A stretch of DNA of 64,000 nt. It comes from Acidimicrobiia bacterium. Its GTDB lineage: Bacteria; Actinomycetota; Acidimicrobiia; Spongiisociales; JAHEDJ01. Under the pieces are notes generated by a model. It was not told where the DNA came from. It was given only the letters and a program-made list of their open reading frames with translations, and ran no database searches. This document shows, one piece after another, positions 1-64,000 of the stretch. A program made the position numbers and the translations under genes. The stretch spans positions 1 through 64,000 of the forward strand of contig DATIPS010000011.1 of assembly GCA_035471805.1 (NCBI GenBank). Direction: 5' to 3'. Positions within the stretch are counted from its first letter, which is position 1. Every line of letters begins with the position of its first letter.

Positions 1-267
1 CACCGGATCGGCCGGCAGCGTCGTCGACACGACGGTGGGCGCCGGTTCGTCGACGACGCCCGGCTCCTGATCGCCGAGCGGGGCGACCACGATGACGACG
101 CCGATCGCCACCGCCACCAGCACGGCGAACACCAGCGACAACTCGGCCCGGCGTGGACGGCGGGCTGCCGGTGCCGTCTCCACGACCACGTCCGAGGCGG
201 TCACGGGCTCGACTGCGCCGTCGATGAACGTGGCGAGGTCCGAGAGCTGTCGGTCGAGGTCATACAT
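1..267 (-). CDS. Membrane protein, anti-sigma-like N-terminus (partial)
   Basis: This is the first 89 codons of a gene that runs off the left edge of the window. It starts at the ATG at 267, 8 bp inside the end of the ECF sigma gene, so the two are translationally coupled. The visible product has a polar N-terminus of about 40 residues, a basic patch (RRPRR), one hydrophobic membrane segment at about residues 45-62, and then an extracytoplasmic Pro/Thr/Val-rich stretch. Position and topology fit an anti-sigma factor or a sigma-linked membrane protein. No zinc anti-sigma HxxxCxxC motif is visible, so the anti-sigma role is inferred from context only. Confidence 0.6.
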   Translation of the reverse strand, partial: MYDLDRQLSDLATFIDGAVEPVTASDVVVETAPAARRPRRAELSLVFAVLVAVAIGVVIVVAPLGDQEPGVVDEPAPTVVSTTLPADPV

Positions 268-730
268 CTTTGCTCACCTCCAGCGCGGCGCGGAGTTTCG
301 AGAGCCCGCGCTCGACGTGTTTCTGTGTGCTACTCAGTGAGATGCCGAGCAGTTCGGCAACCTCCTGGTAGGTCCATCCGAAGCCTTTGACGAGCATCAC
401 CGCGGTGCGCTGCCGTTGTGACAGGGCGTCGAGGGCATCGGGCAGCGCCGGCTCGATCCACGGCATCTCGGCATGCTCGGGTCGCGGAAGCCGTCCCGGC
501 CGCCGGAGGAGTCTGCGCCCTTTCGTATGTCCTACCCGGTACAGGTATCCGACCGGATTCTCCATTTCGGCAACACGATCCCAGTGTTCCCATGCCCAGG
601 CGAGTGCTTCTGCCGTCGCCTCCCGCCCCCGGTCGCCGCCCCATCCGGCCACCAGGGCATGACGTAGGCGGGGTTCGGCTTCCCGGACGAATTCGGTGAA
701 AGCATCGGATCTCGTCTGCACTTGCTTCAC
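260..730 (-). CDS. ECF-type RNA polymerase sigma factor
   Basis: A 156-residue protein of normal ECF length. The N-terminal half is a sigma-2-like helical region (about residues 10-80, with AWAWEHWDRV and a basic RRLLRRPGR end). The C-terminal half is a sigma-4 helix-turn-helix (about residues 100-150, with QRQRTAVMLVKGFGWTY then EVAELLGISLSSTQKHVERG). It should direct core RNA polymerase to a small extracytoplasmic-stress-type regulon. The start is GTG at 730 with a GGGAG box 4 nt upstream. The next gene overlaps its stop by 8 bp and encodes a one-TM protein, the usual sigma/anti-sigma arrangement. The regulated stress cannot be read from the sequence. Confidence 0.88.
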   Translation of the reverse strand: MKQVQTRSDAFTEFVREAEPRLRHALVAGWGGDRGREATAEALAWAWEHWDRVAEMENPVGYLYRVGHTKGRRLLRRPGRLPRPEHAEMPWIEPALPDALDALSQRQRTAVMLVKGFGWTYQEVAELLGISLSSTQKHVERGLSKLRAALEVSKDV

Positions 731-818
731 TGGTCTCCCGCTTCCTCCTCACCCTATAGAGCAAAGAGCGACGGGTTCTTATGACCGCGGACTTTCGTTG
801 TGCAGACGGAATGGCGGC

Positions 819-1919
819 CTAGCGCTCCATCTGCTCCCGGATATTCTCCAACAGCTCAAGGTACGACACGACGAACTTGTCGACGCCCTCGTCTTCGAGC
901 ACCTGGACAACGTCGTCGTAGTCGACACCGGCTGCGCTGAGGTCTCCGAGAACGCTCAGCGCGTCGGCTATCTCTCCGGTTCCGAACGGCCGCGGATGGA
1001 GGCTTCCGTGGTCACGGTAGGCGTCGATGGTCGACAGCGGCATCGTGTTGACCGTGTTACCCACAATCAGCGGTTCGACGTAGAGCAGGTCGTCGTAATC
1101 CGGGTTCTTGGTGCTGGTGCTTGCCCACAGCGGTCGCTGAAGCTGAGTGCCCTCAGCCGCCAGAGCATTCCAGCGATCGCCGGCGAAGATCTCCAGAAAG
1201 GCGCCGTAGGCGGCCCGGGCGTTGGCTACGGCGGTCCTGCCTCTCAAGGCGAGAGCGTCCGCAGTTCCTACTGCTTCGAGCCGGCCGTCGACCTCGCCGT
1301 CGAACCGCGACACGAAGAACGACGCCACGGATGCCACCCCCGTCGGATCGCCCCCACTCTCGAGTAGCCGCTCAACCCCCCGTAGGTATGCCTCGGTCAC
1401 GGCCCGGTAGCGATCTAGAGAGAAGATCAGTGTCACATTGACCGAGATCCCCTCGGAGATCAGCTGCTCAACGGCGGGCAACCCGGCTCTAGTCGCCGGC
1501 ACTTTGATCAGGAGGTTTTGTCGGTCCACTCGCCGCCACCAGGAACGCGCGTCGGCGATGGTGGCGGCCGTGTCGTGGGCGAGTTCCGGAGATACCTCCA
1601 CCGAGACATGGCCGTCGAGTCTCCCGCTCTTCGCCCATACGGGTAGAAGAACATCGCAGGCATCCTGAATATCGCGCTTCACCAACTCGATGTAGACGGC
1701 CTCGGTGCTCGCTCCATCGGCTGCCAACTGGCGGATGACGTCGTCGTAGTCCGTCGATTTGGTGATGGCGTTGGCGAAGATGGTCGGGTTAGACGTGACC
1801 CCGCTGATACCGTCCTCATCGATCAGCTTCCTGAGGTCGCCGTTCTCGAGCATGGCCCTCGAGACCTGATCGGACCAGACGCTTTGATTCAGTGAGGATA
1901 TGGCATGGAGAGAGGACAT
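819..1919 (-). CDS. tal: Transaldolase
   Basis: A 366-residue transaldolase of the long actinobacterial type. It carries the N-terminal family motif [10 protein letters not shown] and the Schiff-base lysine in NLLIKVPAT near residue 140. The late motif [14 protein letters not shown] and a C-terminal alpha/beta-barrel closure are also present. It transfers dihydroxyacetone units between sedoheptulose-7-P and glyceraldehyde-3-P in the non-oxidative pentose phosphate pathway, in the cytoplasm. It is a single gene divergent from the B12-domain gene, with no transketolase or zwf neighbour here. A second, more divergent transaldolase lies at 62251-63345. Confidence 0.92.
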
Positions 1920-1927
1920 GGACCACA

Positions 1928-1955
1928 GGGTACCCGGTACCGGGTGCCGGGTACC
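1928..1955. repeat. Iterated GGTACC-rich palindromic element
   Basis: The spacer between the divergent transaldolase and B12-domain genes holds three GGTACC hexamers separated by CCGG/GGGTGCC spacers, so several overlapping inverted repeats can form. It lies immediately upstream of the transaldolase start codon on the minus strand. It could be a regulator site or simply low-complexity sequence. No matching element was seen elsewhere in the window. Confidence 0.35.
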
Positions 1956-2020
1956 AGGACGTCGACCACGCTCGCCCGCACGACCGCCGGGGCCATGCGA
2001 TCAATGGCTATCCTCCCCTC

Positions 2021-2413
2021 ATGCCACGCAGGATCCTGATCGCCAAGCCCGGCCTCGACGGCCACGATCGGGGTGCCAAGGTCATCGCCAGAGCGCTGCG
2101 TGATGCCGGACACGAGGTGATCTACTCGGGGCTGCATCAAACGCCCGACCAGATCGTCGAGACCGCCATCCAGGAGGACGTCGACGCCATCGGGCTCTCC
2201 GTTCTTTCCGGCGCCCACATGACCCTGTTCCCCCGGGTAGTGGAGATTCTCCGCCAGCGAGACATAGACGACATCGTCGTGTTCGGCGGCGGGATCGTTC
2301 CGGATGAAGACATACCCAAGCTCAAGCAAGCGGGCCTGGCCGAGATATTCACGCCGGGCGCCCCGCTGTCGGCGATCACCGACTGGGTTGCCAACAACAT
2401 CCCCGAACGCTGA
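2021..2413 (+). CDS. B12-binding small subunit, methylmalonyl-CoA mutase C-terminal domain
   Basis: A 130-residue stand-alone cobalamin-binding Rossmann domain. The base-off/His-on signature DGHDRG is at residues 13-18, with His15 the lower axial ligand. The GLSVLSG loop and VVFGGG turn that hold the nucleotide tail are present. In the family this domain is either fused to the catalytic barrel of MutB or is a separate small subunit; here it is separate and no large subunit is nearby. Placement just before succinyl-CoA synthetase fits propionate use (methylmalonyl-CoA to succinyl-CoA to succinate). The ATG at 2021 was chosen because domain homology begins at once. Upstream in-frame residues are read-through of the GGTACC spacer. 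Confidence 0.85.
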
Positions 2414-2493
2414 GGCGTCCGACCGTCCGCATCGAGGGTATTGGTCTCGGAATGTGAGGGTGGGACCGGTTCAAGCCGAAAACTGGAACGGAT

Positions 2494-3717
2494 ATGAAGA
2501 TCCACGAATATCAAGCAAAGCAGCTGATGGCGGCGCGGGGGATTGCGGTCCCCGAAGGCGTCGCAGTCACCACCGTCGCCGAAGCGGTCGGCGCGGCCAG
2601 GTCATTGATCGAAAGCACCGGGAATCCGGTCGTAGTGGTCAAGTCGCAGATTCATGCAGGCGGGCGCGGCAAGGGGCGCTTCAAGGAGCACCCGGACGTT
2701 GCCGGGGTCAACGTCGTCCTCGACGGTATCGACGGCGGAATCGAAGCGGCCGAAGAGCAGGTCCGGCACCTGGCCTCTCGAATGCTGCGGTCGACTCTCG
2801 TCACCATTCAGACGGGCGAAGAGGGCAAGCAGGTCAACCACCTGTACGTCGAGCAGGGGATCGATATCGCCCGGGAGCTCTACCTCTCCGTGCTGCTCGA
2901 TCGGGGCGTTTCGCGCAACATCGTCATGGCCTCCACCGAGGGCGGGATGGAGATCGAAAAGGTTGCCGAAGAGACCCCCGAACTGATCCTGCGCGAAACC
3001 ATCGATCCCGCCATCGGGCTCGCCCCCTTCCAGGCTGCCCGACTCGGATACGGGCTGGACCTCGAGGGCGATGCGCATCGCAACTTCGTGAAATTCGTCG
3101 CGGCGCTCAGTGAACTGGCAGTCGAACTCGACACCGATCTCATCGAGATCAACCCGCTGGTGATCACCACCGACGGACGGGTCATGGCACTCGACGGCAA
3201 GATGGCCTTCGACGACAGCGGCCTCTTCCGGCATTCGGAAGTCGAGGAGATGCGCGACGAGTCGGAGGAAGACCCGGCCGAGCTCGAAGCCAAAGCCGTC
3301 GGCCTTTCTTACATCAAGCTCGACGGAACGATCGGGTGTCTGGTCAACGGGGCCGGACTGGCGATGGCCACGATGGACACGATCAAGCATGTGGGCGGTG
3401 AGCCGGCCAACTTCCTCGACGTGGGCGGGGGCGCAGACGCCGACCAGGTTGCTGCCGGGTTCCGCATCATCACCCGCGACCCCAACGTGAAGGGGATCTT
3501 CGTCAACATCTTCGGCGGCATCATGCGCTGCGACGTGATCGCCTCCGGTGTCGTGCAGGCCGTCAAGGAGGTCGGGCTCGAGGTTCCGCTGGTCGTTCGC
3601 CTCGAGGGCACCAACGTCGAGGAGGGCCGGCGGATCATCGAAGAGTCCGATGTGGACGTCGTGTCTGCCGTCGACATGAAGGACGGCGCGGAGAAGATCG
3701 TGGAGTTGGCCAAGTGA
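2494..3717 (+). CDS. sucC: Succinyl-CoA synthetase beta subunit (ADP/GDP-forming)
   Basis: A 407-residue protein that begins with the family signature [11 protein letters not shown]. It has an N-terminal ATP-grasp fold ([12 protein letters not shown] nucleotide region near residue 53) and a C-terminal CoA-ligase domain ([11 protein letters not shown], then [11 protein letters not shown]). With SucD it interconverts succinyl-CoA and succinate with substrate-level phosphorylation in the TCA cycle. The sucD start overlaps its stop as GTGA, so the two are co-translated. The ribosome-binding site is weak (GGA about 6 nt upstream). About 407 residues is slightly longer than the E. coli protein, as usual for actinobacteria. 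Confidence 0.95.
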
Positions 3718-4637
3718 GCATCCTCATCAACAAAGACACCAAGGTCATCGTCCAGGGGCTCGGCAAGACCGGCCAGTTCCACACCGACAAGGCAATCGCC
3801 TACGGGACGCAGATGGTGGGAGCGGTTCATCCCTCGAAGGCCGGGACGACCCATGTCTTCGAGGGAGCGACCGACCACTCGGGCGTGCCGGGCCGGCCGG
3901 ATCGCTACCGGGTGGAGCTGCCGATCTTCTCGTCGGTTCTCGAGGCGATCGAGGAGACGGGGGCCGACGCCAGCGTCGTCTATGTGCCGCCGCCGTTCGC
4001 CGCCGACGCGATCATGGAAGCCGCAGAGTCGGGAATCAAGGTGATCGTGGCCGTCACCGAGGGCGTTCCGGTCGCCGACATGGTGCGCGCCAAACGCTAC
4101 CTGGCGGACAAGGACACCCGGCTGGTCGGGCCGAACTGTCCCGGAGTGATCACCCCGGGCGAGATCAAGATCGGCATCATGCCCGGCTACATCCATCAGC
4201 CGGGCAAGATCGGTGTCATCAGTCGGTCCGGCACCCTCACCTACGAGGCCGTGTACCAGCTGACCAGGCTCGGCCTGGGCCAGACCACCGCCGTCGGTAT
4301 CGGCGGCGACCCGGTCAACGGCACCAACTTTCTCGACATGTTGAAGCAGTTCAACGACGACCCGGACACCGAGGGTGTTGTAATGATCGGCGAGATAGGC
4401 GGCACCGCCGAGGAAGACGCCGCCGAGTGGATCAAGGACAACATGACCAAGCCGGTGGCCGGCTTCATCGCAGGCACCACCGCCCCGGCCGGCAAGCGCA
4501 TGGGACACGCCGGAGCGATCATCTCCGGCGGCAAGGGAACCGCCGCCGCCAAGATCGCCGCCTTGCACGCGGCGGGTATCGAGGTAGCGGAAACCCCGAC
4601 CGACATGGGTACCGCCATGGTCCGGGCCATGGGCTAG
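3714..4637 (+). CDS. sucD: Succinyl-CoA synthetase alpha subunit
   Basis: A 307-residue protein starting at the GTG at 3714, 4 bp inside sucC. The N-terminal CoA-binding Rossmann domain includes [11 protein letters not shown] and [13 protein letters not shown]. The C-terminal ligase domain carries the phosphorylated histidine in [14 protein letters not shown] (His at about 265), which relays phosphate between succinyl phosphate and the nucleotide on SucC. It forms the alpha/beta complex of the TCA-cycle enzyme. Two twin hairpins follow 9 bp after the stop and may end the transcript or protect its 3' end. Confidence 0.95.
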
Positions 4638-4645
4638 GAAGACCG

Positions 4646-4694
4646 TTTCTCGGCAATACTGTTGCGCGTGGGGAACACCAGTATTGCCGAGAAA
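4646..4694. repeat. Twin hairpin copy 1 (16-bp stem, 17-nt loop)
   Basis: Perfect 16-bp inverted repeat: TTTCTCGGCAATACTG at 4646-4661 and its complement at 4679-4694, with a 17-nt loop opening TTGCGCGTGGGGA. It is 9 bp after sucD and repeats 60 bp later with the same loop. It could act as a terminator-like barrier after sucCD, but no T-run follows. A REP-type repeat is the main alternative. Confidence 0.75.
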
Positions 4695-4706
4695 ACAGCA
4701 GTCGGA

Positions 4707-4753
4707 TTCTCAGCAATGCTGTTGCGCGTGGGGAGCGACAGTATTGCTGAGAA
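4707..4753. repeat. Twin hairpin copy 2 with compensatory changes
   Basis: Second copy, offset 60 bp: TTCTCAGCAATGCTG at 4707-4721 pairs with 4739-4753, with a 17-nt loop sharing the first 13 bases of copy 1. One stem pair changed from G-C to A-T on both arms. Another changed from A-T to G-T, which still pairs in RNA. The 3' arm ends 13 bp before the ATG of the LysE gene, so this copy sits in its leader. Confidence 0.75.
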
Positions 4754-4766
4754 ACTCTGGGTGTAG

Positions 4767-5366
4767 ATGGACTTCTTGACTATCGGTTTCGGTCTCGGTC
4801 TGGCGGCCGGACTCTCGCCCGGACCGCTGCACATGCTCGTGTTGACCACGTCGATGCAGCGCGGATTGGCAGCCGGGCTCCGGGTGGCGATCGCTCCGTT
4901 GCTGACCGACGTGTTCGTCATCACCGCCGGTTTGCTCACCGTCGGGGCGCTTCCCGACCCAGCCGTTCGGGTGCTGGCCGTCGGTGGCGGCCTCTTCATC
5001 CTCTACCTGGGCGTCGATGCCCTCCGATGGAGATCCGGCGAACGGGAGACTGCCCCGCCCGCCGCGGACCTCCGACGCGGGTTCCTGACCAACCTTCTCA
5101 ATCCGCATCCATGGCTGTTCTGGCTCGGAGTCGGCGGACCGCTCCTCCGGTCTGCCTGGGACGACTCGATCGCTTCGGCGGTCGCCTTCCTCGCCCCCTT
5201 CTACCTGTTGCTGGTCGGTACGAAGGCGCTCCTGGCCGTTGTGGCATCGCGCGGCACCCGCTTCGTCGACAGCGCCTGGTATCGCCGGCTCATCTACGCG
5301 GCCGCCACCGCCTTCATGGGCATGGGAGTCTGGCTGATCGTTGCAGCCGCGGGCGGGACTCTCTGA
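4767..5366 (+). CDS. LysE/RhtB-family amino-acid exporter
   Basis: A 199-residue, very hydrophobic protein with about six membrane segments. It has the LysE-family N-terminal pattern (GLAAGLSPGPLHMLV, then an MQRG loop) and a mid-protein NLLNPHPWLFWLG motif. Members export amino acids or related small polar solutes from the cytoplasm. The ATG at 4767 lies directly after the second hairpin and no clear Shine-Dalgarno sequence is visible, so the hairpin could affect initiation. Length is normal for the family (about 200). The substrate is not predictable. Confidence 0.85.
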   Translation: MDFLTIGFGLGLAAGLSPGPLHMLVLTTSMQRGLAAGLRVAIAPLLTDVFVITAGLLTVGALPDPAVRVLAVGGGLFILYLGVDALRWRSGERETAPPAADLRRGFLTNLLNPHPWLFWLGVGGPLLRSAWDDSIASAVAFLAPFYLLLVGTKALLAVVASRGTRFVDSAWYRRLIYAAATAFMGMGVWLIVAAAGGTL

Positions 5367-5543
5367 CACGTCATCGGGCATCCGGCCGGTCAGGGCAATA
5401 AGATTCGCCCGAGCCGTGGAGGAGGATTGGGTGGAGCAGCTGTGTCCATCCGGCATACGGATTGCCTTCATCGGTCCCGTAGAACGTCTATTCGGTCTCT
5501 CCCAAACCCCCGGGGGTTCGGATGCCGATGAAGGAGTGCCGCT

Positions 5544-6545
5544 GTGAGTACCGATGTCCATGCCCACTGCATCCCGCCCGAGGTCCTGAAGACCCTCGAG
5601 AACGCGCCCGACCGTTTCGGGATCGAGATCGTGCAGGACGGCGATCGCCGGCGGGTAGTCGTTGCCGGGAGAGTGTCGACCGGACCTCTTCGCGATGATC
5701 TGGTCGATGTAGACCGACGGCTGACGGCGATGGATGCGGCCGGCGTCGACGTGCAGATGATCTCCTGTTTCGTCGACCTCACTGCCTACGCCCTCGATGC
5801 GGCTTCCGGGGCCAGGTTCGCGCGGATGTACAACGAGGGTCTGGCAGGACTCGCCGCCGAGTATCCCGATCGGTTTCTCCCGCTTTGCACCGTTCCTCTA
5901 CAGGCGCCGTCGGCGTCCGCTGCCGAGCTGAGGTTCGCCGTCGGTGAACTCGGAATGGCCGGGGTGGAGATAGCGGCAACCGTAGACGGAGCCGAACTCG
6001 ACGACCGGGACCTGGATCCATTCTGGGAGGCAGCCGCAGAGTTGCGATGCCTGGTTCTCATTCACCCGTACAACCCGCTCGCCGGTCGAAACGTCAAGCG
6101 CTATTTCCTGGACAACGCCGTCGGAAGGCCTGCCGAGACGTCCATAGCCGTCGGGCACATGGTCATGGGGGGCGTGTTCGAGCGGTACCCGGACCTTCAG
6201 GTCTGCGTCGTGCACGGAGGGGGCTTCCTTCCCTACCAGGCGGGTCGCCTGGACCGGGCCTATCACGCCAAACCCGGGCTCGCAGCCACCAACCTCTCCC
6301 GGCCACCAAGTGAGTGGCTCAAGAACCTCTATTACGACACCGTCACCCACTCCCCGGAGGTGCTGGCATTCCTCGTGGAGTTCGCAGGCATCGAACATGT
6401 TCTGCTCGGCAGCGACTACCCGTTTGAGATGGGCGACGACGACCCCGTGGCTACGGTGCAGGCCATCCCCGGCCTGACGGCATCAGACCGGGACCTCATA
6501 CTCGACGGGAACGTGCAGAGACTGCTCGCCGGCATCAGGCGTTGA
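5544..6545 (+). CDS. Amidohydrolase-2 / ACMSD-like metal-dependent decarboxylase or hydrolase
   Basis: A 333-residue protein starting at the GTG at 5544, with AAGGAG 7 nt upstream. The metal-binding HxH (DVHAHC, His6 and His8) is at the extreme N-terminus. Further ligands are in LVLIHPYNP and VVHGGGFLPYQ, and a late Asp is in LLGSDYPFEMG, which is the ACMSD/amidohydrolase-2 pattern. Relatives decarboxylate aromatic or muconate semialdehyde acids or hydrolyse C-C or C-N bonds. It is followed 75 bp later by a zinc alcohol dehydrogenase, suggesting a short catabolic unit. The exact substrate is unknown. Confidence 0.82.
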   Translation: MSTDVHAHCIPPEVLKTLENAPDRFGIEIVQDGDRRRVVVAGRVSTGPLRDDLVDVDRRLTAMDAAGVDVQMISCFVDLTAYALDAASGARFARMYNEGLAGLAAEYPDRFLPLCTVPLQAPSASAAELRFAVGELGMAGVEIAATVDGAELDDRDLDPFWEAAAELRCLVLIHPYNPLAGRNVKRYFLDNAVGRPAETSIAVGHMVMGGVFERYPDLQVCVVHGGGFLPYQAGRLDRAYHAKPGLAATNLSRPPSEWLKNLYYDTVTHSPEVLAFLVEFAGIEHVLLGSDYPFEMGDDDPVATVQAIPGLTASDRDLILDGNVQRLLAGIRR

Positions 6546-6620
6546 TCGAACCGAGTTTCTCATGCGATCGATCGAGTATGTCCCGGAAGGACCGGACAAT
6601 GCAGCGGAAGGTGGCCACGA

Positions 6621-7661
6621 ATGACTGATCCCTCGACGATGCGAGCACTCGTGCTTCATGAATTCGGAGGGCCGCTCGTGTTGGAGCAGGTACCGGTGCC
6701 GGTGCCTGGTCCCGACGATGTTCTGCTGCGGGTACGGGCCTGCGCGGTGGACCAGTTCGATCTCACCATCCGGGCGGGTAAACGTGCCAATGCGAAGGTT
6801 CCTCTCGTTCTCGGTCACGAGATCTCGGGGGAGGTCGCCGCGGTGGGGGCCGCCGTTCAGGGCTGGGCAGTCGGCGATCGCGCCGTCTCCACCCTGTACC
6901 TGACCTGCGGACGTTGCAGGAAGTGCCTGGGCGGCCGGGAAACGATCTGCGAGGACTTCCAGGGTTATGTCGGCATCGAGACCCCGGGCGGATACGCCGA
7001 GTACACGACGGTCCCCGCAGCCAACCTCGTGGCACTGCCGGATTCCATAGGTTTTCCCGAGGGATCCGTACTCGCCAACGCAGTGGGCACTCCGTATCAC
7101 GCCTTCACAGAGCGGATGCGTTTGCGCCCGGCCGAGTACGTCATCATCACGGGTGCCGGCGGCGGGGTCGGCATTCACGCAATCCAGGTGGCCAGGGCCA
7201 TGGGGGCCTTCGTGATGGCGGTCGACCTCGGGCAGCAGAAGCTGGATGCGGCCCTGCGCCACGGGGCCAATATCGCCGTTGACCCCGAGGTACAGGACTT
7301 CTCCGAAGTGGCCCGCGAGTGGACCGGCGGTCTTGGAGTTGACGGTGTGCTCGAGCTGGTCGGTCCCGCCACCATGCCGGACAGCCTGAGAGCCCTCGCA
7401 AGGGGCGGCCGGATGGTGATCGTCGGGTCTCACACCGGCCGCGAGTTCCCCCTCAACACCCTCACGATCTATGCCAACGAGTGGGAGATTCTCGGCTCGC
7501 GGAACGTTTCGAAGTCGGAACTCGGCGATGTCGTGGCGATGACCGCGGACGGGATGGTTTCTCCGGTGGTGCGGGCCGGATTCGGGTTGGAGGACGCGGA
7601 AGAGCTTCACCGACTGGTCGCCGCCCGCGAGATCGTCGGGAGGGCGGTAATCGAGCCGTGA
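6621..7661 (+). CDS. Zinc-dependent alcohol dehydrogenase (MDR family)
   Basis: A 346-residue medium-chain dehydrogenase/reductase. The GroES-like N-terminal domain has the catalytic-zinc motif VLGHEISGEV and a structural-zinc lobe CGRCRKCLGGRETIC (about residues 95-110). The Rossmann domain follows with GAGGGVGIHAIQ at about residue 175. It should oxidise an alcohol or reduce an aldehyde or ketone with NAD(P). The putative catalytic Cys is in RACAVDQFDL; the usual CGTD is replaced by CAVDQ, as in several CAA-type subfamilies. It lies 75 bp after the amidohydrolase on the same strand. The physiological substrate cannot be assigned. Confidence 0.88.
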   Translation: MTDPSTMRALVLHEFGGPLVLEQVPVPVPGPDDVLLRVRACAVDQFDLTIRAGKRANAKVPLVLGHEISGEVAAVGAAVQGWAVGDRAVSTLYLTCGRCRKCLGGRETICEDFQGYVGIETPGGYAEYTTVPAANLVALPDSIGFPEGSVLANAVGTPYHAFTERMRLRPAEYVIITGAGGGVGIHAIQVARAMGAFVMAVDLGQQKLDAALRHGANIAVDPEVQDFSEVAREWTGGLGVDGVLELVGPATMPDSLRALARGGRMVIVGSHTGREFPLNTLTIYANEWEILGSRNVSKSELGDVVAMTADGMVSPVVRAGFGLEDAEELHRLVAAREIVGRAVIEP

Positions 7662-7694
7662 ACCCCTGATCTGCAGCGGCCGATGGCGGCACGC

Positions 7695-7723
7695 TTGACA
7701 GGGGACCGGGCTGAGGCAACAAT
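7695..7723 (+). promoter_or_regulatory. Sigma-70-type promoter for the 7777 gene
   Basis: TTGACA at 7695-7700, a 17-bp spacer, then AACAAT at 7718-7723 (4 of 6 matches to TATAAT). The LacI-type operator at 7720-7731 begins inside the -10 box, so a bound repressor would block open-complex formation. Confidence 0.65.
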
Positions 7724-7731
7724 CGTTTGCA
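7720..7731. promoter_or_regulatory. LacI-family operator CAATCGTTTGCA
   Basis: Exact copy of the window's shared operator core CAATCGTTTG, extended by CA. It has the LacI-family central CG with flanking AA and TT half-sites. It overlaps the predicted -10 box of the hydroxyacid dehydrogenase gene at 7777. The probable regulator is the LacI protein encoded at 16412-17449. Confidence 0.8.
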
Positions 7732-7776
7732 GTCGATCCGGGTGCTGCGGTGACCGGAAGGTTGAAAGGGGCATAC

Positions 7777-8721
7777 GTGACCAGGCTCGGATGGATTGGA
7801 ACTGGAAGAATGGGCTTCGCGCTCGCCGAGCGACTGCTCCGTGCGGGACACGATGTTTCGGTGTTCAATCGAACCCGATCCAAGGCCGAACCTCTCGCCG
7901 ACCTGGGTGCCACCGTCGTCGACTCCCCGGCCGATTTAGCCGATCGCGACATCGTTTTCGTTATGGTGGCCGGCCCCGCCGACCTGATCGAAGTAGTGAA
8001 TGGACCGCGCGGCCTCCTCTCACGGACCGATGCAACTCCCCGCATCGTCGTCGACTCCTCAACCGTGTCGGCGGCGGCTTCGGCGGAGGTGCAAGCGGCA
8101 GTTGAAGCAAGGGGTTCGGCCTTGCTGGCCGCTCCGGTCAGCGGCAATCCGCATGTCGTCCGCTCCGGCAAACTGACCTCGGTCGTCTCCGGGCCCCGCC
8201 GGGCCTACGAGGAAGCCGAGCCCTACCTCGCCCTCTACGGATCGAAAGTCACCTACGTCGGCGAAGGAGACTCCGCCCGACTGGTGAAGATCTGTCACAA
8301 CCTCCTGCTCGGCATCTACACCCAGACCCTCGCCGAGATCACGGTGCTGGCCGAGAGAGCCGGTGTGGCGAGGGCGGACTTCCTCGAGTTCATCAACGGG
8401 AGTGTCATGGGCTCGCTTTTCAGCCAGTACAAGACTCCGGCCTTTGTGAATCTCGACATGACCCCGACGTTCACCGGGCATCTCCTTCGCAAGGACTTCG
8501 AGCTGGGCCTCGAAGCCGCCAGGCAGTACAACGTGCCTATGCCTACCTCCGCGCTGGTCCACCAGATCGTGGTTGAGTTGATTAGTAGAGGCATGGGGGA
8601 GGGCGACTTCGCCGCCCTGCTGCAAATGGAGGCAAATGCCGCCGGAATGGAGCTGGTGGCCGAGGGTCGCGAGGTTTCGGATGGCCTTGAACCAGAGCAG
8701 CCTGCTGCGGGCGCCGTTTGA
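7777..8721 (+). CDS. 3-hydroxyisobutyrate dehydrogenase-family NAD(P) oxidoreductase
   Basis: A 314-residue beta-hydroxyacid dehydrogenase. The Rossmann motif GWIGTGRMG is at residues 5-13. The substrate-binding stretch is AAPVSGNPHVV (family DxxVSGG). The catalytic lysine is in LVKICHNLLLG, followed by an all-helical C-terminal domain. It oxidises a 3-hydroxy acid or reduces the matching semialdehyde. I chose the GTG at 7777, with GAAAGGGG 5 nt upstream, over the earlier in-frame GTG at 7750. A promoter and a LacI-type operator lie directly upstream. The M24 gene follows after 110 bp with its own promoter. A homologue is encoded at 44256-45131. Confidence 0.88.
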   Translation: MTRLGWIGTGRMGFALAERLLRAGHDVSVFNRTRSKAEPLADLGATVVDSPADLADRDIVFVMVAGPADLIEVVNGPRGLLSRTDATPRIVVDSSTVSAAASAEVQAAVEARGSALLAAPVSGNPHVVRSGKLTSVVSGPRRAYEEAEPYLALYGSKVTYVGEGDSARLVKICHNLLLGIYTQTLAEITVLAERAGVARADFLEFINGSVMGSLFSQYKTPAFVNLDMTPTFTGHLLRKDFELGLEAARQYNVPMPTSALVHQIVVELISRGMGEGDFAALLQMEANAAGMELVAEGREVSDGLEPEQPAAGAV

Positions 8722-8754
8722 GAATGTCGGCGGGCCGGAGGCGCCGGCTTGTCT

Positions 8755-8783
8755 TTGACAGGTGAGATGCACAGCCACACAAT
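8755..8783 (+). promoter_or_regulatory. Sigma-70-type promoter for the M24/E1 operon
   Basis: TTGACA at 8755-8760, a 17-bp spacer and CACAAT at 8778-8783. The predicted transcript start is about 40 nt before the M24 start at 8832. No copy of the shared operator overlaps it, so this operon may be LacI-independent or served by read-through from 7777. Confidence 0.6.
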
Positions 8784-8831
8784 CCATACGTCTGCCGTCG
8801 GACGTCAAAGCTCATGGGAGAGGATGCTGTA

Positions 8832-10085
8832 ATGACTGAGTTCCCCGTCGCTACCACACCATCGCCGGGAATCATGGCGGTCGACTGGGAGGAGCGCGTC
8901 GATTTCGGACGGCTGCGCGACTACCGACTGGCCAGGGTGCGGGAGCAGATAGAAGCCTTCGGCCTGGGCGCCCTCTTGCTGTTCGAAACCTCCAACATTC
9001 GCTACGCCACCGCCACGAACATCGGATACTGGGCTTTCAACAAAGGCGAGCGATGGGCTTTGGTAACCCGCAACGGCCGGCCCCGTATCTGGGACTTCGG
9101 CTCGGCGGCCAAGGCTCATCGACTCCAGCTCCCTTCCCTCTACGACGAAGAGAACTCCATCGGCGGGAATGCCGGGCTTCAAGGCGCCATCGGGCCGGCC
9201 ACAGGTCTCACCGCCCGTGTCGCCGAGGAGATCGCCGCGGCGCTGCGCGAGGAAGGGATCGTCAATGAACCCCTGGGCCTCGACATGGCCGAAGCCTCCG
9301 TCTTTCTGGCCCTTCAGGGCGCCGGGCTCGACGTGGTCGACGGCCAGCAGGCTATGGCGATGGCGCGAGAGATCAAGAGTCCCGACGAGATCATGCTCCT
9401 GACGCAGGCCTGTGCGATGGTGGACGGGGTCTATCAGGACATACTCGAGTTCCTCAAACCGGGAGTCCGCGAGAGCGACGTGGTCGCCCTCGCCCACGGC
9501 CGGCTGTTCGAGATGGGATCGGAGTTCGTGGAAGCGGTCAACTCGATCGCCGGCGAACGCTGCAGCCCCCATCCGCACGTCTTCTCGGACCGGCTCATTC
9601 GGCCGGGCGACCAGGCGTATTTCGACATCATTCATGTCTTCAACGGCTACCGGACCTGCTACTACCGGACGTTCGCCGTCGGGCGGGCATCACAAGCACA
9701 GCGGGACGCTTTCAAGCAGTCCCGCGAGTGGATGGATGCGGCGATCGAGCTGGTCAGGCCGGGTAACACGACAGACCAGATTGCCCGTGTGTGGCCCAAG
9801 GCGGAGGAGTTCGGGTTCGTCGATGAGATGGATGCCTTCGGACTCCAGTTCGGTCACGGGGTTGGAGTCGGTTTGCACGAGCGTCCCATCATCTCCCGGC
9901 TGAACTCGCTCGACGATCCCGTCGAGATCAAGGAGGGGATGGTGTTCGCTCTCGAGACCTACGCCCCGGCCGCCGACGGCCGTTCTGCGGCGCGGATCGA
10001 GGAAGAGATCGTGGTGACGGCTGACGGTCCCAAGGTCATCACGCTGTTTCCCTGCGAAGAACTGCCGATAGCCAATGAGTACTGA
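8832..10085 (+). CDS. M24-fold (creatinase/Xaa-Pro peptidase/DddP-like) protein with altered metal site
   Basis: A 417-residue two-domain pita-bread protein. The N-terminal creatinase-like domain (about residues 1-170) includes the NIRYATATN motif, and the M24 domain follows. His and Glu positions of the metal site are visible (FGHGVGVGLHERP, VFALETYAP, RIEEEIVV). The two aspartates expected in the D-x-D...D region are not: the segment reads FDIIHVFNGYRTCYYRTF, keeping only the first Asp. It may be a metal-poor lyase or hydrolase, as creatinase is, rather than a peptidase. The ATG at 8832 has GGAGAGG about 8 nt upstream. The next gene overlaps its end by 11 bp. DddP-type DMSP lyase is a distant alternative. 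Confidence 0.75.
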   Translation: MTEFPVATTPSPGIMAVDWEERVDFGRLRDYRLARVREQIEAFGLGALLLFETSNIRYATATNIGYWAFNKGERWALVTRNGRPRIWDFGSAAKAHRLQLPSLYDEENSIGGNAGLQGAIGPATGLTARVAEEIAAALREEGIVNEPLGLDMAEASVFLALQGAGLDVVDGQQAMAMAREIKSPDEIMLLTQACAMVDGVYQDILEFLKPGVRESDVVALAHGRLFEMGSEFVEAVNSIAGERCSPHPHVFSDRLIRPGDQAYFDIIHVFNGYRTCYYRTFAVGRASQAQRDAFKQSREWMDAAIELVRPGNTTDQIARVWPKAEEFGFVDEMDAFGLQFGHGVGVGLHERPIISRLNSLDDPVEIKEGMVFALETYAPAADGRSAARIEEEIVVTADGPKVITLFPCEELPIANEY

Positions 10086-11148
10086 GATCACGGAGCAGGG
10101 ACTCTACGACTACGGGAAGCGGGCGGCCCGATTGCCGGAGCCGCTCGACCGTTCCAACGCAGATCTGGATCTTCCGGTCGACGTCCGCCTCGAGATGTAC
10201 GAAATGCAGCAGTCGCTCCGGCAGTTCGAGAAACGTGCCTACGACCTCTTCATGGAGAACCTCGTCAAGGGCACGAGCCACCTCTCACTGGGGATGGAGG
10301 CTGTGGCTGCGGGTTTCGGTAGTGCGATGCACCCCGACGACTACACCTTCGCCACCTACCGGGGCCATGCGCACACGATCGCGCGCGGGGCGCCGCTCGG
10401 TCCGGTCATGGCCGAACTCCTCGGTCGTGAGAACGGCATTCTCAAGGGCAAGGGCGGCTCGATGCACCTCACCTCCGTGGAGCACGGAATGATGGGTTCC
10501 TATGCGATCATCGGCGCCCATCTGTGTATCGCCAACGGCGCCGCCTGGTCGGCGCAGATGCGTGGCACCGATCAGGTGGCGGTAGCCTTCTTCGGCGACG
10601 GTACGACCAACATCGGCGCATTTCATGAGGCACTCAACTTCGCAGTGATCTGGGATCTGCCGGTCGTCTTCGTCTGCGAGAACAACCTTTACATGGAGTA
10701 CACCCCGATCGATCTGGTCTCGGCCGTCCCGAATCCGGCGGCCGACCGTGCTGCCGCTTACGGTCTGGACCGCATCGTGGTGGACGGCAACGATGCAGAT
10801 GCCGTCTACAACGTGGCCACCTCGGTGTTCGAGCGGGCCCGGCGGGGAGACGGGCCGTCGTTGGTCGAGGCGGTCACCTACCGGCATGGAGGCCACAGTC
10901 GGGCCGACCCCGGCAAGTACCGGCCGGCCGAAGAGGTGGAGGCTTGGCTCGATCGGGATCCGATCCCCATGTACCACCAGCGTCTTCTCGATCTGGGTGT
11001 TTCTGAGGGCGAGCTCGGTGCTATCCAACAGTCGGTGGCCGAGCGCGTTGAGGAAGCCACCGAGTTCGCCAAACAGGGGGTGCCTCCCTCACCAGACCAG
11101 CTCTTCGTGGACGTGTGGTCGGACGGAGGTGCGTCATGGCGGAACTGA
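10075..11148 (+). CDS. Thiamine-diphosphate 2-oxoacid/acetoin dehydrogenase E1 alpha subunit
   Basis: A 357-residue E1 alpha of the pyruvate/branched-chain/acetoin dehydrogenase family. The ThDP-Mg motif begins GDGTTNIGAFHE and ends VCENN, about 29 residues apart. The substrate loop YRGHAHTIARG and the late YRHGGHSRADPGKYR segment are present. With the E1 beta encoded next it decarboxylates a 2-oxo acid or cleaves acetoin and passes the acyl unit to an E2 lipoyl protein. No E2 or E3 is encoded in the window. It overlaps the M24 gene by 11 bp and E1 beta by 13 bp. The sequence looks closest to acetoin-type E1, but that is not decisive. Confidence 0.88.
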   Translation: MSTEITEQGLYDYGKRAARLPEPLDRSNADLDLPVDVRLEMYEMQQSLRQFEKRAYDLFMENLVKGTSHLSLGMEAVAAGFGSAMHPDDYTFATYRGHAHTIARGAPLGPVMAELLGRENGILKGKGGSMHLTSVEHGMMGSYAIIGAHLCIANGAAWSAQMRGTDQVAVAFFGDGTTNIGAFHEALNFAVIWDLPVVFVCENNLYMEYTPIDLVSAVPNPAADRAAAYGLDRIVVDGNDADAVYNVATSVFERARRGDGPSLVEAVTYRHGGHSRADPGKYRPAEEVEAWLDRDPIPMYHQRLLDLGVSEGELGAIQQSVAERVEEATEFAKQGVPPSPDQLFVDVWSDGGASWRN

Positions 11149-12110
11149 GCTATCGCGACGCGATCTCGGCCGGAATAGCCCAGGAGATGCGTCGTGATCC
11201 GCGCCTGGTGATGCTCGGCGAAGACATCGCCGGAGCCGGCGGCGTGTTCAAGACCACCGTGGGGCTGCTCGACGAGTTCGGTCCGAAGCGGGTCCGTGAT
11301 ACCCCGATATCGGAGCAGGCGATTCTCGGGGCTGCAATGGGAGCCGCCATGACCGGGATTCCGGTCATCGCCGAGATCATGTTCTCCGACTTTCTCGCCG
11401 TGTGCTGGGATATCGTCGCCAACGAAATGGCGAAGAGCCGGTACATGACCGGCGGTCAGGTAACCGTTCCGGTCGTCATTCGGACGGCCAACGGTGCCGG
11501 GTCTCGATTCGGAGCCCAGCACAGTCAGAGCGTGGAGAACTGGTGCATGATGATTCCGGGGCTGAAGGTGGTTGCACCATCCAACCCTGCGGATGTCGTC
11601 GGTTTGATGGCTGCAGCGGTGCGCGACCCTGATCCCGTGGTGTTCTTCGAGCACAAGTCGCTCTTCGCCACCAAGGGAGAGGTTCCGAACGGCGAGATCA
11701 TCGATGAGCTCGGCAAGGCGACCATCGTGCGCCCCGGATCTGACTGCACGATCGCGGCGCTGGCTCTGATGGTCCCGCGGGCGCTCCAGGCAGCAGAACG
11801 ACTGGCCGAAGAGGGGATTTCTGCCGAGGTGATCGACGTGCGCTCGCTCGTCCCTCTCGACACCCAGACGATTCTCGGCTCGGTCGCCAGAACGGGACAC
11901 CTCTTCACAGTCGAGGAGAATCCGCGTTTGTGTGGCTGGGGTGCGGAAATCGCCTCGATTGTGGCCGAGGAGTCCTTCTGGGATCTCGACGGACCGGTTG
12001 TACGGATCACGACTCCGCACATACCGCTGCCGTCGGCCGACATTCTCGAGGATCTGGCTCTGCCGTCCGTGGATCGGATCTACGAGACGGTCAGAGCGAA
12101 CCTGGATTGA
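11136..12110 (+). CDS. 2-oxoacid/acetoin dehydrogenase E1 beta subunit
   Basis: A 324-residue E1 beta with the family opening MAELSYRDAISAGI, the VMLGEDIAGAGG motif, RVRDTPISEQAILGAAMG, and the C-terminal EVIDVRSLVPLD transketolase-like domain. It completes the ThDP site with E1 alpha. I chose the ATG at 11136 because GGAGGT lies 5 nt upstream; the longer frame from 11115 starts inside E1 alpha. It overlaps E1 alpha by 13 bp, so the two are coupled. No lipoyl E2 follows; the next gene is on the opposite strand, so the pair must borrow an E2/E3 encoded elsewhere or act alone. Confidence 0.9.
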   Translation: MAELSYRDAISAGIAQEMRRDPRLVMLGEDIAGAGGVFKTTVGLLDEFGPKRVRDTPISEQAILGAAMGAAMTGIPVIAEIMFSDFLAVCWDIVANEMAKSRYMTGGQVTVPVVIRTANGAGSRFGAQHSQSVENWCMMIPGLKVVAPSNPADVVGLMAAAVRDPDPVVFFEHKSLFATKGEVPNGEIIDELGKATIVRPGSDCTIAALALMVPRALQAAERLAEEGISAEVIDVRSLVPLDTQTILGSVARTGHLFTVEENPRLCGWGAEIASIVAEESFWDLDGPVVRITTPHIPLPSADILEDLALPSVDRIYETVRANLD

Positions 12111-12129
12111 CCGGCTCGAGAGCGGATAG

Positions 12130-12639
12130 TCAGGCCGTATCCGGCTCGTCTCGCTGTGGCTGGTGTACCCACAGCATCTCGAGCTTGACGCCTGCATCGG
12201 AGATCAGGTTGTAGACCGGGCACCGGGCCTCGGTCTCCGTTATGACGGCACGGAGTCGCTCTTCGCTCTCGGTCGTGTACACGGTCGCTTGCACGCGGAT
12301 GGTCTGGAAGTGCTGTTTCACTCCCCGCACCCCGAGCCGGCCTCGAATGTCGATGGTGAACTCTGCCTCGAAGTCGATTCCGTCGTATGCGAAATCCATT
12401 TCTGCGGCCGTGCGATTGAAGGTGACCGACTCGCAGCCGCACAGCGCCCCGAGTACCGCCTGAAGGGGAGATGGCCCTTCCCCGGTTCCGCCGTGGGCGA
12501 TGGGTTCATCCGTGACCATCAGCCCGAACTCCCCCGTATCGATGACGGTCATCATCGTTCCGTCGTTGCGGGCGGAGAGCTTCTTGCGGCGCACCAGCGG
12601 CTTCGCCAGTTGTTCCGCGGAGATCAGTTCCGAGGCCAT
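12130..12639 (-). CDS. OsmC-family peroxidase-like protein
   Basis: A 169-residue OsmC-type protein. The two catalytic cysteines are visible: one in ALCGCESVTFNR (about residue 73, helix start) and one in TEARCPVYNLIS (about residue 145). Members reduce organic hydroperoxides with dithiol cofactors in the cytoplasm. I prefer the ATG at 12639 because GGGAG lies 5 nt upstream; the in-frame ATG at 12651 lacks this. The gene is divergent from a cupin gene, and the shared spacer holds the palindrome CAAACGTTTG, so both are probably controlled by the LacI-type regulator. Confidence 0.85.
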   Translation of the reverse strand: MASELISAEQLAKPLVRRKKLSARNDGTMMTVIDTGEFGLMVTDEPIAHGGTGEGPSPLQAVLGALCGCESVTFNRTAAEMDFAYDGIDFEAEFTIDIRGRLGVRGVKQHFQTIRVQATVYTTESEERLRAVITETEARCPVYNLISDAGVKLEMLWVHQPQRDEPDTA

Positions 12640-12652
12640 TGCTGCTCCCATA

Positions 12653-12662
12653 CAAACGTTTG
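12653..12662. promoter_or_regulatory. LacI-family operator, symmetric variant CAAACGTTTG
   Basis: A perfectly palindromic version of the shared operator core, flanked as TACAAACGTTTGCA. It lies between the divergent OsmC (minus) and cupin (plus) genes, 14 bp before the OsmC start, so it could control both. Confidence 0.7.
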
Positions 12663-12716
12663 CAGGTGGAAGGCAAGGCTAGTACCTTCCGTTCATCGAC
12701 GTAGGGAGCCTTCTCA

Positions 12717-13091
12717 GTGGCACGGGTCGTGTCTTTCGCAAACCTGCCCAGACTGCATTCCACCAGGGATACCCGTGACAGAATCGATCTCGTCACCGAA
12801 GAGACGTTCGGCACCAGGGAACTCCAGGCCGATCGGATCACATACCACCCGGGCGATACGGCGGCCGCCCACTACCACCGGGACTGCAAGCACTTCTTCT
12901 TCGTGCTTTCCGGCCGTGGAGTCCTCCATGCGAATGACGAAGCCCTCGAGCTGGGCCCGGGCGATGTGGCGCTCATCTACGAGAACGAGATCCACTGGTT
13001 CGAGAACCCGGGCGACGAGGAGTTCACCTTCATCGAATTGTGGGTTCCCGCCCCCTCGGAGACCGTCTGGATCAAAGATGACGACATATGA
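12717..13091 (+). CDS. Small single-domain cupin
   Basis: A 124-residue beta-barrel protein. Cupin motif 1 is visible as HYHRDCKHFFFVLSGRG (about residues 44-60), with His and Glu-like positions partly replaced. Motif 2 is around GPGDVALIYENEIHWFENPG (about residues 80-100). The first motif keeps two of the His ligands, so metal binding is likely. Such proteins are isomerases, dioxygenases or ligand sensors. The GTG start at 12717 has AGGGAG 8 nt upstream. It is divergent from OsmC with a shared LacI-type operator. Substrate unknown. Confidence 0.75.
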   Translation: MARVVSFANLPRLHSTRDTRDRIDLVTEETFGTRELQADRITYHPGDTAAAHYHRDCKHFFFVLSGRGVLHANDEALELGPGDVALIYENEIHWFENPGDEEFTFIELWVPAPSETVWIKDDDI

Positions 13092-13450
13092 ACCTGGGCT
13101 CCGTCGACGTGAGTTCACGTCGCAGACCCGTCTACGACCGGTGGAAAGAGAACCTCTGAAGAAGCCGGGGGTCGCCTCGGTGATGGAAGCGGTTTCGCCC
13201 GGTGCTCGGTCTGAGGATCACCGGTACGGGCCTCCCGCTCATCGCAATCCCGGAGTCTCGCGTAAGCTGTCCCGCAAAGCGTTCGACTACGTTCCGCTGC
13301 CGCTGCTGATAGCCGTCGGGAGCTGCCGACGCTCGGAGGTGTCAACGGTCGAACGTTTCGTCTCTGCCCCGCCGGACGGTGTTGAGCGCGATGCGGGATG
13401 AACGTTCGCTGAGCGACGTCGCCGATCATTCGGACCAGGAGAAGAACACG
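13092..13450 (+). other. 359-bp gap upstream of aldehyde dehydrogenase
   Basis: No convincing coding frame was found. A degenerate operator-like sequence, GAACGTTTCG at 13351-13360, keeps the central AACGTT but not the outer CA/TG, so it is not called. In-frame alternative starts for the downstream gene at 13379 and 13391 lie at its 3' end. No terminator hairpin with a T-run was found after the cupin gene. Confidence 0.5.
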
Positions 13451-14908
13451 ATGCCCAAACACCCCTTCAGGGACTACGACGAGTGGAAGCTGTTCATCGG
13501 CGGGAACTTCGTCCCTGGGAAGGCGCCTTCGATCGAGGTTGTCAACCCGGCCACGGGTGAGGTTCTGGGCGAGGCTCCTGCGGCGAGCAAGGAAGACGTG
13601 GCGGACGCGGTGGCTGCCGCAAAAGAGGCGTACCGCTCCTGGCGCTGGACGCCGCCCGAGCAGCGGGGTGAGATGCTCTATCAGATCGCGGAGAGCATCC
13701 AGGTACACCGCGAAGAGTTGATCGACCTCGAAACCTGGGAGAACGGCAAGCCCCGGTCCCAAGCGGCCAAGGACGTGATCAATGCGGAGCGGACGTTTCG
13801 CTTCTACGCCGGGACGGCCGACAAGTTCTACGGTCAGGCAGTCCTCGACACTCGGGATGAGGTTCGCAAGCTCGTATTCGAGCCGTTCGGCGTCGTTGCC
13901 GCGGTGATCCCCTGGAACTGGCCGCCGATGCACATCGCGGATTTCTGCGCGGTGGCATTGGCAACCGGCAACACCATGGTCATGAAGCCCGCACCGGAAA
14001 CGCCTCTCTCAGCGCTGCGTATTGCACAGCTGGCGGCTGAGATCCTGCCGCCCGGTGTGTTCAACGTGGTCACCGGCGGAGTTGATCCCGGAGTCGAGCT
14101 GGTTCGTCATCCAGATGTGGACTTCATAACCTTCACAGGTAGCAGCATGACCGGCAGCAAGATTCTGGCCGTGGCGGCGGAACGGATAACGCCGACCATG
14201 ATGGAACTGGGGGGCAAGAACGCATCCCTCATCTTCTCCGACAGCAACTTCGGCAAGGCCGTCACGGGAATGCGCCGAAGCGCCTTCTTCAACAGCGGGC
14301 AGGCATGTTCGGGAACCGAGCGAATCCTGGTGCAGGAAGCGGTCTATGAGCGATTCCTGGACGAGTTCAGCGCCGAAGTCGAGAAGATAGTGGTCGGCGA
14401 GGGTTTCGACGAAACCTCAGAGGTGGGACCGATGATCAGCCGGCGCCAGCAGGAACGAATCGGCCGCGACATCCAACGAGCCGTCGACGACGGGGCGACA
14501 ATCGTCGCCCAGGCGGCCCTTCCCACAGACGAGCGGTTCGCCGGGGGGAACTGGATAGCGCCGACAGTCTTGACGGGGATGTCACCGGAGGCCGACATCA
14601 TGCAAGAGGAGGTTTTCGGGCCGGTGGTCTGTGTCGTCCCCTTCGTGGACGAGGACGAGGCCATCGAGATCGCCAACGGCGTGGACTACGGACTGACCAG
14701 CGGGGTGTGGACGCAGGATCTGGGTCGCGCCCATCGCGTGGCCGCCCGTCTCGAAGCAGGCCTGGTAGCTGTGAACACGGTCAACGGCGGCCAGCTCGGC
14801 CTGCCATTCGGTGGCTACAAGCAAAGCGGTGTCGGTCGGAAGAAGGACTTCACTGAAGCAATGCGGAGCTTCAGCCGCGTGAAAGCACTACATATCAGAC
14901 TGGATTAG
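13451..14908 (+). CDS. NAD(P)-dependent aldehyde dehydrogenase
   Basis: A 485-residue ALDH-superfamily enzyme. NAD-binding motifs include PWNWPPMHI and ITFTGSSMTG. The general base Glu is in MELGGKNASL, and the nucleophile Cys is in FNSGQACSGTERI (about residue 287). The C-terminal EEVFGPVVCVVPF signature is intact. It oxidises an aldehyde to its acid in the cytoplasm. The ATG at 13451 was chosen because AGGAGAA lies 7 nt upstream; the longer frame from 13379 adds 24 low-complexity residues. The gene is transcribed alone, towards the convergent acyl-CoA dehydrogenase gene. The specific aldehyde is unknown. Confidence 0.92.
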   Translation: MPKHPFRDYDEWKLFIGGNFVPGKAPSIEVVNPATGEVLGEAPAASKEDVADAVAAAKEAYRSWRWTPPEQRGEMLYQIAESIQVHREELIDLETWENGKPRSQAAKDVINAERTFRFYAGTADKFYGQAVLDTRDEVRKLVFEPFGVVAAVIPWNWPPMHIADFCAVALATGNTMVMKPAPETPLSALRIAQLAAEILPPGVFNVVTGGVDPGVELVRHPDVDFITFTGSSMTGSKILAVAAERITPTMMELGGKNASLIFSDSNFGKAVTGMRRSAFFNSGQACSGTERILVQEAVYERFLDEFSAEVEKIVVGEGFDETSEVGPMISRRQQERIGRDIQRAVDDGATIVAQAALPTDERFAGGNWIAPTVLTGMSPEADIMQEEVFGPVVCVVPFVDEDEAIEIANGVDYGLTSGVWTQDLGRAHRVAARLEAGLVAVNTVNGGQLGLPFGGYKQSGVGRKKDFTEAMRSFSRVKALHIRLD

Positions 14909-14937
14909 CCGTCCTGCGATCCCGGGCCGTCCCGGTC

Positions 14938-16182
14938 TCATTCAGGGCCTGCATAGGCCCCTGCCGTCTCAGGAAACATCATCTTGATGATCTTGAAGGC
15001 TGAGACATCGACGGTGGCGTCCATGTGCAGGAAAACCGCCGCATCACGGAAGTATTTCTCGATTCCGAGTTCGATCATCGCGCCGTGACCTCCGTGGATC
15101 TCGAGCGCCTGTTTGCAGACTTCGAACACCTCTTCCGAGGCAAACACCTTCACTTCATTGCAGAGTCGGTCGGCGTCCGCGGTACCCAGGTCGACCGCCC
15201 GCGCCGCATGCCGGAGCAAGGCTTTGACGGCGTCGAGCTTGATCGCCATCTGGGCGAGCCGGACGGCAACTGCCTGATGCTTGATGAGGATCTTCCCTCC
15301 CTGGACGTGCTGCTGGACGAAGGCAGCGGTGTCCTCGAAGGCGGCAACGCCTGTGCCGAGGTTCTTGGCAGCTTGCAGGATCTTGCCCGGTCGGAAATAC
15401 ACGCCGGCCTTGCCGAGAGCGTCGTCGCGGACCAGCAGGTGATCCTCCGGCACCCGGCAATCCTCGAAAACGATCTCGCCGTTGTTCATGTAACGGCCGC
15501 CGATCGTCTCGTTGCAGCGGGTCACGGTCAACCCCGGGGTGTCGCGCGGCACTAGAAAGCTGCTGGTCCCTTGCTGCATGCCGACGGCCGGATTCGTGTT
15601 TGCGTACACGACGTACAGCGATGCGTCGTACCCATTGCTGATGTAGTGCTTGCGGCCGTTGATGGTCCAGAACCCGTCTTCGAGCGTCGCCCGCGTGTCC
15701 ATGTTGGCTTCCGGCACGTTGTACGGCAGCCAGCGGTCGGATGCGCCCTTGGGTTCCGTCAGGCAGTGAGCCATGAGAAAAGCGGGATCGTCCATGTAGC
15801 GCGGGAACCACTCGTCCTGGAGGTGTTCGGGAGCCACGTTCCGCAACAGAACCGAAACCTTCCAGTTCTGAGCCAGCTTGTCGGCGAGCCCGGCATCTCC
15901 TCGCCCGATTTCCGTGGCGATGAGCGCGAATGTCTGCGCTTCGGTCCCGGGTTCGAGATCCACACCCCCGTACTTCGACGGAACGCCGAGGGAGCGGAGC
16001 CCGGCCGCGTCGGCCTCTTCGAGGATCTCCTTCGGGAGTCGCGCCTCCGGCTCGAAGAGCCATTCGCGCTCCCGGTTGGCACGGATGAACGGAATCACTA
16101 TCCGGTCGACGTACTCGCGACTCGTCTGCTGCATGAGTCGCTGTTCCATGGAGAGATCCAACGTTTCCAACGCCATGCTCAT
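14938..16182 (-). CDS. Acyl-CoA dehydrogenase-family flavoprotein, atypical base position
   Basis: A 414-residue ACAD. The N-terminal helical domain, middle beta domain (FLMAHCLTEPKGASD; WTINGRKHYISNGYDAS) and C-terminal helical domain (ALEIHGGHGAMIELGIEKYFRDA) are all recognisable. At the site of the usual catalytic Glu motif (YEGT) it reads HMDATVD, so the expected Glu appears to be Asp. It should use FAD to desaturate an acyl-CoA. The ATG at 16182 has GGAGG 8 nt upstream. The gene is divergent from the LacI regulator, and the 230-bp spacer carries an exact operator. The substrate is unknown. Confidence 0.85.
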   Translation of the reverse strand: MSMALETLDLSMEQRLMQQTSREYVDRIVIPFIRANREREWLFEPEARLPKEILEEADAAGLRSLGVPSKYGGVDLEPGTEAQTFALIATEIGRGDAGLADKLAQNWKVSVLLRNVAPEHLQDEWFPRYMDDPAFLMAHCLTEPKGASDRWLPYNVPEANMDTRATLEDGFWTINGRKHYISNGYDASLYVVYANTNPAVGMQQGTSSFLVPRDTPGLTVTRCNETIGGRYMNNGEIVFEDCRVPEDHLLVRDDALGKAGVYFRPGKILQAAKNLGTGVAAFEDTAAFVQQHVQGGKILIKHQAVAVRLAQMAIKLDAVKALLRHAARAVDLGTADADRLCNEVKVFASEEVFEVCKQALEIHGGHGAMIELGIEKYFRDAAVFLHMDATVDVSAFKIIKMMFPETAGAYAGPE

Positions 16183-16318
16183 GTTCAACACCTCCAGAGT
16201 GGTGGTCGTCCGCTGTCCGATGTGCCCCAGTTGATCCGGCGGTCGCAGTCATCCAACGCTGCCCGGGTGTGATCCGCGCCCTTCCCGGGGTTTGGGGCCG
16301 AGCTCGCCGGATCTTCAA

Positions 16319-16328
16319 CAATCGTTTG
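16319..16328. promoter_or_regulatory. LacI-family operator CAATCGTTTG
   Basis: Exact operator core in the spacer between the divergent acyl-CoA dehydrogenase and lacI-type genes, 137 bp from the first and 84 bp from the second. It could regulate either or both. Confidence 0.78.
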
Positions 16329-16409
16329 GCACAAAGGTAGCCGGGAAGGGGGGAGGTGTGGAGTCGAGAGGCAGTCAAATCTTGTCTGTTTCAGGGGGCG
16401 CAACGGCTA

Positions 16410-16421
16410 CAATGGTTTGCA
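16410..16421. promoter_or_regulatory. One-mismatch operator overlapping the regulator's start
   Basis: CAATGGTTTGCA differs from the shared CAATCGTTTGCA at one central base and overlaps the two candidate start codons (ATG at 16412 and 16421) of the LacI-family gene. This placement suggests autoregulation, although the central CG typical of LacI sites is lost and binding may be weak. Confidence 0.5.
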
Positions 16422-17449
16422 TGGGTGGTGTTCGCACTGTGACGTTGCGCGATGTGGCGGATAAGGCCGGGGTTCATCCTTCCACCGCTTCGCGTGCTCT
16501 CAATGCGCAGTCCCGGACACTGGTCAATGATCGGACGGTCGTCCGGGTGCTGGAAGCAGCACGTGTGCTGGGATATCGGCCCAACACCCTCGCACGAGGC
16601 CTCAAGACCAACCAGACCTTCACAGTCGGTATGCTCCTGCCCGATCTGACCAACCCCTTGTTCCCTCCGATAGTCAGGGGCGTGGAGGACACGCTCGGCG
16701 CAGCCGACTACACCGTCGTTCTGGGAAACACCGACAACGACATAGACAAGGAAGCCACGATCCTCAGTGCGATGCTCAACAGGCGGGTAGACGCGCTGAT
16801 CGTGGCGAGTGCCCGCCGGTCGGCCTCGCACCTTGCCGAGTTGGGAGAGAGCGGTTTGCCGGTGGTGCTCGTCAACCGCTCGAGCGACAACGCCCGGTTG
16901 CCGTCCGTGTCGGGTGATGATCACGCCGGGATCGGATTGGCGGTCCGGCATCTGGCTTCGCGCGGCCATCGGAAGATCGCCCACGTGGGCGGCCCTCAGG
17001 ACCTCTCAACCGGGCTGGCGCGCTACCAGAGTTTCATCAGCTGGATGCAGAGCGAAGGTCTGGAAGCGGATCCCCGTTTGATTGTGTTCTCCGAATGGTT
17101 TCACGAAGCCCCCGGGGCGGTCGCTACCACCGAACTGATCGAACGAGGGGTTGATTTCACGGCGATTGTGGCCGCCAACGACCTGATAGCGATTGGTTGC
17201 TACAACGTTCTGAGAGAGCGGGGCATGCGGGTACCCGACGATGTCTCTGTGATCGGATACAACGACATGCCCTTCTCAGACAAGCTGAACCCGCCGCTCA
17301 CCACCATCCATATTCCGCATTACATGATCGGCGTGCGGGCTGCCGAACTGGCACTGGAGCTGATGGCCCATCGCGATGTCGGAGGCCAGTCCGTGCGGCT
17401 CACGCCCGCTCTCGTTGAGCGGGCCTCGACGTCCAGGATTTCGACGTAG
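16412..17449 (+). CDS. LacI-family transcriptional regulator
   Basis: A 345-residue LacI-type regulator. The N-terminal helix-turn-helix TLRDVADKAGVHPSTASRAL is at about residues 9-28. The hinge-helix segment (NTLARGLKTNQT) and a periplasmic-binding-like effector domain (GMLLPDLTNPLFPP to the end) follow. It should bind palindromic operators with a central CG as a dimer and respond to a sugar or hydroxy-acid ligand. Nine exact CAATCGTTTG/CAAACGATTG sites in the window match this type, and no other LacI gene is present, so it is the best candidate for that regulon. The ATG at 16412 is used; the ATG at 16421 is also possible. Confidence 0.92.
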   Translation: MVCMGGVRTVTLRDVADKAGVHPSTASRALNAQSRTLVNDRTVVRVLEAARVLGYRPNTLARGLKTNQTFTVGMLLPDLTNPLFPPIVRGVEDTLGAADYTVVLGNTDNDIDKEATILSAMLNRRVDALIVASARRSASHLAELGESGLPVVLVNRSSDNARLPSVSGDDHAGIGLAVRHLASRGHRKIAHVGGPQDLSTGLARYQSFISWMQSEGLEADPRLIVFSEWFHEAPGAVATTELIERGVDFTAIVAANDLIAIGCYNVLRERGMRVPDDVSVIGYNDMPFSDKLNPPLTTIHIPHYMIGVRAAELALELMAHRDVGGQSVRLTPALVERASTSRIST

Positions 17450-17506
17450 CCCGATTCCCCAAGACCCTGTTGTAGGCTCCGGCCGACCGTAGAGAGGGAT
17501 CGTGTC

Positions 17507-18556
17507 ATGGGCGATGAGAACCCGATTGTCCGCGCCGCGGCTGTTCAAGCCGCCCCGGTATTCCTGGACCGGGCGGCAACGACCGAGAAGGCGTGCGCCC
17601 TCATCCGGGAAGCGGGTTCGAACGGTGCGCGCATCATTGCGTTTCCCGAGGGGTTCATCCCGGCACACCCGCTCTGGTTTCACTTTCATTCAGGCACGGA
17701 TGCCCATGCCACGAGGCTCAGTGTCGAACTGTTCAACAACTCGGTCGAGATCCCGGGCCGCGAGACCGACGCTCTTTGCGCGGCCGCCGCCGAGGCCGGC
17801 GCCTACGTCGTGATGGGCATGTGCGAGAAGACCCCGGGGACCTTCGGGACCATGTACAACACTCAGCTCTTCATCGGACCGGATGGTTCGGTTCTCGGGA
17901 AGCACCAGAAACTGGTTCCTACCGTCGGCGAGCGTCTCGTACACAGACCGGGCGGGCCGAACACGTTCGGCTCATTCATGACGGACTTCGGACCGATCAG
18001 CGGGTTGATGTGCGGTGAGAACTCGAATCCGCTGGCCATCTTTGCGCTGACCGCCGAGAACACCCGGGTACATGTCATGGCGTGGCCCAATCACTTCCCC
18101 AAGATCAGCATTCCGATGGCCGACATCGCCCTGACCATGGCCAGATCGTTCGCCCAGATGTCCAAGGCATTCGTGTTGAGTGCTGCCGGGGTCGTCGACG
18201 ATCGGATGCGGTCGATGCTGTCGGATCGCACCGAGGACCTCGACTTCCTTCGCCGGCCGGAGGTTGCCGGCGGGTCGGTCATCGTTGCGCCCGACATGCG
18301 GATCCTGGCCGGACCACTCGAGGGTGATGTGGAGGGGATCATCTACGCAGACCTGGACTTCGAGATCAGCGTCAAGATGAAACTGCGGCATGATCTGGCG
18401 GGTCACTACAACCGGCCGGACGTCTTTCGCCTGCTGGTCAACCGCAATCCGGCCGAGCTGATGGAGGTGTTCGACGACGGATTCGACCCCCTGAAGATCG
18501 ATGCCGGAGCCGAGGTCGAAACCGGTGGGAGACCTCAGCTGCCCTCACCGGAGTGA
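17507..18556 (+). CDS. Nitrilase-superfamily carbon-nitrogen hydrolase
   Basis: A 349-residue nitrilase-branch hydrolase. The catalytic triad is readable: Glu in FPEGFIPAHP (about 48), Lys in GKHQKLVPT (about 130) and Cys in GLMCGENSNPLA (about 166). The length and the HRPGG segment resemble true nitrilases rather than amidases. It would hydrolyse a nitrile or amide to an acid plus ammonia. The ATG at 17507 has an AGAGAGGG box about 9 nt upstream. It lies 57 bp after the LacI gene on the same strand, so it may share its transcript. The LIV-type importer at 24.6-29.5 kb could import its substrate, but that is speculation. Confidence 0.88.
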   Translation: MGDENPIVRAAAVQAAPVFLDRAATTEKACALIREAGSNGARIIAFPEGFIPAHPLWFHFHSGTDAHATRLSVELFNNSVEIPGRETDALCAAAAEAGAYVVMGMCEKTPGTFGTMYNTQLFIGPDGSVLGKHQKLVPTVGERLVHRPGGPNTFGSFMTDFGPISGLMCGENSNPLAIFALTAENTRVHVMAWPNHFPKISIPMADIALTMARSFAQMSKAFVLSAAGVVDDRMRSMLSDRTEDLDFLRRPEVAGGSVIVAPDMRILAGPLEGDVEGIIYADLDFEISVKMKLRHDLAGHYNRPDVFRLLVNRNPAELMEVFDDGFDPLKIDAGAEVETGGRPQLPSPE

Positions 18557-18647
18557 GACGACCCTGCGACGTGCGGGGATGCCGCCCGGTTGTGCAGACA
18601 CCGGTAATCGGGTGCCGGCCGGCGTCGAGACCGGAGAAGCGATCTTG

Positions 18648-18653
18648 TACAAT
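18648..18653 (+). promoter_or_regulatory. -10 box TACAAT close to a GTG start
   Basis: TACAAT ends 9 nt before the GTG at 18663 of the SDR gene, so the expected transcript would start only a few bases from the start codon. No Shine-Dalgarno lies in that space. This fits a leaderless or nearly leaderless mRNA, common in actinobacteria. No strong -35 is evident. Confidence 0.45.
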
Positions 18654-18662
18654 CCAGCAGGC

Positions 18663-19448
18663 GTGAGCGAGCAAACCGGCAACCATCCGTCTGGAATTCA
18701 CAGTCTGACCGGCAAGGTCGTGCTGGTCACAGGCAGCAGTCGCGGTATCGGCGCCGCCATTGCCCGTGCGGCCGCCGATGCCGGCGCAGACGTTGCGATC
18801 GGCTATCGAGAGCGGTCCGAGGCGGCCGCCGAGGTGGTGGAACGTATCCGGGACTCAGGGCGCCAAGCGGTCGCCTTCCAGGCCGATGTCTCAGACCCAT
18901 CCGAGTCGAAACGGATGATCGCCGAAGTCGAGGACTCGTTCGGGAGGATCGACGGACTCGTCAACAACGCCGGCGTCATGCCTTCGAGCCCTCTCCTCGA
19001 AATGGACGACGGGGAGTGGGACTCCGTGCTGCGGACCAACCTGTTCGGCCCTTTCTACTGTTCCCGTGCCGCACTGCCGGGCATGGTGCGACGCGGGAGC
19101 GGTTCGATCGTCATGATCTCCTCGCGGCTCGGTCAGATCGGCTGGCCGGAACTCGCCCATTACTCGGCAGCCAAGGCCGGCCTCCTGGGTCTGACCAAAT
19201 CGATGGCCAGGGAGTTCGGCCCCCAGGGCATCAGGGTCAATGCCGTCGCCCCCGGGTTCACCGTCACCGACATGACCCGCGCTCTGGTCGATACCGAGTC
19301 CGGGCGTCGCCGCCTCGCCGAGCTTCCCTCGCGACGGTTTCCGGAGCCCGAAGATGTGGCAGCCGCTGTGATGTTTCTGCTCTCCGACGCCGCCGCAACC
19401 TTTCACGGGCAGGCTCTGAACCCCAACGGCGGCGGGTTCATGCAGTGA
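18663..19448 (+). CDS. SDR-family oxidoreductase (FabG-like)
   Basis: A 261-residue classical short-chain dehydrogenase. It has the NAD(P) glycine motif VTGSSRGIG (about residue 24), LVNNAG, the catalytic Ser of MISSRLG, and YSAAKAG with the Tyr-x3-Lys pair. The C-terminal loop APGFTVTDM is normal. It probably oxidises or reduces a 3-hydroxyacyl-CoA or another secondary alcohol. I chose the GTG at 18663 because a TACAAT -10 lies just upstream and family homology begins soon after. It opens an operon with a CoA-transferase, an enoyl-CoA hydratase and an AroE-like enzyme, which suggests an acyl-CoA-linked degradation route. Confidence 0.85.
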   Translation: MSEQTGNHPSGIHSLTGKVVLVTGSSRGIGAAIARAAADAGADVAIGYRERSEAAAEVVERIRDSGRQAVAFQADVSDPSESKRMIAEVEDSFGRIDGLVNNAGVMPSSPLLEMDDGEWDSVLRTNLFGPFYCSRAALPGMVRRGSGSIVMISSRLGQIGWPELAHYSAAKAGLLGLTKSMAREFGPQGIRVNAVAPGFTVTDMTRALVDTESGRRRLAELPSRRFPEPEDVAAAVMFLLSDAAATFHGQALNPNGGGFMQ

Positions 19449-19461
19449 TCCGGACGGCGAC

Positions 19462-21024
19462 TTGAAGCTCGTAACTGCTGAGGAAGCCGCCCGGCTCATT
19501 CCCGACGGTGCAACGGTGATCGTCGGCGGTTCGGGAGCGGGACACGCAGTTCCACAACGGTTCATCGATGCTCTGGAGACCGTCTACCTCGCCGAGGGCC
19601 GGCCGAGGGACCTCACCACCGTCAGGGTGGTCGGGATCGGTGATTTCGCCGAGCGCGGATTCTCGCAGCTCGCCATACCGGGCCTCATGCGCCGCACCAT
19701 CGGATCGAATATCGGCAACGAACCCCGGCTCGCCGCGCTGGTGGCCGCAGGGGCAATAGAGGCGTACTCGTTCCCGCAAGGCGTCCTATCGCAGCTTTGC
19801 CGTGACATTGCCGCCGGGCGACCCGGCCTCGTCACCAAGATCGGGTTAAACACCTACGTCGACCCGCGCCAGACCGGGGGCAAACAGGGTTCGGCTCGAG
19901 AAGATCTTGTCGAAGTCGTCGAGCTCGCAGGAGAGGAGTGGCTCCTCTTCCGCTCGTTTCCGATTGATGTCGCCGTCATAAGGGGATCCACTATCGACGA
20001 GGATGGGAATCTCACCCTCGACAAGGAAGCGATCAACGGAGAGATGCTTCCCATGGCGATGGCAGCCCACAACTCGCGCGGCATCGTCATCGCCCAAGCG
20101 CAGGAGATGGTGCCGCGAGGGGCCCTTGTCCCTCGGCGCGTGCAGGTTCCCGGCGCGCTGATCGACTACGCCTTCCTCGATCCGGATCAACAGCAGACCT
20201 ATCTCACCGGTTACTCCCCGTTCTTTGCAGGGGCCGCCCGCCGGGATCAGGTTTCCGGCCGACCGCCGCTACCCCTCGACGTGCGCAAGGTCATCGCCCG
20301 GCGATCGCTGCTCGAGTTCGGCAGGGGTCAGGTGGCGAACCTCGGGTTCGGAATCAGCCAGAACATCGGCGCAATCGCGCAAGAAGAGGAGGTCGCCCAC
20401 TTGCTGGTGTTGACCGTCGAACAGGGGGTCTTCGGTGGTGTACCGGCAGCCGGGAACGACGGTGGGGCCGGACTCAACTATCAAGCATTGATCGACCAGC
20501 CGTATATGTTCGACTTCTACGACGGTGGTGGAATCGACATCGCCAGCCTTTCGTTCGCGGAGGTCGACGCCGCCGGGAACGTCAACGTGCACGCCTTCGG
20601 CGATCGGCTGCGCGGACCCGGCGGTTTTCCCAACATCAGCCAAGGCGCCCGCAAGGTGTGCTTCGTTGGGACACTCACGACCGGTGGGCTGGAGGCGGTG
20701 GTGGAGGACGGGAGGATCGAGATTGCGGCCGAAGGCAACACCAGGCGGTTCGTCGATCGGGTTCGAGAGATCACCTTCAGCGGTCCGGCCTCTGCCGAAC
20801 GCGGTCAAGAGGTCCGTTACATCACAGAACGGGCGGTCTTCGCTCTATTGGACGGCACGGTCACACTGATAGAGATAGCAGAGGGCCTCGATCCGGAGTC
20901 GGATGTAATTGCCCACATGGGTTTCCGCCCGGCAGTCTCGCCGGACCTGAGGCACATCGATCCGGCGGTATTCAGCGCCGGTACGATGGGTCTGCTTCAG
21001 CGCCTCACCGGGGAAGACCAGTGA
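19462..21024 (+). CDS. Acyl-CoA:carboxylate CoA-transferase (propionate-CoA transferase type)
   Basis: A 520-residue fused alpha/beta family I CoA-transferase. The N-terminal half has the GGSGAGHAVPQ phosphate-loop-like turn. The second half carries the active-site region TVEQGVFGGVPAAG, where the Glu (about residue 325) would form the gamma-glutamyl-CoA thioester. The order and length match Pct/YdiF-type enzymes. It moves CoA from a donor such as acetyl-CoA or succinyl-CoA onto a carboxylic acid. The TTG at 19462 is 13 bp after the SDR stop, with no strong RBS, suggesting coupling. The stop overlaps the enoyl-CoA hydratase start as GTGA. Confidence 0.88.
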   Translation: MKLVTAEEAARLIPDGATVIVGGSGAGHAVPQRFIDALETVYLAEGRPRDLTTVRVVGIGDFAERGFSQLAIPGLMRRTIGSNIGNEPRLAALVAAGAIEAYSFPQGVLSQLCRDIAAGRPGLVTKIGLNTYVDPRQTGGKQGSAREDLVEVVELAGEEWLLFRSFPIDVAVIRGSTIDEDGNLTLDKEAINGEMLPMAMAAHNSRGIVIAQAQEMVPRGALVPRRVQVPGALIDYAFLDPDQQQTYLTGYSPFFAGAARRDQVSGRPPLPLDVRKVIARRSLLEFGRGQVANLGFGISQNIGAIAQEEEVAHLLVLTVEQGVFGGVPAAGNDGGAGLNYQALIDQPYMFDFYDGGGIDIASLSFAEVDAAGNVNVHAFGDRLRGPGGFPNISQGARKVCFVGTLTTGGLEAVVEDGRIEIAAEGNTRRFVDRVREITFSGPASAERGQEVRYITERAVFALLDGTVTLIEIAEGLDPESDVIAHMGFRPAVSPDLRHIDPAVFSAGTMGLLQRLTGEDQ

Positions 21025-21797
21025 CCGAAGATCTGATCGTCGTCGAACCGGGGGTGATTGTCACCATCCGGTTGAACAACCCGCCGCTCAACCTCATTTC
21101 AAAGGAGGTGACTGCGGCACTCGGTGACGCTCTGCGCCGCATCGCGGGACTCGACGAAGTCCGGGCCGTTGTGTTGGCCGGCTCCGGCGATCGAGCCTTT
21201 TCGGCCGGTTCCGACGTGAAGGAGTTCACATCGCTCCGGGGTCGTGTCGGCGAAGGGAAGTTGATTGAGGAGAATGCCGTGTACAACCAGCTCGCAGATC
21301 TGCCGGTGCCGACGGTCGCAGCCATCGAAGGCAATGCGCTCGGTGGCGGACTCGAGCTGGCCCTGTGTTGTGATCTGCGGGTGGCCTCCAGAACGGCGCT
21401 TCTCGGCATGCCCGAGGTCCGGCTCGGGGTGATGCCGGGCTCGGGAGGGACCCAGCGGTTGCCGCGACTCATCGGATCGGCGCGCGCCAAGGAGCTGATC
21501 TTGCTCGGGGAGATCATCGATGCCGACACCGCGCTCGGATTCGGGTTGGTCAATCGGGTGGTGCCGGGAGGTCAAGCCGAAGCCGGCGCGAGAGAACTCG
21601 CCGAGACGCTGGCTTCCCGCGGTCCGGTGGCGGTCCGCGAAGCCAAGGCAGCCATCGACATCGCGCTCGATCTATCACTCAAAGAAGGTCAGGTGATGGA
21701 ACTCGCAGCCAGCGAGAGGGTCTTCTCCTCCGAGGATATGCTGGAAGGTGCGGCGGCGTTCATCGAGAAGCGGCCGGCCGAGTTCAGGAACCGATGA
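21021..21797 (+). CDS. Enoyl-CoA hydratase/isomerase family protein
   Basis: A 258-residue crotonase-fold protein. The oxyanion-hole segments are FSAGSDVKEF (about residue 60) and the AIEGNALGGGLELALCCD motif. A Glu in GMPEVRLGVMPGSGGTQRLPR matches one of the two hydratase glutamates; the other is less clear. It should act on an acyl-CoA as a hydratase, isomerase or hydrolase. The GTG start at 21021 overlaps the CoA-transferase stop by 4 bp, and its own stop overlaps the AroE-like start by 4 bp, so all three are translationally coupled. The trio suggests activation to CoA followed by chain processing. Confidence 0.88.
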   Translation: MTEDLIVVEPGVIVTIRLNNPPLNLISKEVTAALGDALRRIAGLDEVRAVVLAGSGDRAFSAGSDVKEFTSLRGRVGEGKLIEENAVYNQLADLPVPTVAAIEGNALGGGLELALCCDLRVASRTALLGMPEVRLGVMPGSGGTQRLPRLIGSARAKELILLGEIIDADTALGFGLVNRVVPGGQAEAGARELAETLASRGPVAVREAKAAIDIALDLSLKEGQVMELAASERVFSSEDMLEGAAAFIEKRPAEFRNR

Positions 21798-22645
21798 GGA
21801 GTGATCGCGTGACACGGTCGGTTGCTTTGATCGGACATCCCCTCAAACGGCGCCATTCCGAGGTCATGCACAACGCGGCGTTCCGGCACTATTCAATCGA
21901 TGCGAGCTATGAGCTGCGCGAAATAGAGCCCGATGAAGTCCCGGGCTTCGTCGAAGAGGCACGCGGCGAGGCCTGGTTGGGATTCCAGGTCACCGCCCCC
22001 TACAAACGTTTGATAATGGAGCACCTCGACACGGTCGAGGAAGGCGCCCGGCAGATCGGCGCCGTGAATAGCGTCCTCCGTCGAGACGACGGCACCCTGG
22101 TCGGGTTCAACACCGACGCACCCGGTTTTCGGCAAGCGGCCGAGTCGGCCTTCGACATCCGGTTCTCCGGTCTCCGGGCGGCAGTGGCCGGTGCCGGCGG
22201 CGCGGCCAGGGCAGTGGTCCATGCGCTGGTGGAGGGGGGCATCGACTCGGTTGTCATATGCGATCTCATCTCATCGCGAGCCGACGATCTCGCGGCGGCC
22301 TACGGGGACGCGGTCCGAGCCGTTGGTCTCGGCGGCGAGTTCGAGGATGCACTCGGTGGCGTGGATCTGGCAGTGCACGCGACAACGGTAGGCATGATCG
22401 AACCGGGGGTTGCTTTCGACGTGGCCGCCCTGGGGGATGAAGCAGCGGTGTTCGATCTCGTCTACAACCCTCCGGAATCTGAGTTGCTTCGCCGGGCCCG
22501 GGCCCGCGGGCTGCCGGCGGCCAACGGGTTGGGAATGCTCGTTGCTCAGGCCGAGATAGCGTTCGAGCGCTGGACCGGGGTGTCGGGCGCCGGTCCGATC
22601 CTGCACGCGGCGCTGACCGCCGGACCGCTCTCGCCGCCGGCCTAG
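21794..22645 (+). CDS. Shikimate/quinate dehydrogenase-like (AroE family)
   Basis: A 283-residue AroE-type NAD(P) dehydrogenase. The substrate-binding N-terminal domain has GHPLKRRHSEVMHN and the catalytic Lys in QVTAPYKRLI (family NVTxPxK). GAVNSVLRRDDG and GFNTDAPGF supply further shikimate contacts. The Rossmann domain has GAGGAARAVVHAL. A canonical AroE makes shikimate. Here it lies in a CoA-transferase/hydratase operon rather than with aro genes, which favours a catabolic quinate/shikimate or related hydroxy-acid role. The ATG at 21794 overlaps the previous stop (ATGA). A CAAACGTTTG decamer occurs inside the TAPYKRL codons. Confidence 0.82.
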   Translation: MRSDRVTRSVALIGHPLKRRHSEVMHNAAFRHYSIDASYELREIEPDEVPGFVEEARGEAWLGFQVTAPYKRLIMEHLDTVEEGARQIGAVNSVLRRDDGTLVGFNTDAPGFRQAAESAFDIRFSGLRAAVAGAGGAARAVVHALVEGGIDSVVICDLISSRADDLAAAYGDAVRAVGLGGEFEDALGGVDLAVHATTVGMIEPGVAFDVAALGDEAAVFDLVYNPPESELLRRARARGLPAANGLGMLVAQAEIAFERWTGVSGAGPILHAALTAGPLSPPA

Positions 22646-22755
22646 CTGAGGAAGAAGGGGAACGCCTCCATGCTGGATTTGAGCCGGCGCACCTAGCTAA
22701 GGTCAGCGTGTCCCGCCCTGCTGGGCATTCATCAATCAAGATGGTTGGAGATGAG

Positions 22756-23424
22756 ATGGCGAGGTTCGCGAGGCTCACGGTGCTCAACACCATGATCGAG
22801 GTTGGGCTGGTACCCGTATTCCACCACGGTGACATCGACACTGCACGTTCGATCGTCGACGCATTGAGCCGCGGTGGAGCCCGGACTATCGAGTTCACGA
22901 ATCGGGGCGATCACGCCTTCGAGGTGTTCTCCGAGCTGGAGCGGCACTGCGCCGAGCAGCATCCCCAGGTCATGCTCGGCGTTGGATCGGTCGTAGATGA
23001 CGTCACCGCCGGCATGTACATGAACCTCGGAGCCAACTTCGTGGTCGGCCCCATCCTCGACCGGCGGGTGGCGGAGGTATGCAACCGGCGGAAGGTCGCC
23101 TACTCACCCGGGTGCGCTTCGCCCACCGAAATCACTCTCGCGCACGAACTCGGCTGCGAAATCGTGAAGGTGTTCCCAGGGGGGTTGGTCGGGGGACCCG
23201 CCTTTGTCAAAGCCTTCCTCGCTCCCTGTCCATGGGCTCTCCTGATGCCCACCGGCGGTGTAGACGTCACCGAGGAGTCGCTGGCCGCCTGGTTCGATGC
23301 GGGGGTGCCGTGTGTCGGCATAGGCTCCAAGCTGGTCGGCAAGGATCTCGTTGAGGCAGGCGATTGGAGCACCCTCGAACAGCGTACGGCCGATGTCATC
23401 GCAACGATATCGAGTCTCAGGTAG
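22756..23424 (+). CDS. eda: 2-keto-3-deoxy-6-phosphogluconate / 2-keto-4-hydroxyglutarate aldolase
   Basis: A 222-residue class I KDPG aldolase. The general acid/base Glu is in ARTIEFTNRG (about residue 46) and the Schiff-base Lys is in CEIVKVFPGG (about residue 137). The phosphate-binding LMPTGGVDV and GVPCVGIGSKL loops are present. It cleaves KDPG to pyruvate and glyceraldehyde-3-phosphate. The ATG at 22756 was chosen because GGAG lies 5 nt upstream. The KDG kinase gene follows after 44 bp on the same strand, so the two complete KDG catabolism. No Entner-Doudoroff dehydratase (edd) is near. Confidence 0.9.
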   Translation: MARFARLTVLNTMIEVGLVPVFHHGDIDTARSIVDALSRGGARTIEFTNRGDHAFEVFSELERHCAEQHPQVMLGVGSVVDDVTAGMYMNLGANFVVGPILDRRVAEVCNRRKVAYSPGCASPTEITLAHELGCEIVKVFPGGLVGGPAFVKAFLAPCPWALLMPTGGVDVTEESLAAWFDAGVPCVGIGSKLVGKDLVEAGDWSTLEQRTADVIATISSLR

Positions 23425-23468
23425 ATCGGATCGGGCAATCAGTGGGCCAATGGAGTAGGAGAGAACCG

Positions 23469-24569
23469 ATGCCGGTACTGGATTTGAAAGGTCGAGACGA
23501 ATGTCGCTGGGATGCCGCGGCACTCGGTGAGGTGATGCTGCGATTCGACCCCGGCCCGGGAAGGGTACGCACCGCCCGTTCGTTCAACGTTTGGGAAGGG
23601 GGAGGGGAGTACAACGTGGCGCGCGCCTTGCGAAAGTGCTTCGGCCTCCGCACCGCTCTGGTCAGCGCGCTCGTGGACAATGAGATCGGGCACCTGGTGG
23701 AGGATCTCATCCTCACGGGTGGAGTGGATGTCTCGCACCTGAAGTGGGTGCCCTACGACGGGCTCGGCCGTGCATCACGAGTTGGTCTCAACTTCACCGA
23801 AAGGGGTTTCGGGATCAGGCCAGCCCTGGGAACCTCCGATCGCGGGCACACCGCCGCCTCACAACTGCAGCCGGGCGACATCGACTGGAACCGGCTGTTC
23901 GGTGAGGAAGGGGTGCGGTGGTTTCACACCGGGGGGATATTTGCGGCGCTGTCTGCCTCTACTCCCCAGGTTGTCATCGAGGCGATCACCGCCGCCAAGC
24001 AACACGGGACGGTGGTCTCGTACGATCTCAACTACCGGCCTTCATTGTGGGAGTCGCACGGCGGAAGCGCCAGGGCTATCGAGGTCAATCGAACCATCGC
24101 TCCGATGGTCGACGTAATGATCGGCAACGAGGAGGACTTCACCGCCTCACTGGGATTCGCGGTGGATGGCGTCGACGGAGCACTGTCCAAGCTCGACCCC
24201 ACTGCCTTCGGTCGCATGATCGCGTCGGTGGTCAACGAGTACCCCAATTTCAAGGTGGTCGCCACCACGCTGCGAAATGCCGGGACCGCCACCCTGAACG
24301 ACTGGTCTGCGGTTCTGTACGCCGGGGGAGAGCTTCACGTCGCGCGGAAACGCGAGAACCTGGAGATTTACGATCGAGTCGGCGGAGGAGACGGGTTCGC
24401 GTCCGGCATGGCGTACGCGTTCCTGGCCGGCAAGTCTCCTGCGGAAGCGGTCGACTACGGAGCCACCCACGGGGCTCTCGCAATGACGACCCCCGGAGAC
24501 ACCTCGATGGTCACCCTGGCCGAGGTCGAACGAGCCATCGGCGCATCCGGGGCGCGGGTGATCCGTTGA
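23469..24569 (+). CDS. kdgK: 2-keto-3-deoxygluconate kinase (PfkB family)
   Basis: A 366-residue ribokinase/PfkB-fold sugar kinase. It has the N-terminal GEVMLRFDPGPGR motif, the substrate loop GGGEYNVARAL, and the C-terminal anion-hole motif YDRVGGGDGFASG with the catalytic Asp. The aldolase neighbour and the wide N-terminal substrate loop support KDG as substrate, giving KDPG for Eda. A GGAG box precedes the ATG at 23469. Together with eda it offers an entry to pyruvate for KDG made from uronates, altronate or inositol-derived tagaturonate. Another ketose or sugar acid remains possible. Confidence 0.83.
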   Translation: MPVLDLKGRDECRWDAAALGEVMLRFDPGPGRVRTARSFNVWEGGGEYNVARALRKCFGLRTALVSALVDNEIGHLVEDLILTGGVDVSHLKWVPYDGLGRASRVGLNFTERGFGIRPALGTSDRGHTAASQLQPGDIDWNRLFGEEGVRWFHTGGIFAALSASTPQVVIEAITAAKQHGTVVSYDLNYRPSLWESHGGSARAIEVNRTIAPMVDVMIGNEEDFTASLGFAVDGVDGALSKLDPTAFGRMIASVVNEYPNFKVVATTLRNAGTATLNDWSAVLYAGGELHVARKRENLEIYDRVGGGDGFASGMAYAFLAGKSPAEAVDYGATHGALAMTTPGDTSMVTLAEVERAIGASGARVIR

Positions 24570-24621
24570 CCGGTTGAGCACGCCGGCACTTCTCGCGGCG
24601 CCGACGGACGCGCCGGAAGCA

Positions 24622-25659
24622 TCAATCCCAGTCGAGAAACGCCGGTAGCCGGCTCCGCTTGCGAAGTGTTCCGACAATGCCGAGCGGGAAGAACAACAGG
24701 ACGGCCACCAGCAGGCCACCTTGAATCACGATGTTTATCTCACTGGCTCCGAAGACGATGAGTGAAAACTCATTGATGGCGTAGATGAGGACGGCACCGA
24801 CCACGGGCCCGGCGATCGTGCCCTTTCCTCCGATGATGGCCATCAAGACCATCTGCGCGGAGATCGCCACCGTGAAGAACACGGTCGGCCGCACGAATGC
24901 GATCGAGTATCCATAGATCGCCCCGACGACCCCTACCCAAAAGGCGCTGATGGCGAACGCGGAGATCTTGTAGCTGCGGGTGGGAACCCCGGCGACCTCG
25001 GCTTTGACCTCGTCCTCCGCGATCGCCCGCAGACCCATGCCGAACTTGGAGTGCGCCACCCGATAGGACAACCACACAGATCCCATCGCGGCCAGGAGCA
25101 TCGCGTAGTAGAACGGGGTGCGCAGCCAGTCCTGGGAGAAGGGCGGAGAGGGGAGCGGGAGGCCGGCCGTTCCGCCCAGGTAGTCGATGTTGTCGAACAT
25201 GAGAAGGAACATGAACAACAACGCGATCGTTGAGATGATGAAGGCCGGTCCCCGGGTGCGCAAGGTGATGAACCCGGCGAGGAAGCCGAGCGCCACTGCA
25301 GTCAAGCCTCCGAGCACCGCCGTCAGGAACGGGCTGATGTCGTGGTAGTAGAGCAAAACGCCGGCAACGTAGCCGCCCACGCCCATGAACACGCTGTGAC
25401 CCAGAGAAATGTATCCGGCGAACCCGCCGAGTATGTTCCAGCTCGATGCCATGGTCACCCACATGAAGACCAAGGCACCGAGTGTCATGACATAGCTGTA
25501 GGAGCCGATCAAGGGGCGGAACAACGGCAAAGCCAACAGGGCTATGAGAAGCCCCGCCAGCACGTACCAGCGATAGCGAGCCGGACCGGGAGGTGGCTGA
25601 ACTCCCCCGGGTTCCGGAGTTGAGTCGTCGGGACTTGCAGCGGCCCTGTCTTCAATCAC
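24622..25659 (-). CDS. livM: LIV-type ABC transporter permease (LivM)
   Basis: A 345-residue inner-membrane permease with about ten hydrophobic segments and the LivM motif WNILGGFAGYISLGHSVFMGVGGY. The cytoplasmic coupling loop GMGLRAIAEDEVKAEVAGVPT contacts the ATPases. It starts at the GTG at 25659, overlapping the LivH stop (GTGA). It is the last gene of the importer operon (binding protein, LivG, LivF, LivH, LivM). Such systems import branched-chain amino acids, amides, urea or aromatic acids. The actual substrate is not evident from the sequence. Confidence 0.9.
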   Translation of the reverse strand: MIEDRAAASPDDSTPEPGGVQPPPGPARYRWYVLAGLLIALLALPLFRPLIGSYSYVMTLGALVFMWVTMASSWNILGGFAGYISLGHSVFMGVGGYVAGVLLYYHDISPFLTAVLGGLTAVALGFLAGFITLRTRGPAFIISTIALLFMFLLMFDNIDYLGGTAGLPLPSPPFSQDWLRTPFYYAMLLAAMGSVWLSYRVAHSKFGMGLRAIAEDEVKAEVAGVPTRSYKISAFAISAFWVGVVGAIYGYSIAFVRPTVFFTVAISAQMVLMAIIGGKGTIAGPVVGAVLIYAINEFSLIVFGASEINIVIQGGLLVAVLLFFPLGIVGTLRKRSRLPAFLDWD

Positions 25660-26555
25660 ACTGCCAGCTCCTTGCCGAACAAACCTCGCGGCCTGATGAG
25701 CAGGATCAGGAACAGCGCCAGATAGAAGGTCATCGGACCCCAGGTGGCACCGATCTGATCGACCACGAATGAACTGGCGACGCCGAGCGCCAACGCTCCG
25801 ATCACGGCGCCCTTGATGCTCCCCATGCCACCCAGCACGACCAGTGCCAACAGGACCGCCACCCATTGCCAGTGGCGGAACGGGAAGAACGGGAAGAGGT
25901 AGCTCATCAGGGCTCCCGAGCCTCCGCCGAGAGCGGCCGACAAGCCAAATGAGATCGCCGAGACCCGGCGCACGTTCACACCCACGATCTGTGCGGCGGC
26001 CCGGTTCTGCATCGTGGCGCGTATGCCGTAGCCCGTCTGGCTGTAGCGCAGGAACGCCCAGAGGCCGACCAGCAAGAAGATGCTCATCATCAATGCATAG
26101 AGCTGGCCCTTCGGGATGAAGAGGATGTCGCCCTCCGGCAAGAACGACCCGTCGACTATCAACGAATCGGTGGCGTACGCCGGCGTGGCTTTGCGATAGA
26201 TGCCGGTAAAGGCAAATCCGAGAAGGCCTTCGATGGTGAGTGCAATGCCAAAGGTGAGCAGCACCGTCATTTCGGTGTATTTGGCCGTTCCTTCGATTCT
26301 CCTGAACAGGATCTGATAGACCGCCAGGCCGAATAGGAACATCGCAGGTATGACAAACAGAATAGAAACGAGTGGATCGATGCCGAGTTGCTCCCAGGCG
26401 AAGAATGATATGTAGGCGGCGCCGATGATGAACACGGCGTGGGCCAGGTTGACGATTCGCATGACGCCGAAGGCGAGAGTCAGACCGGCCGCCATGAGCG
26501 CGTATACACCGCCCAGCAGCAGTCCGAGGATCGCAACTTGAAGAATGTGCGTCAT
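25656..26555 (-). CDS. livH: LIV-type ABC transporter permease (LivH)
   Basis: A 299-residue permease with about eight membrane helices. LivH features are GGVYALMAAGLTLAFGVMRIVNLAHA at the start and VALLLALVVLGGMGSIKGAVIGAL near the C-terminus. The coupling loop is GIRATMQNRAAAQIVGVNVRR. It pairs with LivM to form the membrane channel. The ATG at 26555 overlaps the LivF stop (ATGA), and the stop overlaps the LivM start (GTGA). The long frame covering 26556-26675 upstream is a shadow of LivF. Confidence 0.9.
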   Translation of the reverse strand: MTHILQVAILGLLLGGVYALMAAGLTLAFGVMRIVNLAHAVFIIGAAYISFFAWEQLGIDPLVSILFVIPAMFLFGLAVYQILFRRIEGTAKYTEMTVLLTFGIALTIEGLLGFAFTGIYRKATPAYATDSLIVDGSFLPEGDILFIPKGQLYALMMSIFLLVGLWAFLRYSQTGYGIRATMQNRAAAQIVGVNVRRVSAISFGLSAALGGGSGALMSYLFPFFPFRHWQWVAVLLALVVLGGMGSIKGAVIGALALGVASSFVVDQIGATWGPMTFYLALFLILLIRPRGLFGKELAV

Positions 26556-27292
26556 TTGGCTTCTCCCGCACCTGCGGCTTTGCCGAGGTATAGCTCCCGG
26601 ATCCGGGGGTCCTCGAGAATCCCTTCCGCCGGGCCTTCGAAGCGGACGATGCCCAGGTCTAGTACCACGCCCCAATCGGCGAGTTCCAGCCCCCGCTGGG
26701 CGTTCTGTTCGACGATCACCACCGTGATCCCCAGACTCTCCAACTCTCTGATTTGAGCAAAGATCTGCTCAACCACCTGCGGTGCCAGCCCGAGGGTAGG
26801 TTCGTCGAGCATCAGAAGGATGGGCTCGATCATGAGGGCCCGTCCCATTGCCAGCATCTGCTGCTGCCCGCCCGAGAGCTTGCCGGCATCCTGGCCGGAT
26901 CGTTCCTCGAGAATCGGGAACATCTTGAAGACCCGCTCCATTCGCTGTCGAACGAGAGTCCGATCCCTGACCAGATAGGCGCCCATCACCAGGTTCTCCC
27001 GCACAGTCATCTCGGGAAACAGCGCCTGATCCTGGGGTACGAAGCAGACTCCGGTCGCCAGGACTTGATCAGGCCTCCGCCCTGCCAGCGACTCACCCCG
27101 AAAAACGACGTCGCCCGAGCGCGGGGGCAACAGGCCGGCAATCACCTTGAGCAGGGTTGATTTGCCCGCACCGTTCGGCCCGATGATGCAATACGATTTC
27201 GCTTCTTCGACTTTGAGCGACAGACCCTGAAGGATGTTGGGTCCGGCCCCGTAGCCGGCATCGACGTTGGTGATCTCGAGGATGGGTGGCAT
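26552..27292 (-). CDS. livF: LIV-type ABC transporter ATPase (LivF)
   Basis: A 246-residue ATP-binding subunit. Walker A is GPNGAGKST, the signature is KLSGGQQQMLAMGRALM, Walker B is LLMLDEPTLGLAP, and the switch is in VIVEQNAQRGLELAD. The length and EQNA switch identify the LivF subfamily. It sits with LivG at the cytoplasmic face. The ATG at 27292 follows the LivG stop by one base (TGA G ATG), so expression is coupled. It is the third gene of the importer operon. Confidence 0.9.
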   Translation of the reverse strand: MPPILEITNVDAGYGAGPNILQGLSLKVEEAKSYCIIGPNGAGKSTLLKVIAGLLPPRSGDVVFRGESLAGRRPDQVLATGVCFVPQDQALFPEMTVRENLVMGAYLVRDRTLVRQRMERVFKMFPILEERSGQDAGKLSGGQQQMLAMGRALMIEPILLMLDEPTLGLAPQVVEQIFAQIRELESLGITVVIVEQNAQRGLELADWGVVLDLGIVRFEGPAEGILEDPRIRELYLGKAAGAGEAK

Positions 27293-27293
27293 C

Positions 27294-28022
27294 TCAGGCC
27301 ATTCCCAGATAGGCGTCGAGAACCCGGCCGTCATTCTGTACTTCTTCGGGTGTCCCATGGATCAGGACCTCTCCATGGGCCATGACGATCACCGAGTCGC
27401 TCAGATCCATGACCAGATCCATGTTGTGCTCAACTATGAAGAAAGTCAGGCCCTGCCCGTTCAGTTGCCGGATCCGGTCGACCATTCTCTCCAGCAGCGC
27501 CGGGTTGACTCCTCCGGCCGGCTCGTCCAGCATCACGAGGCGCGGGTTGGACATGAGAACTGCAGAGAACTCGAGCAGCTTGCGCTGCCCGTACGACAAC
27601 AACTCCGCTCGCGAATATGCGTACTGTTCAATCCCGACGAACTCGAGCAGGCCGAGTGCTCGTTCGATCTCGGAGTCCAGCATCCGCGAGCCGAGGATTC
27701 CCCGCAGATTGTCGGTTGTCGACCCGACGACCATGTTCTCGAGCACCGTCATGTCATCCAGGGCCCTGGTGACCTGGAACGTTCGGCCTATGCCCAACCG
27801 GGTGAGCTTGTGAGGCATCTTGTGGGTGATGTTGGTGCCTTCGAACTTCACCGATCCGGAATCGGCCCTTATGACGTTGTTGATGAGGTTGAACGTCGTG
27901 GTCTTGCCGGCACCGTTCGGTCCGATGAGGGAGGTGATAGTGCCTTCCTCGATGTCGAAGCTGCAGTCGTTGACCGCTCGAATGCCTCCGAAGCTCTTGT
28001 CCAGACCTCGCGCTTGAAGCAT
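27294..28022 (-). CDS. livG: LIV-type ABC transporter ATPase (LivG)
   Basis: A 242-residue ATPase. Walker A is GPNGAGKTT, the signature is LLSYGQRKLLEFSAVLM, Walker B is LVMLDEPAGGVNP, and the switch is FFIVEHNMDLVM. The YGQ signature and EHNM switch are typical of LivG. I use the ATG at 28022; the GTG at 28025 is equally possible, and a GGAGG box lies about 15 nt upstream. A 14-bp perfect hairpin lies between it and the binding-protein gene upstream, which may lower ATPase and permease expression relative to the binding protein. Confidence 0.88.
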   Translation of the reverse strand: MLQARGLDKSFGGIRAVNDCSFDIEEGTITSLIGPNGAGKTTTFNLINNVIRADSGSVKFEGTNITHKMPHKLTRLGIGRTFQVTRALDDMTVLENMVVGSTTDNLRGILGSRMLDSEIERALGLLEFVGIEQYAYSRAELLSYGQRKLLEFSAVLMSNPRLVMLDEPAGGVNPALLERMVDRIRQLNGQGLTFFIVEHNMDLVMDLSDSVIVMAHGEVLIHGTPEEVQNDGRVLDAYLGMA

Positions 28023-28129
28023 CACACCCACGAAGGTCCTCCGACATCCGCCTTGCGCTTGCACGCGCTCACGCGTGAACCTCCAGAATCCTCGAGAAAG
28101 GGGTCCCCATGGCTTCTTCGATCAGTGGG

Positions 28130-28162
28130 GGATGGGGCACCGGTCCGGCCGGTGCCCCATCC
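28130..28162 (-). terminator. Strong intercistronic hairpin after the binding-protein gene
   Basis: Perfect 14-bp inverted repeat (GGATGGGGCACCGG at 28130-28143 with its complement at 28149-28162) and a 5-nt loop. It lies between the binding-protein stop at 28186 and livG. No T-run follows in the transcription direction, so it is probably a partial terminator or mRNA-stabilising end. Confidence 0.75.
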
Positions 28163-28185
28163 TTTGTCATTTGTCAATCGTCGGC

Positions 28186-29523
28186 TTAGAAGTTGGGCTT
28201 CGGGTAGTTGAGATCCACCGTGCCCTCGAACTCACCCACCGGGAAGACGAACTTGAGCTCGCCATCCTGCCACTGCACCATGAGCAGTGAGCGGTCGAGC
28301 GGCAGGCCCCGGTCGTCCCACACGAAGTCGCCGAGAACGGTCTTGACCGGATCGCTCGCCGTTCGGGCGTGCATCCATTCCGCCATGGCGACGTTGTCGG
28401 TCGACCCGACTCCGATGATGGCCTGTTCGATGCCCTGGCAGAGCGCGAACGGAATGGCCTCATCCTCGTCCGGAGCTCGCCCGAACGATGCGGTGAACCC
28501 GTCGATGAAGTCCTGGTTGGTGAAGGTCTCTCCGCCGATGATCCCTTCCCAGTTGGCGAGCGGGTGCCAGGAGGCGTGAATGGTCACGCCCTCGGCCGCA
28601 TCGCCGAGAGTCTCGATGAACTCGGACTGCGCGCCCTGGGACATCCAGACCAGTTGCGGGTTGTACTGCACCGTCTTGAGAGCATCGACGAGCGAAATGG
28701 CTTCGTCCGGCGACGCAGTAGCGGCGAACACCATGTCCGCTCCGCTGTTCTTCATCGAGTTGGCCAGAGTCAGCCAATCGGTGAACGGAACAGGCCACTG
28801 CTCAACGAACACGGCCTCGATGCCGGCCGGCTCCAGGTAGCCGTCGACCTGCACGACCATATCCGAATCGGGGATGGCGACCTCACCACCGACCAGGCCC
28901 TTGACGATCGCGTCTGCGAAGAAGTCATCGGCGTGAACGATGGCAACCGTGGTGGGCTTCGGATCGATGATGCCCTGGTCGGTGTAGTACTCGATCATCT
29001 GTATCGGCGAGAAGCCGATCAACTCGGCGGCGTTCTGCTGGAAGTAGAAGATGTTGTCGAACCCTCGCTCCCAGATCCGAAGGGCGCCGCCCGACGGGAT
29101 CGGGTAGACCATGTTGGCCTGATTGGCGACGGTTGAAGCGGGGAAGGTGAGCAAGCTGGAGAAAGTTCCAAGCAACGCATCGGCGTTGACGACGTCGATG
29201 TGGCGCTGCACCTGCGAGACGGCAACTTCTGGGTCGGATCGGTTGTCCTCGACGAGCAACTCGACCTCTCGTCCGAGGAGACCGCCGCGGGCGTTGATTT
29301 CCTCAACGCAGTACTTGTAGCCGTCGGCATGCTTGCTGCCCGGGATGGCGAAGTCGCCGGTGAGCGGCAGTGAAGCAGCGAAGACGATCGGGTCTTCGGA
29401 AGCGGCGGCCGTCGTCTCTGTGGCGGTGGGTGCCGTGGTCGTCGTGTCGTCGCTACCTCCGCAGGCAGTGACCACCAGTGCCATCACCAACAAGACGGTC
29501 AGGAATCTCATGCGTCGAACCAT
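28186..29523 (-). CDS. LIV-type ABC substrate-binding lipoprotein
   Basis: A 445-residue secreted lipoprotein. The signal peptide MVRRMRFLTVLLVMALVV ends in the lipobox VVTAC, so Cys would be lipidated and the protein anchored outside the membrane. A Thr/Ala-rich linker follows, then a type I periplasmic-binding fold (VFAASLPLTGDFAIPGSKHADGY, INARGGLLGREVELL). It captures the solute for LivHMGF. A GGAGG box lies 6 nt before the ATG at 29523. Two exact LacI-type operators lie 64 and 109 bp upstream, so the importer is probably under local LacI control. Confidence 0.9.
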   Translation of the reverse strand: MVRRMRFLTVLLVMALVVTACGGSDDTTTTAPTATETTAAASEDPIVFAASLPLTGDFAIPGSKHADGYKYCVEEINARGGLLGREVELLVEDNRSDPEVAVSQVQRHIDVVNADALLGTFSSLLTFPASTVANQANMVYPIPSGGALRIWERGFDNIFYFQQNAAELIGFSPIQMIEYYTDQGIIDPKPTTVAIVHADDFFADAIVKGLVGGEVAIPDSDMVVQVDGYLEPAGIEAVFVEQWPVPFTDWLTLANSMKNSGADMVFAATASPDEAISLVDALKTVQYNPQLVWMSQGAQSEFIETLGDAAEGVTIHASWHPLANWEGIIGGETFTNQDFIDGFTASFGRAPDEDEAIPFALCQGIEQAIIGVGSTDNVAMAEWMHARTASDPVKTVLGDFVWDDRGLPLDRSLLMVQWQDGELKFVFPVGEFEGTVDLNYPKPNF

Positions 29524-29586
29524 ACGCTACCTCCAGATAAGCCGGGCATGACTGTCGGCCAGCGTACGGACCGACCACGGCAAATG

Positions 29587-29596
29587 CAAACGATTG
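29587..29596. promoter_or_regulatory. LacI-family operator CAAACGATTG (proximal to importer)
   Basis: Exact core in TGCAAACGATTGAC, 64 bp upstream of the importer's binding-protein start. On the minus strand it overlaps a possible -35 (TTTGCA) placed 18 bp before TACGCT. Confidence 0.8.
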
Positions 29597-29631
29597 ACCC
29601 GCCCAGGATGCCCCCCTACGATCGCCGTGGA

Positions 29632-29641
29632 CAAACGATTG
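29632..29641. promoter_or_regulatory. LacI-family operator CAAACGATTG (distal)
   Basis: Second exact core, 45 bp centre-to-centre from the first, flanked as GACAAACGATTGCA. The pair could bind two dimers and loop the DNA, or this copy could serve the divergent flavin oxidoreductase gene at 29762. Confidence 0.8.
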
Positions 29642-29761
29642 CAAAGAAACGAACATGGGATCCGGATTCTCGACCGCCGGTCGACGGTGGCGGGCAGAAT
29701 TCACTCTCCCAGCGGTTGCATCCGGCCGGGTTGAGAAGGCTCCTCAAGAAAGCGAAGTGAA

Positions 29762-31198
29762 ATGGCGGCCTCGCGGAGACGGTTCACTCAGGTGAAACAG
29801 ATCGGTACTCCTGAGGCAATGAGTGAGTATCTCGCCGCGCAGGCAATCGATCTTCCGCTCGATACCGCGCTGGAGCCGGCCCCGGAAGGCCCTCTGGCAG
29901 AACCCATCGCCATCGGGCCGCGGCTGCGGGCCGACAACCGGTTCGCCATCCTCCCGATGGAGGGTTGGGACGGCACGAGCGACGGGATGCCGACCCCCGA
30001 TCTCGAGCGCCGCTGGCTGCGCTTCGGCGCCTCCGGGGCGGGCCTGGTGTGGGGTGAAGCTACTTCGGTCGCCCCCGAGGGCCGGGCGAACCCGAACCAG
30101 CTGATGATCAACGAGAGAACGGCCGAATCCCTGGGCGAATTGCGCAGCCGGATGGCCGCCGCACGGGCCCGGGACTTCGACGGAGCGGACCTCGTCACCG
30201 GCCTGCAGCTGACCCATAGCGGTCGATGGTCTCGCCCGTTGGGCGAGCCGCTTCCGCGTATCGCCTACCGGCAGACCCAACTGGACGGACGGGTGCCCGT
30301 TACCGATGCCTCCGTCCTCAGCGATGACGAGTTGGATGAGTTGGTCGGCGCCTACGTTCGGGCCGGGATACTCGCCGCGGATGCCGGCTTCGACTTCGTG
30401 GACATCAAGCATTGCCACGGGTACCTGCTCCACGAGCTGCTCAGCGCCAGAACCAGGCCCGGTCGATACGGAGGATCGTTCGAAGGGCGCACCAGGGTCT
30501 TGCGTTCCGTCGTGGAACAGCTGAAGTCCCAACGTCCGAACCTGACGATCGCGGTCAGGCTGAGCGCAGTCGACCCGGGGCCCTACGTCGAGGGTCCCGA
30601 TGGAATCGGATTCCCGCAGCCGCTCGATGAGCCCGGATTCGTCTTCGGTCCCGGCGACGACGGGAATCCGCTCGGCGAGACCCACGAGTTCCTCGACCTC
30701 TGCGCCCGGTTGGGGGTGGCGATGGTGTGCGTCACGATCGGTAGCCCCTATTACAACCCGCACGTCATCAGACCTGCCTACCACCCGGCGCTTGACGGCT
30801 ACCTCCCACCCCGTGAGCCGCTCGCCGAGGTCGCCTATCACCTCGAGACGACCGCGGCGTTGGCCGGTGCTCACCCTGATCTGGTGATGGTGGGCAGCGG
30901 ATACAGCTACCTGCAGGAGCTGCTCCCCCATGCGGCGCAATACCGGGTGCGAACCGGAGGAGTCGGGTTGGTGGGGTTGGGAAGGATGGCTCTCAGCTAC
31001 CCGCGTCTCCCCGCCGACGTGCTTGCCGGGCGCGAACTGGAATCAAAGCTCATTTGCCGGACCTTCAGCGACTGTACAACCGGACCTCGCATCGGGTTGG
31101 CGTCGGGGTGTTATCCGCTCGACGATCATTACAAGAAGAGCGAAGCCCGGGTCGTCATCGCAGCCGCCAAGAGATCCAAGCGAGCCGGGACTTCCTGA
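29762..31198 (+). CDS. Old Yellow Enzyme-family FMN oxidoreductase
   Basis: A 478-residue OYE-type TIM barrel. The early substrate/flavin motif is FAILPMEGWDG. The active-site pair is in DIKHCHGYLLHELLS (about residue 223), and later flavin-phosphate contacts are in VGLGRMALSYP. The C-terminal stretch CRTFSDCTTGPRIGLASGC has three cysteines, reminiscent of but not matching the iron-sulfur motif of 2,4-dienoyl-CoA reductase types. It should reduce an alpha,beta-unsaturated compound or demethylate an amine with NAD(P)H. It is divergent from the LIV importer, with two shared operators between them, so import and reduction may be co-regulated. Confidence 0.8.
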   Translation: MAASRRRFTQVKQIGTPEAMSEYLAAQAIDLPLDTALEPAPEGPLAEPIAIGPRLRADNRFAILPMEGWDGTSDGMPTPDLERRWLRFGASGAGLVWGEATSVAPEGRANPNQLMINERTAESLGELRSRMAAARARDFDGADLVTGLQLTHSGRWSRPLGEPLPRIAYRQTQLDGRVPVTDASVLSDDELDELVGAYVRAGILAADAGFDFVDIKHCHGYLLHELLSARTRPGRYGGSFEGRTRVLRSVVEQLKSQRPNLTIAVRLSAVDPGPYVEGPDGIGFPQPLDEPGFVFGPGDDGNPLGETHEFLDLCARLGVAMVCVTIGSPYYNPHVIRPAYHPALDGYLPPREPLAEVAYHLETTAALAGAHPDLVMVGSGYSYLQELLPHAAQYRVRTGGVGLVGLGRMALSYPRLPADVLAGRELESKLICRTFSDCTTGPRIGLASGCYPLDDHYKKSEARVVIAAAKRSKRAGTS

Positions 31199-31283
31199 TC
31201 GACGTGCTTGCCTGCCAATCGCCCCCAGCCGGAGTGCTAGCTTCCCACCAGGAGCGGGTGGCCGTTGAGATTCGGAGTGCGCA

Positions 31284-32675
31284 TTGATAGAGATTGACAC
31301 CGCCATAGAACCGGCGTCGGTCGGCCCGGATCTCGAGAGACTGTGGGATCTGGCGGGTCCCAAGGTCAAACGGCTGTCCCGCCGGGATTCACCCGACCAG
31401 GCAACGCCGGTGTACACCGTCGAGGGTCGTTACACCGCTCGAGGTTGGACCGAGTGGACCCAGGGGTTTCTATACGGTCAAACGATCCTGCAGTTCGACG
31501 CTACCGGCGACGAAGAGGCTCTCGATCTCGGCCGGCATCTCACACGCGATCGAATGACCCCGCATCTGACTCATGCGGGTGTCCACGACCACGGCTTCAA
31601 CAACGTCAGCACCTACGGGAACCTCAGGAGGCTGATGCTCGAGAGTCGGACTCCCTTCGACGCCTGGGAGCTGGCGTTTTATGAAGGTTCGCTGCGAGTG
31701 AGCGGAGCGGTGCAGGCAATGCGCTGGACCAGCACTGCCGACGGCGGCGGCTTCGTTCATTCGTTCAACGGTCCCCACTCCCTGTTCTGCGACACGATCC
31801 GCTCGGTTCGTTCACTCGTCCTGGCCCACCGCCTGGGGCACCGTTTGCTGGGGGAGAACGACGAGTCCATCTCGCTTCTCGAGCGCGGGATCCAACATGC
31901 GGCCACCACGGCCAGATACAACGTGTTCTACGGTGAAGGGCGCGATGCTTTCGACATACGGGGAAGGGTGGCCCACGAGACGCTGTTCAATGTGAACGAC
32001 GGGAACTATCGGGCTCCAAGCACCCAACAGGGATATTCGCCGTTCACCACGTGGACTCGGGGCCTCGCCTGGGTCATGTCCGGATACGCCGAGCTGCTCG
32101 AGTTTCTCGACACCGTCGCAGACGTGGAGCTGGAACCGATCGGCGGGAGGAAGGCAGTGCGTTCGATGATGTTGGCGGCGGCCACCGCTTCCTGCGACTT
32201 CTTTATCGAGAACACCCCGATCGACGGTGTGCCCTACTGGGACACGGGAGCACCCGGCCTTGCGGCGATGGGCGCCTACCTCGACCGCCCGGCCGAACCG
32301 CACAACCCGCACGAACCGGTAGACAGTTCGGCGGCGGCCATCGCCGCCCAGGGTCTGCTGAGGCTCGGCAACTACCTCACCGCCACCGGAGATCCTTCGG
32401 GAAACCGTTACACGAAGGCAGGTCTGACGGTCATGCGGACCCTGCTGACCGACGGCTACCTGAGTCTCGATCCGCAGCACGAAGGCTTGCTCCTCCACGG
32501 CGTCTACCACCGACCGAACGGTTGGGACCACAATCCGGACGACAAACACGTTCCGTCCGGCGAGTCGGTGCTGTGGGGTGACTATCACCTCATGGAGGCA
32601 GCCCTGTACGTGCAACGACTGATCGACGGTGGGCCCTACCTCACCTTCTTCGGTCCGATCGACGATCTCTCGTGA
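31284..32675 (+). CDS. Glycoside hydrolase family 88-like unsaturated glucuronyl hydrolase
   Basis: A 463-residue (alpha/alpha)6-barrel candidate. GH88-like motifs are VHDHGFNN (Asp at about 102) and LFCDTIRSV (Asp at about 170), matching the two catalytic Asp positions as I recall them. GYSPFTTWTRGLAWVMSGYA, GVPYWDTGAPGL, DSSAAAIAAQGLL and a late LLLHGVYHRP...WGDYHLMEA follow. Family members release 4-deoxy-5-ketouronate from unsaturated uronide oligosaccharides. No signal peptide is visible, so it is probably cytoplasmic. It starts at the TTG at 31284 with CGGAG 6 nt upstream, and the following SDR overlaps it (GTGA). Confidence 0.78.
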   Translation: MIEIDTAIEPASVGPDLERLWDLAGPKVKRLSRRDSPDQATPVYTVEGRYTARGWTEWTQGFLYGQTILQFDATGDEEALDLGRHLTRDRMTPHLTHAGVHDHGFNNVSTYGNLRRLMLESRTPFDAWELAFYEGSLRVSGAVQAMRWTSTADGGGFVHSFNGPHSLFCDTIRSVRSLVLAHRLGHRLLGENDESISLLERGIQHAATTARYNVFYGEGRDAFDIRGRVAHETLFNVNDGNYRAPSTQQGYSPFTTWTRGLAWVMSGYAELLEFLDTVADVELEPIGGRKAVRSMMLAAATASCDFFIENTPIDGVPYWDTGAPGLAAMGAYLDRPAEPHNPHEPVDSSAAAIAAQGLLRLGNYLTATGDPSGNRYTKAGLTVMRTLLTDGYLSLDPQHEGLLLHGVYHRPNGWDHNPDDKHVPSGESVLWGDYHLMEAALYVQRLIDGGPYLTFFGPIDDLS

Positions 32676-33442
32676 CTCCCGGTAGCGCCCTCGTGACCGG
32701 CGGCTCCCGCGGCATCGGGCTCGGTATCGCCAGGAGGCTCCTCGCCGACGGCTACCGGGTGGTCATCAACGGTCTGCGTTCCCCGGAATCCGTCGCCGGA
32801 ACGCTCGACGACCTGTCGCGCTTCGGCGACATAACCTACGTGGCTGCCGATGTTGGGCGAGCGGAGGGGCGCAGCCACCTGGTTGCCGAGACGCTGAAGG
32901 CCGTCGGGCGTCTCGATGTGCTGGTCAACAATGCGGGGATCACGTCACCGGGACGCAAGGACCTACTCGACGTAACAGAGGACGACCTGGATGCGGTGCT
33001 CGCCGTCAACCTCAAGGGGCCCTTCCTGCTAACCCAGTCTCTGGCGAGACACATGATTGGAGAACACGACTCGGACCCATCGTTCCGCGGGCGGATCGTG
33101 AACATCACCTCGGTCAGCGCAGCAGTTGTTTCGCCCAATCGAAGCGAGTATTGCATCAGCAAGGCCGGTCTCTCGATGACGACGTTGCTGTGGGCCACCC
33201 GGCTGGCCGGGCACGGGATCGACGTCTACGAGGTGCGGCCGGGGGTCATCGAAACGGACATGACTGCTCCGGTTGCAGAGAGGTATGAGGCGCTGATTCG
33301 GGACGGGCTCACATTGGAGCGGCGCTTCGGGACGCCCGAGGACGTGGCAGCGGCGGTGGCTGTGCTGGTGAGCGGTGGCCTGCCCTATGCGACGGGTCAG
33401 ATCTTGACTATCGACGGTGGGATGACCGTCTCGAGGCTCTGA
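32672..33442 (+). CDS. SDR-family oxidoreductase coupled to the GH88-like gene
   Basis: A 256-residue short-chain dehydrogenase with VTGGSRGIGLG, LVNNAGITSPG, the catalytic Ser in NITSVSAAV and the Tyr-x3-Lys in YCISKAGL. A normal C-terminal GQILTIDGGM follows. The GTG at 32672 overlaps the GH88-like stop by 4 bp, so the product is probably made with that hydrolase. A KduD-like role, reducing the diketo-uronate to KDG for KdgK/Eda at 22.8-24.6 kb, is attractive, but no KduI isomerase is present. A generic FabG-like reductase is the alternative. Confidence 0.85.
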   Translation: MTPGSALVTGGSRGIGLGIARRLLADGYRVVINGLRSPESVAGTLDDLSRFGDITYVAADVGRAEGRSHLVAETLKAVGRLDVLVNNAGITSPGRKDLLDVTEDDLDAVLAVNLKGPFLLTQSLARHMIGEHDSDPSFRGRIVNITSVSAAVVSPNRSEYCISKAGLSMTTLLWATRLAGHGIDVYEVRPGVIETDMTAPVAERYEALIRDGLTLERRFGTPEDVAAAVAVLVSGGLPYATGQILTIDGGMTVSRL

Positions 33443-33572
33443 GAGGACACGGATTGAAACCTGGACGGGAGCCACGCGAGCGGTTGGCGCCGCCGCCGTC
33501 GGATGATCTCGAACCGGCCCGCCTTTGCACGAGGGGCCGGTCCGACGGTTCTCTCCGGACTCGGGGCATCCG

Positions 33573-33995
33573 ATGAGCGGCATCTACTGGGCGACCGCGG
33601 CCGGGATCGGCTTCGGCGTCTTCCAGACCTTGCACCGGCGGGCGGGTCGCGGGGTCGACCGCTTCCTGGCCACCTTCATCCTGCTGGCGGTCAGTGCAGT
33701 GGTGCTCTTCGGAGCGACCGTCGCAATGGGCGACCTGCAGGTGCTGGGCGATGCCCCGTTGCGGGCGTTCGTGAACTTTTCGCTCGCAGGCATTATCCAT
33801 TTTTCACTCGGTTGGACCTTCCTCACCTTCAGTCAAAGGCGGATCGGAGCGGCTCGCACCGGGGCGCTCATCGGTACCAGCCCTCTTTTCGGAACCGTGA
33901 TTGCAGCAGTAGTGCTGGGTGAGTTCTTGAGCTTCCCGGCAATGATCGGGGTGGCGCTCGTCGTGATCGGCGTCTTCTTGATATCCAATGGATGA
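33573..33995 (+). CDS. Single-domain EamA/DMT transporter half A
   Basis: A 140-residue membrane protein with about five hydrophobic helices, equal to one EamA domain (ATAAGIGFGVFQTLHRR, ending LVVIGVFLISNG). Ordinary DMT transporters carry two such domains; the second is supplied by the next gene, which starts 8 bp before this stop in another frame. Each half begins and ends where a complete EamA domain should, so two co-translated subunits forming a heterodimer are more likely than a broken gene. It has no strong RBS; the region around 33525 offers an alternative start. The substrate is unknown. Confidence 0.72.
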   Translation: MSGIYWATAAGIGFGVFQTLHRRAGRGVDRFLATFILLAVSAVVLFGATVAMGDLQVLGDAPLRAFVNFSLAGIIHFSLGWTFLTFSQRRIGAARTGALIGTSPLFGTVIAAVVLGEFLSFPAMIGVALVVIGVFLISNG

Positions 33996-34455
33996 CTCCG
34001 GCGGGGCCCTGACCCGATGGGCGGGTGGCACCCTGTTCGGGCTGCTCACCGCTCTGTGCTGGTCGCTCAGTCCGGTGTTCGTCCGGCGCGGGCTGGAGGA
34101 TGTTCCGTTCCCGGTGGCGGGTGTGGCGATCGGGATGACCGCCAGCATGCTGGCGTATCTGCCGGTGGTGTGGATACGGCGCGACAAGCTGGGCCTGGCC
34201 ACGGCCGATCGGGGTGATCTGGGTTTGCAGGTTGTTGCCGGGCTTCTCACCGGGTTCTCGATCGCGGCCAACTGGATCGCGGTGAGCCTGATCACCGTAG
34301 CCGCCGTCTTGTCGATAGGACGGTTGGCGGTGATCGTCGTCTTGATCCTGTCCCCGATCGTGGTCGGCCAGCATCTCGAGCGGGTCACTCCGCGCATCTG
34401 GCTCGGGGGTATGTTCATAGTGGGAGGGTCGATCCTCCTGGCCTTCTACGGGTGA
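33988..34455 (+). CDS. Single-domain EamA/DMT transporter half B
   Basis: A 155-residue protein with one EamA domain of about five helices (GGTLFGLLTALCWSLSPVFVRRG at the start, GGMFIVGGSILLAFYG at the end). It starts at the ATG at 33988, overlapping half A by 8 bp, and its stop overlaps the rhodanese GTG start (GTGA). The three genes therefore form a coupled unit. Halves A and B probably assemble as antiparallel partners, like SMR pairs, to export or import a small metabolite. The alternative is a -1 frameshift in an originally fused gene. Confidence 0.72.
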   Translation: MDDSGGALTRWAGGTLFGLLTALCWSLSPVFVRRGLEDVPFPVAGVAIGMTASMLAYLPVVWIRRDKLGLATADRGDLGLQVVAGLLTGFSIAANWIAVSLITVAAVLSIGRLAVIVVLILSPIVVGQHLERVTPRIWLGGMFIVGGSILLAFYG

Positions 34456-35369
34456 GTAGGGTCGTCGACATGGCCGCAGGTCGCCAAGCCAGAACCACTC
34501 CGATCCGGGTCGACGGGATGACGCCGGCGAGGGTCGACCCGCTGGTTTCGCCGGAGTGGTTGCTCGATCGAGCGGGAGACCCCGACCTGGTCGTAGTGGA
34601 GGTGTCTTTCTACCAACCCGATACGGCCGCCTACTTCTCCGGCCACATCGATGGAGCTCACTACGCCTACTGGAAAGACTTGCTCTGGCATGAGCTGGAC
34701 CGGGAGTTCGCCCGCCCGACGGTGTTGGCGGATCGCCTGGGTGCGCTGGGAGTAGGGGATGAAACGACCCTGGTGCTGGTGGGCGATCCGGTCCAGTTCG
34801 CCACTTACGCATATTGGGTCCTCGCCATGTCCGGATTCGAGGAACGGACGGCCGTGCTCGATGGCGGGCGCGAGACCTGGGCGAGGCGGGCCTACCCTCA
34901 GACGGATGATCGCCCGGTTGCCGTGCGGAGGACCCCGACCCCCGGTCGAGCCGACGACACCTGTCGAATAGGACGCGAAGGCGTGCTGGCCGGTCTCGAA
35001 GATCCGCGCCGGGTGCTCATCGACCTGCGCTCGGCTGAGGAGTACTCCGGGGAGCGAGTGGCGCCTCTCACGGCCCCCTTCGATCACGGCGCGGAGCGAC
35101 GTGGCCACATTCCCGGAGCTCGCCACCTTCCGCGGGAGAAGCTCCTCACGGAAGAGGGAACCTTCAAATCACCGGATGAGTTGTGGGCCGAGTTCCGGCA
35201 GGTCGGGGTCTCAGACGACCACGAGATCGTCACCTCGTGTCGCTTGAGCCACCGGGCCTCTCTCGGATGGTTCGTTCTCACCAGGTTGCTCGGACGAGAG
35301 CACGTTCGCGTATACGACGGTTCGTGGACCGAGTGGGGATCGATCGTCGGATATCCCGTCGAGCGTTAG
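34452..35369 (+). CDS. Sulfurtransferase with tandem rhodanese domains
   Basis: A 305-residue two-domain rhodanese. The N-terminal inactive-type domain contains WLLDRAGDPDLVVVEVSFY and FSGHIDGAHYAYW. The C-terminal domain has the GHIPGARHLPREKLL motif and the active loop VTSCRLSHRASL, with Cys at about residue 260. It transfers sulfane sulfur from thiosulfate or a mercapto acid to an acceptor such as cyanide or sulfite. The GTG at 34452 overlaps the EamA-B stop. The active loop CRLSHR differs from CRKGVT-type loops, so the sulfur donor is open. It is convergent with the IolN-like gene. Confidence 0.85.
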   Translation: MSRVVDMAAGRQARTTPIRVDGMTPARVDPLVSPEWLLDRAGDPDLVVVEVSFYQPDTAAYFSGHIDGAHYAYWKDLLWHELDREFARPTVLADRLGALGVGDETTLVLVGDPVQFATYAYWVLAMSGFEERTAVLDGGRETWARRAYPQTDDRPVAVRRTPTPGRADDTCRIGREGVLAGLEDPRRVLIDLRSAEEYSGERVAPLTAPFDHGAERRGHIPGARHLPREKLLTEEGTFKSPDELWAEFRQVGVSDDHEIVTSCRLSHRASLGWFVLTRLLGREHVRVYDGSWTEWGSIVGYPVER

Positions 35370-35380
35370 TTGCGAGCGGC

Positions 35381-36463
35381 TCACTCGAAGGGTCGCCACA
35401 GGCGGTAGGGGTTCAGGTATCCCGGTTCGCCGGGTTTCTTGAGATAGCCCTCGATCTCGGCCCGGGAGAAGAGCGTGACCTCTTCAACGGGTGGCGTCGT
35501 GCCCGGCGGGAAGGCTTCCAGGATGTCGTCGATCAGCAGGGTCAGATACTCGAGAGCCGCCGCCACCGGCCGCTTGGCCTTGGCGGCAGCGGCCTTGGTG
35601 GAGTTGCCGACCACACCCTCCGGGGTGGCCCGAAACTCCAGGGGAGTGTTGTTGCGTACGCTCCACCACAGGTTGGGCCGGTTCAGGCTCTGGGCCGACT
35701 TGTTGAAGTGCCCGTCCGGGAGGTAGCCGCGTGGCTCCGTATCCACAGCTCTGCCCATCTCGACCGTCTCGGGCGCCAGCAACAGTGCCAGGGACGTTTC
35801 CGACTCGTCGGCGTGAATGAAGTCCTCCTCGAAGGGGCCGCCCCGATCCTCCGTGCGGAAGAACTCGGCCATCGCCGCGCACCAGTCGTAGGCCACCGCG
35901 AAGAAGGGGAGTTCCGGGTAGCGAAGGGCAAAGATGTCGATCGCAGAGGCGATGATCCAGTGTTGCGCATGGTTGTTCACGAAGATCATCTTGCGGTAGC
36001 CCTGCGACCACAGTCCGAACATCACGTCGACCAGTTGTCGTTCGAGGACCCCCGGGCTGATCGGGATCGTGCCGATCATTCCGATGTGGTGTTTGGGGTG
36101 GTTTCCGTAACTCCACGGCGTATGGGCCAGGTTGACCTCGTTCCCCCGTTTGGCCGTGTGGCGTCGTACCGCTTCCACCAGCCGGGTGACTTGCAGGGTG
36201 TCCTGAGCAGGAACACTGTGCGGGCCGTGCAGTTCGCTGGACCCGAGGGGTATCAGCACCACATCGTTCCTGGCGAGTTTCTCCTGCTGCTCGGTGACGT
36301 GGGTCATCTGGATGTAGCAGCCCGGGGTCTCGATCTCCCCGGGGGAGGGGACCTCGTAATCCTCAGTGAGGATTCGGTCGATCTCGGTGTCGGACGCCTC
36401 CCAGATCCGCCGCTTCAGGTCACCGACCGCGTTGAACTCGAACTCGGGGTGTGTTGTCGCCAT
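35381..36463 (-). CDS. iolN: Creatininase-family hydrolase, 3-dehydro-scyllo-inosose hydrolase (IolN)-like
   Basis: A 360-residue creatininase-fold protein, longer than a typical creatininase (about 260). The metal-binding motifs are PLGSSELHGPHSVPAQDT, MIFVNNHAQHWII and FIHADESETSLALLLAP. In Thermotoga the ring-opening 3-dehydro-scyllo-inosose hydrolase belongs to this family and sits with IolO and IolM, as it does here. That context is the main reason for the call. The ATG at 36463 has AGGAAGG about 8 nt upstream; the TTG at 36490 is weaker. Expected role: opening the diketo-inositol ring to 5-keto-L-gluconate. A different creatininase-like amidase remains possible. Confidence 0.62.
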   Translation of the reverse strand: MATTHPEFEFNAVGDLKRRIWEASDTEIDRILTEDYEVPSPGEIETPGCYIQMTHVTEQQEKLARNDVVLIPLGSSELHGPHSVPAQDTLQVTRLVEAVRRHTAKRGNEVNLAHTPWSYGNHPKHHIGMIGTIPISPGVLERQLVDVMFGLWSQGYRKMIFVNNHAQHWIIASAIDIFALRYPELPFFAVAYDWCAAMAEFFRTEDRGGPFEEDFIHADESETSLALLLAPETVEMGRAVDTEPRGYLPDGHFNKSAQSLNRPNLWWSVRNNTPLEFRATPEGVVGNSTKAAAAKAKRPVAAALEYLTLLIDDILEAFPPGTTPPVEEVTLFSRAEIEGYLKKPGEPGYLNPYRLWRPFE

Positions 36464-36555
36464 GGGCGCCGCCTTCCTGTTAGTCGTCAATCCTTGGACC
36501 CTGGATCAGGTTCCTGTCGTCAACATTCGTCCGCTCGGGAACGCACTCTCGAGGT

Positions 36556-37365
36556 TCATAGGGTTCTGAAGAACTCGACCGCCTGCCGGGCGGCAGTTCG
36601 GTTGTCCGGATGGGGCAGGATCTCAGCCGACAGATAGCCGTCGTAGTGGAGGTCCCTCAACACCCCGGCCAGTTCGTGGAAGTCGATGTGCCCTCGGCCG
36701 GCAGCCAGGCGGTTGCTGTCTGTGAACTGGGCGTGGAGGATCCTTCCCCCCGCCGACCGCAACGACTCCGCCAGTGACGCCTCTTCGATGTTCATGTGAA
36801 AGGTGTCCGGCAGGACTCCCACGTTGTCGAGGCCCACTTCAGCGATGAACTGCAGCGTCTCGTCGATCGTGTTGAGGAAATTGGTCTCGTATCGATTGAT
36901 CGGTTCCACCACCAGAGAGACCTTCCGGCCGGCTGCGTATTCGGCCATCTCTCTCACAGCCGCGACGGCCCGCCGGTATTGATCGAGCCGCTCGCTCTCG
37001 ACGCCGCCGAGTTCGCCACGCACACCGCCGATCACCACCAGTGCTTCCCAGGGAGCTGCCAGGTCGATGATGCGGTTCATCCGCTCGCGCAGATGTGTCC
37101 GGACCTCGGCGTCGTCGGAGGTCAACGACCAGCCGTCTGAGTAGAAGGACTGTCCGGTCGCCAGCGCCGAGACTCGAACACCCCGGCGACGGGCTTGGTC
37201 GTTGCATGCCACGACGGCGGGGTCCGACGGATCGCGTACGCTCATCTCAATCGCGTCGAATCCGAGTTCCTCTGCAGCGTCGAGCGCTGCCTCCCAATCC
37301 CCCGCGAACAGCAGAGGAGCGAAGTCGGCAGAGGTCGGTGAGATCGCCATGCTGGTCTTGAACAT
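36556..37365 (-). CDS. iolO: TIM-barrel sugar isomerase/epimerase, 5-keto-L-gluconate epimerase (IolO)-like
   Basis: A 269-residue xylose-isomerase-like TIM barrel. Blocks that resemble Thermotoga IolO as I recall it include AIEMSVRDPS, ATGQSFYSDGWSLT, LVVIGGVRGE, VVEPINRYETNFLNTIDE, GVLPDTFHMNIEEASL, and FTDSNRLAAGRGHIDF. Metal and catalytic Glu/His/Asp positions are in these blocks. In that pathway the enzyme converts 5-keto-L-gluconate to D-tagaturonate. It lies between the IolN-like and Zn-dehydrogenase genes on the same strand. The start at 37365 has a weak RBS and follows an 84-residue ORF by 6 bp. Confidence 0.7.
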   Translation of the reverse strand: MFKTSMAISPTSADFAPLLFAGDWEAALDAAEELGFDAIEMSVRDPSDPAVVACNDQARRRGVRVSALATGQSFYSDGWSLTSDDAEVRTHLRERMNRIIDLAAPWEALVVIGGVRGELGGVESERLDQYRRAVAAVREMAEYAAGRKVSLVVEPINRYETNFLNTIDETLQFIAEVGLDNVGVLPDTFHMNIEEASLAESLRSAGGRILHAQFTDSNRLAAGRGHIDFHELAGVLRDLHYDGYLSAEILPHPDNRTAARQAVEFFRTL

Positions 37366-37371
37366 CGGGCC

Positions 37372-37626
37372 TCAGTCCATGCCGGGTTCGATCCACCTCG
37401 AGAGTGGTGGATATGCGAACGTGTCGAGATGCCGGCCGCCGGGCTGCATCGGGCCTCCAAACAAGGCTGTTGCGTGCGCGCGGACCGGAGCCGGGCGGTG
37501 CGCTTCGCCGTTGCCGACCGCGACGGTGGCCGGGTCGTTTTCCTCGGGTCGAACTTCGATCTGTCCTCCTAGTTTGGTGCGGATGCATTCGGGGGTTTTG
37601 CCTGCCGCCCACGATGCCACCATCAC
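37372..37626 (-). CDS. Hypothetical small protein in the iol-like operon (84 aa)
   Basis: An 84-residue frame between the Zn-dehydrogenase stop (8 bp upstream) and the IolO-like start (6 bp downstream), all on the same strand. Codon third positions are rich in G and C like the neighbours. The sequence is polar with a GGPMQPGGRHLDTF stretch, and has no signal peptide or membrane segment. I do not recognise a family. A GTG at 37629 is an alternative start, and no good RBS is visible. Tight packing makes it likely to be translated, but it could be a relic or an RNA leader. Confidence 0.42.
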   Translation of the reverse strand: MMVASWAAGKTPECIRTKLGGQIEVRPEENDPATVAVGNGEAHRPAPVRAHATALFGGPMQPGGRHLDTFAYPPLSRWIEPGMD

Positions 37627-37634
37627 CGTTTCGC

Positions 37635-38708
37635 CTACCCGGTGTTCGGCTGGACCAGCACCTTGATCGCCCCGTCGATCCGTTGCGTGAACGTCTCGTA
37701 GGCGGCTGCGAAGTCCTTCAATGGGAATCTGTGGGTCGTGACGGTGTCAACGTCGATCTTGCCGGCGGCGATCAACGGGATGACCTCCGCACACTCGCCG
37801 GGATTGGCCCGTACGCCGTAGAGATCCATCTCCTCGATGACGAGGCGGCCGAGGGGTAGCTCTGAGCCCTCGAGCGGAACACCGATCAATGCGACCCTGC
37901 CACCCTTGCGAGTCATCTCGATGGCGTCGCGGGTCGATGTGCCGCGGGCGGCCGTGTCGACGGTCATGTGAGCGCCCAGACCGTCGGTGAGGTCTCGCAC
38001 TGCCTGAGGCCCGTCCACCAGGCTGTTGTCGACCACTTCGGCACCGAGCGCTGCGGCGGTTTCCAGACGGGGCCCCCGTCCAACCACGATCACCCGTGCC
38101 GCGCCGAGTTGTGCGGCGCACTGGGCGGCCAGCAGGCCCTGGGCTCCCGGCCCGATGATCGCCACCGTGTCGCCCGGCATCACCCGGCCGCGTTTCACCG
38201 CGTGCAAGGCGATCGAGCTTGCATCGACCAGCGCGGCCTGTTCGAGTGTCATCGAATCGGGGATCGGGAAGACCGACTTGATCGAGCTGTTGTGGAACTG
38301 CCGGAGAGCCCCGGTGCTGTAGTGGCCGTAATGCCGATGATTGCGGTCCTCGTGTCCGTAGTTCTCGCAGAGCGTGTATCGACCGATCGTGCACATCCGG
38401 CAGTACCCGCAACCGGAGTGGGCCGTACCGGCTACCCGATCTCCGACCGCCCATCCGAATGCGCCGGCACCTTCCCCGAGGCCGACGACCTCTCCTGACC
38501 ATTCGTGGCCGGGCGTGTACGGGTATCCGCCCGGCCAGCCCTTCTTCAGGAAGTTCCCTGAGATGATCTCCTTGTCCGTCCCGCAAATCGCCACCGAGTG
38601 GACTTTGCACAGCACCTCGAGGGGTCCGGCAGCAGGCACATCGGTGTTCTGTATCGCGAACTCGTTGGGACCGGTTAGGACGAGTGCATCCATCGACTGT
38701 CCGGGCAT
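37635..38708 (-). CDS. Zinc-dependent alcohol/polyol dehydrogenase (IolM-like context)
   Basis: A 357-residue MDR enzyme. The catalytic-zinc motif is VAICGTDKE with TPGHEWSGEV. The structural-zinc lobe is SGCGYCRMCTIGRYTLCEN, and the Rossmann motif is GPGAQGLLAAQC. It should oxidise a secondary alcohol with NAD(P). In the Thermotoga inositol route the second oxidation (scyllo-inosose to 3-dehydro-scyllo-inosose) is done by an MDR enzyme, IolM, encoded with IolN and IolO. The same trio order here suggests that role. AGGAGG lies 5 nt before the ATG at 38708. Threonine- or sorbitol-dehydrogenase-like activity is the alternative. Confidence 0.8.
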   Translation of the reverse strand: MPGQSMDALVLTGPNEFAIQNTDVPAAGPLEVLCKVHSVAICGTDKEIISGNFLKKGWPGGYPYTPGHEWSGEVVGLGEGAGAFGWAVGDRVAGTAHSGCGYCRMCTIGRYTLCENYGHEDRNHRHYGHYSTGALRQFHNSSIKSVFPIPDSMTLEQAALVDASSIALHAVKRGRVMPGDTVAIIGPGAQGLLAAQCAAQLGAARVIVVGRGPRLETAAALGAEVVDNSLVDGPQAVRDLTDGLGAHMTVDTAARGTSTRDAIEMTRKGGRVALIGVPLEGSELPLGRLVIEEMDLYGVRANPGECAEVIPLIAAGKIDVDTVTTHRFPLKDFAAAYETFTQRIDGAIKVLVQPNTG

Positions 38709-38971
38709 GTGTCCTCCTGTGGCCGGGCCGGTCGCCCGGGGACGAGGAGCCGGGCGGGGCACCGTCTTGTTGTTCCAACCCTACGGAACCGGGAGCCTCC
38801 CGGCAGGGTCGAAGGTCCTAAGCGCGGCAGCGATTCTCCCCTCCTGGCGCCCTCCGTCTCTCAAGAGGGGGCGGCTGTGGAGCGCGCACGCGCCGGTCGC
38901 GCCCCGGAGGCCCTCGGTCTGGTGAGCCGCCTCAGGGGCGGGGGCCGTGGGCGGGTCGGGAAGGTGTGCTC

Positions 38972-40795
38972 TCAGCTCAGAAACCCGGCGGCTCTGGCCC
39001 TCTCGTCGAACACGCCGAGGACGCGCGCCTGCAGTTCGGCGAAGAACTCGGGAGTATTGAACTTGGGTACCTTGCTGTGCTCGATCGGGACGTGGGCCTC
39101 GGCCGGGACGACGTAGTCCTCCTCGACGAATCCCTGCCGTCGTTCGCTCGCGTAGCCGCGCAAGTAGGTTCTGCTCACGACTTCGCGCAAGTCATCGCCG
39201 GATACCGCCAGGCCGGCGGCCAACCGGAGGGCCTCGGCTTCGGCCTCGGGGTCGATGGCCGCGAACTTACAGAGTCCGGTGATGTCGTCCATCATGATCA
39301 TCGGACCGCGATTGGTTATGGCATCCACCCAGTAGTCCAGGCCCGTCTCGCGCTCGACCATCGCCAGCAGGAATGTGCGCATTCCCATGTGACCACCGGC
39401 CAGCGACCATGGGTAACCCGGGTTCGTGTGCGGCAGGTAAGCGGGGTACTCGACCCCCTTTGACTGCATGGCGTAATGCATGGACTCCAGTCGAGAAGCC
39501 AGCCGGAGCGAACCGTCGCCGATCTCGGGCAGCCTGCCTTCGCCCACCTCGCGAATGGCGTGTTCCGTGGCAGCCGCGTCACCGAAGGACAATCCGCCGG
39601 CGATGGGCAGATCGGGATTCCGACGATTGTGTTCCATGACAAAGCCGAGAGTCACCCCGAGAGATATGGAGTCCATCCCCAGCTGATCCACCAGTTCAAC
39701 GCGATCCAGCGCACCGTCCTGGTCGTAGAGACCGAGGTTGGATGAGAGGAGCGCCCATGGTTCGTAGTCGACCTTCGCCCGGAACGCACCCGCCGCGCCG
39801 TCGCTCTGCGCGTCGTACACGTTCTTGTGACATTTGATGCCGCACAAATAGCAGCTTTCCGCCTTGACCACGAAGGGACCGGCTTCGACGGAACTGCGTT
39901 GCAGTGCGAGGGCGTCCTGGGTGTCGGGCGGATGGAAGTTGAACTCGGGCAAGCCGCCCACTGCGTGCTGGGTCGGGATGTGACGCCAGGTTCCGCCGGC
40001 ACCGTCGTCCCGATACGGCTTGCTGCCCTCGCCGAGATTGATCAGGCGGTTCAGGTCTTTCAGGCCTCTGCCGGAGACGTTCGGGTTCGGACCATCTGCG
40101 GCGATGGCGAGGAGGTTCTTCGAGCCCATCACGCCGCCGTACCCGCCCCTTCCGCAGAATCGGGGTTTGGGATCACCGGTCTTGAGTTGGTTGTCGCTCG
40201 AGAGGGCGATTGAAGCGAATCGGACCGACTCGTAGTTCTCGCCGGCCGGGCCGATCACGGCGAAGTGGGCGTCCGGGTATCTGGTGTGGAGATCCTGGAT
40301 ACGGTCGTTTATGAGGCGCCCTTTCTGGTCCGTCGCGTCCAGGAACTCGACGGCGACCGGTCCGAGGGAGCCCCCGGGTTCCGCGCGCGGCGTCAGACGG
40401 ACCAGCGTCGGCTCCGGCGCCCGACCTGTGAAGATCACCTCGTCCACGCCCAGTCCGCGCAGTTTCGTTCCGAAATGACCGCTCCCGGCGGTCCACATCA
40501 GACCCGGGCGTCCGCTCAAAGAGCTCTTCAACGGCGAGTAGCCGTGGAAGTAGGTCCGCAAACCGGTCATGACCCTTGTGCCGCTCAGGAGACCGAGGTT
40601 CATGATGAGCGGAGCATCGGGGGAGTAGGGATCGGAAACCGGCAGGTCCCCCAGCAGCTTCGCCGCCCGGGCAATGCCTCCCAGAGCATCCTCGAGGTCC
40701 TCGCACGGGACCTGCTCCCAGCGAGCGGTGCCGGTGGACAGATCGATGTGATAGCGGCTCACCGTGAAGTCGGTCGCCGGTCGAAGTTCATCCAT
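38972..40795 (-). CDS. Aldehyde:ferredoxin oxidoreductase-family tungsto/molybdoenzyme
   Basis: A 607-residue AOR-type enzyme. The pterin-binding N-terminal domain includes GLRTYFHGYSPLKSS and GHFGTKLRGLGVDEV. The [4Fe-4S] ligands are in ESCYLCGIKCHK (C-x2-C-x3-C, about residues 320-330), with a distal Cys in DDITGLCKFA. A bis-pterin W or Mo centre is expected. It oxidises an aldehyde to an acid and passes electrons to ferredoxin. The length is normal. Upstream are a coupled 63-residue ORF and a promoter with an exact LacI-type operator between -35 and -10. AOR in a probable aerobe is unusual but known. Confidence 0.88.
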   Translation of the reverse strand: MDELRPATDFTVSRYHIDLSTGTARWEQVPCEDLEDALGGIARAAKLLGDLPVSDPYSPDAPLIMNLGLLSGTRVMTGLRTYFHGYSPLKSSLSGRPGLMWTAGSGHFGTKLRGLGVDEVIFTGRAPEPTLVRLTPRAEPGGSLGPVAVEFLDATDQKGRLINDRIQDLHTRYPDAHFAVIGPAGENYESVRFASIALSSDNQLKTGDPKPRFCGRGGYGGVMGSKNLLAIAADGPNPNVSGRGLKDLNRLINLGEGSKPYRDDGAGGTWRHIPTQHAVGGLPEFNFHPPDTQDALALQRSSVEAGPFVVKAESCYLCGIKCHKNVYDAQSDGAAGAFRAKVDYEPWALLSSNLGLYDQDGALDRVELVDQLGMDSISLGVTLGFVMEHNRRNPDLPIAGGLSFGDAAATEHAIREVGEGRLPEIGDGSLRLASRLESMHYAMQSKGVEYPAYLPHTNPGYPWSLAGGHMGMRTFLLAMVERETGLDYWVDAITNRGPMIMMDDITGLCKFAAIDPEAEAEALRLAAGLAVSGDDLREVVSRTYLRGYASERRQGFVEEDYVVPAEAHVPIEHSKVPKFNTPEFFAELQARVLGVFDERARAAGFLS

Positions 40796-40979
40796 CGTGA
40801 CCCCTTCTCATCGAAACGGATTCTTCGAGTTCCGCCAGGTTGGTTCCGGCAACGTCCGGTTGCCGGACCTCGTCGGATCCGTCGGTGACGACGATTGCGA
40901 AGCTCAACGGTACAAGGGCAAGCTCCTCGACCGAGGAATCCGGGTGGCGAGTGCCGATAGTCTCCACATGTCGAGGCAC
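40788..40979 (-). CDS. Hypothetical 63-aa leader protein overlapping the AOR gene
   Basis: A 63-residue frame that ends 8 bp inside the AOR gene. I favour the GTG at 40979, with GGAG 8 nt upstream; the GTG at 40988 is a longer alternative. The predicted AOR-operon promoter ends about 25 bp upstream, so this would be the first cistron. The sequence has a charged start, a short hydrophobic stretch (ALVPLSFAIVV) and an acidic tail. I do not recognise the family, and it does not end in the GG of MoaD-like carriers. It could be a maturation partner, a small subunit or a regulatory leader peptide. Confidence 0.5.
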   Translation of the reverse strand: MPRHVETIGTRHPDSSVEELALVPLSFAIVVTDGSDEVRQPDVAGTNLAELEESVSMRRGHDG

Positions 40980-41006
40980 TGCGGCCACTCCTTCGTCGAG
41001 ATCGAA

Positions 41007-41036
41007 AGTCTAGGCCGACAATCGTTTGCAGGGCAA
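41007..41036 (-). promoter_or_regulatory. Predicted promoter of the AOR operon
   Basis: Minus-strand TTGCCC at 41036-41031, an 18-bp spacer, and TAGACT at 41012-41007. The operator CAATCGTTTG at 41019-41028 fills the spacer, the classic place for repression by steric block. Confidence 0.6.
41019..41030. promoter_or_regulatory. LacI-family operator CAATCGTTTGCA (AOR)
   Basis: Exact core plus CA, located between the AOR operon and the LVIVD gene, which are on the same strand. It is inside the predicted AOR promoter spacer. Confidence 0.82.
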
Positions 41037-41078
41037 TGCGTTCCGTCGCTGATCGAGGACGCCGCCGAGGGCCGAGTA

Positions 41079-42236
41079 CTAGAGCGCGGCCTCCCGCATT
41101 CGGGACGCCAGTTCTTCGTCCGGCTCGAGGATGTACACCCCGCCGAAGACCCGGTCGGTGGCATAGACCAGGCCATCCTCAGCGACGAACACGTCGTTGA
41201 TCTGCACGTCCTCCTGGTTCGGCGGAGTCTCAGGAATCCAGTAGGCGATCTCTCTCGGTCTATAGGCATCGGCGAGGTCGTAGACCCGCAATCCGGCGTT
41301 GAAGTAGGTCAAGAAGGAGATCTCCTCGCTGATGTAGCTTCCGGGCCGGTTCTCGTGCAGGCAGTGCGCGCCGAATCGCAAGCCCCGGTCGCAGAAGTCG
41401 CCTTCCGGAACCGGCAAGACGGAGATCACCCGCGGATCCCGCTCGTCGGAAACGTCGACCACCCTCGCCAGGCGGGCTCCCCCCTCGCAGCGGTTCTTGG
41501 TCTCCTCGTCGGTGGTGACCACCAGGCCGCGTCCTCCCAGGTGCAGCATCGTGTGGCTCTCTCCACCCGGTGACCAATCGAGAGTCGAGACCATCTCCGG
41601 GTTGGAGACGTCGGAGATGTCGAGTATGACCATTCCCCGGTCCCACATTCCGACGTAGGCACGGTCGCCGTCGACGAGTGCGTGGTGGATGGGTCGAGCT
41701 GTTTCATACCCCGGATCTCCGGAGACATCTTCCCGTGGTGTCCACCACCGGCCCGCCTCCACCGGGTTCTGCGGATCACTCATGTCGACGATGACCAGGA
41801 TGCGGCCCTCGAATCCCTCCGGAATGGCAGACACGAAGGCATAGCGTCCACCCGTCCACCAGATACGATGCACGCCCCGCCCGCCGGATTCGAAGAACCC
41901 GATCTGCTGCGGATCAAACGGATCTTCCAGGTTGTAGACGGCCATCCCGGCCGAGTAGGGGTCGCCTCCCCGAAACTGCTCGTGATTGACGAGGAGCAGC
42001 CCATCGGCGACCTGAACCTTGTGGGTATGACTCCCCGCCGGGGACCTCCATTGTCTGACGACCGTCGGCTCGTTCACGTCTTCGACGTCGAGGATGCTGG
42101 TACCCATCCCACTGACACCGAAGTGACCGACGTAGAGGGCATTCCCTTCCCGGATCACCTGCATCCCGTCGCCGTAGCCGTTGAGGTTCGAGTGTCCAAC
42201 CTGTCTGAGTCCGCTCATTTCGGCCGGCCGCATCAT
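41079..42236 (-). CDS. LVIVD-repeat beta-propeller protein
   Basis: A 385-residue protein made of repeated propeller blades. Visible repeat units include TSILDVEDVNEPTVVRQW, LVIVDMSDPQNPVEAGRW, MVILDISDVSNPEMVSTL, ARVVDVSDERDPRVISVL and LRVYDLADAYRPREIAYW. This is the LVIVD pattern, giving about five to seven blades. No signal peptide is seen, so it is probably cytoplasmic. Function is unknown; such folds bind ligands or scaffold enzymes. The ATG at 42236 was chosen because GGGAG lies 5 nt upstream. The operator at 42420 lies in the spacer to the divergent lyase operon and could regulate both. Confidence 0.85.
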   Translation of the reverse strand: MMRPAEMSGLRQVGHSNLNGYGDGMQVIREGNALYVGHFGVSGMGTSILDVEDVNEPTVVRQWRSPAGSHTHKVQVADGLLLVNHEQFRGGDPYSAGMAVYNLEDPFDPQQIGFFESGGRGVHRIWWTGGRYAFVSAIPEGFEGRILVIVDMSDPQNPVEAGRWWTPREDVSGDPGYETARPIHHALVDGDRAYVGMWDRGMVILDISDVSNPEMVSTLDWSPGGESHTMLHLGGRGLVVTTDEETKNRCEGGARLARVVDVSDERDPRVISVLPVPEGDFCDRGLRFGAHCLHENRPGSYISEEISFLTYFNAGLRVYDLADAYRPREIAYWIPETPPNQEDVQINDVFVAEDGLVYATDRVFGGVYILEPDEELASRMREAAL

Positions 42237-42419
42237 GTCATCTCCCGTGTCGGATCGCGATTCCCCCGACGATCGTCGGACCAACCACGGCGTGCATGTT
42301 ATTGCGAGAGAGCCTTTCCCCGTCACGATGCCGGGACTCACCGCCGGCTCCCGCGTCCCGGCGGTGACCGGATGGTTCGCCGGCCGGCGTGGGCGCGCAC
42401 CCCCGCGAGTCCTAAGCTG

Positions 42420-42429
42420 CAATCGTTTG
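42420..42429. promoter_or_regulatory. LacI-family operator CAATCGTTTG (lyase operon)
   Basis: Exact core in the spacer between the LVIVD gene (minus) and the UxaA/SuyAB-like operon (plus). It lies 70 bp upstream of the small-subunit start and directly before a possible -10 (TACGAT at 42431-42436). Confidence 0.82.
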
Positions 42430-42498
42430 GTACGATACGGTTCCGTGCCGCCTGTCCGGCAGGTGGGAGTTGTCGGGCCGACGGGCGATGGGAGACAG

Positions 42499-42780
42499 AT
42501 GATTCAGTTCATCGTGCACGATGAAGGTGACTCGGTCGGAGTCGTCGTAGTCGAAGGAATCCAAAGAGGTGATGCCCTGTCCGGATGGATTCTGGACCAG
42601 CAGGCGGAGATCTCTGCCACGGCCCTCTCCGACATTCCGATCGGCCACAAGCTGGCTATTCGGGACCTTCAGGCAGGCGACACCGTCATCAAGTACGGAG
42701 TCGACATAGGCCGGACTGTGGCGCCGATCGCCGCCGGTGAGCACGCTCACGTCCACAACGTGAAGACGAAACGCTGGTGA
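42499..42780 (+). CDS. SAF-domain small subunit of a UxaA/SuyAB-type lyase
   Basis: A 93-residue SAF-domain protein with [19 protein letters not shown] at the start, [22 protein letters not shown] in the middle, and [17 protein letters not shown] at the end. This is equivalent to the N-terminal domain of E. coli UxaA but encoded alone, as in (2R)-sulfolactate sulfo-lyase SuyA. The opening DSVGV is more like SuyA than UxaA (DNVAVAL), from memory. It would pair with the large subunit 82 bp downstream. The ATG at 42499 has GGAG 4 nt upstream. The substrate could be sulfolactate or another 2,3-hydroxy acid. Confidence 0.78.
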
Positions 42781-42862
42781 GCGCCGGTCGGCTGTTTCAT
42801 TACCCGCCGGCCGGGCGGCGGACCGCGGTGGTGAGCTCTTACGACAAGGAGACGGAGCGCCT

Positions 42863-44038
42863 ATGGCCATAGACCTTTCCCAAGCATCCTTCTGGGGATA
42901 CCGGCGCGAGAACGGTCGCGCCGGCGTCCGCAACCATGTGGTGATCCTTCCGGTGGACGACATCTCCAACGCAGCCGCCGTGGCAGTCGAGAACAACATA
43001 AAGGGAACGCTGGCGCTTCCTCACCCGTACGGTCGGCTTCAGTTCGGCGCCGACCTCGATCTTCATTTCCGCACATTGATCGGGACGGGCAGCAACCCCA
43101 ACGTTGCGGCGGTGGTGGTCATCGGCATCGAAGAGGAATGGACGGCTCGAGTCGTCGAGGGCATCGCTGCTACCGGGAAGCCGGTGGCGGGCTTCGGAAT
43201 CGAACAACACGGTGACCTCGACACCGTCATGCGCGCCTCCCGCAAGGCCAAGGAGTTCGTGCACTGGGCCTCCACTCTCCGGCGCGTGGAGTTTCCGGTC
43301 GGCGAACTGTGGGTCTCCACCAAGTGCGGTGAATCCGACACGACGTCCGGGCTGGCCTCCAACCCGACCGTCGGCAACGCTTTTGACAAGATGTATCCGC
43401 ACGGTGTCACCATGGTCTTCGGGGAGACGACCGAACTGACCGGCGGTGAACACCTCGTCGCCGCACGGTGCCGGACCCCGGAGATCCGTGACCGGTTCCA
43501 GTTCATGTTCGACCGCTATCAGGACGTCATCGAGCGGCACAAGACCAGCGATCTCTCCGACTCCCAACCCACCAAAGGCAATATCGCCGGCGGCCTGACC
43601 ACGATAGAGGAGAAGGCACTGGGCAATATCCAGAAGATCGGGAAGACCTCCCTGATCGATGGTGTCCTCGACAAGGCGGAGGTCCCGACGGGACCGGGCC
43701 TGTGGTTCATGGACTCTTCGTCGGCCGCCGCGGAAATGGTGACCCTGTGCGCAGCTGCCGGCTTCACCGTGCACCTCTTCACCACCGGTCAGGGCAACAT
43801 CATCGGACATCCGATCCTGCCGGTGGTCAAGCTGTCCGCCAATCCGCGAACCGTTCGCACAATGAGCGAGCACATCGACCTGGATATCTCCGGAATGTTG
43901 CGCAATGAGATGACGCCCGATGAGGCGGGTGACGCCCTCCTCGAAATGATGCTGGAGACGGCGAACGGTCGGTTGACCGCCGCCGAAGTCCTCGGGCACC
44001 GCGAGTTCGTCCTGACCAGGCTCTACGAAAGCGCATGA
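42863..44038 (+). CDS. UxaA-family lyase large subunit, SuyB-like
   Basis: A 391-residue protein with the UxaA-type core ([72 protein letters not shown]). Three cysteine sites that I recall from E. coli UxaA (YGCSQ, GLGCE, GCTQK) read YGRLQ, GIEEE and GNIQK here. Only STKCGESD keeps its Cys. This departs from altronate and galactarate dehydratases and resembles sulfolactate sulfo-lyase SuyB, about 42 kDa. It would cleave a beta-substituted hydroxy acid to pyruvate plus the leaving group. The start ATG is at 42863 with GGAG upstream. A LacI operator precedes the operon. Confidence 0.78.
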
Positions 44039-44259
44039 CGGGAACCGCGCCAGACTCCAGCCCGGCCGGGCCGTCCGGCGTTGGCTTACCGTTTCCTCCG
44101 GGCAACCTGGCTAACCGGCGGCCGCCGATTGAGGTCGTCGCGCTGAAGGGGAAAGGACCCCGCCGGCGAAACGCGGACCGGCCGCGAGGAGTCGACTCCT
44201 TTCACGGCCCCGGCCCCGAGTTCATCGCTGCGACCGAGACTGGGAGGTCCGGCCGGTGA
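44035..44259 (+). CDS. Hypothetical 74-aa bridging ORF
   Basis: A 74-residue frame that starts inside the large-subunit stop (ATGA) and stops inside the next gene's start (GTGA). It would fill the 217-bp gap with coupled translation at both ends. The product is rich in Pro, Gly and Arg with no recognised fold. Exact fitting at both ends favours a real gene, but low complexity and lack of homology make it uncertain. GGGAGG at 44242 could allow independent translation of the following gene. Confidence 0.4.
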
Positions 44260-45131
44260 GAGTGGGATGGATCGGTCTGGGAGACATGGGTCGGGTGATC
44301 GTTCCCCGTCTCCTGACGGCGGGGCACCAGGTCACCGGCTGGAACCGGACACCTTCCAAAGCCGCGCAGCTCATCGAGCAGGGTATGGCTTGGGCCGACA
44401 CCCCCCGCCGGGTTGCCGCCGCGTCTGACTTCGTCTTCTCGATGGTCACGGACGCCGACGCCGTAACGGCAATCGCCCTCGGAGAGGACGGCGTCATCGC
44501 CGGGCTCGGGGCTGAGGGCATCTACCTCGACATGAGCACCATCGACCCAGAGGTGAGCCGGTTCGTCGCCGCCGCCTTCTCTGATGAGGGACTCGTCATG
44601 CTCGACGCTCCGCTGTCGGGTAGCCCGGTGACAATCCGGCAGGGATCCGCTTCGACGATGGTCGGCGGAGACAGGGCGGCCTATGAAAAGGCCGAACCGC
44701 TGCTGTACGACATCGGATCGAAGGTCAGCTACATCGGCCCATCGGGCACAGCCGTCCAGATGAAAGTGGCGATCAATCTCACGCTGATTGTTGAAATGGT
44801 CGTGTTCTGCGAGTCGGTCGCTCTGGCCGAGAAAGGCGGCGTCGACAGGGCGGTAGCGGTGGACGCCATGCTGAAGAGTGTGGTCGCCTCCCCGGTGATG
44901 GGCTATCGAGGCCCATTCATCCTGGACATGCCGGCGACGCCGCTGGCTGACGTCACGCTGCAACAGAAGGACATGGTGCTCGCCCTCGAGGTTGCGCGCC
45001 GTCAAGGATCTCCCGCCCCGCTCGGTGCCGTCGCAAACGAGTTGCTCAACGCCTGCCGAGGGCTCGGAATCGATCATCGTGACTTCGTTACGGTTTTCGA
45101 CGTCTACCACATGCTTGCCGGTGGGCGATGA
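44256..45131 (+). CDS. 3-hydroxyisobutyrate dehydrogenase-family NAD(P) oxidoreductase
   Basis: A 291-residue beta-hydroxyacid dehydrogenase. The Rossmann motif GWIGLGDMG is at residues 4-12. The substrate motif is LDAPLSGSPVT, and the catalytic Lys is in QMKVAINLTL (about residue 170). In the lyase operon it may reduce a semialdehyde or oxidise the hydroxy acid that feeds the lyase; sulfolactaldehyde reductases belong to this family, and so do tartronate semialdehyde reductases. The GTG start at 44256 has GGGAGG 8 nt upstream. The cupin overlaps its stop (ATGA). It is a different member from the protein encoded at 7777-8721. Confidence 0.88.
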   Translation: MRVGWIGLGDMGRVIVPRLLTAGHQVTGWNRTPSKAAQLIEQGMAWADTPRRVAAASDFVFSMVTDADAVTAIALGEDGVIAGLGAEGIYLDMSTIDPEVSRFVAAAFSDEGLVMLDAPLSGSPVTIRQGSASTMVGGDRAAYEKAEPLLYDIGSKVSYIGPSGTAVQMKVAINLTLIVEMVVFCESVALAEKGGVDRAVAVDAMLKSVVASPVMGYRGPFILDMPATPLADVTLQQKDMVLALEVARRQGSPAPLGAVANELLNACRGLGIDHRDFVTVFDVYHMLAGGR

Positions 45132-45535
45132 CCCAGCGCTTCCACAGCAACCTATCCGAGGTTCCCCGGGTCGGCGGCCTGCGGGAAGACGAGGGTTGGA
45201 TCAACATGCAGGTCCAGTTCCTGATCGACAAGGCAACAGTGGGAACCGACGACTTCCTGCTCGGTTGGACGGTCCTCCCGCCCGGAGCGCGTCACGACCG
45301 GCATCTGCACCGCAACGCCGACGAGTTCTTCATAGTCCTCCAGGGGTCTGGCCGGATCTACACGGACGACGGCACAGCTCCCGCCGGCAAGGGCGATGTG
45401 ATCTGGACACCGCGGGGGAGGTTCCACGGATTCGACAACACCGGAGACGACGACGTCGTCCTGGTGTGGGGATGGAGCGGCTGTGGCTCGCTGGAGGATT
45501 CGGGGTACGAAGTCGACGAAAGGTCGTCAGGATGA
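45128..45535 (+). CDS. Cupin-domain protein
   Basis: A 135-residue single cupin. Motif 1 is seen in ARHDRHLHRNADEFFIVLQG (His, His and Glu, about residues 56-75). The second motif is near KGDVIWTPRGRFHGFDN (His at about 103). These ligands can bind Fe, Mn or Zn. It lies between the dehydrogenase and the FAH-like hydratase with 4-bp overlaps on both sides, so it belongs to the lyase operon. A role as isomerase, epimerase or dioxygenase on the pathway intermediate is possible. No family name can be assigned. Confidence 0.75.
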   Translation: MTQRFHSNLSEVPRVGGLREDEGWINMQVQFLIDKATVGTDDFLLGWTVLPPGARHDRHLHRNADEFFIVLQGSGRIYTDDGTAPAGKGDVIWTPRGRFHGFDNTGDDDVVLVWGWSGCGSLEDSGYEVDERSSG

Positions 45536-46278
45536 AGGAAACCCGGGAGGATCCCCGGATTGTCGCGGGGCTGCGCCGGCAACTGGCACTCCGGCAAATG
45601 ATGCTCGACGGGGGAGCGGTCGGAGTCGGCTGGAAGGTCGGTTTTGGTTCTCCATCGGCGATGGACCTCATGCAGATCATCGCCCCGCTGACCGGGTTCA
45701 TGACCGATGTCACTTTGATCGACTCGGGCGCCACCGTTGAAACCGCGGGTTGGGTCGGAGGCTTCGTCGAGTTCGAGGTAGCCGTTTACCTGGGTGAGGA
45801 TCTCCCGCCCGGTCTGTCGGAGGACGCAGCCAGGGCGGCCATCGCGGCCGTTGGACCGGCGATCGAGCTGGCCAACGTCGACCGGCCGGTCGGGCCGGAG
45901 TTCGTTGAAGAGATTCTGGCAGGCGACATCTTCCACAAGGGCGTGATTCTCGGCGAACGGGACGCGACAAGAGCAGGGCTCGACATCAGCGGGCTGTCGG
46001 CCCGGGTCCTGATCGACGGTCGTGAATATGCGGCAACCGCAAACCTCGAGGCCAACACCGGTTCCTGCCCGCGGGCCGTGAAGACCGTTGCGGATGCACT
46101 GGGAGCACAGGGGGAGAGGTTGCGGGCGGGGGATGTGATCATCACCGGCGCGGTGATCCCACCGGTTCCGACGGCGGAAGGCAAGGTTTACACCTTTTTC
46201 CTGGACCCCTTCCCGCCCATTTCGGTGGTTGTGGAGACGGCCCCGGTGGATCAGGCATCGCTGCGTGGATCTTCATAG
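45532..46278 (+). CDS. 2-keto-4-pentenoate hydratase / FAH-superfamily protein
   Basis: A 248-residue FAH-fold protein of the hydratase/decarboxylase branch. Key features are AVGVGWKVGFGS near the N-terminus, EFEVAVYLGEDLP (metal ligands), AIELANVDRP, and a C-terminal LRAGDVIITGAVIPPV. It would add water to or cleave a 2-keto acid. In the lyase operon it may process the 2-keto product. The ATG at 45532 overlaps the cupin stop (ATGA). Its last 28 bp overlap the end of the convergent MFS gene. The substrate is unknown. Confidence 0.82.
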   Translation: MKETREDPRIVAGLRRQLALRQMMLDGGAVGVGWKVGFGSPSAMDLMQIIAPLTGFMTDVTLIDSGATVETAGWVGGFVEFEVAVYLGEDLPPGLSEDAARAAIAAVGPAIELANVDRPVGPEFVEEILAGDIFHKGVILGERDATRAGLDISGLSARVLIDGREYAATANLEANTGSCPRAVKTVADALGAQGERLRAGDVIITGAVIPPVPTAEGKVYTFFLDPFPPISVVVETAPVDQASLRGSS

Positions 46279-47537
46279 GGCGAGTCCTCTTCGCGGCCGG
46301 CCCGGTAGGCGGTGAATTCCGGCATCCTCCGCGCAATGATCAGAGCTCCGAGAATGCAAGCCAGGCCTCCGGACACGACCGAAATCTGGGGTGATGTGAC
46401 CGAGGCAACCGCCCCGGCTTCGAAGTCGCCAAGGCGCGGCCCGCCGCTCACCACCGCGATGTGAATCGAAGAGAGCCGCCCCCTCAACCGGTCGGGCACC
46501 GCCAGCTGCAGGATCGTGTTGCGGAAGACTGCGGAAACCACGTCGGCGGCTCCGGCCACCGCCAGAAGCAGCACAGCCAGAACGGTGGACTTGGCAAGGC
46601 CGAACGAACCGATCGCGACTCCCCAGACGATCACCGCGATCACCACCGCCCGCCCCTGGCGCCGAATGAAACCCACCCATCCAGAGGTTACGGCGGCGAT
46701 GAGGGCGCCAGCCCCCGGCGCCGCGTACAGGAGGCCGACGGTGGTGGCGTCCCCGCCCAGCACAGTCACCCCGATAGCCGGGAAGAGAGCCTGCGGCATT
46801 CCGAAGATCATGGCGTTCAGGTCGATTGCGAAGTTGGCTTGGAGTAGCCGCCGCTCACGCAGGAACGAGTATCCCTCCCTGATCGACTCCCATCCGAAGC
46901 GCCTGCCGCCTCCCTCGGGCTTCAGTGAGCCGATCCTGATCATGAACAGGGTGCCGACTGCGAAGGCCACCGCCTCCAGCCCGTAGGTGACGGTCAGGCT
47001 GGTCCGCGCGATCAGCAGTCCGCCGATTGCCGGTCCGACGGTCTTGGCGACGTTGCCGAGTATCTGGGTCAGTGCCAGCGCCGCGGGTAGAAGATCTCGG
47101 CCCACCAACGCGGGTACCGAGGCGGTTCGCGCAGGGTTGTCGATCGCGGAAACGCCGGCGTTCAGCCCGCTGAGAACGAAGATGAGCCACACCTTGGGTG
47201 CGGTCAGCGAGGCATTGACGGCGAGGCCAACGGCGGTGCCCGTCATGCAGAGCTGGGCAATCACCAGCAGACGACGACGGTCGACGGAGTCGACGATCGC
47301 CCCGCCGACGATCGAAGTCAATAGCAGCGGCACGAGTTGAGCTATTCCGAGGGCGCCGACCAGGAAGGTCGAGCCGGTCAGCTGATAGACCTGATACGGC
47401 ACGGCCACCACCGTCAGTTGGCGACCCAGCCATGCCAGCGAGAGCCCTCCGTACAACCATCGGAAGTCGACCGACTGTCGGAGAGGGGTCACGTCGGCGA
47501 GGAGCCGTGCGGAAGGGCGGGGGCGCGGGTCGCTCAT
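46251..47537 (-). CDS. MFS exporter (EntS-like, MFS_3 family)
   Basis: A 428-residue major-facilitator protein with about 10-12 membrane helices. The loop SVDRRRLLVIAQLC and the VPALVGRDLLPAALALTQI segment match EntS/MFS_3-type exporters, which release siderophores or drugs. Its 3' end overlaps the convergent FAH gene by 28 bp. It starts at the ATG at 47537, 39 bp after the stop of the AhpD-like gene, and is probably co-transcribed with it. No transport substrate can be assigned from the sequence. No siderophore genes are near. Confidence 0.85.
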   Translation of the reverse strand: MSDPRPRPSARLLADVTPLRQSVDFRWLYGGLSLAWLGRQLTVVAVPYQVYQLTGSTFLVGALGIAQLVPLLLTSIVGGAIVDSVDRRRLLVIAQLCMTGTAVGLAVNASLTAPKVWLIFVLSGLNAGVSAIDNPARTASVPALVGRDLLPAALALTQILGNVAKTVGPAIGGLLIARTSLTVTYGLEAVAFAVGTLFMIRIGSLKPEGGGRRFGWESIREGYSFLRERRLLQANFAIDLNAMIFGMPQALFPAIGVTVLGGDATTVGLLYAAPGAGALIAAVTSGWVGFIRRQGRAVVIAVIVWGVAIGSFGLAKSTVLAVLLLAVAGAADVVSAVFRNTILQLAVPDRLRGRLSSIHIAVVSGGPRLGDFEAGAVASVTSPQISVVSGGLACILGALIIARRMPEFTAYRAGREEDSPYEDPRSDA

Positions 47538-47576
47538 TGTTCCGGGTGGGTGTCACGCATGGCTCGTCCCGGGCCG

Positions 47577-48143
47577 TTAGGAACTATGAGCCAGCCCCAC
47601 GTCGGAGTCACCCAGAACCTCCTGGTGGCCGATGCCGAGGGTCTTGATCCATCTCTGCTGTCCGCTGGTCAATGCGATGAAGAATCCCAGTTCGACCAAC
47701 TCGGGCTCCGTGAAGTGTTCATGGAGTTGCCGCCAGAGAGCCTCATCGGCGATGGCGGAGTCCCAGATGATCGCACTGGTGTAGCGCAGCGCGGTCTTCT
47801 CCCGCTCGGTGAAACGGGCGGACTCTTCGAACTCCAGTAGATCGTCGTAGTCGGCCTCGGTGAGCCCTTTCCGTCCAGCCTGGACGGATCGCTGGACTCC
47901 TCAGTAGTCGCAGGCGATCGACTTCGACACGTAGACCCGGCACAGCTCCTTGATCTCGTGGTCGAGCACGCCGTCCAGGAAAGTGGTCCGCCACGCCTGG
48001 GTGAAGGCGTGGAGCACTGCGGGTACATGTGATCGAATCGCCTGGCTCTCCGGGCGAGGGGTGCTGTGCAGGCGCCCGTATTCCACGATTTCACGGTCTG
48101 CGGGGTCTAGTTCCTCGAGATCCGGGTAGCTGATATTCGGCAC
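47577..48143 (-). CDS. AhpD/CMD-family protein with in-frame TGA, probable selenoprotein (CxxU)
   Basis: A 188-codon frame interrupted only by a TGA at 47903-47901 (codon 81). Before it the sequence reads YVSKSIACDY, after it GVQRSVQAGRKGLTEADYDD. The TGA falls where AhpD/carboxymuconolactone-decarboxylase-like proteins have the second Cys of a CxxC redox motif, giving CDYU. The downstream part is a normal continuation of the same frame (ALRYTSAIIWDSAI, LVELGFFIALTSGQQ) ending at TAA 47577. A SECIS-like hairpin lies 20 nt after the TGA. It would be a peroxidase-type thiol/selenol enzyme. The GTG start has GGAGG 4-5 nt upstream. A nonsense mutation is the alternative. Confidence 0.75.
47870..47888 (-). 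promoter_or_regulatory. Putative bacterial SECIS hairpin
   Basis: Minus-strand TCCGTCCA, loop GGC, TGGACGGA: a perfect 8-bp stem with an apical loop that begins with two G. The loop starts 20 nt after the in-frame TGA, inside the 16-37 nt window described for bacterial SECIS elements, and the loop GG is also as described. It lies within coding sequence, as bacterial SECIS elements do. Confidence 0.65.
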
Positions 48144-48277
48144 ACGACCTCCTTGCTGGCCCGGACTCTACCGGTTGACTTTGGAACACGGACGTCCACC
48201 GCCGAAGGGCCCGGCGGCGAGTGAGTCTGCCCGGGGTCCGGCCCGCCCGCATACTCCGGGCGTCCCATCGGTTGAGG

Positions 48278-49642
48278 TCAACTCTTCATCTCGTCGGGCA
48301 AGGTGTCGAGGACGCAAGCGGCTTCGTGACCCGGGCCGCGTGAAGTCAGGGCGACCTCGGCCACAGAGCGGAAGCGTATATGTACCGTCCGCTCGGTCAC
48401 CTCGAGCAATTCGAGGGCCTCGATCATGGCGGCCGGGACCCGGTTGGATCGCAGAGCCGTGGCCAGCGCATCGGCGGATCCATGGTCTGTGAACTCGAGC
48501 GACCCGCCGAACTCGTCGGTCCGCTCCACCGCTCTGAGCCCGTCCAGGAGCCCCTCTTCGTCCTGCAGCCAGCGAACCACGTCGTCCAGTTCCCATCCAC
48601 AGGCCGGCGTTGCGGCGGGGCATCGGGTATGGAATCGGCACCCTTGCGGTGGTCGAGCGGGATCCGGAACCGATCCTTCGAGAGGTTGCATGGGCACATC
48701 GGAGTCGTCGGAGACGTCCGGGCTGGCGGCCAGCAGGGCGGCCGTATAGGGGTGATTCGGCCGCTCGAACAGATCGCCGGTGGCTGCCGCCTCGGCGACC
48801 TTCCCCAGGTACATGACCACGATCCGATCGGCCATGTGCCGAACAACGGACAGGTCGTGGGAGATGAAGAGATAGGTGAGTCCGAGCTCCTTCTGGAGTT
48901 CGTGGAGGAGGTTGAGGATCTGAGCCTGTACCGACACATCGAGGGCACTGGTCGGCTCATCGAGTACCAGCAGCTCCGGGTCCAGGGCCAGGGCGCGTGC
49001 GATAGAGATTCGCTGGCGCTGGCCGCCGGAGAACTGATGTGGATACCGATAGAGATGCTGGCTGCCGAGGCCCACCTGTTCGAGCAGGTCGACGACCCGG
49101 TCGGTCAGGTCGCTGCCGGATGCTTCGCGGTGGATCCTCAGCGGCCGCCCAACGATGTCCTTGACGAACTGACGCGGATTGAGCGACGAGAACGAATCCT
49201 GAAACACGACTTGGCAGTTGCGCCGATAGTGTTTCCAGCGTTCGCCCTCCAGCCGATCCACCCTGTGAACCCGGCTCATCTCCTCCAGTTCCGCCCGGTG
49301 TTCCTCTGTTTGGCTCTCCTGCGGAACTGCCAGGAGGGCATTGATGCGATCCCGCTCGTTTTCGGACAGATCGAAGAACACGCCGCCGGCTGTGGGTTCC
49401 GTCAATCCCGATACGCACCGGCCGAGCGTGGTCTTGCCGCAGCCACTCTCACCGACCAGGCCGAGCGTCTCTCCTCTGCGAAGATCGAAGTCGACGCCGT
49501 CGACGGCCTTGACGCTTCCCACCACTCTCTGCAGGGCGCCTTCTTTGATCGGGAAGTGCTTCTGGAGGTTGCGAACACTGAGCAAGATTTCGCCTGGCGT
49601 CGAGGCCTCGATCGGCCCCGCCGTTCGGGTGGAGATCGTCAT
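48278..49642 (-). CDS. Oligopeptide/dipeptide-type ABC ATPase (OppF/DppF-like) with insert and extension
   Basis: A 454-residue ATPase, longer than usual (about 330). Walker A is [12 protein letters not shown], the signature is [16 protein letters not shown], Walker B is [13 protein letters not shown], and an oligopeptide-type C-terminal region with RFHTRCP follows. Compared with OppF there are about 30 extra charged residues between Walker A and the Q-loop (roughly residues 92-140) and a C-terminal extension of about 100 residues. It powers import of peptides or other large solutes with OppD. The ATG at 49642 overlaps the OppD stop (ATGA). The same position carries an insert in OppD, so both may contact a common partner. 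Confidence 0.88.
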
Positions 49643-50961
49643 AGCCGTCCCCCTGAGAAGCTCGGGGCCGTCAGTGTGCTGTCGGACGGCTGTTGATGAA
49701 TGAAGCACGCGACCGGATGCGACACCCCTGAGTCCGACAGTCGCGGGTCACGTTTCCAGCACAGGTCCGCGGCGTGCGGGCACCTCCCGGCGAATCGGCA
49801 GGCCGGATCCGGGTCGATCAGCTCGGGGACCGTGCCGTCGATCACCACCAACCGGCCCCGCTCATGCTGGGCCGACGGGATGGCCGCCAGGAGACCCCGC
49901 GTATAGGGATGAAGGGGATCGTGGAATATCTGCTCGGTCGGACCGACCTCCACGATGCGCCCGGCATACATGACTGCCACTCGATCGCTCACCCGCTTGA
50001 CCAGGGCCAGGTCGTGGCTGATATACAGAACCGCCGCCCGGCGTCGCTGCTGCAGCTCGCGGACGAGCTCGAGTATGCGGGCCTGGACGGTCACATCGAG
50101 GGCGGTGGTGGGTTCGTCGGCGATCAACAGGTCTGGATTGCAGGCGAGAGCCTGGGCGATCATCACCCGCTGCCGCATGCCTCCCGACAGCTCGTGGGGG
50201 TACCGTTCCATGACCTTGTGGGGATTGGGAATCTGGGTTTCGGCGAGCGCCTCGGCGACCATCTCCTCGACGGCCCGGTCGATGCGGTCGCGGCTTCGGC
50301 GGACCCTGGGCAGGCCGAGAAGTATCCGCTCCGGCATCCGTGATCGAAAGGATGCCCGCCTGCGTAGCACTCGTCCGGTATCCGCCCGGTCCAGGCCGGC
50401 GCGGTCGAGGATCTCGTTGGCGCGATGTTCGTAGAAGACTTCGGCGATTTGCTGACCGATGGGCATTGCCGGATTCAGAGCTTTCCCGGGGTCTTGAAAG
50501 ATCATCGCGATCCGGTTGCCCCGGATATCCCGGAGGCGGTTTTCCGGGATCGACATGAGATCAAGTGTCTCTCTGCCGCTGTCCTCGCATACCGCGCAGC
50601 CCTTGCCGTCACAGCTCGGGCACGCTACCGGCGTCCGGCCGCTCCCACGACACGTTTCGCATCCGCTTCCCCCGCATGCAGAACAGGGTTCTTTGGGATG
50701 GAACAGGACAAGACCGCCGGCGTGCATTCCGGGCGGCATGGGGACGAGCCGCAAGAAGGACCGCGCAGTGACGCTCTTGCCGCAACCGGTCTCGCCTACC
50801 AGACCCAGCGTCTCACCGTCCCGGATGTCGAAGGAAACGCCGTCCACGGCGTGCACCACTCCGGCCTTCGAACTGAAGTGGACGCGCAGGTCTTCGACCG
50901 AGGCAACCGCATCCACGTGGCGGGCGGCGGCCGACGGCTGGCTCGATTCAGCGACGGTCAT
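49639..50961 (-). CDS. OppD-type ABC ATPase with DnaJ-like zinc-ribbon insertion
   Basis: A 440-residue ATPase. Walker A is [12 protein letters not shown] (about residues 53-64), the Q-loop is [12 protein letters not shown] (about 153), the signature is [16 protein letters not shown], Walker B is [13 protein letters not shown] and the C-terminal Cys motif is [14 protein letters not shown]. Between Walker A and the Q-loop there is an insert with eight cysteines in four CxxC pairs at residues 93/96, 101/104, 114/117 and 122/125, three of them as CxxCxGxG, as in DnaJ zinc fingers. It probably binds two zinc ions. Both ends overlap neighbours (ATGA), so it is part of the importer operon. The role of the ribbon is unknown. 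Confidence 0.88.
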
Positions 50962-51887
50962 CGGCTGGTCTCCGTGCGCGGGTCGAGCACGTCACGCAGG
51001 CCGTCGCCGACCAGGTTGAACGCCAGCGCCCATATGAAGACCATCAAACCGGGGAAGGTCGAAGCCCACCACCGCCCGGCCGAAATGCCCACCTGTCCTT
51101 CTGAGACCAACACGCCCCATTCGGCCAGGCCGGCTTCGGCCAGGCCGATGAAGCTGAGGGTGGCGCCGACGAGCACGATATGACCCATATCGAGCGTCGC
51201 CTGCACGACAACGGGCGTGATCGAGTTCGGAAGGATGTCCTTCAGGTAGATGCGCCATCGGGAGTCACCGATCATGCGGGCTGCGTCCACGTAGTCGTTC
51301 TGCTTCACGTGGATGACCTGGGCGCGCATGATTCGGGCGTACTTGACCCAGAACACAACGGCCAAAGCCAGGATGATGTTGCGAAAAGAAGGCCCGAGCA
51401 CGGCGGCGATGGCGAGGGCAAAGATCAGTTCCGGAATCGAGAGGAAGACGTCGACGATTCGCATGAGGATCTCGTCGAACCGGCCACCGCGGAAACCGGC
51501 AACGCTGCCGACCGCCACACCAACGGCTGCGGTGATGCTCACCACGATGATCGACAACCTGAGCGAAGTCCGGGCTCCCCAGACGATGCCGTAGTAGACA
51601 TCGCCGCCGGTGTTGGTGGTGCCCAGTGGATGCCCGGGGGTGCCGGGCGGTTCGTTGAGGGCACCCCAATCGCGGGGCATCTGGTAGGCGTCGGGCGTGT
51701 TCGGCTCGGTGATCCACGGCGCCAGCAGCGCCATGGCGAGCATGGCCGAGATCATGATGATTCCGACGGCGGTGGTCGGATTGGAGGCAACATTCTTCGC
51801 GATCTCGCCGGCGCGGCGAAGGCGGACCCGGGCGGCCGACTCGCGGGACGGGGTCATGGTGTTGAGAGATTCTGTGACGTCCACCAT
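50958..51887 (-). CDS. Oligopeptide/dipeptide-type ABC permease (DppC/OppC-like)
   Basis: A 309-residue permease with about six membrane helices. It has DppC features: the N-terminal extended domain with [15 protein letters not shown], the [22 protein letters not shown] segment, and the coupling loop [23 protein letters not shown]. With DppB it forms the membrane channel. The ATG at 51887 follows the DppB stop by 2 bp (TGA TC ATG). Its stop overlaps the OppD start. It is part of the operon binding protein, DppB, DppC, OppD, OppF. Confidence 0.9.
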
Positions 51888-51889
51888 GA

Positions 51890-52903
51890 TCAAGCCCCCA
51901 ATACAACTCGACGGTCGAGGTACGCATAGACAACGTCCACGATGAGATTGACGAACAGGAAGAGGATGCTGGTGAACATCACGTAGGCCATGATCGTGGC
52001 CTGGTCTCCGCGCAGCACGGCGTCTGCCATCCAACGTCCCAGTCCCGGCCAGCGAAAAATGATCTCGGCGACCACGGTGCCTTGCAGGAGGAAGCCGAAG
52101 CTGAGCCCGATCACCGTCACCGTCGGGATCAAGGCATTGCGCCGAGCGTGCCTCCGCAGGACCAGGCGCTCGGGGAGTCCCTTTGCCCTGGCCGCGTCGA
52201 CGTAGTCTTCCTGGAGTTCCTCGATCAGCGAAGAGCGCATCATTCGTGCGATGATCGCCGTTGCCCCGTAACCGATCGACAGGGCCGGAAGCACCAGGTG
52301 CCAGACGGCGTCGCGTAGTGCACCGAAGTCGCCTGCGATGATCGCGTCCAGGGTGTACAGGCCGGTCGGGTGCTGGATGCGGCCGAAGATGTCGGGGTCG
52401 CTTCTCCCGATGGGGAACCACCCGAGATACACCCAGAAGACGATCAGCAGGAGAATGGCGAACCAGAACAGCGGCATGCTGGCACCGCTGATCGAGACAA
52501 CCCGGGTGACGTGATCGGGTATACGGTTTCTGCGTGCTCCGGCGAATGTCCCGAGGCTTATGCCGATGGAGACGGCGACGATGGCCGAAGCTATCGCCAG
52601 TTCCATGGAGGCGGCGAGCTTCTTGGGGAACACCTCGGTAACCGGGGCGGCGGCAACTCCCGACCAGCCCAAATCACCGGTGACGACACCGCCCGCCCAG
52701 TAGAAATACTGAACGGGAAGGGGGTCGTCGAGATGGAAGCGTTCCTCGAGTTCCGCAACCTCGTCAGGGCTCATCTCGTGCGAGAGGTAGATCCCAATCG
52801 GAGAACCGCCGACTCTGGTCAGCGTGAACACGATGATTGAGGTCCCGATCACCAGGATCGGGAGGACCATCAGCCTTCTGAGCACATAGTCCTTGATCTG
52901 CAT
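51890..52903 (-). CDS. Oligopeptide/dipeptide-type ABC permease (DppB/OppB-like)
   Basis: A 337-residue inner-membrane permease with about six helices. The N-terminal YVLRRLMVLPILVIGTSI and the coupling loop YVDAARAKGLPERLVLRRHARRNALIP are typical of DppB. The GWSGVAAAPVTEVFPKKLAASMELA region starts the core domain. I chose the ATG at 52903; an earlier GTG frame adds 14 residues. Two strong hairpins separate it from the binding-protein gene upstream, which may give unequal expression. It carries the solute captured by the binding lipoprotein across the membrane. Confidence 0.9.
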   Translation of the reverse strand: MQIKDYVLRRLMVLPILVIGTSIIVFTLTRVGGSPIGIYLSHEMSPDEVAELEERFHLDDPLPVQYFYWAGGVVTGDLGWSGVAAAPVTEVFPKKLAASMELAIASAIVAVSIGISLGTFAGARRNRIPDHVTRVVSISGASMPLFWFAILLLIVFWVYLGWFPIGRSDPDIFGRIQHPTGLYTLDAIIAGDFGALRDAVWHLVLPALSIGYGATAIIARMMRSSLIEELQEDYVDAARAKGLPERLVLRRHARRNALIPTVTVIGLSFGFLLQGTVVAEIIFRWPGLGRWMADAVLRGDQATIMAYVMFTSILFLFVNLIVDVVYAYLDRRVVLGA

Positions 52904-52920
52904 GGGAACCGCTTCCTTGC

Positions 52921-52967
52921 CGCTCTCTTTGCCAACCGCCCACAAGGGGCGGTTGGCAAAGAGAGCG
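52921..52967 (-). terminator. 21-bp perfect hairpin after the Opp binding-protein gene
   Basis: Left arm 52921-52941 pairs perfectly with 52947-52967 around a 5-nt loop. It lies between the binding-protein stop at 53006 and the permease start. There is no T-run on the transcribed strand, so partial termination or 3'-end protection of the binding-protein mRNA is likely. Confidence 0.8.
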
Positions 52968-52995
52968 GGGGTGCCGGCATGGCCGACACCCCCGC
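52965..52995 (-). terminator. Second hairpin, adjoining the first
   Basis: GCGGGGGTG at 52965-52973 pairs with CACCCCCGC at 52987-52995. An inner CGGC/GCCG helix sits in the loop after one mismatch. It shares three bases with the first hairpin, so the two structures could be alternatives. Confidence 0.7.
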
Positions 52996-53005
52996 TGGTG
53001 GTTGC

Positions 53006-54739
53006 TTACTTGTCGAAGAGGGCGAACTTCACGTTCGGCCGTGGCCACAGCGGGTTGAGGATGAAACCCTCGACCCAGTCGCGATGGGCATTGGCGATTC
53101 CCTCTTGGGCCGTGATGAGCCACATCGGGTCCTCGTAGAGGAGCCTCTGGAGCTCGGCGTAAAGATCGGCTCGCCGGTCACTGTCGAGTTCCTGGGCGGC
53201 GTCGTCGATGAGTTCGGCGATCCGATCAGGATCCTGGTAACCCTTGCGGAAGCCGTGGACCTCGCCCCATTCACCGTCTGGATGGGCATACGCCTGCAGG
53301 TAGGCGTCGGGATCGGCGAACGGATCCGCGTTCTTGACCCACATCGCGTACGGCACGGGGTCGGAGGCATGGGCATCGTCGAACTGTGCCTCCGCCACCG
53401 CCAGCACCCGGATCGTGAAGTTCGGGTTGAGCGCCTCGATCGAGTCCTTCAACACCAGTGCGGCCGTCTCGAATAGGTTGGCTTCCTCGGTGATGACCGA
53501 CACGGTGAAGCCTTCGTCCCAGACTCCCGCCGCCCGGAACAGCTCTTCGGCCTTGGCCAGATCCTGCTTGTCGTACAGCGGTGCCGTCGGATCGTACCCG
53601 AACACGCCGATCGGAATGTAGTGCGGGTTGAAGTCGCCGAACCCGCCGAGCGCCCCTTGCAGGAATGCGTTGTAGTCGTAGGCGTAGTTGAACGCCTGAC
53701 GAATCCGCGGGTCGTTGAAGAAGTCGCCGGAGATGGTGTCCTCGTCCGGGAGCTCGTCTTCGGGCATGTTGAGATTGAAGCCGATGTGTATCGGTTCGAG
53801 CAGCAGCCCGCCGCTGTAGATGACCACACCGTCGGCGCCTTCGAGGTCACCGATGAACGAGGGATCTGTTTCGATCATGTCGAAATCGCCGGCCCGGAGA
53901 CCGAGCACTCGAACATCGGGATCGGAACCTATCTCAACTCGCAGATCCAGGTTGGCCGGGGTGCCCCAGTAGTCCTCGAAGATTGAGAACTGCAGGTTTT
54001 CGTTGCGGTTCCACTCTTCGAACTTGTAAGGGCCGGTCCCGACCATGTTCGTGGCCATGAACTCGTTGGGCTCGCCGGCGACGACACCGCCGTTGGCCTC
54101 GACCGCCTCCTGGCTGACCACCGAGGCCACCATGGAGGTCACGACCGCCCGCAGGAATGAAGCACTTCGCTCCTGGAGGGTCACTTCAAAAGTGAACTCG
54201 TCGACGACTCGGGTCTCGACGACATTGTCAATCAACAGGTCGGCCGCCGACTCCGGGAGATCCATGGTCATGACGCGGTCCCACGAGTACTTGACATCAT
54301 CGGCCGTCAGCGGGCTGCCGTCGTGGAAGACAACACCCTCGCGGATCGGGAACGTGAACGTGAGGCCATCCGCCGAGATCAGGCCGTTCTCCACCGAGGG
54401 AACCTCGGTCGAGAGGGACGGGACGAGGTCTGGTCCGTCCGGAGCGATCTCGACCAGGCGCTCGTAGACCTGGAGAATCATCGTCTCGCCGCCTTCACCA
54501 GGTTCGACCTGTGCAGGATCGAGGGTGGTCGGTTCATCATCAGCGGCATGAACGAAGACCCCCGGATTGCTTACTTCGGTGCCGCCACCGCCGTCGCCCT
54601 CCGTTGTCTCTGTTCCGGCGGAAGTGGTTGTTCCCCCGTCATCGTCGCTCGACGAACACGCCGCCACGACCAGGGCAAATACAAGGAGTAGAACGATCCA
54701 TCCTCGGAAGTTGCTGGAACCACGATTCGCTGTCGACAT
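53006..54739 (-). CDS. Extracellular solute-binding lipoprotein, SBP family 5
   Basis: A 577-residue secreted lipoprotein. The signal peptide ends in the lipobox LVVAAC, followed by a Ser/Asp/Thr/Gly linker. The mature domain has family-5 features (PTTLDPAQ, DGLTFTFPIREGVVFHDGSPLTADDV, and a later NDPRIRQAFNYAYD helix). It binds peptides, nickel chelates or oligosaccharide-like solutes outside the membrane and hands them to DppBC. The ATG at 54739 has GGGAGG about 6 nt upstream. A LacI-type operator with 16-bp dyad symmetry lies 46 bp upstream, so uptake is probably induced by the regulator's ligand. Confidence 0.9.
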   Translation of the reverse strand: MSTANRGSSNFRGWIVLLLVFALVVAACSSSDDDGGTTTSAGTETTEGDGGGGTEVSNPGVFVHAADDEPTTLDPAQVEPGEGGETMILQVYERLVEIAPDGPDLVPSLSTEVPSVENGLISADGLTFTFPIREGVVFHDGSPLTADDVKYSWDRVMTMDLPESAADLLIDNVVETRVVDEFTFEVTLQERSASFLRAVVTSMVASVVSQEAVEANGGVVAGEPNEFMATNMVGTGPYKFEEWNRNENLQFSIFEDYWGTPANLDLRVEIGSDPDVRVLGLRAGDFDMIETDPSFIGDLEGADGVVIYSGGLLLEPIHIGFNLNMPEDELPDEDTISGDFFNDPRIRQAFNYAYDYNAFLQGALGGFGDFNPHYIPIGVFGYDPTAPLYDKQDLAKAEELFRAAGVWDEGFTVSVITEEANLFETAALVLKDSIEALNPNFTIRVLAVAEAQFDDAHASDPVPYAMWVKNADPFADPDAYLQAYAHPDGEWGEVHGFRKGYQDPDRIAELIDDAAQELDSDRRADLYAELQRLLYEDPMWLITAQEGIANAHRDWVEGFILNPLWPRPNVKFALFDK

Positions 54740-54784
54740 TCTTCCTCCCTCTGCCCGGAGTCGGTCTGCCCCGAGCAAACAAGC

Positions 54785-54800
54785 GTGCAATCGTTTGCAC
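54785..54800. promoter_or_regulatory. LacI-family operator, extended palindrome GTGCAATCGTTTGCAC
   Basis: The best dyad among the sites: 16 bp that read nearly the same on both strands around CAATCGTTTG. It lies 46 bp upstream of the Opp binding-protein start. Confidence 0.85.
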
Positions 54801-54985
54801 GTCGGGTGACGTTACTGGCTGGCAACTCGACCTTCAAGTCGTTTCTCGGGGCTTCGTCATCGCCGGGAGATAGCGTTCGGGTGACGGCAACGACCCAGCG
54901 GTCGGCATATATGGGTTCCGTCGGCGCGTGACGAAGTAGCCCGTCGCCGGCACGGTGGGCCTCACCCAGGCCCTGTCGAAGCTTG

Positions 54986-54995
54986 CAAACGATTG
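54986..54995. promoter_or_regulatory. LacI-family operator CAAACGATTG (hydroxyacid dehydrogenase operon)
   Basis: Exact core flanked as TTGCAAACGATTGCC, 35 bp upstream of the D-2-hydroxyacid dehydrogenase start at 55030. It lies about 200 bp from the divergent Opp operator, which also allows co-control of both operons. Confidence 0.82.
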
Positions 54996-55029
54996 CCGGC
55001 GGCGTGTCCGGATAGATAGAGTGGCAAAC

Positions 55030-55989
55030 ATGCCCCAGCGCGTCGCCATCCTCGGCACCCGGTACCCAGACTTCTCGATTGAGGAAGGAATCCTCGGGGT
55101 GCAAGGAGTGGAGATCGTTTCCGGACCCGGGTCGACCCCGGACGAGATAGCGGAACTGGCCGGAGACGCAGCGGTGATCATCGCCGGATCTGCCCCTGGA
55201 TTCACCCGAGAAGTGCTCGGCCGTCTTCGGCAGTGCCGGGCCATCGTGCGGTCGGGAATCGGCGTCGACTCCGTCGACCTCGTGGCAGCCGCAGAGTCCG
55301 GATTCTGGGTGATCAACGTCCCCGATTACGGCACCGAAGCCGTCGCTCAGCACGCGCTTGCCATGGTTCTGGCGGGGAGCCGCCGCCTCAACGATGCCGA
55401 TCGCATCGTCAAGGATGGGGGTTGGGGGTTCTCCGAACTCCGGCCTCTCCATCTTCCGGGAGCCATGACGGCAGGGATCGTCGGCTTTGGGAGAATCGGC
55501 CGTCGAGTGGCGGAGCTGATGAGTGCAGTCGGCTTCGGGCGAGTTCTCGTCTGCGACCCGTTGTCACCGCCGGAGGTCGCCGTCGTTCCCCTCGAGAGGC
55601 TTCTCACGGAGTCGGATGTCGTTTCGCTGCATGCTCCTCCTCCGGCTGGAGAGCAGCCGCTCCTCGGCGCCGGCCAGTTGAGCCGGATGAAGCCCGGCAG
55701 CATTCTGGTGAACACGTCGAGGGGTGCCCTGATCGACCATCGGGCTCTAGCTGTGGCGCTGGCTGCCGGAGCACCGCGTCTCGCCGCCCTCGACGTCTTC
55801 CAGCCTGAGCCACCCGATCTGGCGGTCCTGGAGCCGGTGCGGGACCGCCTGCTGCTGTCGCCGCACATGGCCTGGTACACCGAGCAGAGCGAGGCGAGCC
55901 TAAGAAGGCAGGCGGCGGAAGAAGCGCTGCGTATTCTCAGGGGCTCGGCCCCACTCAACCGCGTTGTGGAACCACAGGAGACCGCATGA
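55030..55989 (+). CDS. D-2-hydroxyacid dehydrogenase family (NAD-dependent)
   Basis: A 319-residue D-isomer 2-hydroxyacid dehydrogenase. The Rossmann motif is IVGFGRIGRRVAE. The catalytic Arg is in NTSRGALID, the Glu in DVFQPEPPD and the His in LLSPHMAWYTE, so the triad is complete. It interconverts a 2-hydroxy acid and 2-keto acid, or oxidises a sugar-acid phosphate, in the cytoplasm. I chose the ATG at 55030; the GTG at 55021 is possible. It opens a five- or six-gene operon. (S)-sulfolactate dehydrogenases belong to this family, but other hydroxy acids are equally likely. Confidence 0.85.
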   Translation: MPQRVAILGTRYPDFSIEEGILGVQGVEIVSGPGSTPDEIAELAGDAAVIIAGSAPGFTREVLGRLRQCRAIVRSGIGVDSVDLVAAAESGFWVINVPDYGTEAVAQHALAMVLAGSRRLNDADRIVKDGGWGFSELRPLHLPGAMTAGIVGFGRIGRRVAELMSAVGFGRVLVCDPLSPPEVAVVPLERLLTESDVVSLHAPPPAGEQPLLGAGQLSRMKPGSILVNTSRGALIDHRALAVALAAGAPRLAALDVFQPEPPDLAVLEPVRDRLLLSPHMAWYTEQSEASLRRQAAEEALRILRGSAPLNRVVEPQETA

Positions 55990-56747
55990 CTCAATCGATT
56001 GGCGACCTGACCGGCCCCGAAGTGGCGCAGAAGCTCCGCGCCAACCCCGTCGCCGTGATCCCTTTCGGGAGCATCGAACAGCACGGACCGCACCTGCCGA
56101 ACGGAACCGACACTATCTCGGCAGTGCTGGTGGCAGAGGAGCTCGCCGCGCTCCTGGATGCGCTCCTGGTCCCCTTCGCGCCGTTCGGAGTGACCCCCAT
56201 CCACGCCGGACATCCGGGCACCATCAACATCCGCCGGTCAACCTTCGAGGCGCTGCTGAACGACATCTGTGGCGAACTCATCGGCATGGGGGTCGACCGG
56301 TTCGTCTTCGTCAATTGGCACGAAGGCAACATCGCCTCGATCGACGCGGTGGCGACCGAGATCCAGTCCGCCCACGAGCATGTCTATGTCGTTACTTCTC
56401 ACGCCTGTTACGTCGCCCAACGGCTCTACGCCGCGCAGGGCGGCGATCTGACCCACGGCGGCGGGATCGAGGCGATGGCCGTGATGGCTCATGATCCCGG
56501 ATTGGTCCACACGGATCGCGCCGGGGAGGCCACCCGGCCCGACCGTGCGGTTGCCCTCGACAAGATGCGCCGTGATGGGGAGACCCGCGGCTACATCACC
56601 GACGTTACCGAAATCGATGATCAGGGCTGGTACGGCGATCCGGGATGGGCAACCGAGGAGCTGGCGAATGGATTCGCGACGACCGTTGCCGGGGTCATTG
56701 CCGATCAGGTCCGGAGCATCTTGGCGTTGCGGGCGGAACGATCGTGA
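55986..56747 (+). CDS. Creatininase-family amidohydrolase
   Basis: A 253-residue creatininase fold, normal length. Metal motifs are VIPFGSIEQHGPHLPNGTDT, FVNWHEGNIASI and LTHGGGIEAMAVM. The last usually reads HAGxxETS, so the final Glu-containing motif is altered. Members hydrolyse cyclic amides or open lactone/keto rings. It overlaps the hydroxyacid dehydrogenase (ATGA) and the cupin (GTGA), so it is one step of a shared pathway. It is distinct from the longer IolN-like protein encoded at 35381-36463. The substrate is unknown. Confidence 0.82.
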   Translation: MTQSIGDLTGPEVAQKLRANPVAVIPFGSIEQHGPHLPNGTDTISAVLVAEELAALLDALLVPFAPFGVTPIHAGHPGTINIRRSTFEALLNDICGELIGMGVDRFVFVNWHEGNIASIDAVATEIQSAHEHVYVVTSHACYVAQRLYAAQGGDLTHGGGIEAMAVMAHDPGLVHTDRAGEATRPDRAVALDKMRRDGETRGYITDVTEIDDQGWYGDPGWATEELANGFATTVAGVIADQVRSILALRAERS

Positions 56748-57106
56748 CGGTCGTAGCGGCAGGCGATTTCGCCTTCGCCGACCTGCCCGGCAGGCGGTCG
56801 GCCGATCCCTTGGCGGGAGTCGGTGCCGATTCGAGCGTTCGGATCGTCGAACTTGAACGAACCGCCGCCCGCTCGGCGCACCGCCATCCTCTCTCGGAGG
56901 AGATTGTGTATGTGGTCTCCGGTGAAGGCCGGGTGTGGATCGACGGGGTTTGGCGGCCGGTGAGCCGAGGCGACATAGTCCACATCGCGGCGGGGGCTGC
57001 CCATGCGACGGTGCCGGCGGCGGGCTCCGCGATGAGGCTCGTGTGCTTCTTCCCGCATCCAGATCTCGGCGAGAATCTCGAACCGTCGGATATCCAGGTC
57101 ACCTAG
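56744..57106 (+). CDS. Cupin-domain protein
   Basis: A 120-residue single cupin. Motif 1 is in AHRHPLSEEIVYVVSGEG (His, His and Glu at about residues 45-60). Motif 2 is in RGDIVHIAAGAAHATV (His at about 90). A metal-binding site is therefore plausible. It overlaps the creatininase stop (GTGA) and precedes the Gfo/Idh gene by 12 bp. As in the lyase operon at 42.5-46.3 kb, a small cupin sits in the middle of a catabolic operon, suggesting isomerase or sensor roles. Not assigned further. Confidence 0.75.
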   Translation: MTVVAAGDFAFADLPGRRSADPLAGVGADSSVRIVELERTAARSAHRHPLSEEIVYVVSGEGRVWIDGVWRPVSRGDIVHIAAGAAHATVPAAGSAMRLVCFFPHPDLGENLEPSDIQVT

Positions 57107-57118
57107 GGGAGAACGACT

Positions 57119-58177
57119 ATGACAAGCAGGGTTCGTCTAGCGTCCGTCGGGCTCGGCAGGTGGGCCCGCGTCCTGGCTCGTGCAGCCCGGCGCGGTGATG
57201 CCATCGAGTTGTTCTCGTGTTTCTCGAGATCAGCAGAGCGGCGGGCGGCCTTCCAGGAGGAATTCGGCGTGCCCCGCTCGGCCGCCACCTACGAGGAACT
57301 GCTCGCCGACCCCGATGTCGAGGGCGTGATACTGACCACACCCAACGACACCCACAAAGACCTCATAACGATGGGGCTCGAAGCGGGCAAAGCCGTCTAT
57401 ACCGACAAGCCCATCGCCCAGACTCTCGAGGATGCACTCGCCGTCAAGGAGGTCGTCGAACGTACGGGCGGTGTGCTCGCGGTAGGACACAGCGCCCGGC
57501 GGCTGGCCGGCAGCAGGGTGATGAAGAAGCTCATCGATGATGGCACCGTCGGCGGGGTCTCGATGGTCGAGGCCAACTTCTCGAATGAGCGAGGCCTAGA
57601 GCTCACGCCGGATACCTGGCGCTGGTACCTGTCGAAGACGCCCGGCGGCCCTTTGATCCAACTCGGCGTCCATCACGCAGACAACCTCCAGTATCTCCTT
57701 GGCCCCGTGGCGGCAGTGTCCGCTCATACCCGGAAGCTGTTCACCAAGGCCGAGGTGCCAGACACCACCATGGCGATCCTCGAATTCGAGTCGGGGGCTC
57801 TGGGCTATCTCGGCTGCGGTTGGGCCTCGCCGGGGATCTATCAGATCCGGCTGCAGGGGAGCAAACTGAACCTGATGTACGACCTCGACTTCTCTCACTG
57901 GGATGACGCCCACGAAGCAGATGCGTGGTCGAAGCTGGTGTCGCAGCAGTACGGCCAGCAGGAACGCTCACCGGTCGAGCTGCCGGCGACCGATATGTTC
58001 CGGGAACAGCTGGAGGAGTTTGCCCGAGCCGCCAGGGGGCAGGCAGAGGTCGAGGTCCAGGTCGACGACGCCATCCGGGCCCTGGCGGTGGTCCACACCG
58101 CGATCGAGTCGAACCGGCTCAACGGACGTGCCGTCGAGGTCAAACCGTTCCTCGATTCACTCCGGTTACCCTCGTGA
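57119..58177 (+). CDS. Gfo/Idh/MocA-family oxidoreductase
   Basis: A 352-residue NAD(P) oxidoreductase. The N-terminal Rossmann domain has LASVGLGRWARV and ILTTPNDTHKD. The hallmark EKP motif appears as YTDKPIAQTLEDA with the catalytic Lys. The C-terminal domain carries GGPLIQLGVHHADNLQYL, where His can act as the acid/base. Members oxidise sugars, inositol or sugar acids. With IolN, IolO and an MDR dehydrogenase elsewhere in the window, inositol dehydrogenase (IolG) is one option, but no diagnostic residue decides it. The ATG at 57119 has GGGGAG upstream. Confidence 0.85.
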   Translation: MTSRVRLASVGLGRWARVLARAARRGDAIELFSCFSRSAERRAAFQEEFGVPRSAATYEELLADPDVEGVILTTPNDTHKDLITMGLEAGKAVYTDKPIAQTLEDALAVKEVVERTGGVLAVGHSARRLAGSRVMKKLIDDGTVGGVSMVEANFSNERGLELTPDTWRWYLSKTPGGPLIQLGVHHADNLQYLLGPVAAVSAHTRKLFTKAEVPDTTMAILEFESGALGYLGCGWASPGIYQIRLQGSKLNLMYDLDFSHWDDAHEADAWSKLVSQQYGQQERSPVELPATDMFREQLEEFARAARGQAEVEVQVDDAIRALAVVHTAIESNRLNGRAVEVKPFLDSLRLPS

Positions 58178-58214
58178 TGAGACAACCAGACGAACACCCA
58201 GGAGGAGGATTCGA

Positions 58215-59111
58215 ATGGATCCGGAACATGTAGTCGTCGCCGAAACGATCGCCGGCTCCGAGTGCCACTTGATGTACGTGGAAGTGTGGGACGGCCTCTA
58301 TGCGCCGATCGGACTTCGCAAACCGGTCGGACCCGGACCGTTCCCGATCATCCTGCTGGCCTCCGGCAACGGCGGAGAGGGCATGGCCTGGATACGCGAT
58401 GCCCTTGCCAACCGCGGCTACATCATGGATCGCCTGGTCGAAGCAGGTTACGCCTGCGCCTGGTTGCGCTATCGGACGGAGGTCGAGCTCGGCTACCACC
58501 AGGGTGGACCGCTCATTCGCGACATGCGGCAGGGCCGCGAGCTGTTCAATCGCTCGCCCCTCGAGTATGAAGATGAGATCGCGATCATCGACTACGTGAA
58601 GACCCTCCCATATGTAGATGCCGACCGGGTCGGGCTGATCGGTATGAGTCACGGGGGCGAGATGGTGATGAAGCTCACCTCTGAGTACAACGGGGCAGCG
58701 GCGGCAGTCGCCAGCGAGCCCGCCTCACACGAATACCTGGCGCTCACGCCGGACGACACCGCGTTCGTCAACGAGGAGACCCGGCTGAGGAACATCGAAT
58801 CGATGATGATGACCGAGGTCGAGAAGGTCCGAAGCCGAATCGATCACGATGTCGCTATGGAGCGGATCTCCGGTATCCAGACGCCGATTCTGGTGATGGG
58901 CAGGGAGACCGATGAACTGCAGGGGATCTTCCGTCTCAACTACGACCTGCTGGTCGAAGCCGGCAAGGACGTCGAGTGGGTCTCCTACGACCATGACCTG
59001 CACGGCTACGTCTATCCGAAGCGCGGACCCGACGGTCGGTACGAGGTCAACGATGTTCAACACGAGGCGATCGCCCACGTGATCGAGTATCTGGACCGGT
59101 ACCTGAAGTAG
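58215..59111 (+). CDS. Alpha/beta hydrolase (dienelactone hydrolase / acyl-peptidase-like)
   Basis: A 298-residue alpha/beta-hydrolase fold. The nucleophile elbow is GLIGMSHGGEMVM (Ser at about 142). The acid is probably Asp in MGRETDELQ and the base His in DHDLHGYVY. A GLRKPVGPGPFPIILLASGNG strand-turn region comes first. It probably hydrolyses an ester or lactone in the cytoplasm; no signal peptide is visible. The ATG at 58215 has GGAGGAGG 6 nt upstream. It follows the Gfo/Idh gene in the operon, so it may hydrolyse the lactone made by a sugar dehydrogenase. Confidence 0.82.
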   Translation: MDPEHVVVAETIAGSECHLMYVEVWDGLYAPIGLRKPVGPGPFPIILLASGNGGEGMAWIRDALANRGYIMDRLVEAGYACAWLRYRTEVELGYHQGGPLIRDMRQGRELFNRSPLEYEDEIAIIDYVKTLPYVDADRVGLIGMSHGGEMVMKLTSEYNGAAAAVASEPASHEYLALTPDDTAFVNEETRLRNIESMMMTEVEKVRSRIDHDVAMERISGIQTPILVMGRETDELQGIFRLNYDLLVEAGKDVEWVSYDHDLHGYVYPKRGPDGRYEVNDVQHEAIAHVIEYLDRYLK

Positions 59112-59140
59112 CCCGGCCACCAGAGACCGGAGGCGCCCGC

Positions 59141-59974
59141 ATGCGGCACTCATTCAAAGTGTGGTCGCAGGAGGCTGAGTGGAGCCAGCTGCGCGATATC
59201 TGGACCGAGGCCGATCGAGGCGGCTTCTGGGATGCCGTGTGGCTGAACGACCATCTGCACCCTCCCAAGGCCGAGCCCGCTCTGCCGATCATGGATGCCT
59301 GGACGTTGTTCGGCGGATTGGCAGCCATTACCGATCGAATCCGCTTTGGAACCATGTTGAGTGCCAACACGTTCCGGCATCCGGCGATCCTCGCCAAGCA
59401 GGCGGTGACCCTCGATCGCATGTCGAAGGGCCGGCTCGAGATCGGCATCGGTGCCGGGTGGCATGAAGGCGAACACGCGGCCTTCGGAATCGAGCTGCAT
59501 TCGGTCCCGGCCCGTTTCAGACTTCTGGAGGAGACCTTCGAAGTGCTGCACGGCCTGTTCACCCAGAACGTCTTCAGCTTCGAAGGTGAGCATCATTCGA
59601 TTCGATCGGCGCGCTTCGAACCCAAGCCGGTCCAGAAGCCGCGCCCGCCCTTTGTCATCGGCGGTACGGGCCCCCTCCGGACCATTCCACTCGCGGCCAG
59701 GTGGGCCGACCAATGGAACTTCCCCGATTACACCCGCGATCTCGACCTCTTCCGCGAACGAAAGGCTCTGCTGCACGAGTCGTGTTCGGCGATCGGCCGC
59801 GACCCGGGTGAGATAGAGATCTCAGTGCAGTTCAGGTTCTCAGGAGATCTGGCCGAGACGGTCGACAGGGTCGCCGCGTACCGTGAAACCGGCGCCGATC
59901 ACATCCTGGTGAGTTTCAACCCGCCGCCCGACCCGGCTCTCCCGCCCTCAGTTGCCGATGCACTGACGGCCTGA
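59141..59974 (+). CDS. LLM-class flavin (F420 or FMN)-dependent oxidoreductase
   Basis: A 277-residue luciferase-like TIM barrel. The conserved DAVWLNDHLHPP, RIRFGTMLSANTFRHPAILAKQ and GRLEIGIGAGWHEGEHAAFGI segments are present. This class uses F420H2 or FMNH2 to reduce substrates or act as a monooxygenase. The actinobacterial context and the short length favour F420, but residues that decide the cofactor cannot be read with confidence. It is the last gene of the 55-60 kb operon and is convergent with an EamA transporter gene 10 bp away. Confidence 0.83.
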   Translation: MRHSFKVWSQEAEWSQLRDIWTEADRGGFWDAVWLNDHLHPPKAEPALPIMDAWTLFGGLAAITDRIRFGTMLSANTFRHPAILAKQAVTLDRMSKGRLEIGIGAGWHEGEHAAFGIELHSVPARFRLLEETFEVLHGLFTQNVFSFEGEHHSIRSARFEPKPVQKPRPPFVIGGTGPLRTIPLAARWADQWNFPDYTRDLDLFRERKALLHESCSAIGRDPGEIEISVQFRFSGDLAETVDRVAAYRETGADHILVSFNPPPDPALPPSVADALTA

Positions 59975-59984
59975 CGGCGCGGCC

Positions 59985-60863
59985 TCATTGGATTCCGATC
60001 AAAACGACGCCCGAAACCACCAGAGCCACGCTGGCCATCAGATGCCAGTCCACGTGTTCGTCACCCTTGAGGAAGAGCATCCCCAGACCGATCGCCCAGA
60101 TCCCCTGGGTCGCCTGGAGGATTCCGACCACCCAGGCGGGCAGGTATGCGAAGGCGCTGAACTGTGACAGGAGGGCGATGCTCGTCGTCACGCCGGCCGC
60201 CACGAACCACCATGGGATCGCATGGACGTTGGCGGCGATACGGTCGCGGATGGCTCCGCGTATCACGTCCACCGACATCAAGACTGCGAAAGCGGCAGTG
60301 GCGCCCAAGAAAGCACCGATCACCGAACTGTCGAATCGTTGCAGTCCCCACTTGCGCATCACGAAGGCGGTGCCGAAGAACATCGGTGCCAGCGCGGCGA
60401 TCACGTAGAAGCGGGTCGGCACCCGTTCCCCGGTAGCCAGGCCGGCAGGCCCGGCCCGCAGCCGGATGAGCCAGAGCAACCCGCCGATGACCAGCAACCC
60501 ACCGAAGCCTTCGATCGGGCTCACTGCCTCCTCCAGTACGATCCAACCGACGGCGGCGGCCGCCACCGGTGTGCCCGTTATGAAGGCGCTGGAGCGAGTC
60601 GATCCGATCATTCGAACTGCGCGCAGGTTGAAGGACCTTCCCAACACCGATCCGACCACTCCGGCGGCCAGGAGTGCGACCACGCCGGTCGCGCTCCACG
60701 GAGGACGGACGGCCAAGGAAGCGGCCAGTCCCAGGACCACAACATTGACCGACACGGTCATCAGGACTCCGTCGTCACCGGTCCGGTGGCGCTGACCGAT
60801 CCTTATCAGCACCGACGAAAGCGCGAAGAAGAAAGCCGAGCCGATGCCGAAGACGAAGCCCAT
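59985..60863 (-). CDS. EamA/DMT-family transporter (two domains)
   Basis: A 292-residue membrane protein with about ten helices in two tandem EamA domains (FGIGSAFFFALSSVLIRIG; ALAPMFFGTAFVMRKWG; late VVGILQATQGIWAIG). This is the normal fused architecture, in contrast to the split pair at 33573-34455. It probably exports a metabolite. It lies 19 bp downstream of the alpha/beta hydrolase gene on the same strand, so it is transcribed with it from the promoter carrying an operator at 62091. Substrate unknown. Confidence 0.85.
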   Translation of the reverse strand: MGFVFGIGSAFFFALSSVLIRIGQRHRTGDDGVLMTVSVNVVVLGLAASLAVRPPWSATGVVALLAAGVVGSVLGRSFNLRAVRMIGSTRSSAFITGTPVAAAAVGWIVLEEAVSPIEGFGGLLVIGGLLWLIRLRAGPAGLATGERVPTRFYVIAALAPMFFGTAFVMRKWGLQRFDSSVIGAFLGATAAFAVLMSVDVIRGAIRDRIAANVHAIPWWFVAAGVTTSIALLSQFSAFAYLPAWVVGILQATQGIWAIGLGMLFLKGDEHVDWHLMASVALVVSGVVLIGIQ

Positions 60864-60882
60864 CAGAGAGCGTCTCGGGACA

Positions 60883-62040
60883 TCAGTTCGAGCGCTCGGT
60901 TACTCCGAGTTTCTCGGCCAGCCACTTGAAGGTAGCCGGGGCCCAGTCGTCGAAATACTTGAAGGCACAGTGGCCCGCATCAGCGTATATGCGAGCTTCC
61001 TTCCCGGTGACCGGGCCGTGTTCGAACATGAAATAGATGTTGCCGATCGGTGCCAGGTGGTCGTGCTTGCCGTTGATCATCAGCACCGGCATCGTGATGT
61101 TCTCGAGTATGCCCTGCTCCGACAGTGCCCACCTGGAGAACTTCTCCATCTCGTCCTCGGGGGAGGTGGAAGGGAAGAAACCCGGTCCGCCGGCTTCGCC
61201 GAACTGCCATGAGGCTCGCTGGTTGGCGTGATCGACGAACGCCTTCATTTCCTCGTCGCTCATCCGATAGCCGAAGGGATGCCCCGCGTTCGCAACCACG
61301 GCCTTGAGCTTGGTGGGAGCTACCCCGGCGAGTTGCATGACCGAGTACCCGCCTCGAGAGATGCCGAACGCGCCAAGCCGGTCGGCATCTACTTCAGGCC
61401 GTGCCGCCAGCCAGTCCAGCGCAGCTTCCCAGGCCGACACCGATTCCGGTGCCCACGGGAAGGGGTTCTCGCCCGTACCGGGCGCGTCCATGACCAGGGA
61501 GGCCATGCCCTCGCTGAGGGCCATCTCACCCGCCCACCCGCGATCCTCCTTGAACACATCCGCTCCGCACATGATCAAGACTGCCGGCACCGGGTGGTCG
61601 ACGGAGGCATGCGAGGGAGCCCGGAAATGAGACCGGATCGCCTCGCCCCGGTGAGGCACTTCGACAACCTCCAGGGGTGGATCCAGATGAGCGCAGGCCT
61701 TGCGATAGGAACGGGCGCAGTCGTCGCTGATAGCTCGCTTCACCTCGGTGATCTCAGCCGGAAAACGGCCGATGGCGAAGTAGGTCTTCGCCTGCAGGTA
61801 TTCGCGCCGAGCGCCTTCGTAGTCGCCGAGAGCCTCGAGGCGATCGCCTTCCGCCTCGTGGGCCAGTCCCACCTCACGCCAAACCGGCACCCAGAGATCC
61901 TGGGTAGTACCTTCGAGCTTCGCCACCGTCGACTGCAGTTCCCCGAGATCATCGATCATCGAGAGCCAGCGGCGGTAGAAGCCGCCATGCTGTACGACGA
62001 AGGGGTCTTCTGATGGGGCAAAGCCGAGCTCGCTGGTCAT
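60883..62040 (-). CDS. Alpha/beta hydrolase with N-terminal helical domain (DUF1100/FrsA-like)
   Basis: A 385-residue protein. The N-terminal helical region (about residues 1-130) precedes an alpha/beta hydrolase domain with the nucleophile elbow AFGISRGGYSVMQ (Ser at about 230). A probable Asp is in MINGKHDHLAPIG and the His is in ADAGHCAFKYFDD. This layout is seen in FrsA-like and dihydropseudooxynicotine-type C-C hydrolases. The start ATG is at 62040 with GGAGG about 11 nt upstream. An exact LacI-type operator lies 51 bp upstream. The substrate is unknown. Confidence 0.82.
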   Translation of the reverse strand: MTSELGFAPSEDPFVVQHGGFYRRWLSMIDDLGELQSTVAKLEGTTQDLWVPVWREVGLAHEAEGDRLEALGDYEGARREYLQAKTYFAIGRFPAEITEVKRAISDDCARSYRKACAHLDPPLEVVEVPHRGEAIRSHFRAPSHASVDHPVPAVLIMCGADVFKEDRGWAGEMALSEGMASLVMDAPGTGENPFPWAPESVSAWEAALDWLAARPEVDADRLGAFGISRGGYSVMQLAGVAPTKLKAVVANAGHPFGYRMSDEEMKAFVDHANQRASWQFGEAGGPGFFPSTSPEDEMEKFSRWALSEQGILENITMPVLMINGKHDHLAPIGNIYFMFEHGPVTGKEARIYADAGHCAFKYFDDWAPATFKWLAEKLGVTERSN

Positions 62041-62090
62041 GGCGGGGTGATCCTCCGGGTCGCGTGATCCGATCAGAGAGCGTAGCGCGA

Positions 62091-62100
62091 CAAACGATTG
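62091..62100. promoter_or_regulatory. LacI-family operator CAAACGATTG (hydrolase-EamA unit)
   Basis: Exact core flanked as GACAAACGATTGCA, 51 bp upstream of the hydrolase start on the minus strand and directly before a possible -10 (TACGCT). Confidence 0.8.
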
Positions 62101-62250
62101 CAGAAGCCGGAAAGGCCTTGTTTTCTGAGCCAACTGCCGGGTTCGGAGTGCGGCGCGGCGGGCCGGCTCGGCGCACCTGCCGGTCCGGAGTATTCTCGCC
62201 GGGCAGCTTCGGTGACCCGACGGTAGGGGAGTACCGGCCGCTTCCGGGGT

Positions 62251-63345
62251 CTACCCGACGTCCGGATCCGGGAGCATGTACTCCTCACGAATCACTCTGA
62301 TCAACTCGTGATACGAAGCGATGAAGCCGCGCAGCGTCCGTACCGTAGCCCCATAGGTGTCGAACTCGGTCACCGTCATTCCATCGGGTTCGTAGGCCCG
62401 GCGGAAATCGGGAATCCGGCTGCTCAGTTCTGCAACGATTTCGGGGGCCACCGGGGTATCCATCCGTTCGCGCACTTCGATCTGTGAGGCGTTGAACAGC
62501 TTCTGCCATTCCGACGGGATGGTGAGGATCGCGTCGGCTCCGATCAACTCCGACCAGTGGAGGTGGTGCCGGTAGGCGGCGGCCAGCAGCCGGGTCCGGA
62601 ACCCCCGTTGCCGGAAGATCTCGTATGCCCTCTTGAAGACCGCCACCCCTGCCCACGGAAGATCGGCAGGGTTCACGACGATGCCGTCCCGCTTGGTGAC
62701 GACCTGCATCCAGTCGTCGGTTCGTCCCACCATGATCGTGCATACCGGAGTCATTTCGGCAGCCGGCAATCCCTCCGCCTCGCGACGGGCCAGGCCGCGG
62801 TCAACCGCCTCGCCGACCGCGATGGCCTGCGCCACCGTGAAACTCACCGTCGCGTTGATGTTCACGCCCCGATACGTCGCTTCCTCGATCGCCACGATGC
62901 CACGACTCGTCACCGGCAGCTTCACCTGCATGTTCGGGGCGAGTGAGGAGAAGCGGACGGCTTGCTCGACCATGCGATCGACGTTCCGGTAGTTCGCCGG
63001 GTTGGTCTGGATCGACAGCCTTCCCTTCCTGCCCTGTTCCCGCTCGAACACCGGCAGCAAGAGCTCGGCGCCCTTGACCGCGATCTCCTCGAAGATCTTC
63101 CACATCACCTCTTCGTCGGTCCACGAGGGGTTGTCCTCGATCACCCGGTAGATGCGGTCGTCCCAGAGGTTGCGCTCCAGCCTGAGCACCTGCTCGACGA
63201 TCGTCGGATTGCTTGTGGCGCCGACGGCGCCGTGCTCGATCGCGTAGGTGAGTTCGGCGACGGAACACGAATCATTCCAGAAGTCGGTCTTCGTCGTTGA
63301 GACGGTCTGGTGCAGCGGGCTCTTGAATCCTGTGGGGAGAGTCAC
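62251..63345 (-). CDS. Second transaldolase-family protein
   Basis: A 364-residue transaldolase homologue. The opening GAVGATSNPTIVEQV is the family SxPT motif, and the Schiff-base Lys is in NMQVKLPVTSRG (about residue 141). Long inserts (such as WTDEEVMWKIFEEIAVKGAELLLP) differ from the classical Tal at 819-1919. It may act on another aldol substrate of the local catabolic pathways. The GTG start at 63345 has AGGAGG 4 nt upstream. It is on the same strand as the hydrolase gene but separated by 210 bp containing the operator. A plain transaldolase activity is the alternative. Confidence 0.82.
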   Translation of the reverse strand: MTLPTGFKSPLHQTVSTTKTDFWNDSCSVAELTYAIEHGAVGATSNPTIVEQVLRLERNLWDDRIYRVIEDNPSWTDEEVMWKIFEEIAVKGAELLLPVFEREQGRKGRLSIQTNPANYRNVDRMVEQAVRFSSLAPNMQVKLPVTSRGIVAIEEATYRGVNINATVSFTVAQAIAVGEAVDRGLARREAEGLPAAEMTPVCTIMVGRTDDWMQVVTKRDGIVVNPADLPWAGVAVFKRAYEIFRQRGFRTRLLAAAYRHHLHWSELIGADAILTIPSEWQKLFNASQIEVRERMDTPVAPEIVAELSSRIPDFRRAYEPDGMTVTEFDTYGATVRTLRGFIASYHELIRVIREEYMLPDPDVG

Positions 63346-63516
63346 GATTCCTCCTGCAGCTGAGAATAGGTCTCACCCGGCATCGATGCGACATCTGTGG
63401 TTCGCCCGTCCGGGCACTCGTGCGGGGATGGCCCCGCGACTGCGAAAGGCCTCATCCCGGGCTCCAATGCACAGCTGGCGTTGGCGACGCCGGCTCCGCG
63501 TCGTACAGTGTCTGCC

Positions 63517-63945
63517 ATGAATCCACAGGTTGCGGTGGAGATACCGTTGCTCGGCGACGAACGGCACAAGAACTGGGCCAAGGTCGTCTATTCAGTCGAC
63601 ACTTCGGTCTCGTCGGGTTGGGCGTACGACGGCGAGTTCGTAGCCGCGGGAGCGATCCAGGACGTTCCGGCCGGTGGAGTGCTCCTCGTGTACGGCGAGA
63701 GGGGATCGAGGTCCAATCCGGTGATCGAAGCCAGGGTTTATCAGATCAACCCGGAGGGGACCCTCAGTGAGCGGGCCCTCGGCAAAGGACGCGGCTGGGC
63801 CCGGACAATTCGGGACACGGTCGAGCAGCTGCTCTCCGAGGAAGCCCCGGCGCCGATCGTCGATTTGTCCGGATACGCCGACGTGGAACTGATGGAAGAG
63901 CTGGCCCGGCGGGGATACCGAATCGAGAAAGAGGGAAGCGAATGA
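63517..63945 (+). CDS. Hypothetical protein, probably leaderless
   Basis: A 142-residue protein with no family that I recognise. It reads as a beta-rich N-terminal half (VAVEIPLLGDERHKNWAKVVYSVD; GGVLLVYGERGSR) and a helical C-terminal half ending in an acidic tail. There is no signal peptide or membrane segment. A TACAGT -10 box ends 7 nt before the ATG, so the transcript would begin at or next to the start codon, without a Shine-Dalgarno. The last 4 bp overlap the start of the next gene (ATGA). Its function cannot be inferred. Confidence 0.7.
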   Translation: MNPQVAVEIPLLGDERHKNWAKVVYSVDTSVSSGWAYDGEFVAAGAIQDVPAGGVLLVYGERGSRSNPVIEARVYQINPEGTLSERALGKGRGWARTIRDTVEQLLSEEAPAPIVDLSGYADVELMEELARRGYRIEKEGSE

Positions 63946-64000
63946 TGCATGCAGTGCAGGTGCCGGAAATCGGAGGTCCCGAGGTACTCGAATGGGTCAC
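63942..64000 (+). CDS. MDR/quinone-oxidoreductase-like N-terminus (partial)
   Basis: Nineteen codons before the right edge of the window. The visible start MMHAVQVPEIGGPEVLEW resembles the beginning of medium-chain dehydrogenases and quinone oxidoreductases (typically MxAxxxxxxGxPEVLxx). It overlaps the preceding stop as ATGA, so it is translationally coupled to the 142-residue hypothetical protein. Only the N-terminus is available, so the family call is tentative. Confidence 0.55.
   Translation, partial: MMHAVQVPEIGGPEVLEWV

Follow-up and report, generated by a model that had tools for sequence, protein, structure and literature searches.

A CMD/AhpD-like gene of an Acidimicrobiia bacterium with a predicted selenocysteine at its active site

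Introduction

Selenoproteins of the CMD family with a CxxU motif were described from the Sargasso Sea in 2005 (PMC1088965), 'AhpD-like 2' selenoproteins are known from GOS (PMC2398784), and CMD-like selenoproteins, with MBW1767730.1 as an example, are included in a 2026 review (PMC13188914). CMD/AhpD-fold CxxU selenoproteins as a kind have therefore been on record from 2005 onwards, in agreement with the remark in an earlier note on the present DNA that AhpD-like selenoproteins occur in metagenomes. A literature search on selenoproteins of Acidimicrobiia returned nothing useful. Among related proteins of solved structure, PA0269 has a proton relay made up of Glu36, Cys48, Tyr50, Cys51 and His55, and its H2O2-reducing activity is weak (PMC3141380).

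The gene studied here lies in a stretch of 64,000 nucleotides from an Acidimicrobiia bacterium (the window). It almost certainly encodes a CMD/AhpD-like selenoprotein, in which selenocysteine (Sec) would be placed at position 81 by means of a hairpin in the message and which would most likely work as a selenol/thiol oxidoreductase. The earlier note had proposed a selenoprotein from the sequence alone; this is now strongly supported by the Sec machinery found in the genome, the interchange of TGA and Cys codons among homologues and the conservation of the hairpin.

Gene, fold and active site

The gene occupies positions 47577–48143 on the minus strand. It begins with a GTG at 48143, and a Shine-Dalgarno-like AAGGAGG can be read 4 bases 5′ of this start (48148–48154, minus strand). 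The frame contains a single TGA (47903–47901) and continues beyond it for 107 conserved codons to a TAA (47579–47577), which agrees with the original reading of the frame. The read-through product is 188 residues long, with the TGA in the context IACDY-U-GVQRS. Under translation table 11 the open reading frame (47901–48143) ends at 80 residues, as the earlier note had expected, so that gene calling cuts the protein immediately before its active-site Sec. The same truncation faces 39 other unique TGA-containing genes, and the subfamily is thus easily overlooked in metagenome-assembled genomes (MAGs).

The read-through protein matches Pfam family PF02627 (carboxymuconolactone decarboxylase, CMD) with 32.8 bits against a gathering cut-off of 23; the match spans the TGA and was recovered in a search of the genome as well, there with a single TGA within it. 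An AF2 model (pLDDT 92, pTM 0.87) has the all-helical AhpD fold, and the best Foldseek matches in the PDB are AhpD-like proteins (2prr, 6k40 and 2ijc, with TM up to 0.8). Among proteins of solved structure, PA0269, Bmp8 and Atu0492 are nearest to it in a sequence-profile comparison. The TGA (47901–47903, minus strand) corresponds to U81, the second active-site position of C78-x-Y80-U81, and E66, C78, Y80 and U81 are spaced as are E36, C48, Y50 and C51 of PA0269. The codon for E66 (47946–47948, minus strand) has the E-x11-C spacing of the AhpD proton-relay Glu and encodes Glu in all 93 unique homologues; by analogy with PA0269 and Mycobacterium tuberculosis AhpD, E66 may be the relay Glu. The relay His of AhpD, four residues past the second Cys, is absent and is replaced here by Arg85. 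Arg is also present at this position in 39 of the 40 unique TGA genes (Lys in one) and in 52 of the 53 unique Cys homologues. The description 'AhpD-like' is accordingly apt with respect to the fold and to four proton-relay residues out of five, the fifth being the exception. Because the relay His has been exchanged for Arg, peroxidase activity should not be assumed and the peroxidase mechanism may not apply.

In the mechanism that we propose, SelB carrying Sec-tRNA(UCA) would bind the hairpin 13–31 nt behind the UGA, and Sec would be put in at position 81 in place of termination. A C78-x-x-U81 redox pair would then be formed beside E66 and Y80, in which U81 would attack a peroxide or another electrophilic substrate, C78 would resolve the selenenyl intermediate, and cellular thiol donors would regenerate the pair. 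The predicted product is a selenol/thiol redox enzyme, its substrate class most likely being a peroxide or another electrophile.

Gene neighbourhood and substrate

Downstream, on the same strand, is an MFS transporter gene (46251–47537, minus), which accompanies the gene in four further Acidimicrobiia loci and in none beyond. Upstream are Opp/Dpp-type ABC transporter genes (48278–54790, minus) for two ATPases, permeases and a family-5 solute-binding protein, whose functional link to the gene is putative. Genes of the creatininase, Gfo/Idh/MocA, dienelactone-hydrolase-like, 2-hydroxyacid dehydrogenase, FAH and galactarate-dehydratase types are found nearby. The window also contains an aldehyde ferredoxin oxidoreductase (AFOR) gene at 38972–40795, near catabolic genes of the sugar-acid type. 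Creatininase, Gfo/Idh/MocA and MFS neighbours are shared among Acidimicrobiia only, and no operon partner conserved across phyla was found in an all-against-all comparison of neighbours, the clusters of which were dominated by shadow ORFs. Since a part of this context recurs in other Acidimicrobiia but in no other phyla, the neighbourhood yields no firm substrate.

The strongest alternative concerns the substrate only. The selenoprotein could be a non-peroxidase, a Sec-dependent reductase that acts on another electrophile (by reductive dehalogenation as in Bmp8, or on a disulfide) as part of a catabolic gene set, and we give this somewhat less than an even chance. The replacement of the AhpD His by Arg is in its favour, as are the presence of Bmp8 among the closest solved relatives (profile E 5.9e-12, fold TM 0.73) and the position of the gene between transporter genes and near those for creatininase, Gfo/Idh/MocA, dienelactone-hydrolase-like, FAH and hydroxyacid dehydrogenase proteins; Bmp8 is, however, no closer than the weak H2O2 reducer PA0269 (PMC3141380), and none of the neighbouring genes is conserved across phyla.

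TGA and Cys codons among homologues

Table 11 reads the TGA as a stop, in which case the gene would be a pseudogene or would encode a truncated protein of 80 residues. The gene can indeed be lost: the other four genomes of its genus are without a copy, and it is for this reason an accessory or mobile gene. A genuine stop is nevertheless very improbable, and the first argument against it comes from the homologues. Over all loci the codon at the site is TGA in 49 (40 unique) or TGC/TGT in 57 (53 unique), with no other codon present, and the TGA thus stands at the second Cys of the CxxC motif (CDY-TGA), as the earlier note had placed it. The relatives show Cys or TGA, with neither truncation nor frameshift at the site. 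On both sides of the TGA dN is ~0.07–0.34 and dS ~0.8–2.9; for the downstream half compared with relatives of the order, dN is 0.09–0.24 and dS 0.8–2.8, and the upstream half gives similar values. The low dN relative to dS 3′ of the TGA means that the downstream half evolves as protein, and the read-through is coding. Sequencing error was considered as a source of the TGA and rejected.

The TGA genes are found in Acidimicrobiia, Rokubacteria, Myxococcota/Binatota, Chloroflexota, Armatimonadota, ANGP1 and Burkholderiales. In a scan of GTDB contigs 80 homologues were kept, and the closest among the matches listed belong to Acidimicrobiia MAGs; the order of the source genome contains 11 further genomes with the TGA gene (70–88% identity), several of which additionally carry Cys paralogues (58–65% identity). 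Outside the clade of this order there are 27 unique TGA genes. A tblastn search of a plasmid collection returned distant homologues only (27–32% identity). One of the 40 unique TGA genes (L026, 38% identity) is a member of a more distant CMD group (34–38% identity), in which an in-frame TGA (CNYU in L026) adjoins a second CMD paralogue; L026 reached no NCBIfam cut-off. The loci of this group are L026, G008:C12:31533-32713, G021:C79, G048:C38, G050:C174, G122:C191 and G123:C45, and in G008 both neighbouring CMD genes contain a TGA, so that the group has the appearance of a tandem selenoprotein pair.

On the tree of the family, the Sec genes of Acidimicrobiia are sister to the Cys paralogues of Acidimicrobiia (support 87/82), whilst the remaining Sec genes form a second clade (support 96/96). 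Both a single origin of Sec, with a reversion to Cys in the paralogue, and two separate gains of Sec would fit this tree. We favour the single origin, because the hairpin is nearly identical in the two Sec clades. The close Sec and Cys paralogues, which sometimes lie on one contig, lend themselves to a comparison of what an enzyme of the AhpD type gains from Sec.

The hairpin downstream of the TGA

Behind the TGA lies a hairpin of the bacterial SECIS type (47870–47888, minus strand), TCCGTCCA-GGC-TGGACGGA, with an 8-bp stem (47888–47881 paired with 47877–47870) and a 3-nt apical loop (GGC, 47880–47878). The perfect stem and GGC loop of the earlier note stand; its distance of twenty nucleotides is true of the loop, the stem starting at only 12 nt from the TGA. 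A 45-nt fold has an energy of −20.8 kcal/mol (z = −2.96), and none of 200 shuffled sequences was equally stable. At the exact stem position 7–9 pairs can be formed in all 40 unique TGA genes and 0–2 in all 53 unique Cys genes, the loop in the former being GGC or GGG, and the mean predicted energies are −17.1 and −11.1 kcal/mol, respectively (p = 3e-11). The hairpin is more than chance, because it recurs together with the TGA in 39 other unique homologues and is absent from the 53 Cys homologues.

Compensatory changes, with both sides altered, occur at five of the eight stem pairs; shuffles, which ignore relatedness, average 1.3 and reach the observed number in 0 of 500 cases, and when the structure was slid by 1–3 columns, which keeps relatedness, at most one compensatory pair was left. 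In the Chloroflexi, where the stem reads CTGCCCA/TGGGCAG, the protein has Ala in place of Val and Gln in place of Arg, yet the stem still pairs perfectly, so that it is the pairing that is conserved rather than the amino acids. In the codon alignment, synonymous divergence is lowest of the whole gene at codons 86–91, which form the stem (0.13, compared with 0.50–0.52 elsewhere). A covariance model of the element scores this site at 70.2 bits in the window, a value that is itself no test since the window sequence was part of the model; the next best hit, at 16.5 bits, is the reverse complement of the element. The SECIS-like element of the earlier note is thus borne out as a conserved and covarying stem-loop just 3′ of the TGA, with a small G-containing loop. 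In one Cys paralogue (L043), a CGTCGGC-GCCGACG palindrome is found 3′ of the TGC, near the former position of the hairpin, and could be a SECIS remnant or a product of chance.

Selenocysteine machinery

The source genome (2.85 Mb, 97% complete) contains tRNA-Sec (75.2 bits, anticodon TCA), selA (431 bits) immediately followed by selB (342 bits), both above the NCBIfam cut-offs, and selD (401 bits); all four genes for which the earlier note had advised a search (selA, selB, selC and selD) are therefore present. Neither of the two outcomes that the earlier note had named as refuting its proposal, missing sel genes or a truncated or frameshifted gene in close relatives, was observed. selD (L045:1501-2430, contig C31) is a selenoprotein gene in its own right, with an in-frame TGA close to its start in the GUACK motif (GSGUACK). 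A second gene of the CMD/AhpD type, P0003 (L002:1300-1950, contig C55, ~41571-42221), also has an in-frame TGA (NECFYUVLSH) and scores 214.6 bits against NF041238 AhpD_rel_CFYUT, above the cut-off of 175. The genome thus holds at least three TGA-containing selenoprotein genes. tRNA-Sec and selA are common across the genomes of the order too.

selA was found in 17 of 21 genomes with the TGA gene and in 14 of 28 with the Cys gene (p = 0.04, one Cys genome being scored from split partial matches); this lends weak support, given the incompleteness of MAGs and the other selenoproteins that Cys genomes may hold. No selB match was obtained in five TGA-bearing MAGs outside Acidimicrobiia (L080, L085 and L087, HR32-like/Armatimonadota; L073 and L100, ANGP1), all of which have a TGA copy with an intact hairpin, and selA above the cut-off was absent from the four of them covered by the selA search (L080, L087, L073 and L100). 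tRNA-Sec is clear in the genomes of L087 and L100; L080, L085 and L073 gave tRNA-Ser-like matches only. Since two of the five do carry tRNA-Sec, incomplete assembly is the likely cause of the selB gaps, although divergent machinery may be an alternative. The three related MAGs of the HR32-like group are all without selB, which is notable beside incompleteness as an explanation.

We rejected a pseudogene in view of the recurrence of this TGA in 40 unique genes, the low dN/dS downstream of it, the covarying hairpin and the complete Sec machinery. TGA reassignment and misreading occur in some lineages, but that this TGA is decoded as Trp or Cys independently of selenium, through a reassigned or near-cognate tRNA, is less probable still, as homologues have Cys and never Trp at the site (Trp was rejected on this ground), the hairpin is confined to TGA genes, and the genome encodes SelB and a dedicated tRNA-Sec. 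We infer that Sec is inserted at position 81.

Comparison with known systems

The published CMD and CMD-like selenoproteins share with the present protein PF02627, Sec at the second CxxC position and a bacterial SECIS behind the TGA (PMC1088965, PMC2398784, PMC13188914); they were compared by description only, and the present subfamily may be among them. Of the NCBIfam models, NF053654 GroundWater_YciW, a YciW-related (seleno)protein family, matches best (E 3.5e-12, covering most of the protein), but the protein is not a member of it: it scores 46.4 bits and the relatives of its subfamily 45–72 bits, against a cut-off of 310. NF041238 likewise describes a CxxU selenoprotein of the AhpD type, but its member in this genome is P0003, a different gene located elsewhere, and the present gene (P0001) gave no match to it up to E = 1. 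In the NCBIfam release searched, the present subfamily stays below the cut-off of every selenoprotein model.

PA0269 (2O4D, 2IJC) and M. tuberculosis AhpD have the same fold and the E-x11-C-x-Y/H-C relay positions; they differ in the relay His (H55 and H137, respectively), which is Arg85 here, and in having Cys in place of Sec at the second position. The debrominase Bmp8 (6OHI, 6OHJ) also shares the fold and the CxxC motif, with a significant profile match; at ~20% identity it has Cys rather than Sec and retains CxxCxxxH, and its substrate specificity is unlikely to transfer to the present protein. The signature of the subfamily is E-x11-C-x-Y-U-x-x-Q-R-S, with the AhpD His replaced by Arg. 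We consider the chances slightly better than even that genes of the form E-x11-C-x-Y-U-G-V-Q-R-S are an undescribed subfamily of CMD/AhpD-fold selenoproteins, spread over Acidimicrobiia, Rokubacteria, Myxococcota/Binatota, Chloroflexota, Armatimonadota/ANGP1 and Burkholderiales, in which the SECIS is under such constraint that its pairing dictates protein residues and the Cys paralogues of Acidimicrobiia probably go back to a duplication followed by reversion from Sec (the alternative being two gains of Sec with almost identical hairpins). It would add a cross-phylum selenoprotein subfamily to the poorly cultivated lineages Acidimicrobiia, Rokubacteria and Binatota.
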